Assembly: GCA_022822545.1 (NCBI GenBank)
Contig: JAJEBE010000022.1
Location: 1-63,222 of the forward strand
Length of the DNA: 63,222 bases
Direction: 5' to 3'
DNA from: Anaerolineae bacterium
GTDB taxonomy: Bacteria; Chloroflexota; Anaerolineae; Aggregatilineales; Phototrophicaceae
A program made the position numbers and the translations under genes. Below are positions 1-63,222 of the stretch, piece by piece; position 1 is the first letter of the stretch; every line of letters starts with the position of its first letter. Below the pieces are notes generated by a model. It was not told the origin of the DNA and ran no database searches. It saw only the letters and a program-made list of their open reading frames with translations.

Positions 1-190
1 ACAGAGGGTTTTTCACCACAGAGGCGCGGAAGCAGTGGCATGCAGGTCATGCGAAAAGGGCGATGATTCTGATATTTCGGTATTTGCAGGGGCATCCCTG
101 GATCGCCCGTTACATCGTCATTTTGCATTCGGGCGACATGGTATGTCGGCGTTAGGAGATCCCTTATTGTGTAGTTTCGCATGACTTACT
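1..190. repeat. Partial relative of the MITE-like element family
   Basis: No gene is visible in bases 1-225. Bases 13-36 match the inner left arm of the element at 8690-9042 (8716-8739) at 23 of 24 positions. GTCATGCGAAAA at 46-57 recurs in the second element at 17588-17599. TCGCATGACTTACT at 177-190 recurs at 8955-8968, in the right arm of the first element. The arms are in the right order for a third, degraded copy whose left end lies outside the window. I find no right terminal repeat, so this is a fragment. Confidence 0.55.
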
Positions 191-225
191 GGGTATTGCT
201 GAGTTAGATTGAGGGCGGAGGGCCG

Positions 226-1071
226 TTATGCGAGCAGGAGGATGCCGCCGAAGGTCAGCGCGATGCCGATGGCTTTGGCGCGGCTCCAGCTTTGGCTGAC
301 GAGCATGATGCCGACCAGGAACAAGATGATGATGCGGGAGTTGTCAACGGCGATGGCATAGGCGAGGTTCGGCGATTTGGCGTAGGAGACGAATTGCGCG
401 GCATTGCCGACCACAGCGCAGACGATGACGGCGATGATGAGGTGGATGTGGGAAATGCGAATCTTGAGCGAGGACTTTTCGCCGATGGCGGCGGTGAGGA
501 AGCCGAGGCCGGCGACGAGCAATACGACAATAATGGAGACTTCGCCACTAAGTCCGTCATCGTTGGCGAAGCGGGCAAAGATGGACAGCAGGGCGAAGAA
601 GAATCCGCCCAGCAGGGCCCAGCCAAGCCAGGCGATTTTGACATCGGAGGCTTTCATGCGCCAGGCGCCGGAGACCGCCAAGACGCCGGCGATGATCAGT
701 ATCATGCCCGCCAGGCGCAGCGGCTCGAAGACGGAGCCCAGCAGCAGGAGGGAGTACACGTAGGTGATAATCAAGCGCCAGGACATGATCGCTTCGACGT
801 AGCCGATATTGTCCTGCAAGCGTATGGCGCGGTTGTAGGCATAGTTGCCGGCCATGCTTGAAGCGCCGGAAAGCAGGAGGGGGACGATGTTGCGGGCGAT
901 CCCGCCGATGTGCTCGGGGCGCAGATACAGCGCCGCCAGGACGACAGTCGCGCCCAGCCAAGCCCAAGCCATGTAGGTGTTGATCGGGTAATGCTTTTGC
1001 AGGCGTTGGTAGACAAGGGCCTGGGCCGACAAACCAACGGCGGAAAGCAGGGCGGCGGCGAACCAGTCCAT
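226..1071 (-). CDS. EamA/DMT-family membrane transporter
   Basis: A 281-residue, very hydrophobic protein with about ten predicted membrane segments in two homologous halves (roughly 1-135 and 145-281), the usual layout and length of drug/metabolite transporter (EamA) proteins. The substrate cannot be read from sequence; family members export metabolites, amino acids or drugs. It is the last gene of a leftward cluster: its ATG lies 2 bases after the stop of the Nudix gene, so the two are probably co-transcribed and translationally coupled. A glycine-rich stretch in the middle of the second half and a basic C-terminal loop are typical of the family. Confidence 0.85.
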   Translation of the reverse strand: MDWFAAALLSAVGLSAQALVYQRLQKHYPINTYMAWAWLGATVVLAALYLRPEHIGGIARNIVPLLLSGASSMAGNYAYNRAIRLQDNIGYVEAIMSWRLIITYVYSLLLLGSVFEPLRLAGMILIIAGVLAVSGAWRMKASDVKIAWLGWALLGGFFFALLSIFARFANDDGLSGEVSIIVVLLVAGLGFLTAAIGEKSSLKIRISHIHLIIAVIVCAVVGNAAQFVSYAKSPNLAYAIAVDNSRIIILFLVGIMLVSQSWSRAKAIGIALTFGGILLLA

Positions 1072-1073
1072 AT

Positions 1074-1715
1074 TTAAGCCAATGCCAGCATGATTTCGCG
1101 GGGCAAGACCCGGCGCAGCCGTTCTTCAACTTCGCTGAGCAGCATGGCGGTGGCGCCCCAGACTTTGTGGCCGTCAACGGCGTAATAAGGAACGCGCACA
1201 TCATAGCCGCGGATCAAGCGTTGCTCGACGCCTTTGAAGCGCGGTTGTAGCAGGTCTTCCAGGGACAAGCTGAATACGGCCGAGACTTCTGCGGGATTGA
1301 GCCTAAAAGCCGGTTGGCCTATATAGCCGGCGACAACCGGAGTCACATCGTAATGCGAGGCGGGAATATAGAAGCGGGGCAGCTCGCCGAGTATGCGCAG
1401 CGGGCCGCAGACGCCGATTTCTTCGCAGGTTTCGCGGTGGGCGGTATAGGCGGGGGATGGATCTTGCGGGTCTTGCCGGCCGCCGGGGAAGCTGACTTGC
1501 CCGCTGTGCCCGCGCAGATCCGGGTTGCGCCGGGTCAGGACGGTATGAAGCCGCTTGTCCGCCGATTGGAAGATCAGAATCATAACGGCGGCGCGCTTGG
1601 CCGGGGTATCGCGCCGTTGCCAGCCGCGGGGAGCCGGCGCCATTGCCGCTTGGGCCCGAGGCGAATCGAAGTCTGACAGGGCGATTGCCTGGTGGACGTG
1701 CTCGAAGTTGATCAA
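1074..1715 (-). CDS. Nudix hydrolase, CoA-pyrophosphatase-like
   Basis: About 213 residues. The Nudix box is visible as GHSGQVSFPGGRQDPQD followed by AHRETCEEIGV, giving the G-x5-E-x7-REx2EExGU pattern. The SGQVSFPGG wording is typical of the CoA diphosphatase (NudL/YeaB-like) branch, which cleaves CoA or related nucleoside diphosphates using Mg2+ held by the Nudix glutamates. I chose a TTG start whose TTGA overlaps the TGA of the upstream methyltransferase; the longer reading from 1847 would overlap that gene by 136 bases and looks non-coding there. It sits in an operon with the methyltransferase and the EamA transporter. The exact substrate is inferred. Confidence 0.82.
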   Translation of the reverse strand: MINFEHVHQAIALSDFDSPRAQAAMAPAPRGWQRRDTPAKRAAVMILIFQSADKRLHTVLTRRNPDLRGHSGQVSFPGGRQDPQDPSPAYTAHRETCEEIGVCGPLRILGELPRFYIPASHYDVTPVVAGYIGQPAFRLNPAEVSAVFSLSLEDLLQPRFKGVEQRLIRGYDVRVPYYAVDGHKVWGATAMLLSEVEERLRRVLPREIMLALA

Positions 1716-2887
1716 TCCAGCCACACCTGCAAGTAATGGTCTTTGCGCGGGAAGGTTTTGCCGCGATCGCCGCTTGGCATGCCCAGCGCTTTGGGGACGA
1801 GCCGAAGGCGCAACCGATCGAGCAAGCCGGCGCCGGTCGCCCGCCATTGCTCGTAAAGTCGCTGTATTTTCAAGAAAGCCGCGGAGCCGCCGAAAGTATG
1901 GACTGAACCGCTGCCGGCGTAAGGCGCGAAGGCGACGCTGCCGGGGGTGAAGAGGAGGATGCCGTTGCCTTCCATGCCGTAGCTGTTTTCGCCGTCGGGG
2001 ATCGCGTAGACGGCGAATACGTAGCGCGGCGGCTCATGCAGCATCAAGTAGAGTTGGAAGCCGAACCAGTAATCTTCGGGGGCGAGATCGGCATGCAGGT
2101 GCTGCATTTCCTGGTCTTCGGAGAGTAGCAGGTGCAGGGCGGCGCTGTCGATTTTGTCCACATCGTCGGCGAGGATTTCGAGCGAGCCGCTGCCCACGCG
2201 CTTGCGAACTTGCGGTCCGGCGGCCAAGCCTTGCAGATAGACGAAGGCGCAGGGCCGATTGTCGGCGCTGAGGAGCGCGCCGTCTCGTTTTTTGGTGAAG
2301 GCGGCGCTGACTTGAACGCCATCGAGCCAGATAGGCAGGACGAGCAGCCCCTCGTCGCGCAGTTGGCGCAGCCAGGCGGTCGGGACATCCCAGACGCCGG
2401 CGGTGGCGATGATGCGGTCGTATTGGGCGCGGGGTTCATAACCGGCAGCGGCATCGCGATTGACCACCTGGACCTCGGTAAAGCCGGCCGCGTAGAGGTT
2501 GTCCAGCGCTCGCTCGCTGAGGTCATTGTCGATTTCCAGCGTGGTGACGCTGCCGCTGGCGCCGATGATATGTTGGATGAGGGCGGCGTTGTAGCCGGTG
2601 GCGGCGCCGATCTCCAGCACGTTGAGGCCGGCGCGAAGATCGAGCTGTTCGAGCATGATGGCCATCATGGTGGGTTGGCTGGCGGAACTGACAGTCTCGC
2701 CGCGGTTGCCGGTTTTCAGCGTGAAGGCTTGATCGCGGTAGGCATCGCGCGGATCGAGACGGGGCAAAAACAAATGGCGCGGCACGGCGGAGAATGCCGT
2801 GACCACGCCAGCATCAGAAAGCGCCTGATTTCGTCGAAGCGTTTCGACCAGGTCGCGCTGCAGCTGTTCGGTATCAGCCTCCGGCAT
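1712..2887 (-). CDS. Protein-L-isoaspartate O-methyltransferase-like protein with C-terminal extension
   Basis: About 391 residues. The first 210 carry the PCMT fold: VPRHLFLP, then the SAM-binding loop LNVLEIGAATGYNAALIQ, then a TLEIDNDL acidic motif. PCMTs repair isoaspartyl residues in damaged proteins using S-adenosylmethionine. The remaining 180 residues are unrelated to the classical 210-residue enzyme; a C-terminal extension of this kind is seen in PCMT-like methyltransferases of natural-product and unknown pathways, so repair is not certain. The start at MPEADTEQ is chosen because it overlaps the upstream small gene by 14 bases, which suggests translational coupling; the frame upstream of it reads as low-quality sequence. 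Confidence 0.8.
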   Translation of the reverse strand: MPEADTEQLQRDLVETLRRNQALSDAGVVTAFSAVPRHLFLPRLDPRDAYRDQAFTLKTGNRGETVSSASQPTMMAIMLEQLDLRAGLNVLEIGAATGYNAALIQHIIGASGSVTTLEIDNDLSERALDNLYAAGFTEVQVVNRDAAAGYEPRAQYDRIIATAGVWDVPTAWLRQLRDEGLLVLPIWLDGVQVSAAFTKKRDGALLSADNRPCAFVYLQGLAAGPQVRKRVGSGSLEILADDVDKIDSAALHLLLSEDQEMQHLHADLAPEDYWFGFQLYLMLHEPPRYVFAVYAIPDGENSYGMEGNGILLFTPGSVAFAPYAGSGSVHTFGGSAAFLKIQRLYEQWRATGAGLLDRLRLRLVPKALGMPSGDRGKTFPRKDHYLQVWLD

Positions 2888-3131
2888 ACCAAGCCCGACG
2901 CTTGCGCAGGGAGACGCCGGCTTCCGCACCGCTGCGGCGCGCCGTGCGCACTCGGCCGCGGGAATCAATATGAACTTGCCCGGCCTTTTGCAGGCGTTCG
3001 AACTCTTCGGGCGTGATGGCCGGAGCCGGCTCGCCACCCAAGCGCTCCAGGCGATTGTCCATGTCCTCGCCCGCCGGGCCGTTCAGGCTTTCATCATTGT
3101 CTTCGTTGCGATTTCTGTTTTCGTCGCTCAT
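2874..3131 (-). CDS. Small charged hypothetical protein
   Basis: 85 residues, very acidic at the N-terminus (MSDENRNRNEDNDES) and basic at the C-terminus. No family recognised. A segment near residue 38 (AITPEEFERLQKAGQVHIDSRGRVR) looks like an ordered helix and strand. It is the first gene of the leftward operon, overlapping the PCMT-like gene by 14 bases, and is preceded by a plausible promoter, which supports it being real. Function unknown. Confidence 0.6.
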   Translation of the reverse strand: MSDENRNRNEDNDESLNGPAGEDMDNRLERLGGEPAPAITPEEFERLQKAGQVHIDSRGRVRTARRSGAEAGVSLRKRRAWYAGG

Positions 3132-3212
3132 GCCCTACCTCTGTTGTGACGCCGCATTAGAAGCAACCGCTCCCTGACAAGGGGTTCACGGCGCACCCGA
3201 CTACGATTCTAT

Positions 3213-3242
3213 AGTGTAGACGATAGACGCCGTCTTTGCCAA
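3213..3242 (-). promoter_or_regulatory. Candidate sigma-70-type promoter of the 3131-to-226 operon
   Basis: Read on the minus strand: TTGGCA, an 18-base spacer, then TACACT. The leader to the ATG at 3131 is about 80 bases. The rest of 3132-3399 shows nothing else I can interpret. Confidence 0.4.
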
Positions 3243-3399
3243 GTTCTTTTCTCCCTTCGGAGCAGCGAGATTTTCTCAAAGCAAGGTCTTGGCCGCCAGC
3301 GACAGGATTGCGCCGCGCGCGCGTTCACGCCTTGCTTTGTATACGCGTTTGGGGCCGGACAGTCGCAGTATGGGCATGACGATTGCCCTCCGCTGCGGG

Positions 3400-4182
3400 T
3401 CAGGCCAGCCTGGGGACGGCCAAAGATTGGTAGTCAAGCAGGGCCGATTCGACCGTGGATGCGAAGTCGGGGGAATCGCGCAGGTCGTCGTAAGCGAGGA
3501 ACAGGCCGGTGTAGCCCTCGGTGATGGCGCGGGCTGGCGGCGTCAAGGGCAAGTCGAGGTAGCCGGTTGGTTCTGACCAGGCGTAGGCGTAGATATAGGG
3601 GCGATCGAGACCGGGGCTGGCGGGGGCGAAGCCGAAGGCGATCTGCGGGTCGCTGTGTTCGTTGATCTGGTCGCTGGGGAAGCAGATGAAGGCCGTGTCG
3701 AAGTGATGGGGCCAGAGAACCAGCGGCGTCATGAAGCCGGAGAGCTTGGCCCGGAAGCGCGCCAGGGCGGTGTACATCGCGTCGAAGGCGGTCAAGCTGT
3801 CGGCGGCCAGCGCGGGCGCGAGGATGAAGGTCTCGTCGTGAATGACGCGTTTCATCGAGGGGGTGATGGAACAGCCGCAGTCGGCAAAAGCGGCCAACGT
3901 TTCGCGCATGAGCGAAAGCTGCGAATGGCCGGCGACATCCAGGGCAAAGACAGTTTGCTTGCCGCGAGTGAAACTGAGCCGCAGCGTCTTGAGGTTGAAA
4001 TCGAGAAGGCCGCCGCAGCGCATGATCCCGCCAGAGAAGCCGGTGGCGGTCACATCCAGGCTGTAGCGCAGATCGTTGGGCAGCGGGTCCGAGCAGGCGA
4101 CGCGCAGAGCGCCGATGACTTGCGCGATTTGATGCAGGGCATCGCGGGCGGGTTCCCAGTTTTTCAAGCTCGGGAGCGTCAT
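3400..4182 (-). CDS. DUF5996 family protein
   Basis: 260 residues. The N-terminus WEPARDALHQIAQVIGALR, the central LVLWPHHFDTAFICF and the later DPQIAFGFAPASPG with a PYIYAYAW segment match my recollection of the DUF5996 consensus (WExTRDTLHLxxQIVGKxR; LWPHHFDxA; QxxFGFSPGD). These proteins are uncharacterised; no reaction is assigned. The conserved WPHHFD suggests a metal or ligand site, which is inference. I start at the ATG 4182, preceded by AAAGG at good spacing, rather than the TTG 21 bases upstream. Transcribed alone: the gene to its left (3131) has its own promoter. Confidence 0.72.
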   Translation of the reverse strand: MTLPSLKNWEPARDALHQIAQVIGALRVACSDPLPNDLRYSLDVTATGFSGGIMRCGGLLDFNLKTLRLSFTRGKQTVFALDVAGHSQLSLMRETLAAFADCGCSITPSMKRVIHDETFILAPALAADSLTAFDAMYTALARFRAKLSGFMTPLVLWPHHFDTAFICFPSDQINEHSDPQIAFGFAPASPGLDRPYIYAYAWSEPTGYLDLPLTPPARAITEGYTGLFLAYDDLRDSPDFASTVESALLDYQSLAVPRLA

Positions 4183-4203
4183 TTTGCAGGCCTTTCCCGT
4201 CAA

Positions 4204-4518
4204 TTCGCCAAGGTTGAGGGTTCCTAGTTTAAGTCATCGTAAGATCAGCTAAGGCGGCGCATGTATTCCTACATTTTGGATTAAGGATATGCTAATCAAA
4301 GGTTCCGGCGTTAGGATCTTAGTACAGAGTGTAGCAAGAATATGAGCACAGTTAAAGGAGGCTGTGTGATGACCGGCGGGAGAATAGCTGATATAAACTG
4401 ACGGGTCTTATCGCAAGCCGCTCGGCGGCAGCGCAAAGAACTATCGCGCTCGCAGAAAATAACAAGCCTTCTCCTCCCGTGAGCGAGGGGGTTGTCAAAA
4501 AAAGAGGAGCAGAAATCC
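4204..4518. other. Leader region upstream of the aminotransferase
   Basis: 315 bases without a recognised gene. It is less G+C-rich than its surroundings and contains a possible mini-ORF (4369-4401, listed separately) with a strong ribosome-binding site. I looked for T-box and other riboswitch hallmarks and saw none. Long ORFs on the minus strand here have no family resemblance and no ribosome-binding site. Confidence 0.5.
4369..4401 (+). CDS. Possible 10-residue leader peptide
   Basis: ATG preceded 7 bases upstream by AAAGGAGG (4354-4361), the strongest Shine-Dalgarno sequence seen in any gap of this window, encodes MTGGRIADIN then TGA. It lies 117 bases before the aminotransferase start. 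The composition does not point to a single regulated amino acid. It could be a leader peptide, a remnant or chance. Confidence 0.3.
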   Translation: MTGGRIADIN

Positions 4519-5715
4519 ATGAGCCGCTATCTTTCCAAGAGCGTACAGAGCTTGCGTCCATCGGGCATCCGCCGGTATTTCGACATTGCGGCGACGATGG
4601 ACGATGTGGTGACGCTCGGCATCGGCGAGCCGAACTTCGTCACGCCGGCGCATATTCTGGAGGCGGGCGTTCAAAGCCTGCGTGATGGCCACACTGGTTA
4701 TACCTCAAATGCGGGCGTTTACGAATTGCGAGCGGCGATAGCGGATCTCGTCGAGGGCAGATACGGCATCCGCTATGAGGCGGAAGACGAAGTGCTGGTG
4801 ACGGTGGGCGTGAGCGAGGCGCTTTATTTGGCGCTGAAGGTCTTGCTGGATCCGGGCGATGAGGTGCTGGTGGTGGAGCCTTGCTTCGTCGCCAATCCGG
4901 CGCTGGTGGAGACGGCGGGGGGCGTCGCTGTTATGACGCCGACCTATGTCGAAGATGATTTTCAGGTGACTGGAGAAGCGTTGGAAGCGCGGATCAGTCC
5001 CCGGACCAAGGCGATTCTGCTCAGCTATCCGAGCAATCCGACCGGGGCGGCCTTGACGCTTGAGCATCTTATGCAGGTCGCGGAGGTGGCGGAGAAGCAC
5101 GATCTGGTCGTGATCTCGGATGAGATTTATGAGCGGCTGGTGTATGGCTTGCGGCATATCAACTTCGCGACATTGCCGAATATGTTCGAGCGAACGATCG
5201 TCTTGAGCGGCATGAGCAAGTCCTACGCGATGACCGGCTGGCGCATCGGCTATGTCACGGCGCCGCGAACCTTCACCGAAGCGATGTACAAGATTCATCA
5301 GTATTTGATCATGTCGGCGCCGACGATGGGACAGGCGGCGGCGCTGGAGGCGATACGATGCGGCGAGGGCGATGTGGAGGAAATGCGGCAGGAGTATGAC
5401 AGGCGGCGGCGCTTGATCGTGGAGGGATTCAACCGACTTGGCTTGACTTGCTTCGAGCCGCGCGGCGCTTTCTATACCTTCCCCAGCATCGCGATAACGG
5501 GAATGGACGATGAGACTTTTTGCGAGACCTTGCTGGAGGAAGAGCGGTTGGCGCTGATACCCGGGAGCGCCTTCGGCGAAAGCGGACGCGGCTTTGTACG
5601 CGCGAGTTACGCCACCAGCGAGGCGAATATCATGGCGGCGCTGGAGCGCTTGGAGCGGTTCCTGTCAAGGCGGGGATTGTTGCAGGCGAGGGCTGCGCCG
5701 GCGCTGGTTTCCTAG
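4519..5715 (+). CDS. PLP-dependent class I/II aminotransferase
   Basis: 398 residues, the usual length for fold-type I aminotransferases. Seen in order: VTLGIGEPNF (substrate loop), LLSYPSNPTGA, VISDEIYERLVY, and SGMSKSYAMTGWRIGY with the PLP-binding lysine at about residue 234; the C-terminal FVRASYATS carries the arginine that holds the substrate carboxylate. Best fit is the aspartate/aromatic/alanine aminotransferase group (subgroup I-gamma); the donor cannot be decided from sequence. The start at MSRYLSKS has GAGGAG 10 bases upstream; the longer reading from 4492 covers that ribosome-binding site. No operon partner: 236 bases separate it from gatB. Confidence 0.9.
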   Translation: MSRYLSKSVQSLRPSGIRRYFDIAATMDDVVTLGIGEPNFVTPAHILEAGVQSLRDGHTGYTSNAGVYELRAAIADLVEGRYGIRYEAEDEVLVTVGVSEALYLALKVLLDPGDEVLVVEPCFVANPALVETAGGVAVMTPTYVEDDFQVTGEALEARISPRTKAILLSYPSNPTGAALTLEHLMQVAEVAEKHDLVVISDEIYERLVYGLRHINFATLPNMFERTIVLSGMSKSYAMTGWRIGYVTAPRTFTEAMYKIHQYLIMSAPTMGQAAALEAIRCGEGDVEEMRQEYDRRRRLIVEGFNRLGLTCFEPRGAFYTFPSIAITGMDDETFCETLLEEERLALIPGSAFGESGRGFVRASYATSEANIMAALERLERFLSRRGLLQARAAPALVS

Positions 5716-5890
5716 GAGTCGCTTGCCGGCATTGCCTGAGGCGCAATTCATCAGCGCCCGATCCAGCTTGATGCGAAGCGCTGGATTCGCCAATCTACAG
5801 CCTAGACATTTTCCAACACAATCATAACATTGAGGCGGCCGGACACTATCAACATTCGGGGGCCGCCGCGGGCGATATGCAGGCAAAACC

Positions 5891-5918
5891 TTGCATCTGC
5901 GAACTTTTGTGCTAAATT
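5891..5918 (+). promoter_or_regulatory. Candidate promoter of gatB
   Basis: TTGCAT, 16-base spacer, TAAATT, 33 bases before the gatB ATG. Upstream, GGCGGCC (about 5832) and GGCCGCC (about 5861) could pair into a hairpin, but no T-run follows, so I do not call it a terminator. Confidence 0.5.
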
Positions 5919-5951
5919 AGTGTTTCAAACGCGTCAGGCAGGAAGCAAGTC

Positions 5952-7409
5952 ATGAGGGAATGGAAGACGGTCATCGGCCTGGAAGTCCATGCCGAAATGG
6001 AAACCGAGAGCAAGATGTTCAGCAGTTGCCCGGTGGTGGACAGCGTTGAGGCGGCGCCCAATTCGGCGGCCGATCATTTGTCGCTGGGCATGCCGGGCAC
6101 GCTGCCGGTGATCAATATGCGGGCGATGGAATACGGCATCATGGCGGGCTTGGCTTTGAATTGCGAGATCCCGCCGATCAATCAGTTCGCGCGCAAGAAT
6201 TATTTTTATCCCGACCTGCCAAAGGGGTATCAGATCAGCCAGTACGACCGTCCGCTGGCCGTCAATGGCTATGTCAACATCGACAGCGGCGGCGGGGGAA
6301 CGAAGAAAATCAGAGTGCGCCGGGCGCATATGGAAGAGGATACGGGCAAGCTCAGCCACGTCCTGGGAGGCAGCCTGGTCGATTACAATCGGGCGGGGGT
6401 GCCTTTGCTGGAGATCGTGTCCGAGCCGGATATGAGCAGCGCGGAGGAGGCGGCGAGTTATGCGCGCAAGCTGCGGTCGATTTTGCGTTATCTGGGCGTG
6501 AACAGCGGCGATATGTCCAAGGGGGTATTGCGCTTCGAGGCGAATGTCAGCGTGATGCATGAGAGCGATACGGAGCTGCGCGAGCGCACCGAAATCAAGA
6601 ATCTCAACAGCATCCGAAATATGGCGCGGGCGATTGAATACGAAGTTCGGCGTCAGATCAAGCTGTATCGAAGCGGCGAGACCGTGAAGCCGGCGACGCT
6701 TGGCTGGGACGAAGCGGGGCAGCGGATAACGGTGCAGCGTTACAAGGAGCGCGCCGACGAATATCGTTATTTCCCCGAGCCGGATTTGCCGATCGTGGAA
6801 GTGAGCCGCGAATGGGTGGAAGCGCTGCGAGCCAAGCTGCCCGCCCTGCCCGATGAGCTGCAGCGGAAGTATGAGGAGGACTACGGGCTCAGCGTTGACG
6901 ATGCGGCGGTGCTGACCGCGGAACGCGCTGTCGCCCGCTATTTTGAAGCTGTTGTAGAATGCGGCGCCGAGGCAAAATCGGCGGCCAATTGGCTGACGAC
7001 GGAGTTGTTCCGTCTGATGAACAGCAATGAGATCGAGAGGGAAGACATAGGCGGCATCCCGATAGACGCGAGCAGTTTCGCCGGTCTGCTGGCTTTGGCG
7101 CGGGAGGGCGTGATCAATCAGAGCACGGCGCGAAAACAAGTGCTGCCGGTTATGTGGGAGACGGGCCGAGAGGCGCGGGCGATCGTCGACGAAAGAGGCT
7201 TGGCGCAGGTATCGGATGCCGGCTTGATCGGCGATACGGTAGACCAGGTTCTCAGCGCCAACGGGGATATGGTGGAGCGCTACCTGGCGGGCAATGAAAA
7301 GGTCATCAATGCGATATTTGGCCGGATCATGGGGGCATTGCGCGGCAAGGGCGATCCGGCTATCGTGCGGGAAATCCTGCTGAAGCGGCTCGAGAGCCTG
7401 AAAGAATAA
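5952..7409 (+). CDS. gatB: Aspartyl/glutamyl-tRNA amidotransferase subunit B
   Basis: 485 residues, full length. GatB converts Glu-tRNA(Gln) or Asp-tRNA(Asn) to the amide form within the cytoplasmic GatCAB complex, receiving ammonia made by GatA. Hallmarks: N-terminal VIGLEVHAEMETESKMFSSC, then ARKNYFYPDLPKGYQISQYD, then HMEEDTGK, and REVYIP-type tail helices in the YqeY-like C-terminal domain (about 390-485) that grips the tRNA elbow. The gatA and gatC genes are not in this window. It is followed 24 bases later by ssb in the same direction. Confidence 0.97.
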   Translation: MREWKTVIGLEVHAEMETESKMFSSCPVVDSVEAAPNSAADHLSLGMPGTLPVINMRAMEYGIMAGLALNCEIPPINQFARKNYFYPDLPKGYQISQYDRPLAVNGYVNIDSGGGGTKKIRVRRAHMEEDTGKLSHVLGGSLVDYNRAGVPLLEIVSEPDMSSAEEAASYARKLRSILRYLGVNSGDMSKGVLRFEANVSVMHESDTELRERTEIKNLNSIRNMARAIEYEVRRQIKLYRSGETVKPATLGWDEAGQRITVQRYKERADEYRYFPEPDLPIVEVSREWVEALRAKLPALPDELQRKYEEDYGLSVDDAAVLTAERAVARYFEAVVECGAEAKSAANWLTTELFRLMNSNEIEREDIGGIPIDASSFAGLLALAREGVINQSTARKQVLPVMWETGREARAIVDERGLAQVSDAGLIGDTVDQVLSANGDMVERYLAGNEKVINAIFGRIMGALRGKGDPAIVREILLKRLESLKE

Positions 7410-7433
7410 AGAGAGACGTCGGGAGAAAACAAA

Positions 7434-7922
7434 ATGACTTGGCATCAGACAATTGTTGTGGGCAACCTGGGCGGAGACCCCGATCTCCGCTACTTGCAGA
7501 GTGGACAGGCGGTTTGCAATTTCAGCGTGGCGGTATCCGAGCGCTGGCGCGATCGGCAATCCAATGAGCAGCGAGAGAGGACAACCTGGTATCGCGTCGC
7601 GGCTTGGGGCGCGCTGGGCGAGACTTGCAATACTTACCTTTCGCGCGGACGGCAAGTCATGGTCATCGGCAATGTAGCGGCGCGGGGCTACGTCAACAAT
7701 AATGGCGAAGCGGCGGCATCGCTGGATTTGACGGCGCGAGAAGTGCGTTTCCTCGGCGGACGCGGCGATGGCGACCAGGGCAGCGGCGGTTGGCAGGGAG
7801 GCGGTCAGCGCGGGGGCCAGAGCGGCGGTCAGCGTGGCGGGGGACAGCAAAGCCAGCAACGGGGCGAGCGGGCGTCGAATTATCCGGATGCGCCGGCCAG
7901 CGTCGACGACATTCCGTTTTAG
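7434..7922 (+). CDS. ssb: Single-stranded DNA-binding protein
   Basis: 162 residues. OB-fold domain about 1-105 with VVGNLGGDPDLRYLQSGQAVCNFSVAVSE split over the first strands and TTWYRVAAWG; a Gly/Gln-rich disordered linker about 112-145; and the acidic tail ending DDIPF that recruits replication and repair partners. Works in the cytoplasm as a tetramer coating ssDNA. GGAGAAAAC precedes the ATG. In most bacteria ssb is beside ribosomal gene rpsF; here it follows gatB, so this is a stand-alone or second copy. Confidence 0.96.
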   Translation: MTWHQTIVVGNLGGDPDLRYLQSGQAVCNFSVAVSERWRDRQSNEQRERTTWYRVAAWGALGETCNTYLSRGRQVMVIGNVAARGYVNNNGEAAASLDLTAREVRFLGGRGDGDQGSGGWQGGGQRGGQSGGQRGGGQQSQQRGERASNYPDAPASVDDIPF

Positions 7923-7955
7923 TCGCGGGCCAGCCAAGCTCTGGCACAAGACATC

Positions 7956-8684
7956 TTGTCGGATACTGCAATCGACCTCGCTGGTCAAAATGCTCTCGTG
8001 ACGGGGGCGGGCGCGGGTCAGGGGCGGGCGATCGCGCTGGCGCTGGCCGAGAGCGGCGCATCGCTGGCTGTGAGCGATATCAACATTGAGCGGGCCGAGG
8101 CGGTCGCTGAGCGGATTGGCGTGGGCGGGGGCCGAGCGGTGGCGCTGCATGCCGATGTGTCCAATCGCTTTCAGACGGCGAATATGATCGAACGGACGCG
8201 AGACGCTTTCGGCGGGATCGACATCCTGGTGAATGCGGCCGAGGTTTTTCATCCGGAGCCATTGCTCAGGATTGACGAATGGAATTGGCGCCGGCAACTG
8301 GAAGTGAACATCACCGGGGCGTTTTTCTGTCTGCAACTGGTCGCGCGGGTGATGGCGGATGAAGGCGGGGGAAGGATTATCAATGTGCTCCCGGCGGAAG
8401 CGCTGGGGTCGACGATCAAGAGCGGCATCGGTTATTTGACGGGAAAAGCCGGTCTTTTCGCCCTGACGCGGCAAGGGGCGCGAGAATTGGCGTCGAGCGG
8501 GATTCGCGTCAACGCCATCGCATTCGGGCTGGAAGCGCAAGACTGGAATCCACTCGCCGAAAATGGCGGTTTGGCAGTAAAGCTATACGATGGACCGGGG
8601 GGAATTGGGGGCGCCGCGCAATTTCTCTGCTCTGAGGCGGGGCGCTCGGTCAGCGGGCAGGTTCTGGCGGTCAGCGGGCTGTGA
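7956..8684 (+). CDS. SDR-family oxidoreductase-like protein lacking the catalytic serine
   Basis: 242 residues. Rossmann nucleotide site ALVTGAGAGQGRAIALAL, D in AVSDIN, NAA in LVNAAEVF, and the active-site YLTGK are all present, so NAD(P) binding is likely. The classical SDR serine, 13 residues before the Tyr, is missing: the segment reads IINVLPAEALG with Ala at that position. Activity on a ketone or alcohol is therefore uncertain. Starts with TTG (no ATG exists before the glycine-rich loop). The stop codon lies in the left direct repeat of a MITE-like insertion, so the gene's 3' end marks the original insertion site. Confidence 0.82.
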   Translation: MSDTAIDLAGQNALVTGAGAGQGRAIALALAESGASLAVSDINIERAEAVAERIGVGGGRAVALHADVSNRFQTANMIERTRDAFGGIDILVNAAEVFHPEPLLRIDEWNWRRQLEVNITGAFFCLQLVARVMADEGGGRIINVLPAEALGSTIKSGIGYLTGKAGLFALTRQGARELASSGIRVNAIAFGLEAQDWNPLAENGGLAVKLYDGPGGIGGAAQFLCSEAGRSVSGQVLAVSGL

Positions 8685-8689
8685 TGGCG

Positions 8690-9042
8690 CAGGGCAATCG
8701 CATCAAATTATAGATTCACCACAGAGGCGCAGAAGCAGTTGCAAGCAAGTCGCGCAAATATTTACCACCGAGTACACCGAGGAAAAACGAGGACACAGAG
8801 CAATGCAGTTTACGCGTTATTTGGCGCGACATTTTCATTTGTCGGCTGGCCTGGCTATACAATTTGCGCGAGCATAAAATATCGCAGGACCCTCTATGCC
8901 CTCAAAATCACTCGGCGCGCTCGGTGGCAAAAGCCAGAATCCTTTAGCCGGGAGTCGCATGACTTACTCGCACCTACTTCTGTGTCTCTGTGGTGAGTTT
9001 TAGTTTAGTTCAGCAGGTATTCATTTTGATGCGATTGCCCTG
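8690..9042. mobile_element. MITE-like element A (18-bp TIRs, 10-bp target duplication)
   Basis: 353 bases. Left end CAGGGCAATCGCATCAAA (8690-8707) is an exact inverted match to 9025-9042. Flanks are a perfect 10-bp direct repeat TGTGATGGCG at 8680-8689 and 9043-9052, touching the element on both sides. Internally a second, imperfect inverted pair (caccacagaggcgcagaag near 8717 and its complement near 8992) would let the whole element fold. No transposase is encoded, so it must be moved in trans; IS4-type elements often make 9-12 bp duplications, which is a guess at the source. Confidence 0.85.
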
Positions 9043-9594
9043 TGTGATGGCGGCGGAGCCTAGATTTATTGAGCGGCGAGCATAATCGTCGGCCAGGGTC
9101 CGCCAGGGGCCGATATCCCAGTAGCGGCGGGCGGCGCCCGATGGCGATGGCAGCACATAGAAGCGGGTCCCGCCCTGGCGGAGGTTTTGCCAGCCGTAGG
9201 CGACGGGACTGGCAGCCGGCAGCCGATTGAAGGCGCGCCAGGCGGTTTTGCTGGTGAAGGCAAGAACTTGCGGTTGAAAGCGAGCGATCTTTTGACGCAG
9301 TTGGTCGGGCTGAAAATCGCCGGGGCGCAACCGGCTATCGTTGCCGGAGACGAATTTCGCCAGGTCAGTAAAGCCGATTTTCAAATCGAGCAAGGCGCGG
9401 AATTCAGCGGGAGCGAAGGGACGCGGCGTTATTCCCGCGCGCCAGAGCGTCCGCCAGAATGCGTTGCCAGGGTTGGCGTAATAGGCGCCGGCGCTGGCCG
9501 ATACCTTGCTTGCCGCTGTGCCGCAGAATACCAGAACCAGCCCAAAGTCAAGCAGATCGGGCAGGATGTCAATCGTTCCGGTCGAGTTTGTCAT
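9010..9594 (-). CDS. Mug-like mismatch-specific uracil/thymine-DNA glycosylase
   Basis: 194 residues. Family-2 UDG features: LVLVFCGTAASKVSASAG, YYANPGNAFWRTLWRAG and VLPSPSGAARRYW near the C-terminus. These enzymes excise uracil (or related lesions) from G:U and G:T mismatches in the cytoplasm. In E. coli Mug the first motif is GINPG with catalytic Asn; here it reads GTAAS, as in the thermophilic and Chloroflexota-type branch. The last ten residues (QGNRIKMNTC) are encoded by MITE-like element A; before insertion the frame would have ended after Ala-Arg. The gene overlaps the upstream MBL gene by 26 bases. Confidence 0.85.
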   Translation of the reverse strand: MTNSTGTIDILPDLLDFGLVLVFCGTAASKVSASAGAYYANPGNAFWRTLWRAGITPRPFAPAEFRALLDLKIGFTDLAKFVSGNDSRLRPGDFQPDQLRQKIARFQPQVLAFTSKTAWRAFNRLPAASPVAYGWQNLRQGGTRFYVLPSPSGAARRYWDIGPWRTLADDYARRSINLGSAAITQGNRIKMNTC

Positions 9595-10339
9595 CGGCGG
9601 CGGCCAAATTCTTCTGATGAGTTTCGGCGTAGAATGTATCCAGCGTCGCGGGCAGATCGAAGTTTCGGTCGCCGCTCAAGGCGCGCAGGTAAGCGATGCT
9701 TTGCGTCAAAGCGGCGCGGCCGGCGCAGGAGCCGTGCGAAGGTATGGCTTGACGGAGTTCCTCCCTGGCGGACCAAGCCTCCAGGCCTTCGAGCCATTCG
9801 TCAAGAATTTCAACGTGATTGACAACCGGCAGGGGCGTCTCGAAAGCATCGCCGCCCAGAAGCAGGCCCCACTCGGGAATCCAGCCGACGATGCAGTCCA
9901 GCGTATGCCCGGGCAGATGGCGCAATTCCAAAGTGACGCCGCCGAGATCAAGGGACAGCGCTGTGTTGAAACAGAGATTCGGCGGGACGAGGCGCACAGC
10001 ATCCCAGCGTCCCGCTTCCGCCAGTTGCATGCGGCGCAGCGTTGCCGGCACATCGTCATCAAATCGGCGCCGGCATTCGGCATGGCCGACGATAGCGGCT
10101 GGGGCCCGCCTGAAGCCGCCCGTGCCCCAGCAATGATCCCAATCGGCGTGACTATAGACCAGATAAAAGGGTTTTTCGCCCAAGATACCGGAAAGCGCCG
10201 CCATATCGTCGGGTTGCGTCAAGCTGTCCCAGACAGCCGCGCAGCGCTGGCCCAATACAAGCGCGCCGCGCACTGAGAAGTCGGGGTATTCCACCTCATA
10301 GAGCCAAAGGTTTGGGCGGATTTCCTGCAACTGTGGCAT
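9569..10339 (-). CDS. Metallo-beta-lactamase-fold hydrolase
   Basis: 256 residues. The dinuclear metal motif HADWDH (about residue 64) plus PGHTLDCIVGW and LLLGGDAFETP supply the HxHxDH, distal His and bridging Asp of the MBL superfamily. Substrate unknown; this superfamily covers glyoxalases, lactonases, RNases and thioesterases. A C-terminal helical stretch with two aromatic positions is not diagnostic. It overlaps the glycosylase gene by 26 bases and is probably co-transcribed with it. Starts at an ATG with only a weak ribosome-binding site. Confidence 0.85.
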   Translation of the reverse strand: MPQLQEIRPNLWLYEVEYPDFSVRGALVLGQRCAAVWDSLTQPDDMAALSGILGEKPFYLVYSHADWDHCWGTGGFRRAPAAIVGHAECRRRFDDDVPATLRRMQLAEAGRWDAVRLVPPNLCFNTALSLDLGGVTLELRHLPGHTLDCIVGWIPEWGLLLGGDAFETPLPVVNHVEILDEWLEGLEAWSAREELRQAIPSHGSCAGRAALTQSIAYLRALSGDRNFDLPATLDTFYAETHQKNLAAADDKLDRND

Positions 10340-10374
10340 CAGTTTCCCAAGAAGCCGCGTAAAGGGCGCCGGCC

Positions 10375-11493
10375 TTACTGAAGATCTACTTCAAGGTCGG
10401 GCGCCAGTTGGAAGGCGTCGATGACCGCGAGCGAGGGCAGCTCGGCAAGATCGGCCGAGAGCAAGTTTTCATCGACGCCGCCGAGACGCAGGTTGGCGAC
10501 GTGCAAGCGATTGTCCGCACCGTTGAGCATGACCAGAAGTCCGCTTTCCTCTTCGCCATCGAGCGATCGGAAGCGGTAGGAGACCTTGTAGCCCGGCGCC
10601 CCGGCGACCTCAACAGCTTCAACCGAGCGCGCCTTGATGCCGGCGCGTTGCGCTTCAACCCAGTCGCTGGCGTCGTCTTCGCTGTTGATCGCCACATCGA
10701 AGGTCGCGACCGCCAGCGTGGCCTCTTCGCCGATGATGGTCGCCGGCAAGCCGGGCGCGGCATCGGTGACTTCCCATTCCGAAGGGTAGCGAAGGATATG
10801 CTTGTCCAGATTGTCAAAATAGGCGTCCCAGCCAAAGGGGACGTCGGCGTAGATGGGCAAGCGCTCGATACTGTCGGCGACGCCTTGCAGGATAAACTTG
10901 AGTTCATGGGGCGCATTCTCCGCCATGATGACGCGCACCGAGTAGATATCGTCCGCTTCCAGCCAGGATTCTTGCCGGGCGATCATGTGAGAGCGGCCGC
11001 GCGACAGGTTGAAGTCGATTTGCACTACCCCGTCGGCGGTTGTCTTGCGGCTGGTTTCATCCCAGGTGGAGTAGCCGCTCCAGGTATGGTTGAGCCAGGT
11101 TTTATCGAGGAAGGCGCTAAGCGCGTCGAGATCGGCAATGCCGGCGTGGTTCTTGCTGAGCCGCACTTCGACGACGCTCAGATAATCGCTGTTGGACAGG
11201 CTGGCGCGCAGCTCGTCCGCCGTATTGCTGGCGCTGCCAAGGACCCAGCCGGTCGGCGCGCCGATGGTGAACAGGCCCGAGCTATGCAGATACTTGCTGT
11301 CGAAATCGATGGCCGAGATGTCGGGCGGCGCGGGCAGGGTCGGCTCCGGAAAAGGGGTGGACGCGGCGGATTCGCTTTCGAAATCGCCCTGCGCGATCTG
11401 TCCGGAAAGCATCGGAAGAATCAAACTGCCAACCATGGCGATGGTCATGATGATTCCGATGATGTAGGTAAAGGTCTTGGTCGTTTTGCTCAT
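10375..11493 (-). CDS. Membrane-anchored protein with two PsbP-like domains
   Basis: 372 residues. An uncleaved N-terminal membrane segment (about 8-30) is followed by a Pro/Glu-rich linker and two similar alpha/beta domains (about 55-215 and 225-365). Each begins with a phrase of the FTIGAPTGWVLG or ILRYPSEWEV kind, characteristic of the PsbP/DUF1795 fold in which a Tyr/Trp-rich strand is followed by an antiparallel sheet. The domains should face the cell exterior. Function unknown; the fold often forms lipoproteins or chaperone-like proteins. GGAG precedes the ATG by 11 bases. The next gene on the left starts 35 bases after its stop. Confidence 0.6.
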   Translation of the reverse strand: MSKTTKTFTYIIGIIMTIAMVGSLILPMLSGQIAQGDFESESAASTPFPEPTLPAPPDISAIDFDSKYLHSSGLFTIGAPTGWVLGSASNTADELRASLSNSDYLSVVEVRLSKNHAGIADLDALSAFLDKTWLNHTWSGYSTWDETSRKTTADGVVQIDFNLSRGRSHMIARQESWLEADDIYSVRVIMAENAPHELKFILQGVADSIERLPIYADVPFGWDAYFDNLDKHILRYPSEWEVTDAAPGLPATIIGEEATLAVATFDVAINSEDDASDWVEAQRAGIKARSVEAVEVAGAPGYKVSYRFRSLDGEEESGLLVMLNGADNRLHVANLRLGGVDENLLSADLAELPSLAVIDAFQLAPDLEVDLQ

Positions 11494-11690
11494 TCGGATG
11501 CTGCTCCGGTAGCGCGGTCAAAACGGCGTCATCATACCGCAAAAGCCGAACACTGTTAAGCAAGACTTTTTGCCTCTATAATCCGCGCCGATCGAGAATC
11601 GACCTTTGCAGCCGGCGTGAACCTGAGGGCGCGGCGAAGGCCGACGAGACCCATCAACGCGACAAGATGAAAGCGAGAAACGGCATATCC

Positions 11691-12695
11691 ATGACCGAGG
11701 GAAACTTTGTCAAGCGACCGTTGACCTTAAATGACGCGGCAGCTTATGTGGACACCATCAACGCGATAGCGGAGCAGATCGGCATCACAGACCGGATTCA
11801 AGCGGAAAGCGCGCTGCTGGAATGGCACGAGCCCGGTTTCGATCTCGGCAGTTCCTCCCTGGGCGTATTTGACGGCGCGTTATTGGCCGGATACGCGACA
11901 TTCTGGGCGACGGCTGAGACGCCGGTGCGGCCGGGTTTGCATTGGGGAGTGCATCCCCGTTATCAGGCGGCCCAACTGGATGGTCTGCTGCTGCGCTGGG
12001 GGCAGGAGCAAGCGGAAGGGGTCATCCCGCGCTGCCCGCCGGAAGCGCGTTTCAGCCTGCGCAGCGGCGCGCACAAGGGTCATGCCTTTGCCGAGGCGGC
12101 CCTGCAAGGCGCCGGTTTTCACGAGAGCCGCTCGTTCTATGATATGGAGATAGCGATGACGGAACGGCCGACGCCGACGCCTTTTCCGGCCGGCATCAAA
12201 CTCCGCCCCTATTGCCATGAGCGGGATTTGCCCTTATTGGTCGATGTGGTGCGGGATGCCTTTTCCGACCACTTCGGCTATATTGAAGAGCCTTTTGAGA
12301 AGGACCTGGCGTTGTTCCGGCATTGGCTGGACAATGACCCGCATTTTGATCCAGAGTTGCTGTTGTTTCCGGTGGCGGAAAGCACGGGGGAGGTGGTGGG
12401 CTGCCTGATCGGATTGACGCAGGATTATCGCGATCCGGCGGCGGGATTCGTCGATACGGTGGGGGTGCGGCGGGCTTACCGGCGGCGCGGCCTGGCGACA
12501 GCGATGTTGCAGCACAGTTTCGCCATGTTTTGGGATCGCGGCAAGAAGAAGGCGCATCTGGATGTGGACGGCGAGAGTTTGACGAATGCGGTGGCGCTGT
12601 ATGAGCGGGTAGGGATGCGTGTGTATCGGCGTTATGCGGTGTATGAGAAGGTGCTGCGCGAGGGCGTCGAGTTGGCGAAAGTGGCGCTGGAGTGA
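11691..12695 (+). CDS. Tandem GNAT-domain N-acetyltransferase
   Basis: 334 residues in two GNAT repeats. The first (about 5-155) has a weak acetyl-CoA loop. The second (about 165-325) carries VGVRRAYRRRGLATAML, the classical Q/RxxGxG/A pyrophosphate loop, and an ANAVALYERVGMRV-type motif B. The architecture resembles mycothiol synthase MshD, where only the C-terminal domain is catalytic; whether this makes mycothiol is not shown. TATAAT at about 11575 is a plausible promoter. The start was moved to the second ATG because the first eight residues (MKARNGIS) precede the conserved fold. The alpha/beta hydrolase gene follows after 7 bases. Confidence 0.8.
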   Translation: MTEGNFVKRPLTLNDAAAYVDTINAIAEQIGITDRIQAESALLEWHEPGFDLGSSSLGVFDGALLAGYATFWATAETPVRPGLHWGVHPRYQAAQLDGLLLRWGQEQAEGVIPRCPPEARFSLRSGAHKGHAFAEAALQGAGFHESRSFYDMEIAMTERPTPTPFPAGIKLRPYCHERDLPLLVDVVRDAFSDHFGYIEEPFEKDLALFRHWLDNDPHFDPELLLFPVAESTGEVVGCLIGLTQDYRDPAAGFVDTVGVRRAYRRRGLATAMLQHSFAMFWDRGKKKAHLDVDGESLTNAVALYERVGMRVYRRYAVYEKVLREGVELAKVALE

Positions 12696-12702
12696 GACGA
12701 TT

Positions 12703-13524
12703 ATGGATATAAAGTCAGGCTACGCGGAGATCAATGGCGCGCGGCTCTATTACGAAATGGCGGGGAGCGGAAGAGCTTTCATTATGATCCATGCCGGCAT
12801 TGCCGATTGCCGCATGTGGGATCATGAGTTTGAAGCCTTCGCCAGCAGTCATCTGGTTATGCGTTTTGACATGCGCGGCTACGGAAAGAGTTTGCCGGTC
12901 GAAGGCGAGTTCAATATCCAGGACGACTTGGCGGGGCTGCTGGAGAGGCTGGAGCTGCCCGCGCCGGCAATTTTGATGGGATGTTCCATGGGCGGCGGAC
13001 TCGCGATTGACTACGCTCTCGAAGCGCCGGAAAAAGTGGCAGCGCTGATCCTGGTCGGGAGCGGTCCGCCGGGGCTTGAGCTGGATGCGGAAGGACCGGA
13101 TGATTTGTTTGCCCAATCGGAAGCGGCATTTCAAGCCGGCGATGTCAACCGGGTCGCTGAATTGGATATGCAGATCTGGTTTGATGGCATGGGGCGCGGG
13201 GCGGAAGATGTCGATGCGTTGGCCCGCCAAAAGGCTTATGACATGGCGCGCCTGGTGACGGAGCATGAACTCAAAGATATCGGCAAGCATACGCGCAAGG
13301 ATTTTGACAAACCGGCGGCAGAGCGTTTGCATGAGTTGACGATGCCGGTCTTGGCAATCGTGGGCGAGAATGATCTGCCATATTTGCGGCTGGCGGCGGA
13401 TTACATGGTTGAGCATCTGCCAAAGGCGAGCAAAGCGCTAATCAAGAACGCGGGGCATCTGCCGAATATGGAGCATCCGGAATTGTTCCGGGCAAGAGTG
13501 GCAGGTTTTCTCGACGGAGTTTGA
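12703..13524 (+). CDS. Alpha/beta-hydrolase
   Basis: 273 residues. Oxyanion and nucleophile motifs are visible: IMIHAGIADC (HG-type loop), GCSMGGGLAIDYAL with the GxSxG serine at about 98, EN DLPY near 226 as the Asp site and NAGHLPNMEHP with the His near 250. The GCSMGGG spelling is typical of peroxidase/esterase-type alpha/beta-hydrolases. Substrate unknown. The ATG at 12703 is preferred: the longer frame from 12619 overlaps the upstream GNAT gene and reads as shadow. Tightly linked to the GNAT gene (7-base gap), so probably co-transcribed. Confidence 0.85.
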   Translation: MDIKSGYAEINGARLYYEMAGSGRAFIMIHAGIADCRMWDHEFEAFASSHLVMRFDMRGYGKSLPVEGEFNIQDDLAGLLERLELPAPAILMGCSMGGGLAIDYALEAPEKVAALILVGSGPPGLELDAEGPDDLFAQSEAAFQAGDVNRVAELDMQIWFDGMGRGAEDVDALARQKAYDMARLVTEHELKDIGKHTRKDFDKPAAERLHELTMPVLAIVGENDLPYLRLAADYMVEHLPKASKALIKNAGHLPNMEHPELFRARVAGFLDGV

Positions 13525-13705
13525 TGGAGCGGTAGAGTCAGCCGAAATAACGCTGGGCCAGACGAAACGCGGACAGCAGCGCGCGACACCAATTTCCCTC
13601 GGCGGAATTCGTCGAAAGCTTCATAGGCCCCGACAATTACAGCACATTCATCATATTTGCAAGAATCTGCGCTATACTTGGATAGATGAGAAAGGAACGG
13701 AAGCA

Positions 13706-13954
13706 ATGGCAACAGCCGATCTTTCACAATCATATCATTCGCTGGACAGGCGGGTCACCTCAATAGAAGCCGAACGGCAACATATGGCAACAAAGGCGGA
13801 TGTCGCCGACTTGCGGGCGCTTATCGAAAGACAATCGCGTCAGTTTCTTATGTGGCTGGTCGGGACAGGCATTGTCGTCGCTGGTGTTATCTTGAGCGCA
13901 ATCGCAGCTATAATCGTGCCGCTGCTACAACAGATTATCGACAAGTTGCCATAG
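13706..13954 (+). CDS. Small coiled-coil membrane protein
   Basis: 82 residues: about 50 residues of hydrophilic coiled coil (SLDRRVTSIEAERQHMATKADVADL), then one membrane segment (about 52-74), then a short tail. The ATKADVADLRA stretch resembles the coiled-coil of DUF1640/CCDC90-like and hemolysin XhlA-like proteins. AGGAA precedes the ATG and TATACT at 13673-13678 is a plausible -10 box. Real gene likely; role unknown. The 181 bases before it and the 259 bases after it show nothing else. Confidence 0.6.
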   Translation: MATADLSQSYHSLDRRVTSIEAERQHMATKADVADLRALIERQSRQFLMWLVGTGIVVAGVILSAIAAIIVPLLQQIIDKLP

Positions 13955-14213
13955 AATTACGACGATCCGCACACTGGCGCGGGTTTCCCCCAGTGACAAT
14001 TCGCCCTTGCCAGCTTCTTGACCAAGGCATCTCACATCCTCCGTTGCGCGGAATAATAGCGATGCAAGCCGCATCTTCAAGCGCGGGGATTCCGCCAATA
14101 GACGAGGCGACTCGGGGAGGAATCCATTCGAGCCGATCCCGATTAACTGATGGTTATGGAAAATATGTAGTCGCAACTGTGCTTGGTACTTGACCGATTG
14201 AAGAGTCTGACAG

Positions 14214-14762
14214 ATGGCGCAGCATAACCAAGACCGCTACGAGGATATTCTAAAGCGCATCGCCGAGCGGCGGCCTTTCGGGGAGAAGCGGCGGGAGGTA
14301 TTGCCGCAGACACCGCAGGAGCGCGCCCTCGACCGCATCAACGCTTATGACTGTCTGGCGGGCTTGACGCGGCAGGTTTATGACCAGTGGCTGTGTTACG
14401 GGCCGAAGAGCCTGCGCGGCTCGGCTTGGGCGGGCGTGGTGGCCTGGGCGCATCGCAAGGGTTATCACGGTTATCAGACGCTGACCTTGCACGGCGTCTG
14501 GGCGCATTACGCCGGCGACGATATGCTGCTTAGCATTGGCAGCCGTCAATTGCCTTATGACGCGCCGGTATATGACGCGGGAGTATTTCGCGTCGCCATC
14601 CAGAACAACTTCAGAATCTACTACGATGACAGCGGGGGGCCGCCAGCGGAGGGCGACCGCTTGCATTATCGCCGCGCCTTCGACGAAGAGGAGCGCCTGC
14701 GGCTGCGTCAAACGCTAAGAGAAATCGTGAAGCGCTGGGGGCGGGAGATGGCGGCTGATTAG
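14214..14762 (+). CDS. Uncharacterised protein convergent with the E1 gene
   Basis: 182 residues, no family recognised. N-terminal half basic and helical (RYEDILKRIAERRPFGEKRREVL); the centre has an aromatic-rich core (HGVWAHYAGDDMLLSIGSRQLPY) and the end is a charged helix. Its stop overlaps the stop of the E1/ThiF gene by 4 bases on the opposite strand. It could belong to the conjugation module, but the opposite orientation makes this weak. It is not Ub-like: no beta-grasp pattern and no terminal Gly-Gly. Confidence 0.5.
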   Translation: MAQHNQDRYEDILKRIAERRPFGEKRREVLPQTPQERALDRINAYDCLAGLTRQVYDQWLCYGPKSLRGSAWAGVVAWAHRKGYHGYQTLTLHGVWAHYAGDDMLLSIGSRQLPYDAPVYDAGVFRVAIQNNFRIYYDDSGGPPAEGDRLHYRRAFDEEERLRLRQTLREIVKRWGREMAAD

Positions 14763-15691
14763 TCGTCCTCGTCCTCATCCTCGAATTCGATATCGGTGGT
14801 AAGCCCGGAGGCAGCCAGATCGGCGAGGGAGATGCCGCCCTCATCTTCTTTGACGAGCATGCTGACGCCTTGTTTCAGTTTTTCGCCGCAGACGAGGCAA
14901 TCGGGATCGCGCCCGATGTCAATCCAGATGCCGGTATGGGGCTCGTTCTCTTGCCCTTCGATGATCTCCATAGCGGTATTGGCGACGATCAGGGTATTGG
15001 CCGGCGCCGGTTCATAGACGGCGGCACCGCGGAGCAACTCGTTGATAATCAGATCGGCCTGGATGCCGGCGACCTTGGTCACATTGACCCAAAGGCCGGG
15101 TTCCGCTTCGAGAGTGCCGGTTTCGTCTATCATGCCGTAGTCGAGATCGCCGACCGGGTTCAGGGAGACCATGACGCCGGCGCGGGTCGCTGCCGACCAG
15201 CAGGCGTAACAGGGGCCGTCAAAGGGCTTGATGATGACATGGTCTCCGCCTTCGCCCCGTTCGTAGACGCCGGCGTAGGAGGCGCTGAGACGTTTCTCCA
15301 GGCATTTCTCGTTGATGGCGTATTTGATCTGCTCGTGGTCCACGGCGACGACCAGGATGTCGACATCATCGAGGCAGTCCCAATGGTCTTCTATCAGGCC
15401 TTGGCGCACTTCGACATTCGCGTCCGGATTGCGGTTGCGGATGAGATCGGCGACGGCGCTGGCTTTATTTTGGCCGATGTAGCGCAGATCGGCGACGTGA
15501 CGGGTGACATTGCCGCGCTCGAGCAGGTCGTGATCCACGAGGACAAAGTTGGCGACTCCGCTCATCGCCAGGCTGAGCGCGACGAAACCGCCGCCGGAGC
15601 CCAAGCCGACGACCGCAACCTTCTTTTCGCCGAGTTGGTCCAGGTTATCGGAGCCGATCAATCTTTCGACGCGTTCCCAAATATCAGCCAT
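14759..15691 (-). CDS. E1-like / ThiF-family adenylyltransferase
   Basis: 310 residues. Activates the C-terminus of a ubiquitin-like protein by adenylation. Seen: nucleotide loop VAVVGLGSGGG, VLVDHD with Asp53, NVTRH with Arg64, GQNKASAV with Lys76, and Zn pairs CYAC and CLVC. The C-terminus ends in an acidic tail (EFEDEDEDD). Start at MADIWERV is preferred; the longer frame overlaps the JAB gene. Immediately downstream of the JAB-like gene (4-base gap), which follows the E2-like gene, so the three are one operon. Unlike eukaryotic E1s no separate catalytic-cysteine domain or Ub-fold domain is apparent. Its ubiquitin-like substrate is not encoded nearby. Confidence 0.9.
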   Translation of the reverse strand: MADIWERVERLIGSDNLDQLGEKKVAVVGLGSGGGFVALSLAMSGVANFVLVDHDLLERGNVTRHVADLRYIGQNKASAVADLIRNRNPDANVEVRQGLIEDHWDCLDDVDILVVAVDHEQIKYAINEKCLEKRLSASYAGVYERGEGGDHVIIKPFDGPCYACWSAATRAGVMVSLNPVGDLDYGMIDETGTLEAEPGLWVNVTKVAGIQADLIINELLRGAAVYEPAPANTLIVANTAMEIIEGQENEPHTGIWIDIGRDPDCLVCGEKLKQGVSMLVKEDEGGISLADLAASGLTTDIEFEDEDEDD

Positions 15692-15695
15692 GTTA

Positions 15696-16940
15696 CTATG
15701 CCTCTTTGTCGGTCTTTTCGTTTTCGGCGAGCGCTTCGGCAGCCGTCGGGTCGGCATCATTGGCGCCTTCCGCGCCGCTGGAATCCTCTCCGCTCGGCGC
15801 GTCGTCTTCATCCAGCAAAACCGGGATGGACAGGGACGGCGGCGGCCGCAAGCCCATGTCGATTTCGATGGCGACAAGGTAATCGATGAGGTAGTTGTCG
15901 CTGGTCCATTGCCAGTCGGGCGGATCTTCGATTGGGGTCGCGACCTGCCAGAGTTTTTGGAAAGTCGCCACCGGGTCCATCAGATCCAGGCCGTTGACAA
16001 AAGGCGCCTGGTAAGCTTTCGGCCGCGAATGGGGATAATCGTGCTGGGTGACAAACAAGAGAAAGAAGCTGGCGCCTTGCCGAATGGTGAAGAAACAGAA
16101 TTCCAGCGGCACTTCGCCATCGCATTCGTAGAAGAGCGTGCGGACGAGCAAGCCGTCATCGACCAGGGCAAGGGTCTCGCTGGTCAGGCGGTCGGCCAAG
16201 ACGACATGCCAGCCATATTTCATCATCTGCGGCAGTTCAGCGGCGGGCACCACTTTGGGATGCACGGGCTGGAAGACGCGAATGTCGCGGTGGATATACC
16301 ACCAATCCACGCGCATATCGAGGCCGTTTCCCATGGGAACGGTGATGTAGTTCACGGCCAGGTCGGCATCGCCGATGGTAGGCGCGTGGCCGACTGTGAC
16401 GATGGGCACCAGCAGCGAATCCATGCCGAGCTCATCGTCATCGAGCCAGGATAGCGCCGTCATCAAGTCGCCGTGGCTGGGCTGGATCATGGAGCCGGGC
16501 TGTTTGTGCCAGTCGCCCAGGTAGCGCAGGGGCACATCAAAGCGGTCGATAAGCGAATCGGCGCCGCGGTGACGCTCGCGGTGAAAATGCCAATTCTCTT
16601 GCAGCCACCAGATGACTTCGTCTTGCAGGGCGTCGCCTTGCTGAAATGTGTGGGAGCGGCGGACGGCGGTTTCGTCGGGGGAGATGGTATCGAGCACGTA
16701 GATGGTGGGCAACCCTTCGGGGGTGTCGTCTTCGACGATGAAGCCAACCATGGCCTCGCCGGTTTCGTCGGCCATGTATTGGCTGGCGGCGGAGAGCATG
16801 CGTTCGACCGCGCGCTGCGACAGGACCAGGTTGGGTACGATACCACGTGAAATCATAGCCATCCCCCGCAAGCGCTTCCTGATATGTTCAAACTCGATGT
16901 GGACGAGTCTGAGGATTTCCGGCTCAGCCCGCGCAGCCAT
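15696..16940 (-). CDS. JAB/JAMM-like protein with a degenerate UBC/RWD-like C-terminal half
   Basis: 414 residues. N-terminal JAMM domain about 35-205: Glu62 in GEAMVGFI, then WHKQP (145-148) and PSHGD (154-158), so HxQ-x7-SxxD instead of the canonical HxH-x7-SxxD that binds Zn. The middle and C-terminal part (about 245-370) has EVPLEFCFF, SFFLLFVTQHDYPHSRPKAY and a Trp-containing helix, resembling an E2-type UBC fold without the catalytic Cys. Ends in an acidic, disordered tail. JAMM proteins of bacterial Ub-like systems process modifiers or remove them from targets. The gene starts 2 bases after the E2 stop, with GGAGG overlapping that stop. Confidence 0.68.
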   Translation of the reverse strand: MAARAEPEILRLVHIEFEHIRKRLRGMAMISRGIVPNLVLSQRAVERMLSAASQYMADETGEAMVGFIVEDDTPEGLPTIYVLDTISPDETAVRRSHTFQQGDALQDEVIWWLQENWHFHRERHRGADSLIDRFDVPLRYLGDWHKQPGSMIQPSHGDLMTALSWLDDDELGMDSLLVPIVTVGHAPTIGDADLAVNYITVPMGNGLDMRVDWWYIHRDIRVFQPVHPKVVPAAELPQMMKYGWHVVLADRLTSETLALVDDGLLVRTLFYECDGEVPLEFCFFTIRQGASFFLLFVTQHDYPHSRPKAYQAPFVNGLDLMDPVATFQKLWQVATPIEDPPDWQWTSDNYLIDYLVAIEIDMGLRPPPSLSIPVLLDEDDAPSGEDSSGAEGANDADPTAAEALAENEKTDKEA

Positions 16941-16942
16941 GT

Positions 16943-17416
16943 TCAGCGCCTCCGACGGCGGGGCAATGGCGTGCTCGCTTTGATGCGTTCTTCAATGCCG
17001 GGCCAGTTTCCAGTCGAGCGCCAGGTGTAATAGGCGTAGAGCCATTGAATCGCCCAACCGCCGACGGTTACCGCGGTGGACTTGGATGGATTCCAGCCGT
17101 ATTGTTCGCCATCTTTGGGGTTAAAGAGGCAGAGCTGTCCGTCTTCGTACTGGTGTTTTTCGCTATAGATGCGCGGTTTGACGCAATAGGCTTCGGCGGG
17201 CCGGTTGGGGTATTCCTTGGGATAGACGAGCTTGAGGCTGTGATTGGGCGAATCGAGAATGCTCATGTTGATCTCGACATTGCCCTGCCAATAGAGCAAG
17301 CCGCCAAACGGGGGGACGACCAATTTGAAGGTATTGCCAAAGGTGGCTTTCATCGCCTCGACTTCCCATACGAGACGGGCGGAGACATTCTTGCGCGAGC
17401 CCCACCAATTTGACAT
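16943..17416 (-). CDS. Prokaryotic E2-like (UBC-fold) protein
   Basis: 157 residues. The UBC fold is visible: strands LKLVYPKEYPNRPAEAYCV (YPxxPP-type turn), His88, then EDGQLCLFNP with the presumed catalytic Cys96, W109NPSKSTA, and helices ending in a basic tail RRRRR. E2s carry an activated Ub-like protein as a thioester. First gene of the leftward operon E2-JAB-E1. Ribosome-binding site GGAG precedes the ATG. About 80 bases upstream lies MITE-like element B. The modifier and any E3 are not visible here. Domain assignment is by motif and order; a profile search would settle it. Confidence 0.75.
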   Translation of the reverse strand: MSNWWGSRKNVSARLVWEVEAMKATFGNTFKLVVPPFGGLLYWQGNVEINMSILDSPNHSLKLVYPKEYPNRPAEAYCVKPRIYSEKHQYEDGQLCLFNPKDGEQYGWNPSKSTAVTVGGWAIQWLYAYYTWRSTGNWPGIEERIKASTPLPRRRRR

Positions 17417-17506
17417 AAGCTGAACTCCGATAACGAGTTTAAGCCATCCTGCTCAACCAACTTTATTGTTTATGGTGGAGAATGTCTAGGTTCAGCCAGC
17501 GGCAAA

Positions 17507-17736
17507 CAGGGCAATCGCATCAAAACTGACATCCGCTGCGACGGGCAAAATCAAACAGAGATTACGCACAGAAGTAAAACCAAGTTTGTCATGCGAAAAA
17601 TCGCATAGTTTGTCGTGACACTTTCGGGCGACCCACCGGGTCGCCCCTACAACCGACTTGATTTCCGATTTCTCATTACTTTGTTGGATCTACTTTTGTG
17701 TCTTTGCGGTGAAAATAAGTTGATGCGATTGTCCTG
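17507..17736. mobile_element. MITE-like element B
   Basis: 230 bases. Left end CAGGGCAATCGCATCAAA (17507-17524) is identical to element A; the right end (17719-17736) matches inverted at 16 of 18. Flanked directly by CAGCGGCAAA (17497-17506) and CGGCGGCAAA (17737-17746), 9 of 10 identical, the same 10-bp size as in A. Internal hairpins include GGGCGACCCACCGGGTCGCCC (about 17627-17647). No coding capacity. Lies about 80 bases upstream of the E2-like gene. Confidence 0.85.
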
Positions 17737-17949
17737 CGGCGGCAAATATCAGTTCCAGCTTGTGTTGCGGCGCTTTGCGGCAGCTTGCCGTCTGATGGCC
17801 CGGGGGCATGTTTAACCGAGCGAAACTTTCAGGCCTGTGGCGATTAATCCCAAGGCGCGCGGGTGAAGAACAAGAGCCGCACGCAGACGATAGTTTGATG
17901 TTTACCAATGGCGTGGACAGCGCGGATGAGAATCTGATAAAACAAGAAA

Positions 17950-17998
17950 GTCAACCGGGATGGAAGGGTTACGTCACCTGTTTACCGTTCCGGTTGAC
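17950..17998. promoter_or_regulatory. 9-bp inverted repeat upstream of the iron transporter
   Basis: GTCAACCGG (17950-17958) pairs perfectly with CCGGTTGAC (17990-17998) across a 31-base loop; it ends about 60 bases before the fbpA-like ATG. It may be an operator, a leader stem or chance. TTGACC (17994-17999) could also serve as a -35 box, but I find no clear -10 box at 16-18 bases. No convincing Fur box is visible. Confidence 0.3.
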
Positions 17999-18057
17999 CT
18001 TCGTCTATCTAGGCAAATCCTATCGCGGATTGCCAGCCAACGCAAGGAGTGCAGGAA

Positions 18058-19077
18058 ATGTCCACACAATTTTTTGTCCGTCTCGGCATGATATTGGGAT
18101 TCATGATTCTATCCGTGTTGCCCGTTGCGGCGCAGGAGGGTGTTGCGCTCACCGTTTACTCGGGCCGCAATGAGAGCCTGATCGGCCCGATCCTGCAGCA
18201 ATTCACGGAAGATACCGGCATCGCCGTCGAAGTACTCTATGGCGGTACAAGCGCGGTCGCCAATCAGATCCTCACCGAGGGAGAAAACAGCCCGGCCGAT
18301 GTGTTTATCGCGCAGGATGGCGGCGCCTTGGGCGCGTTGGCCGCGGCTGAGATGGTTCACAAACTGCCGGAGGCGACGTTGGAACGCGTCGTCGATGAAG
18401 CATTTGCGTCGCCGGACGGCGTCTGGGTGGGGTTGAGCGGCCGGGCGCGCGTCCTGGTTTATAGTCCGGAGACGCTTGAAGAACTGGGGCTGGAATTGCC
18501 GGCATCGATTCTCGAGCTGACGGAGGAGCAGTGGCGCGGTCAGGTCGGCTGGGCGCCGACGAACGCCTCTTTCGTCTCGAACGTGACGGCTATGCGCACC
18601 CTCGCGGGTGAAGAAGAAACAGCGGCATGGCTGGCGGGAATGCTGGCTAATGACGTGCAGGCCTACCCCAAGAACACGCCGATCGTGCAAGCGGTGATCG
18701 ATGGCGAAGTGGCGGTTGGTTTGGTCAATCACTATTATCTGTTTCGTTTCCTGGCGGAAGATCCGGATATCATCGCCACGCTGCATTTCTTCCCCGGCGG
18801 CGACCTGGGCTCACTGATCAATGTGGCCGGCGCGGCGATTCTGAAGTCAACGGACCAGCCCTACGACGCCTTGGCGCTGGTCGATTATCTGCTCAGCGAC
18901 AGGGCGCAAGAATACTTCGCGACGACGACCTACGAGTATCCCCTGGTGGATACGGTTGAGCCCTCCGTTGATCTGCCGGCGCTGGCGGACATCGAGGCGC
19001 CCGATATTGATCTGTCCGATCTCGCGGATCTGCAGGGGACGCTGGAAATGATCGAAGAAAGCGGCGCGCTGGATTAG
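18058..19077 (+). CDS. Iron(III)-type ABC transporter substrate-binding protein
   Basis: 339 residues. Signal peptide about 1-25 (LGMILGFMILSVLPVAAQ) exported to the outside of the membrane, then VYSGRNESLIGPILQQF, GGTSAVANQI and DVFIAQDGGAL typical of FbpA/FutA/AfuA proteins, and a C-terminal ending with a distal domain EYPLVDTVEPS. These bind ferric ions, often with bound anion. Tyrosines that usually hold the iron cannot be assigned surely here (NHYYLFRF, about 225, is a candidate). Followed by permease and ATPase genes. The ATG is preferred over the GTG three codons upstream because AAGGAG sits 8 bases before it. Confidence 0.85.
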   Translation: MSTQFFVRLGMILGFMILSVLPVAAQEGVALTVYSGRNESLIGPILQQFTEDTGIAVEVLYGGTSAVANQILTEGENSPADVFIAQDGGALGALAAAEMVHKLPEATLERVVDEAFASPDGVWVGLSGRARVLVYSPETLEELGLELPASILELTEEQWRGQVGWAPTNASFVSNVTAMRTLAGEEETAAWLAGMLANDVQAYPKNTPIVQAVIDGEVAVGLVNHYYLFRFLAEDPDIIATLHFFPGGDLGSLINVAGAAILKSTDQPYDALALVDYLLSDRAQEYFATTTYEYPLVDTVEPSVDLPALADIEAPDIDLSDLADLQGTLEMIEESGALD

Positions 19078-19090
19078 GGCTGGATTACGC

Positions 19091-19123
19091 AGCGTGAGGG
19101 CGGGGAAACTTCTCGCCCTCGCT
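19091..19123 (+). terminator. Intergenic hairpin after the binding-protein gene
   Basis: A stem of AGC + GAGGGCG against CGCCCTC + GCT with a two-base bulge and 11-base loop, followed by only TTAATTCT. This is placed between binding-protein and permease genes, where such stems often stabilise upstream mRNA and lower downstream expression; true termination is doubtful. Confidence 0.45.
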
Positions 19124-19141
19124 TAATTCTCACTGGCAATC

Positions 19142-20770
19142 ATGCAGCTATCAAGTCTCATCCCACCTGGATTCAGAACTGACGGGGGGCGCCGAAGAGC
19201 GGGCCGGCATTTTGGCAATCGTCAACTGGCGCAAGTCGTCAGTTTGGCTGTTGTGGCGGTGGTCATGATACCGGTCTTTTATCTTGTCGGCGGGGCGGTC
19301 GGCGCGGGTCAAGAAGGCGTCGACTATTTGCTGCGGGCGCGCACTCTCCTGATCATCGGCAACAGCATCGCGTTGATGCTCGCCACCACATTTTTTGCGA
19401 CGCTGATAGGCCTCCCCTTCGCCTGGCTGACCAGCCGAACGGACCTGCCGGCGCGCAGAGCCTTGCTCGTATTGGGGCTGGCGGCTATGGTCATCCCATC
19501 GTATCTGACGGCAGTCACGTATACCGATGCCTTTGGTCCAAAGGGAATTTTGCAGTCCCTGCTGGAGCCGCTGGGCGTCGAGCGACTGCCGGGCATCAAG
19601 GGTTTTGCCGGCGCGACTTTGACAATCACATTCGTCACCTTCCCTTATATTGTGCTGCCGGCGCGGGCGGCGCTGCTGCGTACCGACCGTTCGCTGGAAG
19701 AGGCGGGGCAAAGTCTTGGGCTGGCGCGCTGGCAGGTGTTCCATCAAATCACGCTGCCGCAACTGCGCCCGGCGCTTTCGGCGGGCATGTTGATGACCGC
19801 GCTCTACAGTTTAAGCGACTTCGGCGCGGTCGCGGTTATGCGCTTCAACGCCTTCACCCGGGCGATATTCATTCAGACCGAGTCTTTTCGCATGGACAAG
19901 GCTTCGGTGCTGGGTTTGGTCTTGATCGTGATGACCCTGATCCTGCTATTCCTGCAATCGCGCCTGCAACATGGAGGCCGGCATTATCGCATCGGCAGCG
20001 GCGCCTCGCGGGAACTGACGACGATTTCGCTGGGCAAATGGAAGTATCCGGCGCTTTTCTTTTGCGGGGCGGTGATTTTTATCGGCGTCGCAATTCCGCT
20101 GCTGGTGCTTTTCAAATGGCTGCTGGGGCATACGCTCAGCAATCCGATTCAAGTCTCAATGTCGGAACTGGTATCAAACACGGTGAGCGTCAGCGCGGTT
20201 TCCGCCCTGGTCGCGTCATTGGCAGCGCTTCCGCTGGCATTATTGGCGCTTCGCTCGGTTTCGCGGGTTGACCGCTGGCTGACGCGTCTCGCTTACGTGG
20301 GTAATGTTCTGCCGGGGATTGTGATTGCGCTGGCGCTGGTCTTCTACGCCACGCAGCACATGCTGAGTTTGTACCAGACCATGCCCTTGCTGATCATGGG
20401 TTACGCCATCCGTTACTTGCCATTCAGCATCGGCGCGACGGAAAGCGCCTTCGCGCAGATCAACCCTCGCTTTGAGGAGGCCGCGCGCAGCCTCGGCTTG
20501 AGTTCACGGGCCGCCCTGCTGCGCATCACCATGCCCTTGGCTCGCGGCGGGATACTGGCCGGCCTGGCGCTGGTGTTTCTCAACGTGATGAAGGAATTGC
20601 CGATCACATTGATATTACGCCCGATCGGCTTTCGCACTTTTTCCACGCGAATATGGAGCGCTTATGACGAAGCCTTTCTGTCGTCAATCGCGCTGCCCGG
20701 TTTGGCGATGATCCTGGTATCGGCCTTCGCTCTGGCTGTCATCCTCAGGCGGGAAAAGGCAGCGCAATAG
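19142..20770 (+). CDS. Iron(III)-type ABC transporter permease, fused two-domain
   Basis: 542 residues with about 12 membrane segments in two homologous permease halves (about 60-290 and 325-540). Each half carries the EAA loop that touches the ATPase: DRSLEEAGQSLGLARWQVF in the first and NPRFEEAARSLGLSSRAAL in the second. A double-length permease in one chain is the FbpB/SfuB pattern. It should transport ferric iron delivered by the upstream binding protein, driven by the next gene. No obvious ribosome-binding site precedes the ATG, so the start is uncertain; the preceding hairpin suggests co-transcription. Confidence 0.87.
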   Translation: MQLSSLIPPGFRTDGGRRRAGRHFGNRQLAQVVSLAVVAVVMIPVFYLVGGAVGAGQEGVDYLLRARTLLIIGNSIALMLATTFFATLIGLPFAWLTSRTDLPARRALLVLGLAAMVIPSYLTAVTYTDAFGPKGILQSLLEPLGVERLPGIKGFAGATLTITFVTFPYIVLPARAALLRTDRSLEEAGQSLGLARWQVFHQITLPQLRPALSAGMLMTALYSLSDFGAVAVMRFNAFTRAIFIQTESFRMDKASVLGLVLIVMTLILLFLQSRLQHGGRHYRIGSGASRELTTISLGKWKYPALFFCGAVIFIGVAIPLLVLFKWLLGHTLSNPIQVSMSELVSNTVSVSAVSALVASLAALPLALLALRSVSRVDRWLTRLAYVGNVLPGIVIALALVFYATQHMLSLYQTMPLLIMGYAIRYLPFSIGATESAFAQINPRFEEAARSLGLSSRAALLRITMPLARGGILAGLALVFLNVMKELPITLILRPIGFRTFSTRIWSAYDEAFLSSIALPGLAMILVSAFALAVILRREKAAQ

Positions 20771-20851
20771 GGCCGCGTCAATTTCCCCTTTATGCACGGC
20801 GCTTTTGCACTATGCTTGACCTAATCGCTGAATCACGCGAGCGCCTCGCCC

Positions 20852-21922
20852 ATGGAATATCCTCTGCAAACGGACAATCTCACCAAGTATTTTGATGGTC
20901 GATACCCGGCGGTCAACGACATCACGCTCAGCGTCCGCCCGGGTGAATTCCTGACCCTGCTCGGTCCTAGCGGCAGCGGCAAGACGACCATGCTGCGCTT
21001 GCTGGCGGGCTTCGAAAAGCCAACGAGCGGGCGCATTCAGATCGGCGAAAGAATCGTCGCGGATGATTCGCATTTCGTCCCGCCGGAGCAGCGCAAAGTA
21101 GGCATGGTCTTTCAAGATTATGCCCTCTTCCCCCACGTAGACGTGGCGGGCAATATCGCTTTTGGGTTGCGAGAACCGCGGCGAGAGCGGGACAAGCGGG
21201 TAGAGGAACTGCTCAAGCTCGTCGGGCTCTCGGCTTATGGGACGCGAATGCCGCATGAACTGAGCGGCGGTCAGCAGCAGCGGGTCGCCCTGGCGCGGGC
21301 GCTGGCGCCGGAACCCGATATCCTGCTCCTGGATGAGCCTTTCTCCAATCTCGATACGGGTTTGCGGGCGCAGGTGCGGAGTGATGTGCGGAACATCTTG
21401 CTGGAGACCGAGACCACCGCCATCTTCGTCACCCATGATCAAGAGGAGGCGCTGACGCTGTCCGATGAGATCGCGATCATCTTTGACGGACGTCTGGTAC
21501 AGGTGGCGACGCCGCATGTGATCTACAATCGCCCGATCAATCGCCAAGTCGCGAAGTTCATCGGCGACGCGAACATCCTGCCAGCGGTGGCGCATGGCAT
21601 GACTGCGGCAAGTCAACTGGGCGAAGTCAAGCTCTTTCACGCTCGGCAGGGGCGAGTCGACCTCATGATCCGCCCCGAAGCGCTCGCTGTCAGCTTTGAA
21701 GAGCGCGGAATACCGGCGACCGTGCTTTGGCGCGAGTTTCATGGCCACTATCAGCGGCTGGGCCTGGCGCTGGCGGATGGGACGCAACTGATCGCGCGGA
21801 CGGGTGTGGATCGATATTTTGGTCGCGGCAACGAGGTGGGCCTGTCGCTGGTCTTGCCGGCGCTGGCTTATGATGCGACAGATGACGCCCCCGGCAGCCA
21901 AACGCGAAAGACCGCGCCTTGA
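20852..21922 (+). CDS. Iron(III)-type ABC transporter ATP-binding protein
   Basis: 356 residues. Walker A GPSGSGKTT, Q-loop VFQDYALFPH, signature LSGGQQQRVALARAL, Walker B DILLLDEPFSNLD, H-loop VTHDQEEAL, followed by a C-terminal regulatory OB-like domain (about 240-350) of the FbpC/PotA group. It powers the permease encoded upstream. A 81-base gap separates the two; TATGCT at about 20811 could be a weak -10 box. The last 55 bases overlap the 3' end of the oppositely oriented sensor kinase gene. Confidence 0.9.
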   Translation: MEYPLQTDNLTKYFDGRYPAVNDITLSVRPGEFLTLLGPSGSGKTTMLRLLAGFEKPTSGRIQIGERIVADDSHFVPPEQRKVGMVFQDYALFPHVDVAGNIAFGLREPRRERDKRVEELLKLVGLSAYGTRMPHELSGGQQQRVALARALAPEPDILLLDEPFSNLDTGLRAQVRSDVRNILLETETTAIFVTHDQEEALTLSDEIAIIFDGRLVQVATPHVIYNRPINRQVAKFIGDANILPAVAHGMTAASQLGEVKLFHARQGRVDLMIRPEALAVSFEERGIPATVLWREFHGHYQRLGLALADGTQLIARTGVDRYFGRGNEVGLSLVLPALAYDATDDAPGSQTRKTAP

Positions 21923-23382
21923 TCTCGGCCGCGGCTTTCGACGGTGATGCGGCCGCCATGCGCCTCGACGATCTCTTTCGCAATCGCCAAGCCCAAGCCG
22001 GTCCCGCGTTGCGGTCCGCGGGCTTTGTCGACTTGATAGAAGCGCTCGAATACGCGCGGCAGCTCCTCGGCCGGGATGCCGATGCCGCTGTCCTGAATCG
22101 AAATGTATACGCCGCCCGGCGCCGCTCCGGCAAGGACGCGCGCCGTTCCGCCGGCGGGCGTGAACTTCAGGGCATTGCTGATGAGATTCATCAGGACTTG
22201 AGCCAGGCGGTCGCCATCGCCGATGACGATGGGCACGGGCGCGAGGTCTGTTTCGAGCTTTAGAGATTTCTGCTCCGCAACTACCGACAAGCTCTGTACA
22301 ACGCCCTCGCTCAAGGCGCGCATATCAATGGGCTCGCGCCGCATGGATAGCTTGCCGGCTTGCAGTCGCTCGAGATCGGTCAACTCGACGACCATGCGGT
22401 TCAGGCGGCTCGCCTCTTCGTAGATCGTCTGCGCGGCGGCTTTGGTATCTTCGGCGGCGCCGTCGATGATCGCCTGGGCATAGCCTTGAATTGAGGTCAA
22501 GGGGGTTTTGAGATCGTGCGAGACATTGCCGAGGAAGTCTCGCTGCGCGTTATTCGCCGCTTGCACTTCGGCTGTCATCCGGTTGAAGGATTCCGCCAGA
22601 GAACGCACTTCGCCCGGGCCGCTAACCGGCACATTCACGGCATAGTCGCCCCGGGCGACATCGGTGGCGGCTTTGGCCAACCTTTGCAGGGGCTGGGCAA
22701 TGGTGCGGCTGATCAGGGCCGCCAGAACAATGGCGATGATAATGCCGGCGATGCCCGCTTGCAGCAGCGGGGGCGCCAGCGCGCTGCCAAAGGCGGCCAG
22801 GGTATCGTGAAGGCTGACGGTCGGTCTCGCCTCGGCGAGGAGCCACAAGTCATCCGATCCTTGCCGCTCCGGCAAGCGCAACTGCCGGAACATGACGCCG
22901 CCATAGAGCCACTCGCCCCCGCCAGGATCGGAGAAGCCGCCGAAGAACTGCTCGCTGCCGCGCGAAAGCAATTTTTCCAACTGCCTATTCCTATAGCTCG
23001 CGCGCTGCAGAATGATTCTTTCACCGGTCTGGTAGACGCCGGAACTATCGTGCAAGACGCGAGTGCCATCCGCTGTGACACGTATTTGCAAGGTACGCAC
23101 ATTGCGCGTCTCCGCGAATACATTGAGCAGTTCCTCGACCCGATCCTGCAGGAAGCGGGAGTTGGAATCGAAAGGCATATCGGCGATGAAGTCAATGTAG
23201 TTCAGCCCCTGCGTCAAGGCGGCCAGCCGCTCGTAGGTTGGTTCTGGCGGGGCGGCGCGGTTGCCAATCAAAACAAAAAGCGCCAGCGTGATCCCGCCAA
23301 GCGTGACCAGCAACAGGACGAGATATGATATCAGCAGGCGAAGCCGCAAATTGAAACTATGCCGCGCGCGCTTAGCGATCAT
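21868..23382 (-). CDS. Membrane sensor histidine kinase
   Basis: 504 residues. Membrane segments about 17-40 and 208-226 enclose an extracytoplasmic sensor of about 165 residues; then HAMP (about 227-280), HisKA with phospho-acceptor His289 in VSHDLKTPLTSIQGY, and HATPase with NLISNALKF (Asn403), DSGIGIP and GTGLGLAIAKEI. Phosphorylates the response regulator gene upstream. Start at MIAKRARH overlaps the regulator stop by 11 bases, a coupling signal. Its 3' end overlaps the iron-transporter ATPase by 55 bases on the other strand, so the two operons are convergent. Stimulus unknown; iron is a speculation from position only. Confidence 0.9.
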   Translation of the reverse strand: MIAKRARHSFNLRLRLLISYLVLLLVTLGGITLALFVLIGNRAAPPEPTYERLAALTQGLNYIDFIADMPFDSNSRFLQDRVEELLNVFAETRNVRTLQIRVTADGTRVLHDSSGVYQTGERIILQRASYRNRQLEKLLSRGSEQFFGGFSDPGGGEWLYGGVMFRQLRLPERQGSDDLWLLAEARPTVSLHDTLAAFGSALAPPLLQAGIAGIIIAIVLAALISRTIAQPLQRLAKAATDVARGDYAVNVPVSGPGEVRSLAESFNRMTAEVQAANNAQRDFLGNVSHDLKTPLTSIQGYAQAIIDGAAEDTKAAAQTIYEEASRLNRMVVELTDLERLQAGKLSMRREPIDMRALSEGVVQSLSVVAEQKSLKLETDLAPVPIVIGDGDRLAQVLMNLISNALKFTPAGGTARVLAGAAPGGVYISIQDSGIGIPAEELPRVFERFYQVDKARGPQRGTGLGLAIAKEIVEAHGGRITVESRGRDQGAVFRVWLPGASSVAS

Positions 23383-24052
23383 CGAGCCTGTATCCCACCC
23401 CCCAGACCGTTTCGATTTTGGGCTCCATCCCGCGCAGCTTATGACGCAGATGAGCGACATGCACATCAACGGTCCGCGTCTGTCCGGCAAAGTCATAACC
23501 CCAGACCACGTTCAGAAGCTTGTCGCGACTGAATACGACGCCCTTATTTTCCGCCAGGGCTTGCAGCAAGTCAAACTCTTTCATGCGCAAGCCCACCTGT
23601 CTGCCTTCAATTTCGACGCGGCGGCGCTGCGGGTCAATGCGCAGGTTTCCGATAGTAATCGGCGGCGGCGTCTCCTGATGGTTCGCGCGATCGGAACGGC
23701 GGAGAATGGCGCGAATCCGCGCGAGCAACTCTCGCGGGTTAAAGGGCTTGGTCAAGTAGTCGTCGGCGCCAAGCTCCAGGCCGACGATCTTGTCGATATC
23801 CTCATTGCGCGCCGTCAACATGATAATGGGAACATCAGACGATTCGCGCACGCGCCGGCAGACTTCCAGGCCGTCCATGCCCGGCAACATCAGGTCGAGG
23901 ACAACCAGGCTGGGGTTGTCGCGCAGGATCATCGACTTGGCCACATTGCCGTTGGTCGCGCTGGCGACATGGAAGCCATCCTGTTCAAGATACATCCTTG
24001 CCAGGTCTATGATCCGCTGTTCATCGTCAACTACAAGTATGGTATCGGTCAT
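23372..24052 (-). CDS. OmpR/PhoB-family response regulator
   Basis: 226 residues. Receiver about 1-120 with acidic Asp9/Asp10, phospho-acceptor Asp53 in VVLDLMLPG, Thr80 and Lys102 in YLTKPF; winged-helix effector about 130-226 with RTVDVHVAHLRHKL in the recognition region. Phosphorylated by the downstream-encoded kinase, it should bind paired direct repeats. A PhoP-like direct repeat is seen upstream (24203-24219), suggesting self-regulation. The ATG at 24052 is preferred; a GTG 12 bases upstream is possible. Confidence 0.92.
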   Translation of the reverse strand: MTDTILVVDDEQRIIDLARMYLEQDGFHVASATNGNVAKSMILRDNPSLVVLDLMLPGMDGLEVCRRVRESSDVPIIMLTARNEDIDKIVGLELGADDYLTKPFNPRELLARIRAILRRSDRANHQETPPPITIGNLRIDPQRRRVEIEGRQVGLRMKEFDLLQALAENKGVVFSRDKLLNVVWGYDFAGQTRTVDVHVAHLRHKLRGMEPKIETVWGVGYRLDDR

Positions 24053-24177
24053 GGAGTTCTTCACTTGATTATCGTTACAGTTTCACTGCCCCGCGGCCCA
24101 ATACCTGCGGCCGCGCCCGGCAAAGGAGCATCGCCGGTGTTCCTTTGACATCACTGGCCAGTTTCAGTCTGATCAAA

Positions 24178-24219
24178 ACTTGTCACAACAAGGTAATCAC
24201 ATTGTAAAAGTTTTGTAAA
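24178..24219 (-). promoter_or_regulatory. Candidate response-regulator binding repeats upstream of the two-component operon
   Basis: On the minus strand TTTACA-AAACT-TTTACA (24203-24219): two identical 6-bp units with an 11-bp period, the spacing used by PhoP/OmpR-family dimers. Next to it CTTGT-CACA-ACAAG (24178-24191) is an inverted repeat. The distance to the regulator ATG is about 150 bases. Confidence 0.4.
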
Positions 24220-24358
24220 CATCTCCCGCAGCCACAGCGGATCATGCCGCCGGTCTTAACGGTATTGCAGGGGCGATATTTGCCTTTGTTCTATATGTTC
24301 CCTCACAGACATCGGCTACAATGTCGGGCGGTTACAGAATCAATGCGAGATGAGCCAG

Positions 24359-24451
24359 ATGACATTGTTGCAAATCATCCAGCCGGATAATCCGCTGTTG
24401 CGCCCGGAAGACGAAGAACTCGGCGCGGACGGGATGAACGACGGGCGATGA
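24359..24451 (+). CDS. Short ORF overlapping the GNAT gene
   Basis: 30 residues ending in TGA that overlaps the next gene's ATG as ATGA. The beginning, MTLLQIIQPDNPLLR, resembles the N-terminus of peptide deformylases (I/L-L-x-x-DP-x-LR), but nothing of the catalytic motifs follows, so it may be a remnant or a leader. TACAAT at about 24316 is a possible -10 box. The 294 bases upstream carry only the candidate regulator repeats. Confidence 0.3.
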   Translation: MTLLQIIQPDNPLLRPEDEELGADGMNDGR

Positions 24452-25044
24452 GCGCGGTGATCCGCCTGGCGCAGCGTTCTGACGCCGGCGCAATACTAGG
24501 CATCTACAGCCCGATCGTCCGCGATACCCATATATCTTTTGAGATGACGGTCCCTGATATCGCGGAAATTGAATCGCGCATCGCCAAAACGCTCCTTCAG
24601 TATCCCTGGCTGGTGTGCGAGATCAATAGCCAAGTGGCGGGTTACGCCTATGCCAGCGCCTTTCGCTCCCGCTATGCCTATCAGTGGACAACCGAGACCA
24701 CGGTATATGTGCATCCCGACTTTCAGCGGCGCGGCGTATCGCGAGGGCTGTATGTTTCGCTGATTGCCGTCTTGCGCCGACAAGGCTATTGCAATGCGGT
24801 CGGCGTTATCGCCCTGCCCAATCCGGGCAGCGTGCGCGCGCACGAAGCGGTGGGCTTTGGCAAGATCGGCGTATTCGAGAATGTAGGCTACAAGGCAGGC
24901 AACTGGCGCGATACCGGTTGGTGGCAGCTTGAGCTGCGCCCCATGCCCGATTCGCCGCAGCCGCCGCAAGCGATAACAGACGCGGCGAAGGATGCGCGTT
25001 TCGGCGAATTGCTTGAAGCGGGCCTGCCGTATATCCGAATTTGA
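24448..25044 (+). CDS. Phosphinothricin-type GNAT acetyltransferase
   Basis: 198 residues. IRLAQRSDAGAILGIYSPIV, then ETTVYVHPDFQRRGVSRGLY (acetyl-CoA loop) and NPGSVRAHEAVGFGKIG, the layout of the phosphinothricin/methionine-sulfoximine acetyltransferase group (Pat/YncA). Members acetylate small amino-group substrates in the cytoplasm; the natural substrate is unknown. The start codon overlaps the preceding mini-ORF by 4 bases. The S9 peptidase gene follows after 16 bases. Confidence 0.85.
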   Translation: MSAVIRLAQRSDAGAILGIYSPIVRDTHISFEMTVPDIAEIESRIAKTLLQYPWLVCEINSQVAGYAYASAFRSRYAYQWTTETTVYVHPDFQRRGVSRGLYVSLIAVLRRQGYCNAVGVIALPNPGSVRAHEAVGFGKIGVFENVGYKAGNWRDTGWWQLELRPMPDSPQPPQAITDAAKDARFGELLEAGLPYIRI

Positions 25045-25060
25045 ATGAAGAGGTTATCCG

Positions 25061-27085
25061 ATGACGAAAAGCAAACGACCGATTATCGCCGAAGATCTCA
25101 ACCGCATCCATTATCTGCAAGACCCGCAAATCAGCCCCGACGGGGATCATGTCGCCTTTGTCCTGGTCTCGCCGGATCCGCTGGAAAAGACTTACAAGCG
25201 CAATATTTGGCTGTACCAAATCGAGGGGGGCGACTCAATACAGCTGACCCGCGGCGACAAAGACAGCCAGCCGCGCTGGTCGCCGGACGGGAAGCAACTG
25301 GCATTTGTCTCGGCGCGCGGCGACAAACCGCAGATTTACCTGCTGCCGACGTCCGCGCCCGGCGGGGAAGCGCGACCGCTGACAGCGCTGGAGAGGGGCG
25401 GCCACAGTCCAAGTTGGTCGCCCGATGGAAGCCGTATCGCCATGCTCGCGCCAATGAGCCGGGCGGAGCGCATGGCGGAGGAGAACGAGAGCGACGGGCC
25501 GACCGAAGCTAAAGACAAACTTGAAAGCAAACATCAAAAAGAACGCAAAGTGGAAGAGGAAGCTGAGCGTTGGGATCCGCGGCCGATGTGGCGCATACCG
25601 TATCGGCAAGGCACAAGCTATGTCGATGAGCGCTACGATCAGGTGCTGGTGGCGGACGTGGCGGAATCGGCCGATGCCAAGCCCCGGCGATTGACCGGTC
25701 TTGACGCCCATTACACCGCGCCGCAGTGGTCGGCCGATGGACGGTCGATATTTACGGCGCGCACGATGACGCCGGAGGGCGACGAACCCTGGCGCGCCAT
25801 GAATGTGTATTCGCTTGATGTGGAGACGGGCGCGGAGACGGCGCTGTCCGATGGCAGTTTCAGCGTATACGCGCCCAAGCCATCGCCGGATGGCAAATGG
25901 ATCGCCTGCGGACGGGGACAAATCGGCAGCACCGATATGCCCGCGCGCTTGGTCATTATGGCCGTTGACGGGAGCGAGACGCGCGTCCTCAATGAGTCGC
26001 TGGACCGCGAAGCAATCGACTGGGCCTGGTCGCCGGATAATGTGCTGGCGCTGAGCCTCGAGAGTGAAGGCACGGTCTTGCCCTGGCTTTACGATCCCGC
26101 CGCCGACCGTCTCAGCCAGGCGCATAGCGGAACCTGCGATGTCGAAGAGATTGACATCGGCCGCGGCGGCGCGCTGGCGCTGACCGTCTCGACGCCGGCG
26201 AATCCGCAGGAGCTCTACTGGCTGGCGGAGGGCGAATTCCGCGAAGTCACTAGCTTCAACCAGGAATGGCTGGACGAGGTCATCGTGCAGCCGGTGCAGG
26301 AACTACGATTCGAGTCGCCCCATGGCGACGTGCAAGGCTGGTACATTCTGCCTGTCGGTCATGAAGCCGGCGACAAGGCGCCGCTGGCGCTCAACATTCA
26401 TGGCGGTCCGCATGCCGCCTGGGGTTTCTCCACGAAGTCCATGTGGCATGAGTGGCAGTTCCACGCGGCCCGCGGTTATGCCGTCTTCTACTGCAACCCG
26501 CATGGCAGCGGCGGTTATGGCGAGGCCTTCATGCGCAAGCTGCACGCCGCCTGGGGACCGGTCGCGATGGATGACATCATGGCCGGCGTGGACGCGTTTC
26601 TGGCGCTTGGCTACGCTGACGAGGGGCGCATGGCCATCACCGGCGGCTCCTATGGGGGTTACATGACGGCCTGGATCATCGGCCATACGGATCGATTCGC
26701 GGCGGCCGTTTCCCAGCGAGGCGTCTACAATATCTCAAGCTTCTACGGCACATCGGATGTTCCGCTGCTTATGTCCAACGAATTTGACGCCGAACCCTGG
26801 GACGACCACGATGTCTACTGGGAGAACTCGCCGTTGAAATACGCGGCGAATATCAAGACGCCGTTGCTGCTGATCCACTCCGAGAACGACTTTCGCGTGC
26901 CGATTGAGCAAGGTGAGCAGCTCTTCGCCTGGGTGCGGCGCGCGACCGATACGCCGGTGCGCATGCTGCGCTATCCGCGGGAGGGGCACGAGCTTTCGCG
27001 CAGCGGCGAGCCCGGGCATCGCGTCAGCCGCTTGACTGAGATGATAAACTGGTTCGACCGTTACACTGGCGCTGAGCCAAAGTAG
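25061..27085 (+). CDS. S9-family prolyl-oligopeptidase-like serine peptidase
   Basis: 674 residues. N-terminal beta-propeller with WSPDGKQ and WSPDGSR repeats (about 10-400) filters substrates; C-terminal alpha/beta-hydrolase (about 410-674). Catalytic triad Ser530 in GGSYGGYMTAW, Asp610 in SENDFRVP and His643 in REGHELS. Close to acylaminoacyl- and dipeptidyl-peptidase-like bacterial enzymes of the cytoplasm, since no signal peptide is present. Its stop is immediately next to the stop of the convergent MarR gene. Confidence 0.93.
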   Translation: MTKSKRPIIAEDLNRIHYLQDPQISPDGDHVAFVLVSPDPLEKTYKRNIWLYQIEGGDSIQLTRGDKDSQPRWSPDGKQLAFVSARGDKPQIYLLPTSAPGGEARPLTALERGGHSPSWSPDGSRIAMLAPMSRAERMAEENESDGPTEAKDKLESKHQKERKVEEEAERWDPRPMWRIPYRQGTSYVDERYDQVLVADVAESADAKPRRLTGLDAHYTAPQWSADGRSIFTARTMTPEGDEPWRAMNVYSLDVETGAETALSDGSFSVYAPKPSPDGKWIACGRGQIGSTDMPARLVIMAVDGSETRVLNESLDREAIDWAWSPDNVLALSLESEGTVLPWLYDPAADRLSQAHSGTCDVEEIDIGRGGALALTVSTPANPQELYWLAEGEFREVTSFNQEWLDEVIVQPVQELRFESPHGDVQGWYILPVGHEAGDKAPLALNIHGGPHAAWGFSTKSMWHEWQFHAARGYAVFYCNPHGSGGYGEAFMRKLHAAWGPVAMDDIMAGVDAFLALGYADEGRMAITGGSYGGYMTAWIIGHTDRFAAAVSQRGVYNISSFYGTSDVPLLMSNEFDAEPWDDHDVYWENSPLKYAANIKTPLLLIHSENDFRVPIEQGEQLFAWVRRATDTPVRMLRYPREGHELSRSGEPGHRVSRLTEMINWFDRYTGAEPK

Positions 27086-27556
27086 TCAGGGGCTATCGCC
27101 GACGGGAAAGCGCTGTGAGAAGACCGTGAAGTAGCGGCGCACCTGGTCGATGATGTCGCGGCGCTGGGCCTCCGGCAGGGCGCCGAAGACCGCCCGCAAC
27201 TGGTCCATCAAGGCGCGCTGCACCGCTATGAAACGCGCGGCGCCCGCTTCTGTGAGAATGACGTCAACAGAGCGCCCGTCGCTTTGATTGCGTTGCCGCC
27301 GCACCAAAGGCGGGTTCATCGTTTCCAGTCGTTTGACCAAGCCGGTCATTGTCGCGCTGGTCAGATGATGATCGCGAGCGATGTCGCCGATACGACAGGC
27401 GCCGGCATTCTCCGACAGCGTCTTGAGCACATAAAACTGGGGCGGCGTCAACTGATGCGCCTCAAAGTGGCTGGCGAGACGTTTTTCGCCGTCCGTGACG
27501 ATATCAAAGAGAATCGACCACAACTCCGCCACATCTCGATTCAGTTCTTGATCCAC
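27086..27556 (-). CDS. MarR-family transcriptional regulator
   Basis: 156 residues. Winged helix-turn-helix about 35-110 with CRIGDIARDHHLTSATMTGLVKRLE as recognition helix, and the wing RRQRNQSDGRSV; flanking helices form the dimer. MarR proteins repress genes until a small ligand binds. Starts with GTG 11 bases after the stop of the dehydrogenase gene, so it lies in the same leftward operon and probably controls it. No operator palindrome was recognised. Confidence 0.88.
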   Translation of the reverse strand: MDQELNRDVAELWSILFDIVTDGEKRLASHFEAHQLTPPQFYVLKTLSENAGACRIGDIARDHHLTSATMTGLVKRLETMNPPLVRRQRNQSDGRSVDVILTEAGAARFIAVQRALMDQLRAVFGALPEAQRRDIIDQVRRYFTVFSQRFPVGDSP

Positions 27557-27567
27557 CCTCAGCCGCC

Positions 27568-28650
27568 TTAATCGCCCAAGGCATCCCAGACTTCAAGTTT
27601 ACCACGCGCCTCGCGAATAACTTCATCGGTGAATTCGCTGGTGCTGGCCCGGCCGCCGAGGTCAGGCGTTTTGATGCCATTGTAAACCGCTTCCAGAGCC
27701 GATTCATATATGGCGCGGCTGGCGAGGGCGGCATCCCGGCCATCGACATAGCGGAGCAAGGCGCCGCAAGCCAGAATCATCGCCATTGGATTGGCGATAT
27801 TTTTGCCCGTGAGGCTGGGCGCGGTGCCATGCGGCGCTTCCGTCACCGCCACTTTGACCTTGAAGTCGTCGTCGAAACCGATAATCACCGATTCAGCGCC
27901 GGCGATGGTGCCGAACATCTTGATGACGAGGTCGCTCAGGGAATCGCCATCGCGATTGAGCGCGGGAATGACGAGGGGCTCACCCGATGTTTCCAGCAGC
28001 AGGGCGTAGGTCGCGTCAATGAGCTGGGGGTTGTAGCGCACGCGGGGATGGAGCGCGGCGGCCCGATCGAGTTCTTCCTTGAACAAGCCCTCGTAGACCG
28101 GGCTGACGGTGTATTTGGGCCCGCCGAAGACGCTGGCGCTGTGGGCTTCAGCATATTGAAAGGTGAACTCGGCCACGGCACGGCAAGTGCGCCGGCTGAT
28201 ATGGCGCTTGTTATAGGCGATCTCATCAAGGCCTTCGCCCTCGCGCCATTCTTCAGCGGCGTAAGCGCCTTCAACCGCCATGCGAACGACGGCGATCGGC
28301 GCGTGCACGCCAGCTAGCGGTCGCACTGAGGGGATCCGCCGGCCGGTTCTCAAGATCACGCTGCCATGAACGAGCTCGCGCAGGAGAGCGTTGGGGCTGC
28401 CGACATCGTCGGGGTCGCCCGGCGTGATTGTCGCCGCCTTGATAGCCAAGCCCGTTTCAAGAATGCGCGCGGCCGCCTCTCTAACCACGTCATTCTTCGT
28501 GCGGCGCCGATTCTCAAGCGACAGATCAAAGGTCTCGAAGGCGAGATTGCGCAGACGGATCACGCTGGGGTCCAGCACGCGCAGCGCCTCATCGAGCAGT
28601 TCCTGCCCGGTTTCATCACCTGTCAAGATGCAAATGGTTGTTTTGCTCAA
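27568..28650 (-). CDS. Isocitrate/isopropylmalate dehydrogenase-family enzyme
   Basis: 360 residues, the length of IMDH/ICDH-type beta-decarboxylating dehydrogenases. Glycine loop reads GDETGQEL (usually GDGIGPE), the arginine-rich substrate loop is LRTGRRIPSVRPLAGV, YAEAHSASVFGGPKYTVSP is present, IGFDDDFKV and then EAPHGTAPSLTGKNIANP for the NAD site. The IDP-type aspartates are recognisable but the substrate is not. Start by TTG with AAAGG about 10 bases upstream; the ORF extends upstream but that part is low-quality. Followed by the MarR gene. Confidence 0.78.
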   Translation of the reverse strand: MSKTTICILTGDETGQELLDEALRVLDPSVIRLRNLAFETFDLSLENRRRTKNDVVREAAARILETGLAIKAATITPGDPDDVGSPNALLRELVHGSVILRTGRRIPSVRPLAGVHAPIAVVRMAVEGAYAAEEWREGEGLDEIAYNKRHISRRTCRAVAEFTFQYAEAHSASVFGGPKYTVSPVYEGLFKEELDRAAALHPRVRYNPQLIDATYALLLETSGEPLVIPALNRDGDSLSDLVIKMFGTIAGAESVIIGFDDDFKVKVAVTEAPHGTAPSLTGKNIANPMAMILACGALLRYVDGRDAALASRAIYESALEAVYNGIKTPDLGGRASTSEFTDEVIREARGKLEVWDALGD

Positions 28651-28830
28651 AGCCGGCTTGCCTTTCAGATGGGATCGCGAATCTTTATTCTGTATTGTAC
28701 TAAAGGAGGCGAGGCAGTGTGTCGGCTTTGGCGGCATAGATTGCAAACAATCGGGCTGAGTTATTTGACGAGATGCGGTAAAATGAATGTCGAATGCCTT
28801 TCAGGAATGACAAGATGGGGCTGCAATCTC

Positions 28831-29871
28831 ATGCGTGTAACCAAAGTCTTGCTTCTTCTTCTGTTGCTCTTTGCCCTGCTGTTCAGCGTTCAGGCACAAG
28901 AAGAGACCGAATATACATCGACCGTGAACTGGTTTTACTCCGCCTGCGAAGACCGCATGGTGATTGATCTATCCGGCGCCATGGAGAGCGGGTACGATTT
29001 GTATTATCAAGCCTTTAACGCCTATGGCGGTTTGGGCCAAGCGATCACCGGTTTGCGGCGCGTCAATGTCGATGGGGATTACGCGGTCAGCCAGATCGTA
29101 TATTGGTCGGATGGCGCGACGCGCGCCTTGGGCGAGCCTGTCAGCGTGGTCATTCGCATCGGGCGCGAGAGCGATGCGGACAGCACGATATTCCAGGCGC
29201 CTTCGGATGACCTGCTCAAGGAATGCGAAGCGCCGGCGAACACGCTCGTCGAAGGCATAGATACCTCGGCGGCTCCCCGACTCATGTCCTCATCCGGCGT
29301 AATCACGCCCGACGGCGACATATTGAACCCGGTGTATTCGCAGCCGGTGGAGCCGATCGTGCAAATTGGCGCGCGGCCCAGCGTATCCATCGTGCCGGGC
29401 CGGACGGAGAATCCGGGTCTTATATTCGCCGAATGCGTCGATGTGGACGGGGCTGACCCCGGCATCCTGTATGACACGGACACGATACGGGTATTCTGGT
29501 CCTGGTACGCCAAGACGCCGGAGCAGGTGCAGGCGCATATCGACAACGCCCAATACGCGATTCAATTGCACGGGCTGGAAATTCCCAATGTCGAAGTCAG
29601 CGAGATCAAGCAGATGCCGGGCAGCCTCAACTGGTGGGTCTTCTATACGGTGAATTTTGGACCCAAGTGGGAACCGGGCAATTACGAGATCAACTACGCG
29701 GTCGGCTGGGCGCAAGCCATCACCGATGGCTATGAGAATTATGGACCGGGCACGGAAAACGAGCGCTTGGGCAGCTACTGCCGATTTACGATTCAGACGA
29801 ATCCCTATGGTATTGAAGTGCTGCACGAACAACCGTCGATGCCCTTAAAAACTTACCCTTGGGAGTCTTAG
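28831..29871 (+). CDS. Secreted protein of unknown function
   Basis: 346 residues with a signal peptide (MRVTKVLLLLLLLFALLF, cleavage after VQA near 23). The mature part is mostly beta-strand, with two pairs of cysteines (near residues 34 and 133, and 191 and 322) and a repeated fold (TVNWFYSACEDRM, then RTENPGLIFAECVDVDG). No family recognised. In the extracellular space it may act in adhesion or binding. The upstream ATG at 28783 would add 16 residues without a signal-like sequence. The rsmG gene starts 13 bases after its stop. Confidence 0.55.
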   Translation: MRVTKVLLLLLLLFALLFSVQAQEETEYTSTVNWFYSACEDRMVIDLSGAMESGYDLYYQAFNAYGGLGQAITGLRRVNVDGDYAVSQIVYWSDGATRALGEPVSVVIRIGRESDADSTIFQAPSDDLLKECEAPANTLVEGIDTSAAPRLMSSSGVITPDGDILNPVYSQPVEPIVQIGARPSVSIVPGRTENPGLIFAECVDVDGADPGILYDTDTIRVFWSWYAKTPEQVQAHIDNAQYAIQLHGLEIPNVEVSEIKQMPGSLNWWVFYTVNFGPKWEPGNYEINYAVGWAQAITDGYENYGPGTENERLGSYCRFTIQTNPYGIEVLHEQPSMPLKTYPWES

Positions 29872-29884
29872 CGCGCAGCTGACA

Positions 29885-30628
29885 ATGACGCCTCCGGATA
29901 TCGGCGAAGCGCATTGGCGGGAACTCCGCGCCCGCGCCAAGTCACTGCTCAATCTCGAATTGAACGCCGAGCAGCTTGGGCGCTTTGCCCGCTTTACGAC
30001 TTTGCTGCTGGAATGGAACCAGCGCATCAACTTGACCGGGATCACCGATCCTGATGAGATCGCCGTCAAGCATTTTTTGGATTCCTTGACGCTTGCGACT
30101 GTCATTCCCCGATTTGACGGATTGCGGATCGTCGATGTCGGGACGGGGGCGGGCTTCCCCGGCTTGGTCATCGCCATTATGTATCCCGAATGCCAGGTGA
30201 CTTTGATGGACTCGACGGGCAAGAAGCTGCGCTTCATCGAGCATATCGGCGAGGCGCTGGGTCTCGGCAATATCCGTGTCTTGCATTCGCGGGCGGAAGA
30301 CGCCGGGCGGAGCCGATCGCATCGCGAGGTTTATGACATTGTCACCGCGCGGGCGGTCGCCCCGATGCCGGCGCTGATGGAATACACCTTGCCGCTGGCG
30401 AAATTGGAGGGACAGGTGATCGTCATGCGCGGCGCGGAGGCCTACGACGAAAGCAATGCGGCGGCGCGAGCGATCGACATATTGGGGGGCGAGTTGTATG
30501 CCATCGAGGAAATCCGACTGCCGACCCTGTCCAATTCCCGCTACCTCGTCCTCGTGGACAAGGTGGAGCCGACGCCGAGGGGCTACCCGCGGAATGCCGG
30601 CACGCCGACGCGGGAACCAATCGTGTAG
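29885..30628 (+). CDS. rsmG: 16S rRNA (guanine-527-N7)-methyltransferase
   Basis: 247 residues. N-terminal LLEWNQRINLTGITDPDEIAVKHFLDSL, then the SAM loop IVDVGTGAGFPGLVIAIMYP, and VTARAVAPMPALMEY are the signature run of RsmG (GidB). It methylates N7 of G527 in the 530 loop of 16S rRNA in the 30S subunit. The C-terminus is longer than in E. coli GidB (about 207) by a basic, Pro-rich tail of about 20 residues. The usual neighbour gidA (mnmG) is absent here. Confidence 0.95.
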   Translation: MTPPDIGEAHWRELRARAKSLLNLELNAEQLGRFARFTTLLLEWNQRINLTGITDPDEIAVKHFLDSLTLATVIPRFDGLRIVDVGTGAGFPGLVIAIMYPECQVTLMDSTGKKLRFIEHIGEALGLGNIRVLHSRAEDAGRSRSHREVYDIVTARAVAPMPALMEYTLPLAKLEGQVIVMRGAEAYDESNAAARAIDILGGELYAIEEIRLPTLSNSRYLVLVDKVEPTPRGYPRNAGTPTREPIV

Positions 30629-30669
30629 ATTCATTGCTCCGAACTGACAGAGCGAGCCGACGCGATGCG

Positions 30670-30990
30670 CTAATCGCCGGGCGCGTTTGTCGGCGCATGC
30701 AGGGCAATGCGATAGGGATACCATTCGGCGCGGAACAGCTTCTTCGCCACGCCCGGATCGCCGGCAGTGATCTGGCGCATATGGTCATCATCGCGCGCAT
30801 TGAAAATGGCGATGCCGAAGGCCGAATAATCGCTGTTGAGGGTGCGGCCGGCCAGAATGAGCGCGCCCGCTTCCATCAGTGTCTTGAGATAAGTGAAGTG
30901 CTCAGCCGTGATTTGAGCCTCTTCGTCGGTTGGGCCCGCCGAAAGCATCTCGGGGCGCACCGGCTGTATACGATATATGTAGGCGGGCAT
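30670..30990 (-). CDS. YCII-family protein
   Basis: 106 residues. MPAYIYRIQPVRPEML, then HFTYLKTLMEAGALILAGRTL with a conserved His and Asp, and the typical Asp-His pair near the middle place it in the YciI/YCII dimeric ferredoxin-like fold. Biochemical role of most YCII proteins is unknown; one group catalyses hydrolytic or lyase reactions. ATG at 30990 is preferred because GGAG precedes it by 7 bases. Confidence 0.72.
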   Translation of the reverse strand: MPAYIYRIQPVRPEMLSAGPTDEEAQITAEHFTYLKTLMEAGALILAGRTLNSDYSAFGIAIFNARDDDHMRQITAGDPGVAKKLFRAEWYPYRIALHAPTNAPGD

Positions 30991-31182
30991 GGCGGGCTCC
31001 ATTTCACAAGGGACTCGAATTGAAGCTTCATCCTAACGACGATCGCGCCAGCTGGGGAGAGGGCGTTGCGCGATGGCGGCAGGCCTCGATTTTCGCCGCG
31101 CCTCAAAATCGCCGCCTTCAGTCCTTTCATTTCAGAACGCCTGTGCTATAATGACTCCAATCCCAAGCAACTGAGGACCGCC

Positions 31183-31512
31183 ATGCCATCGCCCGGCTCA
31201 AGTTCCATGACGAGATCAACGCCGCCCGCCTGCTTGCAGGATCAACGTGCCCTTCCCCACTGGCGCAAAATGCTGCGCCGCCGGCAAAATGCGACTTTGT
31301 CCGAAAAGGGTTTTCCCTTGTCCGACAAACGGACAATGTCAGATATACTCCTAATACACACCAACAATCCGATACCCTCACGCTTGCTCCCGACGCCTCC
31401 ATTCAACTCCCGACAAAGCCCAAGGCCGCCCGCAAAGACTCCCATAATGCCAATAACGACGGGAGTGGTGAATCCCCCAGCATGGAATTCGAGATATGTC
31501 CTGTATCCTTGA
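31183..31512 (+). pseudogene. Possible frameshifted small gene
   Basis: An ATG at 31183 with GAGGA upstream and TATAAT (31147-31152) gives a low-quality Ser/Pro-rich frame. The next frame reads protein-like from just after the ATG, AIARLKFHDEINAARLLAG and later APPAKCDFVRKGFSLVRQ, and stays open past 31512. One missing base near the start would explain this. The family is unknown to me. It may equally be chance. Confidence 0.25.
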
Positions 31513-31526
31513 GATTCACCACTCCC
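31461..31526. repeat. Short inverted-repeat element (13-bp ends)
   Basis: GGGAGTGGTGAAT (31461-31473) and its perfect complement ATTCACCACTCCC (31514-31526) enclose a 40-base centre. The same 13-mer occurs alone at 35042-35054 and at 37131-37143 (with an imperfect partner). Likely a small palindromic repeat family. Confidence 0.6.
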
Positions 31527-31564
31527 CGGCTTTACGGCGCTTATGAGGGGCGCGTTCGATTGGC

Positions 31565-31570
31565 TATAAT
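31565..31570 (+). promoter_or_regulatory. -10 box of the DUF3467/translin operon
   Basis: TATAAT 33 bases before the DUF3467 ATG; no good -35 box at 16-18 bases upstream, so only the -10 is called. Confidence 0.45.
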
Positions 31571-31602
31571 GATGGCATCTAGCATAATGACGCGAGGCTC
31601 TC

Positions 31603-31929
31603 ATGGCAGAACCCAAGTCGCAGAAGCGCCAGGTCAAACTGGAACTGCCGCGCGACCCCAGCGCGATCTATTCCAACATGGTCATGATTACCCACAACGC
31701 CAACGAGGTGATATTCGATTTCATCCAGGTGATGCCGAATGATGACCGGGCGCGTTTGCAAAAGCGGGTCATCATGACGCCGACGCACAGCAAGCTCTTC
31801 CTGAACGCCCTCCAGGAAAACATCGCCAAGTATGAAGCCAGCCATGGCGCATTGACGACGCCGCCGCGGCCGACGCTGGCGGATCAGCTCTTCGGCGCGG
31901 TGAAGCCCGCGGACGACGATGATGAATAA
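31603..31929 (+). CDS. DUF3467 family protein
   Basis: 108 residues. YSNMVMITHNANEVIFDFIQ and VIMTPTHSKLFLNALQENI are the family signature; the fold is a small alpha/beta domain with a positively charged loop. Function not established. C-terminal acidic tail (KPADDDDE). The translin-like gene overlaps its end by 11 bases, so the two are co-translated. Confidence 0.87.
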   Translation: MAEPKSQKRQVKLELPRDPSAIYSNMVMITHNANEVIFDFIQVMPNDDRARLQKRVIMTPTHSKLFLNALQENIAKYEASHGALTTPPRPTLADQLFGAVKPADDDDE

Positions 31930-32572
31930 TCTGGAGCAGATCTGCGACGAGGTCCGCGCTGACCTTGAGGCGCGCAATGCCGCGCGCGATGCCGCAATCT
32001 CGCTGTCACGCCCGCTCATACGCCATTGTTCCGAGGGCATCCGCGCCATCCACCGGCGCGATTGGGCGCTGGCTGATGAAAAGCTGGAGCAAGTCCAGGC
32101 CGGCGCCAAAGAACTAAAGGCGACCGTCCGCGGCTTTCCCGATCTGTACCATACCGGCTACAGTCAGGATGCCATGAAGGAAGTCGCCGAGGCATTCATC
32201 ACGCGCGCGATCATAAGCGGTGAAGCGCTGCCGTCGGCGGTCGAGCTGGGCATAGAAAGCGCGACCTACTTAAAAGGCCTGGGCGAAGCCGCCACCGAAT
32301 TGCGCCGTTTCATCCTGGACATTCTGCGGCGGCAAGACAGCCACAGCGACGAGGCCGAGCGCCTGCTGGGCGCGATGGATGCCATTTACGATCAACTCGT
32401 GACCTTCGATTTCCCCGATGCGCTGACGCATGGATTGCGCCGCCAAACCGACATCGTCCGAGGCGTGCTCGAGCGGACCCGCGGCGACCTGACACAGAGC
32501 CTGCGGCAGCAAGAACTGCAGGACGCGCTATCCGACCTGGAAGCCAAACTGCAAATCGACAGCGAAACTTGA
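31919..32572 (+). CDS. Translin-family protein
   Basis: 217 residues, almost entirely helical (MNNLEQICDEVRADLEARNAARDAAISLSR, FPDLYHTGYSQDAMKEV, GAMDAIYDQLVTFDFPDALTHGLRR, split). It matches bacterial/archaeal translin homologues, which bind RNA or ssDNA as ring-shaped oligomers; in eukaryotes the translin/TRAX pair is an endoribonuclease. Acidic residues of the TRAX-type active site are not clearly identifiable. Overlaps DUF3467 by 11 bases, a pairing that suggests a joint nucleic-acid role, which is an inference. Confidence 0.82.
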   Translation: MMNNLEQICDEVRADLEARNAARDAAISLSRPLIRHCSEGIRAIHRRDWALADEKLEQVQAGAKELKATVRGFPDLYHTGYSQDAMKEVAEAFITRAIISGEALPSAVELGIESATYLKGLGEAATELRRFILDILRRQDSHSDEAERLLGAMDAIYDQLVTFDFPDALTHGLRRQTDIVRGVLERTRGDLTQSLRQQELQDALSDLEAKLQIDSET

Positions 32573-32591
32573 CGCGCTGAATCAACCTAGA

Positions 32592-33476
32592 CTAGCCGGC
32601 CGGCTTCCATTCGATCAAGGCGCCGGCCACCCAGGTCGGCTTAGGCTGGTCGTATAACTCCGATGAGTCGGTAAAGCTGATATCCAGCACTTCGCCTCTC
32701 ATGGGACCGCGCAGATAGCGGTAGACCTGGCCGGTATCGCGGGCATCGCTTTTCGATTCGACGCAATGCTGGTTGTAAGCCCGGTAGTCGCCTCGCTCGA
32801 GAATCCGGATCCCGGCTTCGATCGTCGCCCGGGCGTAGGCCAAGCCCGCTTCATCGTGGTCATAAGCGTCTTCCGGCGCATCGCCATAACCGATGCCATG
32901 ATGGAAGGGATCGGCCGTGCTGACCACCACCGCATCTTCCAGCAAGCGCGCCAGCTCGTCGATGCCCGGCAGAGCCTCCGGCTTGCCGCCGGCGAGATAT
33001 GGATAGCGTTCAAAGACGCGCGGCGCCTTATCGGCCGCGATGCCGCGGCGATTGAGCTCCGCTTCCCAGAAGTGCCGCCAGCTGATCAGGGCATGATCGC
33101 CGGTCCATTCGCGACGCCCGTTTAAGCCTGGACCTTGAATGCCCCAGAATTCGAAATCGGCCGGGTCCGCGCCGGCCGCGACGGCCACGCGGGCCGCTTC
33201 CATCGCCGGCGTGAAGGCATGCAGCACGCTGAGCGCCACCACTTTGTCAGCGCCGCTATCCAGCGCGGCTTGGACGCAGGCGGCGATCTGGTAGCCACAG
33301 TCATGGACGCCGGCATGGGGGAACACGAGCACGCCGCCCGCGTTCAGCGTATCGGCGAGTTTCCACTGCTGTCCGCGTTCCAGATGTTCTAGGGCGCCCG
33401 CCTGCCCTAATTCAGCATGTTCACGGGCATAGAGCGCGTGTACTTTCTTTTGCAGCGCGTCGCGATCCAGTTCCAT
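32592..33476 (-). CDS. MEMO1-like (AmmeMemoRadiSam B-type) protein
   Basis: 294 residues. PHAGVHDCG (metal-site His), ALSVLHAFTP (second His), STADPFHHG with Asp-x3-His, and YNQHCVESK (Cys) follow the order of the ligands in MEMO1 and its prokaryotic relatives. MEMO-like proteins bind iron or copper; the molecular role of the bacterial group is unsettled. Convergent with the translin gene, 19 bases apart. LigB-like dioxygenases share the fold and are the main alternative. Confidence 0.62.
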   Translation of the reverse strand: MELDRDALQKKVHALYAREHAELGQAGALEHLERGQQWKLADTLNAGGVLVFPHAGVHDCGYQIAACVQAALDSGADKVVALSVLHAFTPAMEAARVAVAAGADPADFEFWGIQGPGLNGRREWTGDHALISWRHFWEAELNRRGIAADKAPRVFERYPYLAGGKPEALPGIDELARLLEDAVVVSTADPFHHGIGYGDAPEDAYDHDEAGLAYARATIEAGIRILERGDYRAYNQHCVESKSDARDTGQVYRYLRGPMRGEVLDISFTDSSELYDQPKPTWVAGALIEWKPAG

Positions 33477-33556
33477 TTTCTCAGTCCTTTGGGATTATCA
33501 TAACCTTTCAAGTTGTAACGCAGCGGCCCGATGGCGTCAACATTGTGAAATGCGCC

Positions 33557-33584
33557 TTGACCTACAGGCTAAGGCCGCTATAAT
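33557..33584 (+). promoter_or_regulatory. Promoter of rplJ-rplL
   Basis: TTGACC (33557-33562), 16-base spacer, TATAAT (33579-33584): the best sigma-70-type promoter in the window, as expected for ribosomal genes. Confidence 0.8.
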
Positions 33585-33611
33585 GCGCGCTTGTAAAACC
33601 GCATAGCGACG

Positions 33612-33790
33612 TTAACCGCAGACAGCAGGGGGGCAGCCGCCCTTAATCACCTGCCGAGGGACGCGCAGACAGCCTGATTGCAAACAAGCAAGCCCGGACT
33701 TGGTCGCGACCTCAAATTGCGGGTCGCGATTTATATTGAACGCGCCTGTTCCGCCTTAGACGGAGCAGCCGCCCGATGATGAAAGGAGCG
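33612..33790 (+). ncRNA. L10 leader (autoregulatory 5' UTR)
   Basis: Contains AACCGCAGACAGCAGG, then GGGCAGCCGCCCTTAATCAC, CTGCCGAGGG, the conserved block that L10-(L12)4 binds in the rplJ mRNA leader to repress its own translation. The following GGTCGCGACC/GGTCGCGATT arm and AAAGGAG Shine-Dalgarno complete the usual layout. A covariance search with the Rfam L10 leader model would confirm the exact fold. Confidence 0.75.
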
Positions 33791-33794
33791 CCAA

Positions 33795-34346
33795 TTGCCG
33801 ATTACCAGAACCCGCAAGAAAGAACTTGTCGCTAGTTACGTCGACATTCTCAACGAGAGCGACGGCTTCGTCGTTGTGCATACGCAAGGGCTCAGCGTTG
33901 CCCAGGTGCAAGGGCTGCGCAATGTATTGCGCGAGCACAGTGGCTTGTACCTGGTCGCCAAGAATACGCTGATGCGCAAGGCTCTCGAAGAAGCGAAGTG
34001 GATCGTACCGGAGGATTTGCTTGTAGGTCCGGTGGCGATTATTTTCGGCGGCGACAATATGCCCGGTGTATCGAAGGCTTTGCTCAAGCATATCGAGGAC
34101 GAAGCCTTTGAAGAGAAGATGACGGTGACGGGCGGCATCATGAGCGGCGATGTCCTGGACGCGCAACAGGTCGAAGCCGTATCCCAATTGCCGACGCTCG
34201 ATGAATTGCGGGCCCAATTGGCCGGGCTGATGGTCTCGCCGGCCCAGGGCGTCGTCAACGTTCTGAATCAAGCGACCGCCGGGGTCGTCAACGTTTTGCA
34301 AGCCTACCTTGACAAGAACGAGCAAGGCGCGGGCGTCAGCGAATAA
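33795..34346 (+). CDS. rplJ: 50S ribosomal protein L10
   Basis: 183 residues. Starts with TTG (MPITRTRKKELVASYVDIL), the LREHSGLYLVAKNTLMRKAL and VGPVAIIFG segments of L10 are clear, and the C-terminal helix that carries L7/L12 dimers (NQATAGVVNVLQAYLDK) is present. It forms the base of the stalk in the 50S subunit. SD AAAGGAG is 6 bases before the TTG. rplA/rplK do not precede it and rpoB does not follow: this is an isolated L10-L12 operon. Confidence 0.97.
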   Translation: MPITRTRKKELVASYVDILNESDGFVVVHTQGLSVAQVQGLRNVLREHSGLYLVAKNTLMRKALEEAKWIVPEDLLVGPVAIIFGGDNMPGVSKALLKHIEDEAFEEKMTVTGGIMSGDVLDAQQVEAVSQLPTLDELRAQLAGLMVSPAQGVVNVLNQATAGVVNVLQAYLDKNEQGAGVSE

Positions 34347-34429
34347 CGGCGACGACCGGACCAGCCGGCGCCGCGGAAGCATTATCGGAAGTCACGAAGT
34401 TGCAGATAGAAGCAGAATGAGGGAGAACA

Positions 34430-34819
34430 ATGGCAGACCTTGACAAATTGGTAGAAGAACTCAGCGCGTTGACAATCCTGGAAGCGGCTGACCTGAAGAA
34501 GAAGCTGGAGGACGCCTGGGGCGTTGAAGCGGCTGCTGGCGGCGGCATGATGATGATGGCGCCGGGAGCGGCGATCGCCGGCGCTGAGGCCGAGCCCGAA
34601 GAAGAAAAGACAGAGTTTGATGTCATCCTCAAGGAAATCGGCCCGAAGAAGATCAACGTCATCAAGGCGATCCGCGGCATCACGCCGCTTGGTTTGAAGG
34701 AAGCCAAGGAGTTGGTGGAATCGGCGCCGGCTACCGTGCTGGAAGAGGTCAGCAAAGATCTTGCCGAAGACGGCAAGACCAAGCTGGAAGAAGCGGGCGC
34801 GGTCGTCGAACTGAAATAG
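34430..34819 (+). CDS. rplL: 50S ribosomal protein L7/L12
   Basis: 129 residues. N-terminal dimerisation helix ([19 protein letters not shown]), flexible Ala/Gly-rich hinge with MMMMAPGAA, and C-terminal domain [31 protein letters not shown], which binds elongation factors. Located 83 bases after rplJ, in the usual order. Terminator follows. Confidence 0.98.
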
Positions 34820-34875
34820 CGCCTGCCCCGCGGCGATCTGCGATAACTCGCAGACAGGACAAATAGCGCAATAAG

Positions 34876-34913
34876 GCAGTCGGCCAAATGCCGGCTGCTT
34901 TTTTTGTTTTTTT
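34876..34913 (+). terminator. Rho-independent terminator of rplJ-rplL
   Basis: GCAGTCGGC (34876-34884) pairs with GCCGGCTGC (34890-34898) around a short CAAAT loop, one G-T pair in the stem, followed by TTTTTTTGTTTTTTT. Confidence 0.88.
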
Positions 34914-35128
34914 GGAGTCGTGAGAGCGGTGATTTTGATGGACATCGTTCTGACATTGAAGACGATACCTGTTGATTAACCACAAAGGCACAAAGGGCAC
35001 AACGATAATTTTTTGATTATGATTGAGTTCGCATCCACGATATTCACCACTCCCAAGAGTTTCTCTGTGTCCGCTATACTCCAGTTCTAGGCTATAATTT
35101 AGGCAAGTTAAAAGTCTGGCTCCCTCAA
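34914..35128. other. Spacer with dispersed repeats before the ATPase gene
   Basis: About 215 bases without a gene. Contains AACCACAAAGGCACAAAGGG (34978-34997) and, from 35055, GAGTTTCTCTGTGTCC, degraded arms like those inside the MITE-like elements, plus the GGGAGTGGTGAAT complement at 35042-35054. Confidence 0.5.
35093..35098 (+). promoter_or_regulatory. -10 box of the ATPase gene
   Basis: TATAAT 31 bases before the GTG start; a second weaker TATACT is at 35075-35080. Confidence 0.4.
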
Positions 35129-35956
35129 GTGGCGAAGATATCCTATAGCAAGCTTCTCGATCCGGTCAGCGATATCATCTCGTCGATGGAATCCATGATG
35201 AGTGGCGCATTTGGCGCGACGACAGGCGACCAGCGCGAGTGTTTCAAGCGCATACACGCTTACAGTTGGGGCATGCATACGTTGGTGATGGATGTCATCA
35301 CGGCGCTCGGCATCGAAAATACCGCCACCCGCCCGGCCGTTCGGGAAAGATTTAATGTCTTGAAGCATCCGACCCTGGCGGCGCTGGAAAACCTGTCAGC
35401 CGGTTTCGATGGGCCGCTCAACGAGGAACAGCGGGGCATCATTGAATTCGCGCTGGCGTCCCTACTCGAAATAGAGCACATGATGTCCAATATCTGGCAA
35501 TATTCCTTGTTAAGGCACAATCAACTCATTTACGCGGACGAAGAATTCCCTGGCGCCGCGCTCCTGCGGAAACTGCGCTCGGAGCTCAAGGGCATAAGGC
35601 TTCCCACGGTCGAGTTGAAGTTCTGCGTCATTGGCGATGAAACCTACCTCAGTTACGCCTTCGGCGAAATCGCGCATAATATTCGGCGGCACGCGGGCGT
35701 CAAGCGAGTGAGCATGGCGATTCAAGAATATGGTTATCGCGCCGATATCACCATTTATGACAAGGGCAAGGGATTCCGCAGCGCTGACGACGCCGCGTTC
35801 CAGCCGTTTTGGCAAGGCGATGACGCGGCGCCGGGTCTGGGCTTGGGCTTGTATCTGGCGCGGCGTCACATCGAAGGCAGCGGCGGCAAGATTTCCCTCA
35901 GCAGCGAGCCGAACCGGGGCACGCTTGTCCGAGTGTCCCTGCCCACCCTGCCATAA
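35129..35956 (+). CDS. Histidine-kinase-type ATPase protein without a membrane segment
   Basis: 275 residues, starting with GTG. C-terminal HATPase_c domain (about 175-275): N-box FGEIAHNIRRHAG, G1 YDKGKGFRS, G2 GLGLGLYLARRH and the last strand GGKISLSSEPNRGTLVRVSLP. N-terminal part (about 1-160) is helical, and no canonical H-box HxxxP is seen; HAYSWGMH at about 43 is the closest. It may be a cytoplasmic kinase or an anti-sigma-like ATPase acting on a partner. No response regulator follows. Confidence 0.7.
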   Translation: MAKISYSKLLDPVSDIISSMESMMSGAFGATTGDQRECFKRIHAYSWGMHTLVMDVITALGIENTATRPAVRERFNVLKHPTLAALENLSAGFDGPLNEEQRGIIEFALASLLEIEHMMSNIWQYSLLRHNQLIYADEEFPGAALLRKLRSELKGIRLPTVELKFCVIGDETYLSYAFGEIAHNIRRHAGVKRVSMAIQEYGYRADITIYDKGKGFRSADDAAFQPFWQGDDAAPGLGLGLYLARRHIEGSGGKISLSSEPNRGTLVRVSLPTLP

Positions 35957-36062
35957 GCTTGAGAGCAAGGCAGATTTCGAGCGACCGAATCGCCCGGCAT
36001 CACGGCCTTACGCCGAGTCTTGCCGGCGGAAGACCAACGCTATGCGGAGCGCAGGCTTGCGC

Positions 36063-36068
36063 TATAAT
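36063..36068 (+). promoter_or_regulatory. -10 box of the hydroxyacid dehydrogenase gene
   Basis: TATAAT in the context TTGCGCTATAATGCGC, 33 bases before the ATG. The surrounding GCGC repeats recur around other -10 boxes of the window. Confidence 0.45.
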
Positions 36069-36100
36069 GCGCCGAGGCAGGACCATCCCGGAGCGAATCC

Positions 36101-37072
36101 ATGAGCAGAGATAAAGTATTTGCGACGCGTCAGCTTCCGTCCGCGACCTTGGAACGGCTGTCAGCCCATTGCGAGCTGGAGGTCTGGGAGGATTTTATGC
36201 CGCCCGACTACGAGGTCATTCTGCGCAAGGTCGGCCAGCTCAGCGGACTAATCAGCCTGCTCACCGACCGGATCGACGCGCAGCTCATGGACGCCGGACC
36301 GGGCTTGAAAGTGATCAGCAATATGGCGGTGGGTTACGACAATATCGATGTCGCCGCCGCCAACGAGAGGGGAATCCCGGTTGGCAATACGCCGGGCGTT
36401 CTGACGGAGACCACCGCTGATTTCGCTTTCGCCCTGCTGATGGCGGTGGCGCGGCGCATCCCCGAAGCGAAGCAATACATTCAAGCGGGCAAGTGGCGCA
36501 CCTGGCACCCGACCGTGCTTTCCGGGCAAGACATCTACGGCGCGACCCTGGGCATCGTGGGCTGCGGACGCATCGGCAAGGCGATGGCCCGCCGAGCAGC
36601 CGGGTTCAACATGCGCCTCCTGGTCAATTCGCTCGAAGACGCCGATGAGATCAGCGCTATCGGCGGTGACAAAGTCAGCCTGGATGAGTTGCTCCGCGAG
36701 AGCGATTTCGTCAGCTTGCACGTCCCGTTAACCGACGATACTTATCATCTGATTGGCAAGGACGAGCTGGCCGCCATGAAGCCGAGTTCCATGCTTATCA
36801 ACACGGCGCGCGGCGGCGTGGTTGACCCGGCGGCGCTGTATGAAGCGCTGCGCGATGGGGAGATTTTGGCGGCCGGGCTGGATGTCACCGAGCCCGAACC
36901 CATAGCGCTCGACGATCCCTTGCTGTCGTTGGACAACTGCCTGGTGGCGCCGCATATTGCCAGCGCCAGCGTCGCCACGCGTAGTAAGATGGCGGAGATG
37001 GCGGCGGACAACTTGATCGCCGGATTAGCCGGGCAGCCGCTCCCGACTTGTGTCAATCCGGAGGTCTACTGA
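36101..37072 (+). CDS. D-2-hydroxyacid dehydrogenase (glyoxylate/hydroxypyruvate reductase type)
   Basis: 323 residues. Catalytic region [23 protein letters not shown] site [17 protein letters not shown], then [19 protein letters not shown] with the catalytic Arg, [12 protein letters not shown] with Glu, and VAPHIASAS with His. The layout matches bacterial glycerate/glyoxylate reductases that reduce hydroxypyruvate or glyoxylate with NAD(P)H in the cytoplasm. A possible partner of the serine/glycine pathway encoded by the SHMT-GcvT gene far downstream, but that is speculation. Confidence 0.9.
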
Positions 37073-37130
37073 TTCGAGGGATAAATCACTTCCGCCTGAC
37101 ATGGCGCTTAGACGACACTCGCTTGTAGAA

Positions 37131-37277
37131 GGGAGTGGTGAATTGTGTAGATATGCCAACATCGCAAGGCAATGTGGGGGCGGCTTATAAGTCACCTGAA
37201 AACTCTATTATTAAACGCGGGCACCCTGACAGGTTGTCGCTACAAATGACTTAGTATCGAGCAAATTCGCCACTTCC
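37131..37277. repeat. Inverted-repeat element, second copy
   Basis: GGGAGTGGTGAAT (37131-37143) with an imperfect partner ATTCGCCACTTCC (37265-37277, 11 of 13 matching) around about 120 bases of sequence. It lies in the 404-base gap upstream of greA; nothing else is seen in that gap before the promoter. Confidence 0.45.
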
Positions 37278-37292
37278 TGTAAAAAGAACCAT

Positions 37293-37321
37293 TTGATTTT
37301 CTCGCAAAAGCATAATATAAT
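37293..37321 (+). promoter_or_regulatory. Promoter of greA
   Basis: TTGATT, 17-base spacer, TATAAT. A long leader (about 155 bases) follows, with a GC hairpin at about 37356-37375 (CCTGTCC/GGGCAGG), a possible attenuator or stabilising stem; there is no T-run. Confidence 0.65.
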
Positions 37322-37476
37322 GCGCGCGTAAGCAATCAAACGAGTGCAATGGCGCGTCCTGTCCGGTGGGCAGGGCGTTTCGTCTACTTTACTGTTGCCG
37401 GCGCCTGCGATATAGCTGGAACATTTTTTGTGAGCCGCCGTATATACGGATGATTGCGACAGGAAAGGAATAACTC

Positions 37477-37965
37477 ATGGCAGAACGACGCATTCTCCTG
37501 ACTCGTCAGGGCTACAACAAGTTACAGCGCGAGCTTAACATACTCACCAGCGTGGAGAACTCCAAAGTCGCCGAGATGCTGGCGGAAGCGCGCGAAGACG
37601 ACCAAGGCGAGGAGGCCGTATTCTTTGACGCGATGGTCTCCAAGGAGCGTTTGGATGAACGGGTCGCGCACCTGCAGAATGTCTTGGCGCGCGCGGAGAT
37701 CATAGACGCCGATGAGGACCCGGATACGATCACGCCGGGCAATCGCGTGACGGTATACGACACGGCGGAAAAAGAAGAATTCACAATGGACTTGCTTGAT
37801 AGTGAAGAAATCACGCACGGGCGCCGCGGCGTTTCGCTGGATTCGCCGGTGGGCAAGGCGCTGCTCGGCAAGCAGGTTGGCGACCGCGTCAAGGTAGAAG
37901 TGCCGGACGGCCTGGTCACTTACAAAGTTCGACAGATCGAGATGATCCCGGACGACGATGTCTAG
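37477..37965 (+). CDS. greA: Transcription elongation factor GreA
   Basis: 162 residues. N-terminal coiled coil LTRQGYNKLQRELNILTSV, with the tip reading EDDQGEEAVFFDA in place of GDLSENAEY; the two acidic residues that chelate Mg2+ in the RNA polymerase active site are retained (Asp and Glu). C-terminal FKBP-like domain with SPVGKALLGKQVGDRV. It rescues backtracked polymerase by promoting transcript cleavage. The first residues MAERRILLT are longer than in E. coli. AGGAAAGGAA precedes the ATG. Confidence 0.93.
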   Translation: MAERRILLTRQGYNKLQRELNILTSVENSKVAEMLAEAREDDQGEEAVFFDAMVSKERLDERVAHLQNVLARAEIIDADEDPDTITPGNRVTVYDTAEKEEFTMDLLDSEEITHGRRGVSLDSPVGKALLGKQVGDRVKVEVPDGLVTYKVRQIEMIPDDDV

Positions 37966-37988
37966 CGCGCAAAGGCTCCGGGGTGAAA

Positions 37989-38552
37989 TTATTCTGTCAA
38001 GGGAAGCTCGTCGAGATAGTCCAGGATTGTTGAGAGCATATAGGGTGTCAGGGCAAGGGTGGCTGCCGCCACTTCCGGCTCGCGGCGCGCCAGATTCTCG
38101 GCGTCCTCAAGCAATTGAATCAGCGCGTTTGTGACCAGCGACATCCAGCCGATCGTCTCGATCATGACATCGCTCAACAGTTCCGGATCCCGCCGGGCGT
38201 TGAGAACCAGCCAGGAAGCCGCTTCCATCATGGGCATCATCGCGATCATGGCGGCGGAAAGGCTCAACATCATCAGGCGCTGCATTTCCGGCGTCAATTC
38301 GGAGTTTTCCGTTTCCGCTTGCATCCGCTCCGCCACCCGCGCCATGATAGTGGCGGCCAGCCGGGCCGGCGCGCGTTGATGCGGCGCTCGTTTCAATAGC
38401 GAGTCTATGCGGCGCAATCTTCCGAATTCCTGCGCGGCGTCGCCGTCGCTGCCGAGCACCTCCTTGAGCTTGCTCGCCATCTCGTCGGAGAGTTGCCCGT
38501 CAATTGCCTGTTGCATCATTTCCTGCTGTGGCAGGCTTTGCTCGTCAGACAT
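37989..38552 (-). CDS. Probable anti-sigma factor, membrane-bound
   Basis: 187 residues with an N-terminal cytoplasmic part (about 1-85) resembling anti-sigma domains (DEMASKLKEVLGSD, FGRLRRIDSLLKRA) but no HxxxC-xxC zinc motif, then a hydrophobic Met/Ala stretch (about 95-120) and a C-terminal extracellular-looking helical region. It starts one base after the stop of the sigma factor gene, so the two are co-translated, which is the main evidence. It should inhibit that sigma factor until an outside signal arrives. Confidence 0.6.
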   Translation of the reverse strand: MSDEQSLPQQEMMQQAIDGQLSDEMASKLKEVLGSDGDAAQEFGRLRRIDSLLKRAPHQRAPARLAATIMARVAERMQAETENSELTPEMQRLMMLSLSAAMIAMMPMMEAASWLVLNARRDPELLSDVMIETIGWMSLVTNALIQLLEDAENLARREPEVAAATLALTPYMLSTILDYLDELPLTE

Positions 38553-38553
38553 C

Positions 38554-39207
38554 TCAGTTTCCTTTCGGCAGGGAATCCGCCAGCCGGCTCTTGGCATCGT
38601 GTTTGGCGTTTTCAAGGAGTTCCGCCAGGCGCTTGCGCGCGCGGTGCAACCGGCTCTTGATAGCGCTTTCAGTCGTGTCCATCTCGCGGGCGATCTCGGC
38701 ATAGGAGTATTCGTACCAATAGCGATAGATCACCGCCAGGCGATAATGTTCGTCAAGCTGTTGCAGCAGGTCCTGGATAGCATCGCTCAATTCATATTGC
38801 ATGGTCGCTTGTTCGGGAGTGGGGTCACTGCTGCGCAAGGCCAGCGCTGCCGCCGTTGGTTCGTCATCAAGGGAGACATATTGCATGCGGCGTTTGCGCA
38901 AGCGATCTATGCAGTGATTCGAAGCGATAGAAAGAATCCAGGTTTTGAACGAGCGAGCGGTATCGTAGCGATGCAGGTTCTTGTGCACACGCAAGAAAGT
39001 CTCCTGGGTCGCGTCTTCCGCCTCGCCGCTTTCGCCCAACATGCGATAGCAAAAGTTGAAGACCGGGTCCTGGAACAGGTACACGATCTCGGCGAAGGCG
39101 TCTTGATCGCCTTCTCGCGAGTCGGTGACCCAATCTACGATGACGCTGTCTTGTTCCGGCAAGATTCTACCTTTTGCGGCGAGGGCTTGCGCCTCCGCCG
39201 GTTCCAA
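38554..39207 (-). CDS. ECF-type RNA polymerase sigma factor
   Basis: 217 residues. Region 2 (EIVYLFQDPVFNFCYRMLG, EDATQETFLRVHKNL, SFKTWILSIASNHCID) and region 4 (LLQQLDEHYRLAVIYRYWYEYSYAEIARE then SRLHRARKRLAEL) give the two-domain ECF sigma. Directs polymerase to a stress-type regulon. Regulated by the co-translated anti-sigma gene. No binding site for itself was identified upstream. Confidence 0.93.
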   Translation of the reverse strand: MEPAEAQALAAKGRILPEQDSVIVDWVTDSREGDQDAFAEIVYLFQDPVFNFCYRMLGESGEAEDATQETFLRVHKNLHRYDTARSFKTWILSIASNHCIDRLRKRRMQYVSLDDEPTAAALALRSSDPTPEQATMQYELSDAIQDLLQQLDEHYRLAVIYRYWYEYSYAEIAREMDTTESAIKSRLHRARKRLAELLENAKHDAKSRLADSLPKGN

Positions 39208-39299
39208 CTGCGCTGCGGCCCAGAGCAGACGCGTTCATGCCAATTATGGGCTACGATGCCCGCGCGGAAAAGAAAGAATGGCGTAAGAAAGGCCTGATC

Positions 39300-39677
39300 T
39301 TACGCGTTAAGCAAGAGCAGGGCCGTCGCAAGATTGGTTGCCAGCGGCACATTGTGTACATTACAGATACGAAGCAGACCTTGAATATCGGGATCATGCG
39401 GATGCTTGCCAAGCGGATCCAAGAAGAAGAAGACAGCGCTGATCCGCCCTTCCGCCACCATCGCGGCAATCTGCGCATCGCCGCCATACGGTCCTGATAG
39501 CAGGCGCTTGACGGGGAGTCCGGACTTTTCCTCGATCAGCTTGCCGGTCGTATTGGTCGCAACCAGGTCGAAGGCGTTCAGGCGTTCGCGATGGTCCTTT
39601 ACGAAAGCGATCATATCGGCTTTTTTGCCATCATGAGATATAAGCGCCAAAGTGCGTTTCACGGGGGATTCGGGCAT
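39300..39677 (-). CDS. mgsA: Methylglyoxal synthase
   Basis: 125 residues. LISHDGKKADMIAFVKDHRE, NTTGKLIEE, LSGPYGGDAQIAAMV with the catalytic Asp, and FFFLDPLGKHPHDPDIQGLLR with the second Asp/His. Converts dihydroxyacetone phosphate to methylglyoxal and phosphate, a bypass when phosphate is scarce. The start at MPESPVKRT is chosen; the ORF extends upstream but that part has no family likeness. Free-standing: 142 bases from the glycosyltransferase gene. Confidence 0.93.
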   Translation of the reverse strand: MPESPVKRTLALISHDGKKADMIAFVKDHRERLNAFDLVATNTTGKLIEEKSGLPVKRLLSGPYGGDAQIAAMVAEGRISAVFFFLDPLGKHPHDPDIQGLLRICNVHNVPLATNLATALLLLNA

Positions 39678-39819
39678 CGGAGAACAATTCCTTATCGGGC
39701 AGGAATGACAGATTCCGCAGAGCAATTCGGCAGTGGCGCCGCTTCAGTCCCAAGAGCAGACGGTGGCAGGAACCGGTCCAGCAACATAGGCGAATATAAA
39801 CCCGAGCGAATTCTGCGAG

Positions 39820-41160
39820 TCACTGCGAAGCTGACAGGCTGCGCGGACGGCGAACGAGCCGCGCGGGAATCGACAGCGGGCGGTGATAATTGGTGAAGCC
39901 GAACAAGCTCTTGAAGCGCTTGTTCATCATGTAGGCTTCTTCGTAATAGTCTTCGAGTTGGGCCATCAAGGCGGGCCAGGGGCGCGTCTCGGCCAGGTTT
40001 CGCGCGCCATGGCTCATTCGGAATCGGATATCCGGGTGATCGCGCAGGTATTCGATCGCCTCGGCGAAGGCGCTTCGAGTCGGCTCAACAACCAGGCCGC
40101 TAACGCCGTCCTGGATGACATCGGGCGCGCCGCCGGCCTCGACCACGACGGCGGGCAAGCCGGATGCCATCGCTTCCATGATGACTTGGCCGAAGGTCTC
40201 GTGGGCGCCGGGGAAGACGAAGACATCGGCGCTGGCATAGGCTTGAGCCAGTTCGTCGCCGATCAGGTATCCGGTAAAGCAGGCGCCGGTACCGGCGAAG
40301 GCCCCCTCAAGCTCCTCCCGCAAGGCGCCATCCCCAATGATGGTGAGGGCGATGCCAGGCGCGCGCGCCACATCCAGCAGCAAGTCTATCCGCTTTTCAT
40401 TCGCCAGACGGCCGACAAAGACGCAAAGCAGCGACTCTTGATCGCGTCCATTCAGCAAGCGTTCACGCATTGCCGCGCGCGAGTGAGATGGACAGAAACG
40501 CTCAGTATTGACGCCCCGGCCCCAATGCCGCAGGCGGCGGTATCCTTCGGCGCGCAGCCGGCGGATGATGGTCTGCGTTGGCGCGAGCGTCAAATGACAG
40601 CCGTTATGAATGTAACGCAGCCAGCGATTGACCGGCCCCGAAAGCATGGGAAAACCGTAGTGCTCAGTATAACCGGGGAGATCGGTCTGATAATTGGCGA
40701 TCACGGCGAGATTCAAGTGGCGGCCGACCGCCATGCCATTTACCGCCATCGCCGCCGGGCTGAAGAGATGAATCATATCCGGCTCGAACTCTTCAATATG
40801 GCGAGCGACGATCGGATTCGGCAGCGCCATTCGCGTTTCCGGCGCTTGCGGCAGGCCGATGGACGGCAGCGGAATGACTTGCGAATCGCCAACATTGTCG
40901 ACGGCGATATCGGGGGCGAAGATCAGCACTTCGCGGCCGGTCTCCTGCAGGTAACGGATGGTCAGGTAAGAGGTCTTGACGACGCCATCCACTTTGGGCA
41001 GGAAAGACTCGGTCAGGACAGCGACCTTCTTCACCGCCTCATAGGGCGCGACTGTATATTTGTCATCCGTCAAGCGCGGGTTGCCGAAGAACTCGTCCAG
41101 ATTCTTCGCCCCCTGCGCTTGAAGATTATCGAGCAATCGCTGCGCTTGCATGATCCCCAT
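39820..41160 (-). CDS. GT4-family glycosyltransferase
   Basis: 446 residues. An extra N-terminal stretch of about 40, then KKVAVLTESFLPKVDGVVKTSYLTIRYL (GT-B fold, MgtA/SqdX-like opening, quoted as two parts), acceptor site HLFSPAAMAVNG, donor site VGRLANEKRIDLLL, and the EX7E motif GAHETFGQVIMEAMASG. Related to alpha-mannosyl, sulfoquinovosyl or digalactosyl lipid transferases, so a glycolipid precursor is plausible. Membrane-associated, no membrane span. The first ATG or the third codon ATG may be used. Isolated on both sides. Confidence 0.85.
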   Translation of the reverse strand: MGIMQAQRLLDNLQAQGAKNLDEFFGNPRLTDDKYTVAPYEAVKKVAVLTESFLPKVDGVVKTSYLTIRYLQETGREVLIFAPDIAVDNVGDSQVIPLPSIGLPQAPETRMALPNPIVARHIEEFEPDMIHLFSPAAMAVNGMAVGRHLNLAVIANYQTDLPGYTEHYGFPMLSGPVNRWLRYIHNGCHLTLAPTQTIIRRLRAEGYRRLRHWGRGVNTERFCPSHSRAAMRERLLNGRDQESLLCVFVGRLANEKRIDLLLDVARAPGIALTIIGDGALREELEGAFAGTGACFTGYLIGDELAQAYASADVFVFPGAHETFGQVIMEAMASGLPAVVVEAGGAPDVIQDGVSGLVVEPTRSAFAEAIEYLRDHPDIRFRMSHGARNLAETRPWPALMAQLEDYYEEAYMMNKRFKSLFGFTNYHRPLSIPARLVRRPRSLSASQ

Positions 41161-41327
41161 ACATCTCGAAAGCGGCCGTCAAAAGCAGTTTATCACATCC
41201 TGCCCGAACGCAAGATTCAGTCGACTCAATTGTAATAACACGCGGGAGCCGCGCGCGATATGTTTTACGGCATTCTATATTAGGAATACGAAATATTCGT
41301 CTCGCTGTTCCACGTCGTCGCCGGCTG

Positions 41328-43787
41328 CTATGCGCCTTCAACGCCGTACAATGCGCGGTATATATTGTAATTGCGGTAGATAAATTGAACGTAATGGCGC
41401 GTAGAATCGATGGTGATAGTTGTCATGAAGAGATCCGGATCCCCGCCCGAAAGCGCATTCCAATCATAGGCGCGGCCGGGACCAGCATTATAGGCGGCCA
41501 GCGCGGCGATAGCATTTTGATCGAAGAGTTCGAGCTGCTCGTCAATGTAGAAGGCGCCAAAGGCGATGCCGGCATGGGGGCGGAAGAGGTCGCTATGCTG
41601 ATAATCTTGCCAATTCAACTGCTCGGCGATGTACTGCGCGGTAGATGGGATCACTTGCATCAAGCCTTTTTCGCCAGCGGCCGCGGTGGCGAAGGTATTG
41701 AAGAGGCTTTCCTGGCGGATCAAGGAAAGCATCAGCGCCGGGTCGATGCCGCGCGCTGCCGCCGCCGGTTGAATGATGTCGATGTAATAAGCCGGGAAGC
41801 GCATGCGCGCGAGGAAGGGCGGCGCATTGAATGTGCCCGATCTTGAGGCGATGATGACATCAGCCGCCGCGATTATGCTTTCGCGATAGACGCCAAGATC
41901 GCGCAAGGCGATCGCCAAACGATAGCTGCTCAGCGCATCGGCGTTGTCCCGCGCTTCGTCAACAAGGTCCTCGAATTCTGTGGCGGCTTCGGCGAAGGCG
42001 CTGACGGCCAAGAGTTCGCGTCCGCGGATCATGCGCGGATCGCTGTTTAATTCGGCCGATAAGCGCCAAAGCTCGCCTTGCTCTTCCAGCGCGAATGTTT
42101 CGCGCAACCAGCGCTCTGCGGCCGCCCTTTCAGCGACTTCGTCAGAATCAAATCTCCAGGCGGCTGGCGGCTGGAATGGCTCTATGCCCAGCCGAAAATC
42201 CGTGGAGCGCGCGGCGGAATAGCTATCCGGCGCCGCTTTGAAAGCCAGGTCGAAGGCCTCCTTCGCCCGCGCTTCGTCGCCTCTTCCCAGCGCAATCCTG
42301 CCCATCCCCAGGTAAGCGCCAGCCTGGTGTTGGCCACTTGCCAGACTTGCGATCCGCGCAAACAGGTGTTCAGCCACCGTCCATTCTTCTTCTCGCACGG
42401 CGGCCGAGGCGGCAATGAACAGACCGCTCGTGGTCAATTCATGGTCGGGGTAATTATCCGCCAGGCGGGTGAATACTTGCCGTGAAAGCGCGGTCTCTCC
42501 GTTGGTGCCATAAAGGTAGCCGGCGCGCCAAAGGGCCTCCCCGGCCGGTTCTTCGAACAGGGGATAAGTATCGGCAATCGCGAGATAGATTTGGATCGCG
42601 GCCGGGCTGTCACCGGCGAGAAAGCGCGTCCGCCCCCGTTCCAGCAAGGCATCGCCGAAGAGCGGATCACTCGGGTACTGATCGATAACCGTTTGGAAGG
42701 CGATGGCCGCGGCATCCGAGTTGCCGATCTGCCGGTAGGCGCGCCCGAGAGACAGGAACAGGTCGGCTGGAATCGCCGCCAGCTCATGTGTGGTGGTGTA
42801 TTGATTGAAGGCGTCGATCGCCGCCTGATAATCGCCGGCGATATAAGCGGCGCGTCCGCGTTGCAGATCATCGTAAGCGACGCCATGTTGACCGAGCGCG
42901 TCATGCGCTTTCCAGGCTGTGGCCGTCCCGGAATAATTTTCAACGACGGCTCGCATGCGCTCCACCCCGGCCGCCAGCGCGCCGCCAGCGAGGGCAGCCT
43001 GCGCCGCTGTGAAAGCGATGCTGGCGCGATAGGGCCTGTTGCGCGCCACCGCCAGGATGGCATCGTATTGGGCGACGGCATCGGCATGACGTTGAAGGTT
43101 CAGGTATATCTGCGCCAGCTTCTCCCGCAATATAAGCAGCGGCACCAAGGAGCGCTTGGCGTTAATGGCGCGCTCATAGTTAGTCAGGGCGGCATCCGTT
43201 TGGCCCAGGGCGATCTGCGCGTCGGCGATGCGCTCGTAGACGTAGCTGTCGATCAAGCCCGGCCGCAGCGAGAGGTACTGCTGCAGATCGGCGATGGCCG
43301 CCGCCCATTGCAACAGGCCTAGCCGGGCATCGCCACGCAGAAAATACGCTTGCGCGATATCCGGATGGCCGGGGAATTCCGTGATGAACAGGCTAAAAGC
43401 TTCGAGCGCCCGCTGAAAATAGCCGGCGCGCAAGGTAGCCTGGCCCAGACGAAAAGCGGCTTGCGCCCGGGCGGGCGGTTGCAGGGCATCGCCATAGCCC
43501 AGCAACGTGCTGTAGGTATCGGCGGCCTCCTCAAGGTAGCCATTAAGCAGGCGGCGCTCGCCCGTCATCATGAATTTGAGCGGATCGACCGTCGGCGTTG
43601 GCGGCGGCAGCGTAGGGATATCGGTGGGAATATCCGTCGGCGCCGCTTGCGCCACCGGCGGCGGAGTGGCTGTGATGTAGATGATGTTGTTTTCGTCCGG
43701 CGTGGGCAGCGCGTCGTCTGCCTGAGGGACGTTGCAGCCAGCGGCGCAGATGCTCAGGGTTAGGAGAAAGATGCGGAAAAGGAACAT
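41328..43787 (-). CDS. TPR-rich lytic transglycosylase lipoprotein
   Basis: 819 residues. Lipoprotein-type signal (FLLTLSICAAGC, lipobox AAGC), a Thr/Pro-rich linker, about ten tetratricopeptide-like repeats (about 60-600), and a C-terminal Slt domain (about 665-815) with catalytic Glu in SLIRQESLFNTFATA, GLMQVIPSTAQ and AALAAYNAGPGRA. Cleaves peptidoglycan between MurNAc and GlcNAc at the outside of the membrane. The start at MFLFRIFLL is chosen because it begins the signal. An unusually long TPR part compared with E. coli Slt35/MltC-type proteins. Confidence 0.92.
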   Translation of the reverse strand: MFLFRIFLLTLSICAAGCNVPQADDALPTPDENNIIYITATPPPVAQAAPTDIPTDIPTLPPPTPTVDPLKFMMTGERRLLNGYLEEAADTYSTLLGYGDALQPPARAQAAFRLGQATLRAGYFQRALEAFSLFITEFPGHPDIAQAYFLRGDARLGLLQWAAAIADLQQYLSLRPGLIDSYVYERIADAQIALGQTDAALTNYERAINAKRSLVPLLILREKLAQIYLNLQRHADAVAQYDAILAVARNRPYRASIAFTAAQAALAGGALAAGVERMRAVVENYSGTATAWKAHDALGQHGVAYDDLQRGRAAYIAGDYQAAIDAFNQYTTTHELAAIPADLFLSLGRAYRQIGNSDAAAIAFQTVIDQYPSDPLFGDALLERGRTRFLAGDSPAAIQIYLAIADTYPLFEEPAGEALWRAGYLYGTNGETALSRQVFTRLADNYPDHELTTSGLFIAASAAVREEEWTVAEHLFARIASLASGQHQAGAYLGMGRIALGRGDEARAKEAFDLAFKAAPDSYSAARSTDFRLGIEPFQPPAAWRFDSDEVAERAAAERWLRETFALEEQGELWRLSAELNSDPRMIRGRELLAVSAFAEAATEFEDLVDEARDNADALSSYRLAIALRDLGVYRESIIAAADVIIASRSGTFNAPPFLARMRFPAYYIDIIQPAAAARGIDPALMLSLIRQESLFNTFATAAAGEKGLMQVIPSTAQYIAEQLNWQDYQHSDLFRPHAGIAFGAFYIDEQLELFDQNAIAALAAYNAGPGRAYDWNALSGGDPDLFMTTITIDSTRHYVQFIYRNYNIYRALYGVEGA

Positions 43788-43845
43788 AACGCGTCGATCG
43801 TCGCCTTGTGAACCAGCATCATCGTACGGAGGCGCTACGGGCGTG

Positions 43846-44319
43846 TCAAGCAAGGGCATTCGCCTTCTTATCCGGCGGGCTCAGCTCGCCCGCGAGCCAG
43901 GGAATGCCATAGCCGACGACCAGATGACCGGCCTCGGTCAGCGCTTTGCCCAAAGAATCGGTATCGCGGTAGGTCCACCAATGGTCGGCGACGGGCAAAA
44001 TCTTGACGCCGAAATCGGCGACTACAAGTTGGCTCAAACCGCGGGAGACTTGGCCCGCAGCGCCGGCCGGACTACGTGTGAGCTGCACGCGAAAACGCGA
44101 TGGCGCTCCGCCTGACCATATCGTGTCGCTGTAGACCAGCACTTGAAAGTCGATCCAGCCGAAGCCGCCATCGTCAAAGGCTTTACCGAAGCGGAAGCGG
44201 CCGCCGGCGGACTGCAGCGACGCCCTTTCAAAATGGTAGCCGGCCGCGGCAAATGCCTGCCCGACAACGGCGCGCAGCAAGGTGCGAAAATAATCCTGGC
44301 CCGCCTGACGCTCCTGCAT
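43846..44319 (-). CDS. Hypothetical protein
   Basis: 157 residues: MQERQAGQDYFRTLLRAVVGQAF begins an alpha/beta fold with FRFGKAFDDGGFGWIDFQVLVY and a C-terminal DHWWTYRDTDSL. No family recognised. Start chosen because upstream codons read as shadow of the opposite strand. Located 46 bases downstream of the YyaL-like gene and upstream of the lytic transglycosylase, same direction, so perhaps one operon. Confidence 0.55.
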   Translation of the reverse strand: MQERQAGQDYFRTLLRAVVGQAFAAAGYHFERASLQSAGGRFRFGKAFDDGGFGWIDFQVLVYSDTIWSGGAPSRFRVQLTRSPAGAAGQVSRGLSQLVVADFGVKILPVADHWWTYRDTDSLGKALTEAGHLVVGYGIPWLAGELSPPDKKANALA

Positions 44320-44365
44320 ACGGCATATTCCTTCGAAGTTGAGTTGGGCTACGGGCGAAGAATCG

Positions 44366-46435
<2,070 letters not shown>

Positions 46436-46810
46436 GGCGCGCCTCTTCTCTTGCCGCTTGCGGTCATAACCGACGCTTTGCCGAAGTGAGAAATGGTCCG
46501 GCTCCTTCCATAAGCATAGCCGACATCGCGCATGATTTGTCCGGTGAGTCCGGCCAGATTCTGGATTATCCCCGGCTTTAACAATGCGTGAACATTTAGT
46601 CGCCCATTGCGGCTGTTTTTCTGCTACCCTATTCTTGAGTGCTCATTAACATCTGAATCAGCAGGCGCCAGGCAGTCCTTGCCAGATTGCCAGATGGCCA
46701 AAAAAACTTTTCCCGCGGCGGTTTGCTCTGCGCGCGGCCTTCGTTGGCTCGCGAGCTTCAAAGAGAAATTATCATAAAATCCGCATCTTCTGATAGAAAA
46801 AAGTTTCCCC

Positions 46811-46835
46811 CTATCGATAATCATCTATCGATAAT
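46811..46835 (+). promoter_or_regulatory. Tandem TATCGATA palindromes, candidate operator
   Basis: CTATCGATAAT at 46811-46821 and 46825-46835, a 14-bp period; each contains the 8-bp palindrome TATCGATA. The pair lies about 180 bases upstream of ftsH. It may be a regulator site; no known motif assigned. Confidence 0.4.
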
Positions 46836-46967
46836 TCGCGCTCGCGGCCGGCCGAATCCATGCAACCCCCGGCGTCATCTATCGTATTTCAGTTTAGCGA
46901 CGACGGAATCGGCAAGGCGCCTAGCGGTTCTAAGACAATACTTGCACAGTTCCGCGGCCGGATAAGG

Positions 46968-46973
46968 TATAAT
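46968..46973 (+). promoter_or_regulatory. -10 box of ftsH
   Basis: TATAAT in GGTATAATCAGGC; a TTGCAC at 46942-46947 would give a 20-base spacer, which is long for sigma-70, so only the -10 is firm. Confidence 0.45.
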
Positions 46974-47012
46974 CAGGCTATACAAAGCATATTTAGCGGG
47001 TACTATCACTCC

Positions 47013-49028
47013 ATGCAGTTTTGGGATAACAACAGCGACGAGACAGAAAGCGGCGACGGCGGCAACCGCCCGCCACAACCACCGCCGAACTGGCGTCGGT
47101 GGGTTTCGCCGGGTTTGCTGGTGCTGGTCATGCTGCTGGCGCTGATCTCGTCCCCGGGTCTGCTGGGCGGCATATCTTCCACCCCGGAAATCGCTTACTC
47201 CGATTTTTACGAGCAGATGCTGCTCAATAACGTCAAAACCTTTGAATACCGGGACACGACATCGGTCAACGGAGAATTCACCGATAGCATCGTCTTATTG
47301 GCGCCATCGGGCAGAACACAGAGCGTCAAGCGATTCACGGTTCAGATACCGGTCTTTGCCGGGCCCGAGATTGAAAGGCTCCGCATTCAAAACGGGATCA
47401 AACCGGTCTCACAGCAGTACAGCAGCACATCGCCCTGGCTATCGATCATTTTGAACTTCCTGCCGCTCGTGCTCATCATCGGCTTTTTTATTTGGATGGG
47501 CCGGCGCGCGCAAGGCCAGATGAACGGCATCTTTTCCTTCGGTCAATCGCAGGCGCGCGAAAAAACGCCGGAGATGTCCGCGATCAAATTTGAAGATGTC
47601 GCGGGCCAGGACGCCGCCAAGCTGGAATTGGAAGAAGTGGTGGACTTTCTCAAGCAGCCGGAGAAATATGTCAAGGTCGGCGCGAAGGTGCCGCGCGGCG
47701 TCTTGCTGATTGGACCGCCCGGCACGGGCAAGACCTTGATGGCGCGCGCCGTCGCCGGCGAAGCCAACGTCGCTTTCTTCAGCATCGCCGCCTCAGAATT
47801 TGTCGAGATGTTTGTGGGCGTTGGCGCTTCTCGCGTGCGTGACTTATTCAAGCGGGCGAAAGAAAATGCGCCCGCGATAATCTTCGTGGACGAAATTGAT
47901 GCGGTTGGGCGCCGCCGTGGCACCGGCTTGGGCGGCGGCCATGACGAGCGCGAGCAAACTTTGAATCAGTTGCTTTCGGAAATGGACGGCTTCGATAACG
48001 ATACGAATATCGTCATGATCGCCGCCACCAACCGCCCTGACGTGCTCGACCCCGCCTTGCTGCGCCCGGGCCGTTTCGACCGGCAAATCACGGTCGACCT
48101 GCCCGATGTCAAGGGGCGGCACGATATCCTCAAGATTCACACCAAGAACAAGCCTTTGGCGAATAACGTCGAGTTGCAATCGCTGGCGCGGGCGACCATC
48201 GGCTTTTCCGGCGCGGACATCGCCAACCTCGCCAATGAGGCGGCCATGCACGCCGCTCGTTATGATCGGCGTCTGATCACCATGTCGGATTTCACGACCG
48301 CCTACGAGCGCATCCGCCTCGGCACCAAACGGCCGCCGCTGTCCAATGAAAAGGACCGCCGCATCACCGCTTATCACGAAGCCGGGCACGCCTTGGTTTC
48401 CTTCCTGATCAAGGACGCGATGGCGCTGCTGAAGACGACAATCATTCCGCGCGGGCGCTCGCTAGGCGTCGCCTTCTACATGCCCAAGGATGACTCGCTG
48501 CATCAATCGCGCAAGCAATTGGAAGCCTATATTCGGGTTGGGCTGGCCGGGCGGATTGCCGAAGAAATTGTCTTTGATGACGTGACAACCGGCGCCGCCA
48601 ACGACATTCAACAGGTGACGCAGATTGCGCGTCAGATGGTCAAAATGTTTGGCATGAGCGACTCGGTCGGCATGGTCAACTACGGCGATGACGGCGAGCA
48701 ACCTTTCCTGGGTTATGCCATCGCGAGCGGGCGCGACTACAGCGACAACACCGCCGCCAAGCTTGACGCCGAGATCAAACGCATCATTGATGTCGCCTAT
48801 CAGGAAACACACGAACTTCTGGAAGAGCATCGCGAAGAACTCGATGTCTTGGCGGATGCGCTCCTATCGCAGGAGACTGTCGAGCGCGAAGAGATCTTGC
48901 GCATTCTCGGTTTGGAAGACGATACCGACGAGTTCGTGCCGCAATCAGTCGCGAAGCATCTGCGCGAGCCGGAAACAGCCGAGCAGAACGGCTCGGATGT
49001 CAAAGAGCCGGTAGATATGGAAGAGTAG
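47013..49028 (+). CDS. ftsH: ATP-dependent zinc metalloprotease FtsH
   Basis: 671 residues. Two membrane segments (about 30-50 and 145-165) with a periplasmic/external loop; AAA+ module with Walker A GPPGTGKT from residue 234, Walker [12 protein letters not shown], and SRH region [18 protein letters not shown]; protease site H455EAGH459 plus downstream Asp. Degrades membrane and cytosolic proteins and controls quality and lipid balance. The ATG at MQFWDNNSD is chosen since the upstream reading is not conserved. A bidirectional hairpin follows. Confidence 0.97.
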
Positions 49029-49075
49029 CGAATTTCGGGTTCAGCCGCGGGTGGATACCAATGTGTAGCGTCAAA

Positions 49076-49108
49076 AGGGCGAGGCGAGCAATCTCGCCCT
49101 TAGTTTTG
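49076..49108. terminator. Bidirectional terminator between ftsH and the EF-G paralogue
   Basis: AAGGGCGAG (49076-49084) and CTCGCCCTT (49094-49102) form a perfect 9-bp stem with a 9-base loop; AGTTTT follows on the plus side, and TTTTGAC on the minus side. It separates the two convergent genes. Confidence 0.8.
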
Positions 49109-49113
49109 GAGAT

Positions 49114-51180
49114 TTATTGCGCGGCGGCCGCTTCGGCCTCGGCGATGATATCGTCCTGCACATAAGACGGCACGCGGTCATAGCGATTGAAGTCCATCGT
49201 GTAGATGCCGCGCCCGCCGGTCATCGAACGCAGGTCATTGCCGTAGCGCAGCATTTCCGCCAGCGGCACTTCGGCTGTTACGACGCTCTTGAAGCCGATG
49301 GTGTCCATACCCTGGACGCGCCCGCGCCGCGTATTGAGATCGCCCATGATATCGCCCATCATCGATTCGGGCACGGTGATCTTGACGTCCATGATCGGCT
49401 CGAGCAAGACGGGTTTCGCCTTGCGGAAGGCGGCGCGGAAGGCCTCGCGCCCGGCGATCTGAAAGGCGATGTCTTTGGAATCTACCGGGTGCTCTTTACC
49501 GTCAAAGATGTTGACCTTGACGCGCTCGACCGGGTAGCCGGCGATGACGCCATCCGGCAGGACGGCGCGGATGCCCTTCTCGGTCGAGGCTACGAACTGC
49601 TGCGAGATGGCGCCGCCGAAGACACTGGACTCAAACTCGAAGCCGTCTTGCGCCGGTTCCACTTTCAAGTCGACGCGGCCGTATTGGCCCGCGCCGCCGG
49701 TCTGTTTCTTGTGCGTATAGCTGGATTCCGCATTGCTGGTGATCGTTTCCCGGTACGGTACCTTGGGCATATCGGTGTCGATATTCACACCGAGGGCCTC
49801 GGCCCGCTTCAGCGTGACATCGAGATGGATCTGCCCCATGCCTTCCAGGACGGTCTGGCGCGTATCGCCGTCTTGGCGCCAGCGCAGAGTCGGGTCGGCG
49901 TCACAGAGGTTGCTGAGGGTGGGGCCCATCTTGGCGCTATCGGCCTGAGCGCGCGGCGTTACCGCCAGCATGTATAGCGGCGCGGGGAAATCCGGCGCGA
50001 CTACCTGAATGCTCGCGTCGGAATCGACGAAAGTATCGCCGGTTTTGGTCGCGGTGAGCTTGGCGACGACGCCGATATCGCCGGCATGCAATTTCTTCAC
50101 GGGAAATTGTTCTTTGCCGCGCATGACAAAAAGTGAATTGAAGCGTTCATCGGCGCCGCTGTTGGCGTTCAGGTTGCGGCCGTCGCTTGATATTGTCCCG
50201 GAGAATATCCGGAAGTAGTTCAAGGTGCCGACGAAGCGGTCGTTCAGCGTCTTGAAGACGTAGGCGGCCAGGGGATCGCCATCGCTTTGCGGCGGTTGCA
50301 AGACATCGGATTCGTCGCCGCGCAGTATGTTCACCCGGCGATCGGCAGGCGACCCGGCGTAGGCGACCAGCGCTTCCAGCAAGGGGACCGTACCAATATT
50401 TTCCGTGGACGAGACGGCGAATACCGGCACGGTATTCAGTTCGGGCGAGCGGGATGCCTTGCGCATGCCTTCGCGGACCTCGTCAAAGCTTAGCGTCTCT
50501 TCTTCGAAGTATTTCTCGAGCAATTCATCGTCGGCTTCGGCTGCCGCTTCCATCAGTTCCATATTCGCTTCTTCAAGCGCATCGGCATATTCTTCGGGCA
50601 GGTCTGAGGGCGCGGAACCGTCGCCCAGGTAGGCCTTCCGCGTCAAGGCATTGCCGACGCCTTTGAAGTCGGCTTGCTCGCCCAAGGGCAGCATGACGGA
50701 AATGAATTTGTAGTCTTCAAATTGACTGCGCAGTTGCTCCAGAACGCCCTCGAAGTTGGCGTTTTCGCGGTCCATCTTGTTTATCACAACCATGATGGGC
50801 TGCTCGGAGGCGCGGGCGTATTCCCATGCCAGCTCGGTGCCGACTTCCACGCCCGAGACGGCGTCGACCACCACCACGACTGAATCCGCCGCCAGAATGG
50901 CGTTCTTTAGCTCGCCCTGAAAATCGGTGAAGCCGGGTGTGTCAAGCACGTTGATTTTGACATCGTTAAATTCGACGGGCACCAAAGATGTGGAGAGCGA
51001 CAAGCCACGTTCTCTCTCCTCATCATCCCAGTCCGAGATCATATTCTTTTCAGAAATATGTCCCATGCGGGTGGTTGCGCCGGTGCTATATAGCAGCGCC
51101 TCAACCAAAGAGGTCTTGCCACAACTTTGGTGCCCAACTAGAGCGACGTTTCTAATGTTCTCGGTTTGATAATCCTTCAT
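49114..51180 (-). CDS. Elongation factor G-like protein (EF-G2 type)
   Basis: 688 residues. G1 [10 protein letters not shown], switch ERERGLSLS (usually ERGITI), G3 [12 protein letters not shown]4 [10 protein letters not shown]; then domains II to V with [39 protein letters not shown]. The [10 protein letters not shown] and ERERGLSLS readings are those of EF-G-like proteins (often annotated FusA-like/EF-G2) rather than of the housekeeping EF-G, which is not seen here. Ribosome translocase family; a role in stress or recycling is possible. GGAGATCGC precedes the ATG in the opposite-strand reading. Confidence 0.93.
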
Positions 51181-51429
51181 AAGGAGATCGCCTCCAAAAG
51201 CGCAGAACTAGATTCTCGTTGATTGACAGACAGCGACCCGAAGCGAGCCGGGATTGCTCTGGATTTTAAAGGCGCGTCAAGAGAATGTCAAAGACGCATA
51301 TCGCAGGCGCCAATTAAGGCGGGTCGAATGCTATCTATCAGTCAATGCCTTGCTCACAGTCATGCTACAATCACTCCATTGTCGTCGGCTTGATACGGCA
51401 ACGCTTCGGGATTTACGCGGGAGGCGAAC

Positions 51430-52683
51430 TTGATTCGTCGGATTGCGGCCAAGGTCTTGGTAGTCTTCGCCAGCTTCGCGGTTGCGATACTGCTGTTGGA
51501 GGCGGTTGTTCGCGTTGGCGGAGAGACAGACGTCGATGGGCAATTCAGGTTTTTGGGATTTGCCCTGGAGCCATACACGTTGCAGACAAGTCAATTGCGC
51601 GCCGGCGTCCAAGGTTATGTCGCCAACAAAGAAATCTCCGCGGTCATTTACGATGAAAGGCTGGGCTGGACTTACCGCCCAGATTCAGTGCGTCAAGCCG
51701 GCTCGTTCACGATAAACAGCAACGGCATTCGATCAACTCGCGATTTCAAGGAAGAGCCGCCGGCGGACAGTTTGCGCATCGCCCTGTTTGGCGATTCATT
51801 CACGGCCGGCGATGATGTCGGCGACGACGAGGTATGGGGCCGGCAATTGGAGATAATGCTCAAGGAGGCGGGGCTCAAGGCGGAGGTGTTGAACTTCGGC
51901 GTCGGCGCCTATGGCATGGATCAAGCATTCTTGAGATGGCAGGAGCAAGGCAAACACTTCGCGCCGGATATCGTCATTTTTGGTTTGCAACCGGAAAACC
52001 TCGCGCGCAATCTTAATGTATTTCGCCAACTGATGCATGGCAGCGGACCGCCCTTTTCCAAACCGCGCTTTGTCGTCGACAATGGAGAGTTGGAACTGGT
52101 CAACTCCCCCACTCTGCCGCCCGAGGGACTCATGGCCGCATTCGAGGATTTTGGCAATCAGCCTCTGGCCGCGTACGAATACCATTATGAAAGCCGCTAC
52201 GTGGTTTCTAATTGGTGGGCGACAAGCCGCTTGGCCAGCCTGGTTTACGCAGCGCTGAAGCCGGCGCATATTGACATTGGGGTATATGAGCGCGACACCG
52301 AGGGAGGGCAACTGGGGCGATCAATCATAGATGCCTTTGCCAGAGATGTTGCGGAGAACAACGCTGCTTTTGTGGTGGCGCACCTGCCATTGCAATGGCA
52401 TATACAGCACTTCTACCAGGCATCGCCACCGCAAGAGCCGCGGTTTCAATTCTTGTTGGATCATTGTCGCGAGAATTATGTTTATATCGCGACCGAAGCG
52501 TACTTTGGCGCCGAGTACGTGGCCGATGAGCACTGGACCGCAACAAAGCACTATGGACCCGAGATTCATGCGCTCGTTGCGGAAGCGGTCGGGCAGGGAC
52601 TGATTGACTGTCTGGCATCCGGCGCCTGTCATCCGCCACGCTTCGAAAGCGGATGGAATTGGGGCGAATCCCATGAGACCTGA
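51430..52683 (+). CDS. Membrane-anchored SGNH-hydrolase-like protein, paralogue 1
   Basis: 417 residues starting with TTG; SD GGGAGG. One N-terminal membrane segment (about 8-28), then RVGGETDVDGQFRFLGF, Ser123 in FGDSFTAGDD (block I), NFGVGAYGMDQ (block II), FGLQPEN (block III, Asn), and KHYGPEIHALVAE near the end with the presumed His. The fold suggests an ester hydrolase or acetyltransferase at the cell surface, with no substrate known. The C-terminus has a CLASGAC pair. First of three tandem copies with the Ser at the same position. Confidence 0.75.
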   Translation: MIRRIAAKVLVVFASFAVAILLLEAVVRVGGETDVDGQFRFLGFALEPYTLQTSQLRAGVQGYVANKEISAVIYDERLGWTYRPDSVRQAGSFTINSNGIRSTRDFKEEPPADSLRIALFGDSFTAGDDVGDDEVWGRQLEIMLKEAGLKAEVLNFGVGAYGMDQAFLRWQEQGKHFAPDIVIFGLQPENLARNLNVFRQLMHGSGPPFSKPRFVVDNGELELVNSPTLPPEGLMAAFEDFGNQPLAAYEYHYESRYVVSNWWATSRLASLVYAALKPAHIDIGVYERDTEGGQLGRSIIDAFARDVAENNAAFVVAHLPLQWHIQHFYQASPPQEPRFQFLLDHCRENYVYIATEAYFGAEYVADEHWTATKHYGPEIHALVAEAVGQGLIDCLASGACHPPRFESGWNWGESHET

Positions 52684-52814
52684 TATCGGCTCGCGTATTC
52701 TGTTCGTAATTGGATCATTCCTGTTCACAATTCTCCTTCTGAACTTGCCGTGCCCGTCTTTTGGCATACAATCTCAATGAAGCGTCTGCCAGGGCCTTGA
52801 GAAGGAGCGCCATT

Positions 52815-54062
52815 TTGACACGCGAAGGCTTGCGTCTCATCTTACTCGTATTTGGCGCGTTTTTTCTGATATTTCTGATCCTCGAAATTGTCGTCCGTGC
52901 GGGAGGAGAAACCGACGCCGATGGGCAATTCAGCTACCTCGGCTTTGAATTGCCGCCTTACGCCTTGCCCCTCAATAGAATACGTCTACAAATCGAGGCA
53001 TACCTTAACAATCCGAGTCAGGCTGCATATATTCCCGACCCCGAAACTGGCTGGCTACCCAGGCCCGACGCAATACTCGAAGACGGAATATTGAAAGTAA
53101 ACGGCGCGAGCATACGATCGCATCGAGAATACAATCTGCAGCCGGATGACGATACCTTGCGTATCGCGCTCTTCGGTGATTCATTTGCCGCCAGTAACGA
53201 AGTCACTGACGAAGAAGCCTGGGGATACAACCTCGAGAAACTGCTAAATGAAGCGGGAGTCAATGCCGAAGTCCTGAACTTTGGCACAGGCGGGTATGGA
53301 ATGGGGCAAGCGTTTTTGCGCTGGCAAAAGCAGGGCAAAGACTACTCGCCTGATATAGTGATATTTGTTTTCCAACCGGAGAACCTCGATCGCAATGTCA
53401 ACATATTTCGACTGCTAAATGTGTATAGCGGCGTTGTATATTCCAAACCGCGTTTCATACTCGAGGGAGGAAGTCTGGCGCTGATTAACTCGCCGGCTAT
53501 GCCGCCGGAAGAAATCATGGATGCGCTCGAATCGTTCGATAGCCATCCCCTGGCAGCGTATGAGGCCTATTATAGAGGCAGGGGCGTTTCATATCCCTTG
53601 GCAAATATCAGCAAACTTGCGGGGCTGGTGCATGTGACGCTTGCCAATCTTTATTCGAATTCGAGTTCCGCGGAAATGTACGGACCTGACAGCGAACGAG
53701 GCAGACTGGGAAGGGCAATTGTTCATGCCTTCGCGACTGATGTTGCCGACGGGGGCGCGTCTTTCGTTGTGATGCATTTGCCACGTTTTGACCATTTCAG
53801 ACAGTTTCATGACGGCAAGAAATTGCCATGGCGCTTCCTACTCGAACACTTTGAGGATGCATACCATTTCATAAACGCCGAGGACTTCTTGAGCGCGAAA
53901 TACAGGGATGACTCATATTATCAGCCGAACTGGCATTACGGTCCTGAAATCAACTTGCGGATAGCGGAAGCCGTCACCGCGGACTTGCTCGCCTGCATTG
54001 AGGACGGAACCTGCATATCGTCACGACTGCAAGGCATCAGCGTCTCTCAGCAGCAGCATTAA
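52815..54062 (+). CDS. Membrane-anchored SGNH-hydrolase-like protein, paralogue 2
   Basis: 415 residues starting with TTG; SD AAGGAG 7 bases upstream. Same layout as paralogue 1: membrane anchor (about 6-28), VRAGGETDADGQFSYLGF, Ser123 in FGDSFAASNE, NFGTGGYGMGQ, FVFQPEN, HYGPEINLRIAEAV and a final CIEDGTC pair. The start is supported by the identical distance to the block-I serine in all three. Upstream TACAAT (52767) is a possible -10 box. Confidence 0.73.
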   Translation: MTREGLRLILLVFGAFFLIFLILEIVVRAGGETDADGQFSYLGFELPPYALPLNRIRLQIEAYLNNPSQAAYIPDPETGWLPRPDAILEDGILKVNGASIRSHREYNLQPDDDTLRIALFGDSFAASNEVTDEEAWGYNLEKLLNEAGVNAEVLNFGTGGYGMGQAFLRWQKQGKDYSPDIVIFVFQPENLDRNVNIFRLLNVYSGVVYSKPRFILEGGSLALINSPAMPPEEIMDALESFDSHPLAAYEAYYRGRGVSYPLANISKLAGLVHVTLANLYSNSSSAEMYGPDSERGRLGRAIVHAFATDVADGGASFVVMHLPRFDHFRQFHDGKKLPWRFLLEHFEDAYHFINAEDFLSAKYRDDSYYQPNWHYGPEINLRIAEAVTADLLACIEDGTCISSRLQGISVSQQQH

Positions 54063-54367
54063 AAATCCTGTTCTAAATCTTTCATTCGTCATTCCCAAGC
54101 GGCATAGAATCGTATCCTGCGCCATGCTAGAATCGCGAGCACAAGTTCAAGGTTCAGAAAACGGATTCACGAATGATCAACAAAGACTATCTCTTCCGTG
54201 GCGGCATTGACGAGCACGACCCCGATGTCGCCGAATTGATCTGACACGAGACGGCGCGTCAATCTCAAGCAGCAATGCCCTCTCAACTTGCTGATCTGTT
54301 GCTGAAACGAGTGGTCTAATGCGTTCTGCCAGAGTCATGTTGTCGTTGAGAAATCGGAGCCTAGGCA
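54063..54367. other. Duplicated glyA promoter and 5' end between SGNH genes 2 and 3
   Basis: 305 bases with no gene. It contains a copy of the promoter-proximal block GGCATAGAATCGTATCCTGC (54101-54120, again at 55651-55670), then the broken start of a glyA-gcvT copy at 54173-54261, then a stretch of unclear origin. Confidence 0.7.
54173..54261 (+). pseudogene. Truncated duplicate of the glyA-gcvT 5' end
   Basis: ATG at 54173 followed by IN K D Y then LFRGGIDEHDPDVAELI, the same peptide as the start of the gene at 55723, but Arg24 (CGA) is TGA here. Over the 67 bases from CTCTTCCGTGG to GACGGCGCG only one base differs from the real gene; similarity ends about 54261. It can encode only 23 residues. 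It marks a duplication of the promoter and gene start. Confidence 0.92.
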
Positions 54368-55606
54368 ATGAGTCGAAGTAAGCGCCTAAACGTTTTGCTC
54401 TCTATCGCTAGCTTTTTGTTAATCCTCATCTTAATTGAAATCGGCATTCGTCTAGCTGGCGAGACTGATCCACAAGGCATTTTTTCCTTCGCAGGATACA
54501 GACTTGACCCGCCTGCCGCACCTCTAGAGCGATTAGCGGAAGAAATCGATTCATATTTCGCTAGAGCACACGAATCAATTGTCATCTATGAGAAGAATAC
54601 CGGTTGGGCTTTCCGTCCCAACTCCTCGCTATGGGCAGGCACGTTCACTGTGAACAGGGCCGGGATTCGCGCCAAGCGGGAATATTCCTTAGAACCGCCA
54701 CAGGATGCCTTGCGCATAGCCCTGTTCGGCGATTCATTTGTTGCTGGCGAGGAGGTAAAGGATGATGAGGCCTGGAGCTACCAGCTGGAGCAGTTGCTTA
54801 AACAGGCCGGCATTAAGGCTGAGGTGCTGAATTTTGGCGTCAGTGGCTTCAACATGACGCAAGCGTATTTGACTTGGCAGCATCGCGGCAAGTTATTTTC
54901 GCCTGATATTGTGATATTTGGGTTTCAACCTGAAAATATCGACCGCAATGTCAACATATTTCCACATTTTCAGTATCCCGGGTGGATTGTCCCATTTGCG
55001 AGACCTCGGTTTGTCCTCACAGGTGGAGAACTCAGCCTGGTCAACTATCCAAGTCTGCCACCTGATCAACTCTACGCCGTAAACGAGGGGCTTGAGAGCC
55101 ACCCGTTAGCCGTTCACGAGTTTTATTACAAAGGCCGCGACCCCGTTTATCGCATGTGGTCCTTCAGCCGGCTTGCAACATTAATTCACGTAGCATTAAA
55201 CTACCACATCGAACAAGCCAGTGATGATCACGGTTTGCACAGCGAGAAAGGAAAACTAGCCGTAGCGATTGTTGATTCGTTTTCAAAAGATGTTCGAAAC
55301 AGCGGCGCAAATTTCATCATGCTTCACTTGCCGAGACTGGAGCATCTTCGCAATTACTTTGAAGGAAAAGACGCGTCTTATCAACCTGTTCTGCAATATC
55401 TGCAGCAGGTTTTTCAATTCATCGATGTTCTAGAGTTTCTAGAGCCCAAATACTCGGAAAGAGATTATTTTCAACCGGGCAGGCATTATGGATCTGAAAT
55501 ACACCGTAGGGTAGCTGAAACTGTCGCCGCGGATTTGCTTTCTTGCATCGAGAACGATACATGCAGATTGGCGCGGTTTCCGGATATTAGCGATATCAAG
55601 ACCTAA
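54368..55606 (+). CDS. Membrane-anchored SGNH-hydrolase-like protein, paralogue 3
   Basis: 412 residues. Same family as the two upstream genes: membrane anchor (about 7-27), RLAGETDPQGIFSFAGY, Ser123 in FGDSFVAGEE, NFGVSGFNMTQ, FGFQPEN, HYGSEIHRRVAETV and a C-terminal CIENDTC pair. By eye it is clearly richer in A and T than the neighbouring genes (for example TTTTTGTTAATCCTC near the start), and diverged from paralogue 2, although the flanking glyA segments are nearly identical. It therefore looks like material acquired or exchanged with its flank rather than a fresh duplicate of paralogue 2. Confidence 0.73.
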   Translation: MSRSKRLNVLLSIASFLLILILIEIGIRLAGETDPQGIFSFAGYRLDPPAAPLERLAEEIDSYFARAHESIVIYEKNTGWAFRPNSSLWAGTFTVNRAGIRAKREYSLEPPQDALRIALFGDSFVAGEEVKDDEAWSYQLEQLLKQAGIKAEVLNFGVSGFNMTQAYLTWQHRGKLFSPDIVIFGFQPENIDRNVNIFPHFQYPGWIVPFARPRFVLTGGELSLVNYPSLPPDQLYAVNEGLESHPLAVHEFYYKGRDPVYRMWSFSRLATLIHVALNYHIEQASDDHGLHSEKGKLAVAIVDSFSKDVRNSGANFIMLHLPRLEHLRNYFEGKDASYQPVLQYLQQVFQFIDVLEFLEPKYSERDYFQPGRHYGSEIHRRVAETVAADLLSCIENDTCRLARFPDISDIKT

Positions 55607-55722
55607 GACTAGAGATCTTGTTCTCAAGAAGAGATAGTTTTAGGACAGGCGGCATAGAATCGTATCCTGCGCCGTGATAAAATCGACAGATACAAAGTAA
55701 ATCGTAAGCTACGGACCATCCC

Positions 55723-58700
55723 ATGACTTACCATGACTTCCTCTTCCGTGGCGGCATTGACGAGCACGACCCCGATGTCGCCGAATTGATCCGACACGAG
55801 ACGGCGCGCCAGCAAGCCAAGCTCATCATGATTCCATCGGAGAGCACGGTTCCCTTTGCCGTCCGGGATGCCTTGAGTTCAGCCTTTCATAATATCTACG
55901 CCGAGGGCTACCCGCTGGAGAATTCCCGGCGCATGTCCCAAGCGGAGATCCTAGATTATCGGCAGCGGCTGGCCGAGTTTCGCCGCAATGCCGATCAGCG
56001 CTATTACAAGGGCACGGAATACGCCAATGTACTCGAAGCCTTGGCGCGGCGGCGGGCGGCGGAGGTCTTCGCCGGCAATGGCTGCCAGGCCGAAGACTTG
56101 TACGTGAATGTTCAGCCGCTTTCCGGCGCTCCCGCCAATAATGCGGCGTACACCGCGCTGCTCGATGTCGGTGACACTGTGATGGGCATGGACCTCATCA
56201 TGGGCGGGCATCTTACGCATGGCAGCCCAGTCAATCGCAGCGGCAAATACTACAATATCGTCAGCTACGGCATCGACCCAGACAGCGAAAAACTTGATTA
56301 CGCGCGTATGCGTCAACTGGCGCTGGAGCACAAGCCGCGCCTCATCATCGGCGGCTTCAGCAGCTATCCTTTCACTGCAGATTGGGGAGCATATCGCGAC
56401 ATTGCCGATGAAGTCGGGGCCTATTTGCTGGCAGATGTGGCGCATGTGGCCGGCTTGATCGCGGCCGGCGTCTACCCCAACCCGGTGGGCATTGCCGATG
56501 TCGTCAGCTTCACCACACACAAAACGCTCAACGGCCCTCGCGGCGCCGTGCTCATCACACATCGGCGCGATCTTTCGACAAAGCTGGACCGCGCCGTCTT
56601 CCCCGGCGAACAGGGAGGACCGCACATCAACACCATGGCCGGCCTGGCCGTCGCCCTGCGCCTGGCCGCCAGCGAGCAGTTCCGCGAATTGCAGACGCGG
56701 ACGCTCGCGAATGCCAAAGGCCTGGCCGACAAGCTAGCGGCCCGGGGCTTGCGCGTCCCCTACGGCGGGACGGACACGCACCTGCTCCTGCTCGATTGCA
56801 AGTCGATTACCGGCGCGGATGGCACCGCTCTCAGCGGCGATATGGCGGCGCGCATCCTCGACTTGGCCGGCATCGTCGTCAACCGGCAGACTATCCCCGG
56901 CGATACCTCGGCCCTGCGCCCGAGCGGCCTTCGACTGGGCGCCACCTGGCTGACTCAGCGCGGCATCGGCGAAGACGATATTAACGAACTCGGCGATATC
57001 ATTGCCGATGTGCTGGAAGCATGCATCCCCTTCAGCTTGACCGGGCGCTTGCGGCCACTGGCGCGCGCCAAGGTCGATTTTGATACGCTGCAGGCAGCGG
57101 GTCAGCGGGCGCGCGATTTGGCAGGGCGGCTGGGCATTGACACCGACGCGGCAGTCGACGGTTATCCGCATTTCTATCACTTGGCGGCTGACAAAGCCGA
57201 AAGTTGCCTGGAGATCAGCGTCAGCGGCGCGGCCGCGGGCGACTTCCTGCATATCGCCCTCACCAGCGATGTCGCCGCGCTGAATGACGGCGAGAGCCAG
57301 CCGACTCACATTCTGGAGAAAGACGGCTCACCCTTGGCCAGCGGCAGCGTCGAGCGCATTTCCGCAAGCGAGTTTCGTTTGAATATGGCCGGACGCGCTC
57401 AGCGAGCGGTCGCTTGGCTGCGCGGGCTCAGCGATGGCTTCACGCTATTTGACGATGCCGATGTCCACGCCAAAGCGCCGGGACCGGTCGTCATTAGCGT
57501 CCTGGGCGAAGGGGAGCCGCTGATGGACGGGTCAGTGTCTACGCGACCCCTCGCGGGCGCGGCCGGCTACGCCCGGAAGACTTATCATATCGGCATGAGC
57601 GGCCCGAATTATTTGGGGCAGCCAAGCGAAGATTTGCCGAAGTTCGAGCCAGAAATCGCCGCAGTCGATATGCTGCGCGAAACGCCGCTGCACAGCCTGC
57701 ACTTTGAGCTGGGCGCGAAAATGGCGCCCTTCGCCGGTTACGACATGCCGCTCTGGTATCGTTCCGTCAGTGATGAGCACAGCGCCGTGCGAAATGGCGC
57801 GGGGATTTTTGACGTTGCGCATATGGGCGTCTTCGATATCAAAGGCGCCGGCGCAGAAAGCTTCCTCGACATCGTCACCAGCAACGATGTCAAACGTCTC
57901 AAAGTCGGTAGCTCGCATTACACTTACTTCCTTGATACCGACGGCATCCCGCTTGACGACTTGATGATCTACCGCCTGGCGGAGGATCATTTCCTGGTGG
58001 TGGTCAACGCCTCCAACAACGACAAGAACTGGGCTTGGCTCAACGCCGTCATCAAGGGCGAGGTCATGATTGATCAGGCGATGAAAAGCCGCCGCATAGA
58101 AGGCGCGGACCGCTTCCAATTGCGCGATTTGCGCCTGCCGCAATGGGGGGCGGAACAGCGCGTCGACATCGCCCTTCAAGGACCGAAGAGCCGCGACGCG
58201 CTGCTGCAGCTTGATGGCAGCGAGGCCGACAAAGCGGCGGTCAAGCGGCTGCGCTGGGCGGGGGTGGCGCGCGTTACCCTCGGTGGATTCGACCTGATCG
58301 TCTCGCGCACCGGCTATACAGGCGAGCGCGTCGCCTACGAGCTTTTTGCGCATCCGGACGAGGCGGCGGCGCTATTCGGGCAACTGGTCGAGTTGGGCGT
58401 GACGCCCTGCGGCTTGGCGGCGCGGGACAGCTTGCGCACCGAAGCTGGCCTGCCGCTGTATGGGCTGGAGTTGGCGGGCGATTTCAAGCTCAACCCGGCT
58501 GATGCCGGCTTCGGAAGTTATGTCAAACTCTACAAGCCATTCTTCATCGGCAAAGCCGCCTTCATCGCCCACGAAGCCAAGCGCAAGCATCAGATCAGTC
58601 GTTTTCGCCTGGATAACCGCGGCGCGCGCCCGGCGCATTTCGGCGACCCAATCATCAATCCGCGCGGCCGGGTCGTCGGCAAAGTCACCAGCTGCAATAT

Positions 58701-58890
58701 TGATGTCGAGGGTTATCAAGTGGGGCAAGCGCTAATGGAGCGCGGCTTCCGCAAGCCGGGCACGCAACTGTCGCTGTACGCCGGCGCCGCCCGCTCCAAA
58801 GTCACTGACCTGAGCCAGCTATCTCTGAGCCAGCGCATCAAGGTGCCGGAGCCGATTACCATATTAACGCGTTTTCCGCGGCGGAAGTGA
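55723..58890 (+). CDS. Serine hydroxymethyltransferase / glycine-cleavage T-protein fusion
   Basis: 1055 residues. SHMT part about 1-440: IPSESTVPFAVRDAL, YYKGTEYANVLE, LLADVAHVAGLIAAG, PLP-binding Lys267 in SFTTHKTLNGPRG and RLGATWLTQRG near the end. T-protein part about 650-1045: LGAKMAPFAGYDMPLWY, VAHMGVFDIKG, NASNNDKNWAWL, SRTGYTGERVAYELF, LGVTPCGLAARDSLRTEAG. SHMT interconverts serine and glycine with tetrahydrofolate; T-protein transfers the methylene group to the same cofactor. Between them about 210 residues form a linker with a beta-rich pattern I do not recognise. The two activities are normally separate genes. Confidence 0.92.
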   Translation: MTYHDFLFRGGIDEHDPDVAELIRHETARQQAKLIMIPSESTVPFAVRDALSSAFHNIYAEGYPLENSRRMSQAEILDYRQRLAEFRRNADQRYYKGTEYANVLEALARRRAAEVFAGNGCQAEDLYVNVQPLSGAPANNAAYTALLDVGDTVMGMDLIMGGHLTHGSPVNRSGKYYNIVSYGIDPDSEKLDYARMRQLALEHKPRLIIGGFSSYPFTADWGAYRDIADEVGAYLLADVAHVAGLIAAGVYPNPVGIADVVSFTTHKTLNGPRGAVLITHRRDLSTKLDRAVFPGEQGGPHINTMAGLAVALRLAASEQFRELQTRTLANAKGLADKLAARGLRVPYGGTDTHLLLLDCKSITGADGTALSGDMAARILDLAGIVVNRQTIPGDTSALRPSGLRLGATWLTQRGIGEDDINELGDIIADVLEACIPFSLTGRLRPLARAKVDFDTLQAAGQRARDLAGRLGIDTDAAVDGYPHFYHLAADKAESCLEISVSGAAAGDFLHIALTSDVAALNDGESQPTHILEKDGSPLASGSVERISASEFRLNMAGRAQRAVAWLRGLSDGFTLFDDADVHAKAPGPVVISVLGEGEPLMDGSVSTRPLAGAAGYARKTYHIGMSGPNYLGQPSEDLPKFEPEIAAVDMLRETPLHSLHFELGAKMAPFAGYDMPLWYRSVSDEHSAVRNGAGIFDVAHMGVFDIKGAGAESFLDIVTSNDVKRLKVGSSHYTYFLDTDGIPLDDLMIYRLAEDHFLVVVNASNNDKNWAWLNAVIKGEVMIDQAMKSRRIEGADRFQLRDLRLPQWGAEQRVDIALQGPKSRDALLQLDGSEADKAAVKRLRWAGVARVTLGGFDLIVSRTGYTGERVAYELFAHPDEAAALFGQLVELGVTPCGLAARDSLRTEAGLPLYGLELAGDFKLNPADAGFGSYVKLYKPFFIGKAAFIAHEAKRKHQISRFRLDNRGARPAHFGDPIINPRGRVVGKVTSCNIDVEGYQVGQALMERGFRKPGTQLSLYAGAARSKVTDLSQLSLSQRIKVPEPITILTRFPRRK

Positions 58891-59982
58891 GGCGCTGCCG
58901 GCTTCGTTGCGGCCGATGAGCTCAGTGATGCGATCATGATGGGCGAATAGCACAAGGGTATCGCCGCCCCGGACGCGGACATCGCCACGCGGGTGGATAT
59001 CGGGCGAATCAAATTCGGCGCGATAAAGCAATACGATATCGACGCCCTCGCTTTCTTGTATGTCGTCGACCGTCTGGCCGTCGAGGAAGGAGCCATGACG
59101 GACGATCAAGCGTATCATGCTGTATTCCTGACCGGCGATATGCAGGTTCTGCGTGATCTCGGCGCCGACCGCCGCGCCCGCGAATGCCGGCGCCGCCAGG
59201 TCTGAGGCGCTCAAGACGTCGACATCAAAGAAGCGCTCCATCTGTTGGGCCAGGCGCCGATCCCACATGCGCGTCACCAGGCGGATATCCGCGCGCATAT
59301 CGCGAACGCGCATTGTCACTTCCAAGTTGACATGGTCATCAGAGGTGGCGACTACGACGGCGGTGGCCCGGCTGAGCCCGGCCGATTCGAGCACCTTGAC
59401 CAGGCGGCCATCACCCGTGATCAAAGGCGCATCCACCTCTTGCAGCCTGTCTTGCGCTTCTTTGTCCGCGCCCAGATCAACCGCCACCACCTCGAAACCC
59501 ATCTGCGTCAACTCGCGCACGATGCGGATTCCGGTATGACCGATGCCGACCACGATGATATGCCGCTTGAATGTTGATGCCACCGCTACCCCCCAGGCGC
59601 TGCGCCTCTGCTCGCGATCGATAAACAGCCGCAGGAAATCCGCGGCGCCCCGCCCCACAACATAAACCGCCAGCAGCGGCATGATGTACCAGAACACGAT
59701 CAAGTGCGGCTCGGTCGGCACCTCGATTGAGGCTTCCAGCACCATTAGCGCCAACATGATGTAGGGCATGTCGACATAATTCAGCGGCTTGTTGTCGGAG
59801 TGATTGTTGTTCAACTGCATGTAGAGGAAGCCGCCGATGAAGACGGCGACAAAGAATATGAAGAGCGGACGCCGGAATTCTCGCACTAGCGCGCGGGTAT
59901 CGTGCCAGCCGACGCGGAGAATGCGCATACGCTGGGACTGCTTCCGCAAGGGAATCGTTTCAACAAGTTTATAGCTGGACAC
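58864..59982 (-). CDS. TrkA-N/RCK domain protein with degenerate channel-like membrane part
   Basis: 372 residues. Two membrane segments (about 40-60 and 95-118) enclose a pore-like loop, but the K+ selectivity TVGYGD motif is absent (the loop reads MVLEASIEVPTEP). TrkA-N/RCK Rossmann domain about 138-270 (HIIVVGIGHTGIRIVRELTQMG, VVAVDLG, TGDGR) and TrkA-C (about 280-355) follow. A potassium-channel relative with a non-standard filter or a pore-less regulator. Its last 27 bases overlap the 3' end of the fusion gene on the opposite strand. Confidence 0.75.
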   Translation of the reverse strand: MSSYKLVETIPLRKQSQRMRILRVGWHDTRALVREFRRPLFIFFVAVFIGGFLYMQLNNNHSDNKPLNYVDMPYIMLALMVLEASIEVPTEPHLIVFWYIMPLLAVYVVGRGAADFLRLFIDREQRRSAWGVAVASTFKRHIIVVGIGHTGIRIVRELTQMGFEVVAVDLGADKEAQDRLQEVDAPLITGDGRLVKVLESAGLSRATAVVVATSDDHVNLEVTMRVRDMRADIRLVTRMWDRRLAQQMERFFDVDVLSASDLAAPAFAGAAVGAEITQNLHIAGQEYSMIRLIVRHGSFLDGQTVDDIQESEGVDIVLLYRAEFDSPDIHPRGDVRVRGGDTLVLFAHHDRITELIGRNEAGSASLPPRKTR

Positions 59983-60446
59983 ATCGACACCCGGGCGTTG
60001 TGGATCGCCGCGATTATAACGAGCCGGCGTAAGCTATAAAAGTGAATTCATCGGCGGGCCGGCTGATTCATTTGTGACCACGAGAATGCCGTATTGCGAC
60101 AAATAGACGACGGCCGACCATGCGCGTTGCGTGTTGCCGCATCAGTTCGCAGGCGGAGAGCAGATTGCAAGCCGCGCGGAGCATCCGCCGGTCCCCCGAG
60201 ATTTTGACAGGTTTGCGCATGAGCGATACACTTCATTTTGCTAGCGGATACGCTTTTTTGGCTACGTCATAAACTGCGAATATGCTGATCCGCAGAGCTT
60301 TGCGCAGAGATACAGCAAACATCTGAGTTGAAGACTATATTCGGCATAGTTGCTATCAGCTTATTTGCATAGTTAAGATCTGACACGAAGCGCGTCGGCA
60401 AGATGGTGTATCTCCTTTTGCAGGTATAAAGACACGAGAGCGTTGA
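59983..60446. other. Intergenic region before the M20-like gene
   Basis: 464 bases. A minus-strand ORF at 60068-60220 encodes a 50-residue basic peptide (MRKPVKISGDRRMLRAACNL and onwards) but has no clear ribosome-binding site. The overlapping 60048-60236 ORF is in another frame. No family recognised; a decayed gene is possible. The rest is unexplained, AT-richer near 60250-60400. Confidence 0.35.
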
Positions 60447-61754
60447 ATGACAGCAGGCGCGACCCCCAACAAGTATGATATCAGTACGCTCATCCAGGCG
60501 AAACGCAAACAGTATATTGATCTGTTGCGAGAGCTTCTTGCCAAGTCGGCGGGGACGGAGCAAGCCCTCCAATTTGAGATAGCGGAGCAATTCGTACGCT
60601 TGGGCTGCTGTGTTGAAAGCATTTCAAGCGCGCCAAATCATTTTGTCTTGGATTCCGATTTCGCGCCGGTTGGAGATGCGCCGGAGCCTGATCGGGTAAG
60701 TGTTGTCGCCGCGCAGCCGGGCGCAGGAGACGGGCGCAGCTTGCTTTTATTTGCTCATCCAGACAGTGAGCCGGTGACTGACACCAGTCAATGGCAGCAC
60801 GAGCCGTTTGCCGGCGAGATCGCTGACGGACGCATGTATGGCTGGGGAGTCGCCGATGACTTGAGTGGGGTTGTCGCGATGATTTGCGCGCTTGAGGCGA
60901 TTCAATCGGCCGGGTTGAAATTATCGGGCCGGGTCATTTGCGCCAGCGCCGTCAGCAAGCGTCGTGGTCAAGGCATCTACGCTATCCTGGAGCAGGGTTA
61001 TCACAGCGACGCCGCTATCTACCTGCATCCGGCGGAATCGGGCGCCGGTCTTCGAGATATTAAGGCGCGATCATCCGGGTACATGCAGTTTCGTATTCTT
61101 GTTTGTGGTCAAGCGCCTGAAACTTCCGAGCCGACTCACACGCCGTTCTACCACCTCGCCATCAACCCAATCGACAAAGCCTGGCTGATTTATCAAGCAT
61201 TGTCAGAGCTTGCCGAGAAACGCGCGAGACGTGTTCACCACCCTGCTTATGACGAGATCGGGCGGTCCACCAATTTGCATGTTTCGCATTTCCAGGCTGG
61301 CGACGCCGCTCGGCCGGGTCGAATTCCATCTACCGCTGTTATGACCGGCGCGATCACATTTCCACCGAATGAGGAACTGATGGATGTTCGGCGGGAATTG
61401 GAAACGGTTGTGCAGAAAGTTTCAGAAAATGATCCCTGGCTAAGGGAGCATCCGGCACAATTTGACTGGCTGCAAGGAACCAGCGGCGTTGACGTCCCGG
61501 AAGAGAGCGCAATTTATCAGACGGTGGCGTCGGCAATCCATGAGGTAACTGGCGCTATTCCGAAAGTACAGTCCTTGCACGCTGGCAGTGAGATTCGCGC
61601 GCCGAATCTCTTCAAGGGAATACCGACCCTTGGCTTCGGGCCTCTTTCCGGAAACAACGTACAAAGCGGCGGCAGGGATGAATGGGTCAGCGTCGATGAT
61701 TTTATCAACATGGTGGAGGTAGTCGCGAAGGTCATCATTGCTTGGTGCGCTTAA
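60447..61754 (+). CDS. M20-family metallopeptidase-like protein with missing catalytic residues
   Basis: 435 residues. The M20 fold is clear: LLLFAHPDSEPV (first metal His and Asp), YGWGVADDLSGVVAMI (bridging Asp), a lid domain about 200-330, and IPTLGFGPLSG near the end. But the catalytic Glu-Glu (DEE in ASAVxxxxGxG) reads SKRRGQG, and the last metal His (AHxxNE) reads GGRDE. So it is probably not an active peptidase and may bind a peptide or act on another substrate. It is next to a peptide-type ABC binding protein, 103 bases downstream. Confidence 0.78.
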   Translation: MTAGATPNKYDISTLIQAKRKQYIDLLRELLAKSAGTEQALQFEIAEQFVRLGCCVESISSAPNHFVLDSDFAPVGDAPEPDRVSVVAAQPGAGDGRSLLLFAHPDSEPVTDTSQWQHEPFAGEIADGRMYGWGVADDLSGVVAMICALEAIQSAGLKLSGRVICASAVSKRRGQGIYAILEQGYHSDAAIYLHPAESGAGLRDIKARSSGYMQFRILVCGQAPETSEPTHTPFYHLAINPIDKAWLIYQALSELAEKRARRVHHPAYDEIGRSTNLHVSHFQAGDAARPGRIPSTAVMTGAITFPPNEELMDVRRELETVVQKVSENDPWLREHPAQFDWLQGTSGVDVPEESAIYQTVASAIHEVTGAIPKVQSLHAGSEIRAPNLFKGIPTLGFGPLSGNNVQSGGRDEWVSVDDFINMVEVVAKVIIAWCA

Positions 61755-61857
61755 CATGTATTTAGTCGCTGGTCGATTTGTGTCATGAGAGGGGGCTAAT
61801 GGAGCGAAATAATCCTTAAGATCGCAAGAAGCGTAGAAATGAAAGGACGAAATCACT

Positions 61858-63222
61858 ATGTTGTTCAAAAGAAGGAAGAATCTGCTGTCCCTAGGCATCG
61901 CGCTTTTGTTCATCGCCTCCCTAGTTGGCGGTGGAATCGCGGGTCTGGCGCAAGACATGAGCACCCTTGTTATTGCGCTTGCGGGCTCCCCGCCCACGTT
62001 TGACCCCCTGGCAGCCTCTGACAGTCGCGTTGATACGCCGTCGATTAATCTTTACAACACCTTGCTTCAGTATCTGCCTGGAGTTACTGAATGGGAGTTG
62101 GAGCTGGCTGAAAGCTACGAACAATCTGAGGACGGCCTGAGCTACACCTTCACGCTGAAACCCGGTGTGATGTTCCACGACGGCAGCGAACTGCTGGCGG
62201 AAGATGTGGCCTACACGGTTGAGCGTTTGATCGCGGTGAATATCGGCGTGGCGCGCAGTCTGGGCATTGTGACCGGCGCGGAAGTCATCGACGATTACAC
62301 CGTGAAGATCAATCTTTCGGCGCCCTTCCCCGGCTTCCTGGGGGCGATCTCGCGCCTTTACATCCTGAATTCGGAATTGGTGCAAGCCAATACAGTCGAT
62401 GACGACTGGGGCCAAACCTGGCTGCAAAATAACGATGCCGGCAGCGGACCTTACGTCTTGACCTCGTTTACGCCCGAGCAGGAATTCACCATTGAGCGCT
62501 TTGACGGTTACTTCAAGGGCTGGGAAGGCAACCACGTAGACCGCGCGATCTTCGTTGTGATCAAGGAAGAAAGCACGCGCCGTTTGTCGCTTGAAAACGG
62601 CGACTCCCACTGGATCCAGGTGGGCAGCCCGGAGACGCTGGACGCGCTCAGCGAAAGCGGGGATTACACGATCAACACCGATCCGACGCTCAATCAGCTT
62701 TACTTCGCGATGAACAGCCGCCATCCGATCCTCTCGGATGCGCGCGTACGCAAGGCACTGTCGCTGGTCTACGACTTCGAGGGCCACGTAGAGTTGGCGC
62801 GCAATGGCTATGCGGCGATCGCGAAGGGTGTGCTGCCGCCGGGCATCGTCTGCTTTGACGCCTCAGTGCCGGAGTCGGCCATGGACGTGGAGGCAGCGCA
62901 GGCCTTGATGGCGGAGGCCGGTTACGCCGATGGCGGCTTCGAGTTGACGATGGCCTACCAGGGCACATCGCCGGAAGAGACCGCCGCTATGCAGATCATG
63001 CAAGCGGGGGCGGCGCAACTGGGCATCACTATCCGCCCGATGGCCGTCGAGTGGCCCGCCAAAGTTCAAGCCTACTCCGCACAAGAAACGGCGCCCGATG
63101 TGGGCACGGTGTGGATGTTCCCCTCGCTGCCCGATCCGGATCAGTTCTTCGGCCGATTGGGGCATTCCAGCCAAGGCGGCGGCGGCGGCATCAACTTCTC
63201 TTGGTATAGCAATGCGGAAAAC
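61858..63222 (+). CDS. Peptide/nickel-type ABC transporter substrate-binding protein (3' end outside the window)
   Basis: 455 codons are open up to the last base with no stop. MLFKRRKNLLSLGIALLFIA is an N-terminal signal or anchor sequence, then MSTLVIALAGSPPTFDPLAASDSR, YNTLLQYLPGV, FTLKPGVMFHDGSELLAEDVAYTVERL (quoted in two parts) and NQLYFAMNSRHPILSDARVRKALSLV, the SBP_bac_5 (DppA/OppA) layout. Family members deliver peptides or nickel to an ABC permease. AAAGGACG precedes the ATG. The rest of its operon must lie to the right. Confidence 0.88.
   Translation, partial: MLFKRRKNLLSLGIALLFIASLVGGGIAGLAQDMSTLVIALAGSPPTFDPLAASDSRVDTPSINLYNTLLQYLPGVTEWELELAESYEQSEDGLSYTFTLKPGVMFHDGSELLAEDVAYTVERLIAVNIGVARSLGIVTGAEVIDDYTVKINLSAPFPGFLGAISRLYILNSELVQANTVDDDWGQTWLQNNDAGSGPYVLTSFTPEQEFTIERFDGYFKGWEGNHVDRAIFVVIKEESTRRLSLENGDSHWIQVGSPETLDALSESGDYTINTDPTLNQLYFAMNSRHPILSDARVRKALSLVYDFEGHVELARNGYAAIAKGVLPPGIVCFDASVPESAMDVEAAQALMAEAGYADGGFELTMAYQGTSPEETAAMQIMQAGAAQLGITIRPMAVEWPAKVQAYSAQETAPDVGTVWMFPSLPDPDQFFGRLGHSSQGGGGGINFSWYSNAEN

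What the first reader, a model, noticed from the sequence alone, without database searches (positions are those of the whole stretch)
14759..17416. Compact E2-JAB-E1 operon: a ubiquitin-like conjugation module without a visible modifier gene
Three genes in one direction, 2 and 4 bases apart, encode an E2-like protein (Cys96, His88, Trp109), a JAMM-like protein and an E1/ThiF protein. Bacterial Ub-like modules (for example Bil and CBASS type II) need a Ub-like or target protein; none is seen here, and there is no CD-NTase. The modifier may be encoded elsewhere, or the system may target another protein directly. The convergent 182-residue gene at 14214-14762 is a weak candidate partner.
Basis: partly seen in the sequence, partly recalled or inferred. 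Interest (0 to 1): 0.85.

Follow-up and report, generated by a model that had tools for sequence, protein, structure and literature searches.

The report
Ubiquitin-like system with disordered partner protein
Most genomes of one order of Chloroflexota bacteria carry an E2 enzyme, normally beside an E1 and a JAB protein as in ubiquitin systems, plus a small protein that is predicted to be mostly disordered and is likely the tag that these enzymes attach to other proteins.

Summary
The E2-JAB-E1 operon is real, at the stated coordinates and spacings. An E2 of this family is in 135 of 154 genomes of the window's order. The "missing" fourth component was found: in divergent relatives a small same-strand gene follows E1 (34 of 42 loci; 31 of the 34 within 32 bases). 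The window encodes it at 2874-3131 (minus), 11.6 kb downstream of E1. E2 and small gene co-occur: both 130, neither 14, E2 only 5, small only 5 of 154; the mismatches are incomplete genomes or contigs that end early, two of them not proven. Half of the association rests on clade absences. By low-confidence prediction the small protein is not beta-grasp; it has a nearly invariant 52-residue core ending SLRKRRAWY and mostly 0-3 variable residues behind it. The convergent 182-residue gene was seen only in the window's close clade and is not a likely partner. The JAB has HxQ instead of HxH in most members; the E1 keeps its CxxC pairs but no crossover-loop cysteine. Best reading: a conjugation module whose likely modifier (or main substrate) is this small protein. 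That role is untested.

The parts
16943..17416 (-). E2-like (UBC) protein, 157 aa, catalytic-type Cys96 with His88
   Evidence: PADLOC E2 3.1e-15; PDB profile matches to E2 L3-type chains 8e-6 to 2e-5 and to a bacterial E2 (8hsb) 2e-3; H88, C96, W108 invariant in 15 of 15
15696..16940 (-). JAB/JAMM protein, 414 aa: JAMM domain (about 36-185) with HKQ in place of HxH, plus a C-terminal domain (about 241-361) with E2/RWD-like order of elements and a DYP motif
   Evidence: C-terminal domain against the E2 profile: 74.5% probability over 31 columns, JAMM domain as control 1.2%
14759..15691 (-). E1/ThiF-like adenylating enzyme, 310 aa, two invariant CxxC pairs, no conserved crossover-loop Cys
   Evidence: Pfam ThiF 7.6e-30; PDB ThiF 2.2e-18, then MoeB, MccB, UBA5, Cap2; conservation
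2874..3131 (-). Fourth component: small protein, 85 aa, predicted disordered N-terminal half + conserved core LGGEPAP...SLRKRRAWY, here ending AGG; likely modifier or main substrate
   Evidence: own-genome profile match 9.3e-38, ORF; behind E1 in 34 of 42 divergent loci; 1614 relatives at E<=0.01, the 120 listed without a Pfam domain; model
1712..2887 (-). PCMT-type methyltransferase (protein-L-isoaspartate O-methyltransferase family), follows the small gene here and in many relatives; optional companion
   Evidence: Pfam PCMT 1.2e-42 for 1712-2884; gene order; start codon chosen by eye
1074..1847 (-). NUDIX hydrolase, next companion gene (start codon uncertain)
   Evidence: Pfam NUDIX 7.9e-13 for 1074-1775; gene order

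Best explanation
The E2, JAB and E1 genes are kept across the order together with a small gene that lies 11.6 kb downstream here, and the four likely work as a ubiquitin-like conjugation system whose modifier would be the small protein, which is predicted to be largely disordered rather than a beta-grasp ubiquitin. Shown by the calls: the gene set, its conservation, the invariant adenylation-type residues of the E1 and the E2 cysteine, and the co-occurrence of E2 and small gene. Inferred: the E1 would adenylate the C-terminus of the small protein, perhaps after the JAB protein trims the variable residues behind the conserved AWY; the E2 Cys96 would take it over directly, because the E1 has no conserved cysteine at the usual place; the E2, with the E2/RWD-like domain of the JAB protein as a possible helper, would pass it to target proteins; and the JAB domain would remove it. 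As the set is order-wide, a housekeeping role (perhaps protein quality control, given the PCMT repair-type neighbour) is more likely than phage defence.
For: Adjacency: 34 of 42 divergent loci have the small gene behind E1 on the same strand; in 31 of these 34 the distance is -32 to +24 bases, 10 of them 4-base overlaps; the others are 170, 212 and 1220 bases (the script took the start codon nearest to the E1 end, which favours short distances). Of the other 8 of 42, 5 end at a contig end and 3 (L045, L047, L071) carry the gene elsewhere in the genome. Co-occurrence in the order, 154 genomes: both 130, E2 only 5, small only 5, neither 14 (Fisher 4e-12). The five E2-only genomes: contigs end 1.3, 1.3 and 1.6 kb behind E2 in G282, G289 and G262, and 11.3 and 13.4 kb behind it in G323 and G210, about where the gene lies in that genus. 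The five small-only genomes are 74-84% complete. Class sample: the same 10 of 199 genomes hold the strong E2 and the small protein. Unlinked retention: G226 (152 kb apart on one contig), G019, G317 and the genomes of L047 and L071 (other contigs), and the window itself. The small core is the best conserved part of the set: median identity to the window 87%, against 72.5 E2, 57 E1, 43.5 JAB (16 chosen loci, 14 for the small core, two divergent ones lacking the core pattern). E1 relatives MccB and Cap2 act on non-ubiquitin C-termini (Cap2: PMC10097602, passages; MccB recalled). 75 of 120 family members have Gly or Ala right behind AWY and 110 of 120 have a tail of 0-3 residues.
Against: No strict C-terminal residue: only 41 of 120 end in Gly or Ala, 6 in GG, and 5 end at the Tyr of AWY, whereas CD-NTases conjugated by Cap2 end in conserved Gly/Ala (PMC10097602). 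Not beta-grasp by prediction (low confidence, pLDDT 66). Co-occurrence is partly clade-driven: 12 of the 14 double absences are in three families; without them Fisher is 0.039. Order-wide, only the E2 and the small gene were counted, not JAB and E1. In the window the small gene keeps company with PCMT/NUDIX rather than with the trio, so a link to PCMT is possible, although PCMT was not found next to it in L079, L081, L082, L088, L133, L137-L140. JAB HxQ may mean a weakened or lost protease. Cys282 in the JAB C-terminal domain is in 26 of 27, unexplained. No conjugate, no interaction and no complex model was made.
Confidence: 0.45

Rival explanations
1. The small protein is the dedicated target or adaptor of the enzymes, not the modifier: another Ub-like protein (for example the genome's ThiS or MoaD) is attached to it, perhaps at the lysine of SLRKRRAWY.
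For: The core has one lysine kept in 118 of 118 members of equal length (of 120), and 45 of 120 proteins have no other. Two ThiS-family matches above the cut-off are in the genome.
Against: In G250 (L175) that lysine is arginine. The ThiS-family gene at C10:42603-42860 sits beside the only other match of the E1 at E<=0.001 (C10:42968-43444), so it likely has its own E1. No Ub-like gene was recognised near the trio (by eye and by clustering, not every frame was family-searched).
Confidence: 0.25
2. The small protein belongs functionally to the PCMT/NUDIX genes or to another process, and its place behind E1 is inherited neighbourhood; the trio uses an unseen modifier.
For: In the window it stays with PCMT and NUDIX, not with the trio; co-occurrence is partly clade-driven.
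Against: It stays behind E1 without a PCMT found next to it in L079, L081, L082, L088 and L137-L140; it is kept though unlinked from the trio in several genomes.
Confidence: 0.2
3. An E1-like peptide-modification pathway in the manner of microcin C7, with the small protein as precursor peptide and the E2 as acyl carrier.
For: MccB is among the best E1 matches; an E1 without crossover-loop cysteine fits adenylation without a thioester.
Against: The small core is strongly conserved across an order and nearly universal in it; precursor peptides usually vary (recalled). A JAB protease and an E2 are not part of microcin C7 synthesis (recalled).
Confidence: 0.05
4. A phage-defence system of the Bil or type II CBASS kind.
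For: PADLOC E1-E2, E2 and JAB models match.
Against: Order-wide, mostly single-copy distribution (133 of 135 with one match); no relative of the E2 in viral contigs; no SMODS CD-NTase in the genome; none of the NCBIfam defence models listed reaches its cut-off (25 of 28 rows shown for the E1).
Confidence: 0.05

Closest known systems
Type II CBASS Cap2 (E1-E2) and Cap3 (JAB)
   Same: E1, E2 with catalytic Cys and a JAB; conjugation of a protein that is not beta-grasp is established there (PMC10097602, passages); Cap3 is a structural match of the JAB domain (9ild)
   Different: E1 and E2 are separate genes; no SMODS CD-NTase; small disordered partner instead; no conserved C-terminal Gly/Ala; order-wide distribution
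Operon type 6d of Iyer et al. 2006 (Ub-like, JAB, E1, E2, helical protein)
   Same: E2, JAB and E1 plus one small protein (PMC1779556, section 14 read in full)
   Different: 6d's small protein is a predicted beta-grasp with a highly conserved C-terminal Gly, its E2 lacks the upstream His, and its JAB has an N-terminal extra domain; here the extra domain is C-terminal
BilABCD
   Same: Four-gene layout with modifier, E2, JAB and E1 (PMC11354881, passages)
   Different: BilA has two Ub-like domains; BilD has two adenylation domains and a Cys domain, against a 310-aa protein with one ThiF match here
Pupylation
   Same: A small, disordered modifier (recalled)
   Different: Pup ends in GGE/GGQ and uses a glutamine-synthetase-like ligase, not E1/E2 (recalled); here GGE is internal
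MccB / microcin C7
   Same: ThiF-type enzyme acting on a short unstructured C-terminus (recalled); close E1 match
   Different: No E2 or JAB there (recalled)

Membership tests
Type II CBASS | CD-NTase gene in the operon | tested here: not met
   No SMODS (PF18144) match in the genome at E<=1; the same search rings in 5 of 14 control genomes. Other CD-NTase families were not searched genome-wide; no such cluster was recognised among conserved neighbours
Type II CBASS | E1 and E2 fused in Cap2 | tested here: not met
   Separate genes in the 69 of 74 loci with all three
Type II CBASS | Cap3 model cut-off | tested here: not met
   NF050170 12.8 bits against a cut-off of 200
Bil (BilABCD) | Ub-like modifier gene in the operon | tested here: not met
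   None recognised between or beside the trio (by eye and clustering); the small protein is not predicted beta-grasp (low confidence)
Bil (BilABCD) | E1 with two adenylation domains and a Cys domain | tested here: not met
   310 aa with one ThiF match
Operon type 6d (2006) | Small protein with conserved C-terminal Gly | tested here: not met
   17 of 120 end in Gly, 41 of 120 in Gly or Ala
Operon type 6a / 6A-MBL | Triple-module E2-E1-JAB protein | tested here: not met
   Separate genes; NF058523 52.2 bits for the E1 against a cut-off of 320
E2 (UBC) superfamily | UBC-type profile match and catalytic Cys with nearby His | tested here: met
   the Pfam cut-off is not reached by the window protein and no structure model of the E2 was made
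JAMM/JAB metalloproteases | JAMM fold | tested here: met
JAMM/JAB metalloproteases | E...HxH...S..D zinc motif | tested here: not met
   HKQ in the window and in 120 of 120 listed homologues; HKH in family f57 and G178; Glu62, His145, Ser155, Asp158 invariant in 27 of 27
E1/ThiF superfamily | Nucleotide-binding and adenylation residues | tested here: met
   G29, G31-G34 region, D53, N61, R64, K76, D118 invariant in 21 of 21, in line with ThiF/MoeB in the alignment; their roles are recalled
E1 with thioester step | Catalytic Cys in the crossover loop | tested here: not met
   Only the two CxxC pairs are cysteine in 21 of 21; Cys130 in 14 of 21
Pup | C-terminal GGE/GGQ | tested here: not met
   GGE is internal, about 50 residues before the end; a Pup ligase was not searched for
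RWD/UEV domain in JAB C-terminus | E2/RWD fold without catalytic Cys | tested here: inconclusive
   Order of elements and DYP motif fit, hhalign 74.5% over 31 columns; Pfam RWD in 1 of 27 members at 0.41; the domain alone was not fold-searched; a Cys at 282 is in 26 of 27

The most novel reading that the evidence does not exclude
An entire bacterial order runs a housekeeping E1-E2-JAMM conjugation system whose modifier is an intrinsically disordered mini-protein with a conserved LGGEP...SLRKRRAWY segment, so ubiquitin-type enzymes were wired to a non-beta-grasp modifier outside immunity, with a JAMM protease altered at a zinc ligand and an E1 that hands its cargo straight to the E2.
Probability: 0.35. 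Interest if true: 0.85.

Novelty: new variant of a known kind. Interest (0 to 1): 0.62.

Why it matters
Most ubiquitin-like modifiers activated by E1 enzymes share the beta-grasp fold (recalled); CD-NTases in CBASS are an established exception (PMC10097602, passages). A disordered, order-wide modifier would show that the E1-E2-JAMM chemistry is not tied to that fold and is used in ordinary bacterial physiology, not only in defence. The gene set gives a direct test: four genes, one small partner, clear catalytic residues. It also points to partners for a large small-protein family that no library used here names (1614 relatives at E<=0.01).

Tried and rejected
Gaps of more than 50 bases between JAB and E1 (L019, L021-L023, L025, L031, L034, L047, L074, L083-L085, L087) were read for a hidden Ub-like gene: none recognised (by eye, no fold test). 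The 182-residue convergent gene as partner: no family match, seen only in the window's close clade and L045. ThiS/MoaD as the modifier: present, one of them beside its own E1; not excluded. An invariant di-glycine cut site (LGG|E) as the maturation point: LGGEPAP is in 120 of 120 listed hits, but the more distant family f57 has LSG or LAG and G307 has LAG with an HKQ JAB, so a strict GG rule fails; HKH with non-LGG in f57 is probably one evolutionary event. Invariant lysine: lost in G250. The small-protein model gave no PDB match at E<=0.001, and its PDB sequence matches (CodY 0.036) look like chance. Lysine poverty is not distinctive: K/(K+R) 0.14 in the small protein, but 0.16 in the NUDIX neighbour. 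Viral contigs: no relative of the E2. Print: the listed rows of searches show no description of this module in Chloroflexota; several searches matched far more papers than were listed, and subscription papers are mostly not held, so absence there is weak.
Full report
The observation. The window holds three minus-strand genes with 2 and 4 bases between them: an E2 (16943-17416), a JAB protein (15696-16940) and an E1/ThiF protein (14759-15691). PADLOC E2, JAB and E1-E2 models and Pfam ThiF support the three identities, and a profile of 15 E2s finds eukaryotic E2 structures and, more weakly, a bacterial one. His88 and Cys96 are invariant; the tryptophan is 108. Upstream, facing away, is a solute-binding protein (18049-19077). 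Downstream, convergent and overlapping the E1 end by 4 bases, is the 182-residue gene.

Spread. A pattern-based scan of one genome for each of 84,980 species with the JAB protein gave 74 loci, 73 of them with titles from Chloroflexota, Anaerolineae or groups within them and one titled Bacteroidetes (L058, perhaps misbinned). All three genes in the same order are seen in 69 of 74; the other five are cut by contig ends. In the window's order the E2 is in 135 of 154 genomes, with one match in 133 of these. In a class sample of 199 genomes the strong E2 is in 10, all of this order; three others have only weaker matches (5e-10 to 8e-14) and no small protein. No viral contig gave a relative of the E2. 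I read this as an inherited gene set, not a patchy defence island; a tree was not built.

The fourth component. Clustering all reading frames around 75 loci (74 and the window) showed one small same-strand gene behind E1 in 34 of 42 divergent loci and in none of the window's close clade. Its sequences have an unconserved N-terminal part (31-76 residues before LGGEPAP in 120 listed relatives) and then a core, LGGEPAPxITPEEFARLQxAGQVHIDxRGRVRTxRRSDAEAGVSLRKRRAWY. A profile of 15 of them finds one strong match in the window's own genome, and it lies in the window: 2874-3131, minus strand, 85 aa, ending AWYAGG. Behind it come PCMT and NUDIX genes, as in many relatives where the same row follows E1. 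So in the window 11.6 kb lies between E1 and the fourth gene, and the row is otherwise kept.

Is it a partner? In the order, 130 of 154 genomes have both E2 and the small protein, 14 have neither, 5 have only E2 and 5 only the small protein. Of the five E2-only genomes, three have contigs that end 1.3-1.6 kb behind E2 and two (G323, G210, same genus as the window) have contigs that end 11.3 and 13.4 kb behind it, about where the gene lies in that genus, so these two are plausible but not proven. The five small-only genomes are 74-84% complete. The genes stay in the genome even when apart on the map: 152 kb in G226, other contigs in G019, G317 and the genomes of L047 and L071. Against this, 12 of the 14 double absences fall in three families, and without them the association is weak (Fisher 0.039 against 4e-12 with them). 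In 31 of the 34 loci the distance from E1 to the small gene is -32 to +24 bases, 10 of them four-base overlaps, with the start codon nearest to E1 taken. I take membership in one functional set as likely (about 0.8), and the modifier role as less certain.

What the small protein is. AlphaFold with 30 sequences gives a low-confidence model (pLDDT 66, pTM 0.32): disordered N-terminal half, helices at 24-30 and 41-49 and a two-strand hairpin at 53-63; no beta-grasp is seen, no Foldseek match at E<=0.001, and no Pfam match. 1614 relatives were scored at E<=0.01 (the 120 listed carry no Pfam domain). The core is the most conserved part of the set: 87% median identity to the window against 72.5 for E2, 57 for E1 and 43.5 for JAB. 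The most distant members read lose the double glycine (LSG, LAG) but keep RRAWY. Behind AWY, 110 of 120 have 0-3 residues; 75 of 120 begin there with Gly or Ala, but only 41 of 120 end in Gly or Ala. This fits a tail that is trimmed, or a motif read in the middle; it does not fit a strict terminal-glycine rule.

Mechanism. I commit to this: E1 would adenylate the C-terminus of the small protein, E2 Cys96 would take it directly and pass it to targets, and JAB would trim or remove it. Every chemical step is inferred. The main rivals are that the small protein is the target rather than the modifier, or that it belongs with PCMT. CBASS shows that Cap2-type enzymes do conjugate a protein without beta-grasp fold or double glycine (PMC10097602, passages), so the idea has a precedent.

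Known kinds. The 2006 survey (PMC1779556; section 14 read in full; passages) lists operon types 6a-6e; none is this one. 6d is closest in layout but has a predicted beta-grasp protein with conserved C-terminal glycine. Bil has Ub-like BilA and an E1 with two adenylation domains (PMC11354881, passages). In my literature searches no listed row describes this set; for listed papers I saw titles and starts of abstracts, and only the three papers named here were opened.

Verdict. The surprise is its order-wide distribution and the non-ubiquitin look of its likely modifier.

Noticed in passing
L197 938-2074 (G336:C218): An RHS-type C-terminus (named RHS repeat-associated core domain-containing protein by a source) carries a look-alike of the small protein's end, GRIRVGR...SLRRRRAWYS, just before a segment with a sub-cut-off Tox-PL-2 match (0.18). 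The protein search found only this same sequence. It may mean the tail is a transferable tag.
   Followed up: partly
JAB genes of L132, L137, L157-L165 and L138: The JAB zinc motif is HKH in family f57 and in G178 and HKQ in most others; f57 also has LSG or LAG instead of LGG in the small protein. Probably one or two evolutionary events.
   Followed up: partly
14214-14762: The convergent 182-residue gene has no family match and was seen only in the window's close clade and L045.
   Followed up: partly
L047 6283-6828: Several short reading frames sit between JAB and E1 in this genome; not Ub-like by eye.
   Followed up: no
G000:C10:42603-43444 (outside the window): The only other match of the E1 in the genome at E<=0.001 lies beside a ThiS-family gene.
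   Followed up: no
L141 6547-7467 (G127:C20): The E1 match is split over two reading frames, and the JAB gene over two contigs, in this assembly; not mended.
   Followed up: no
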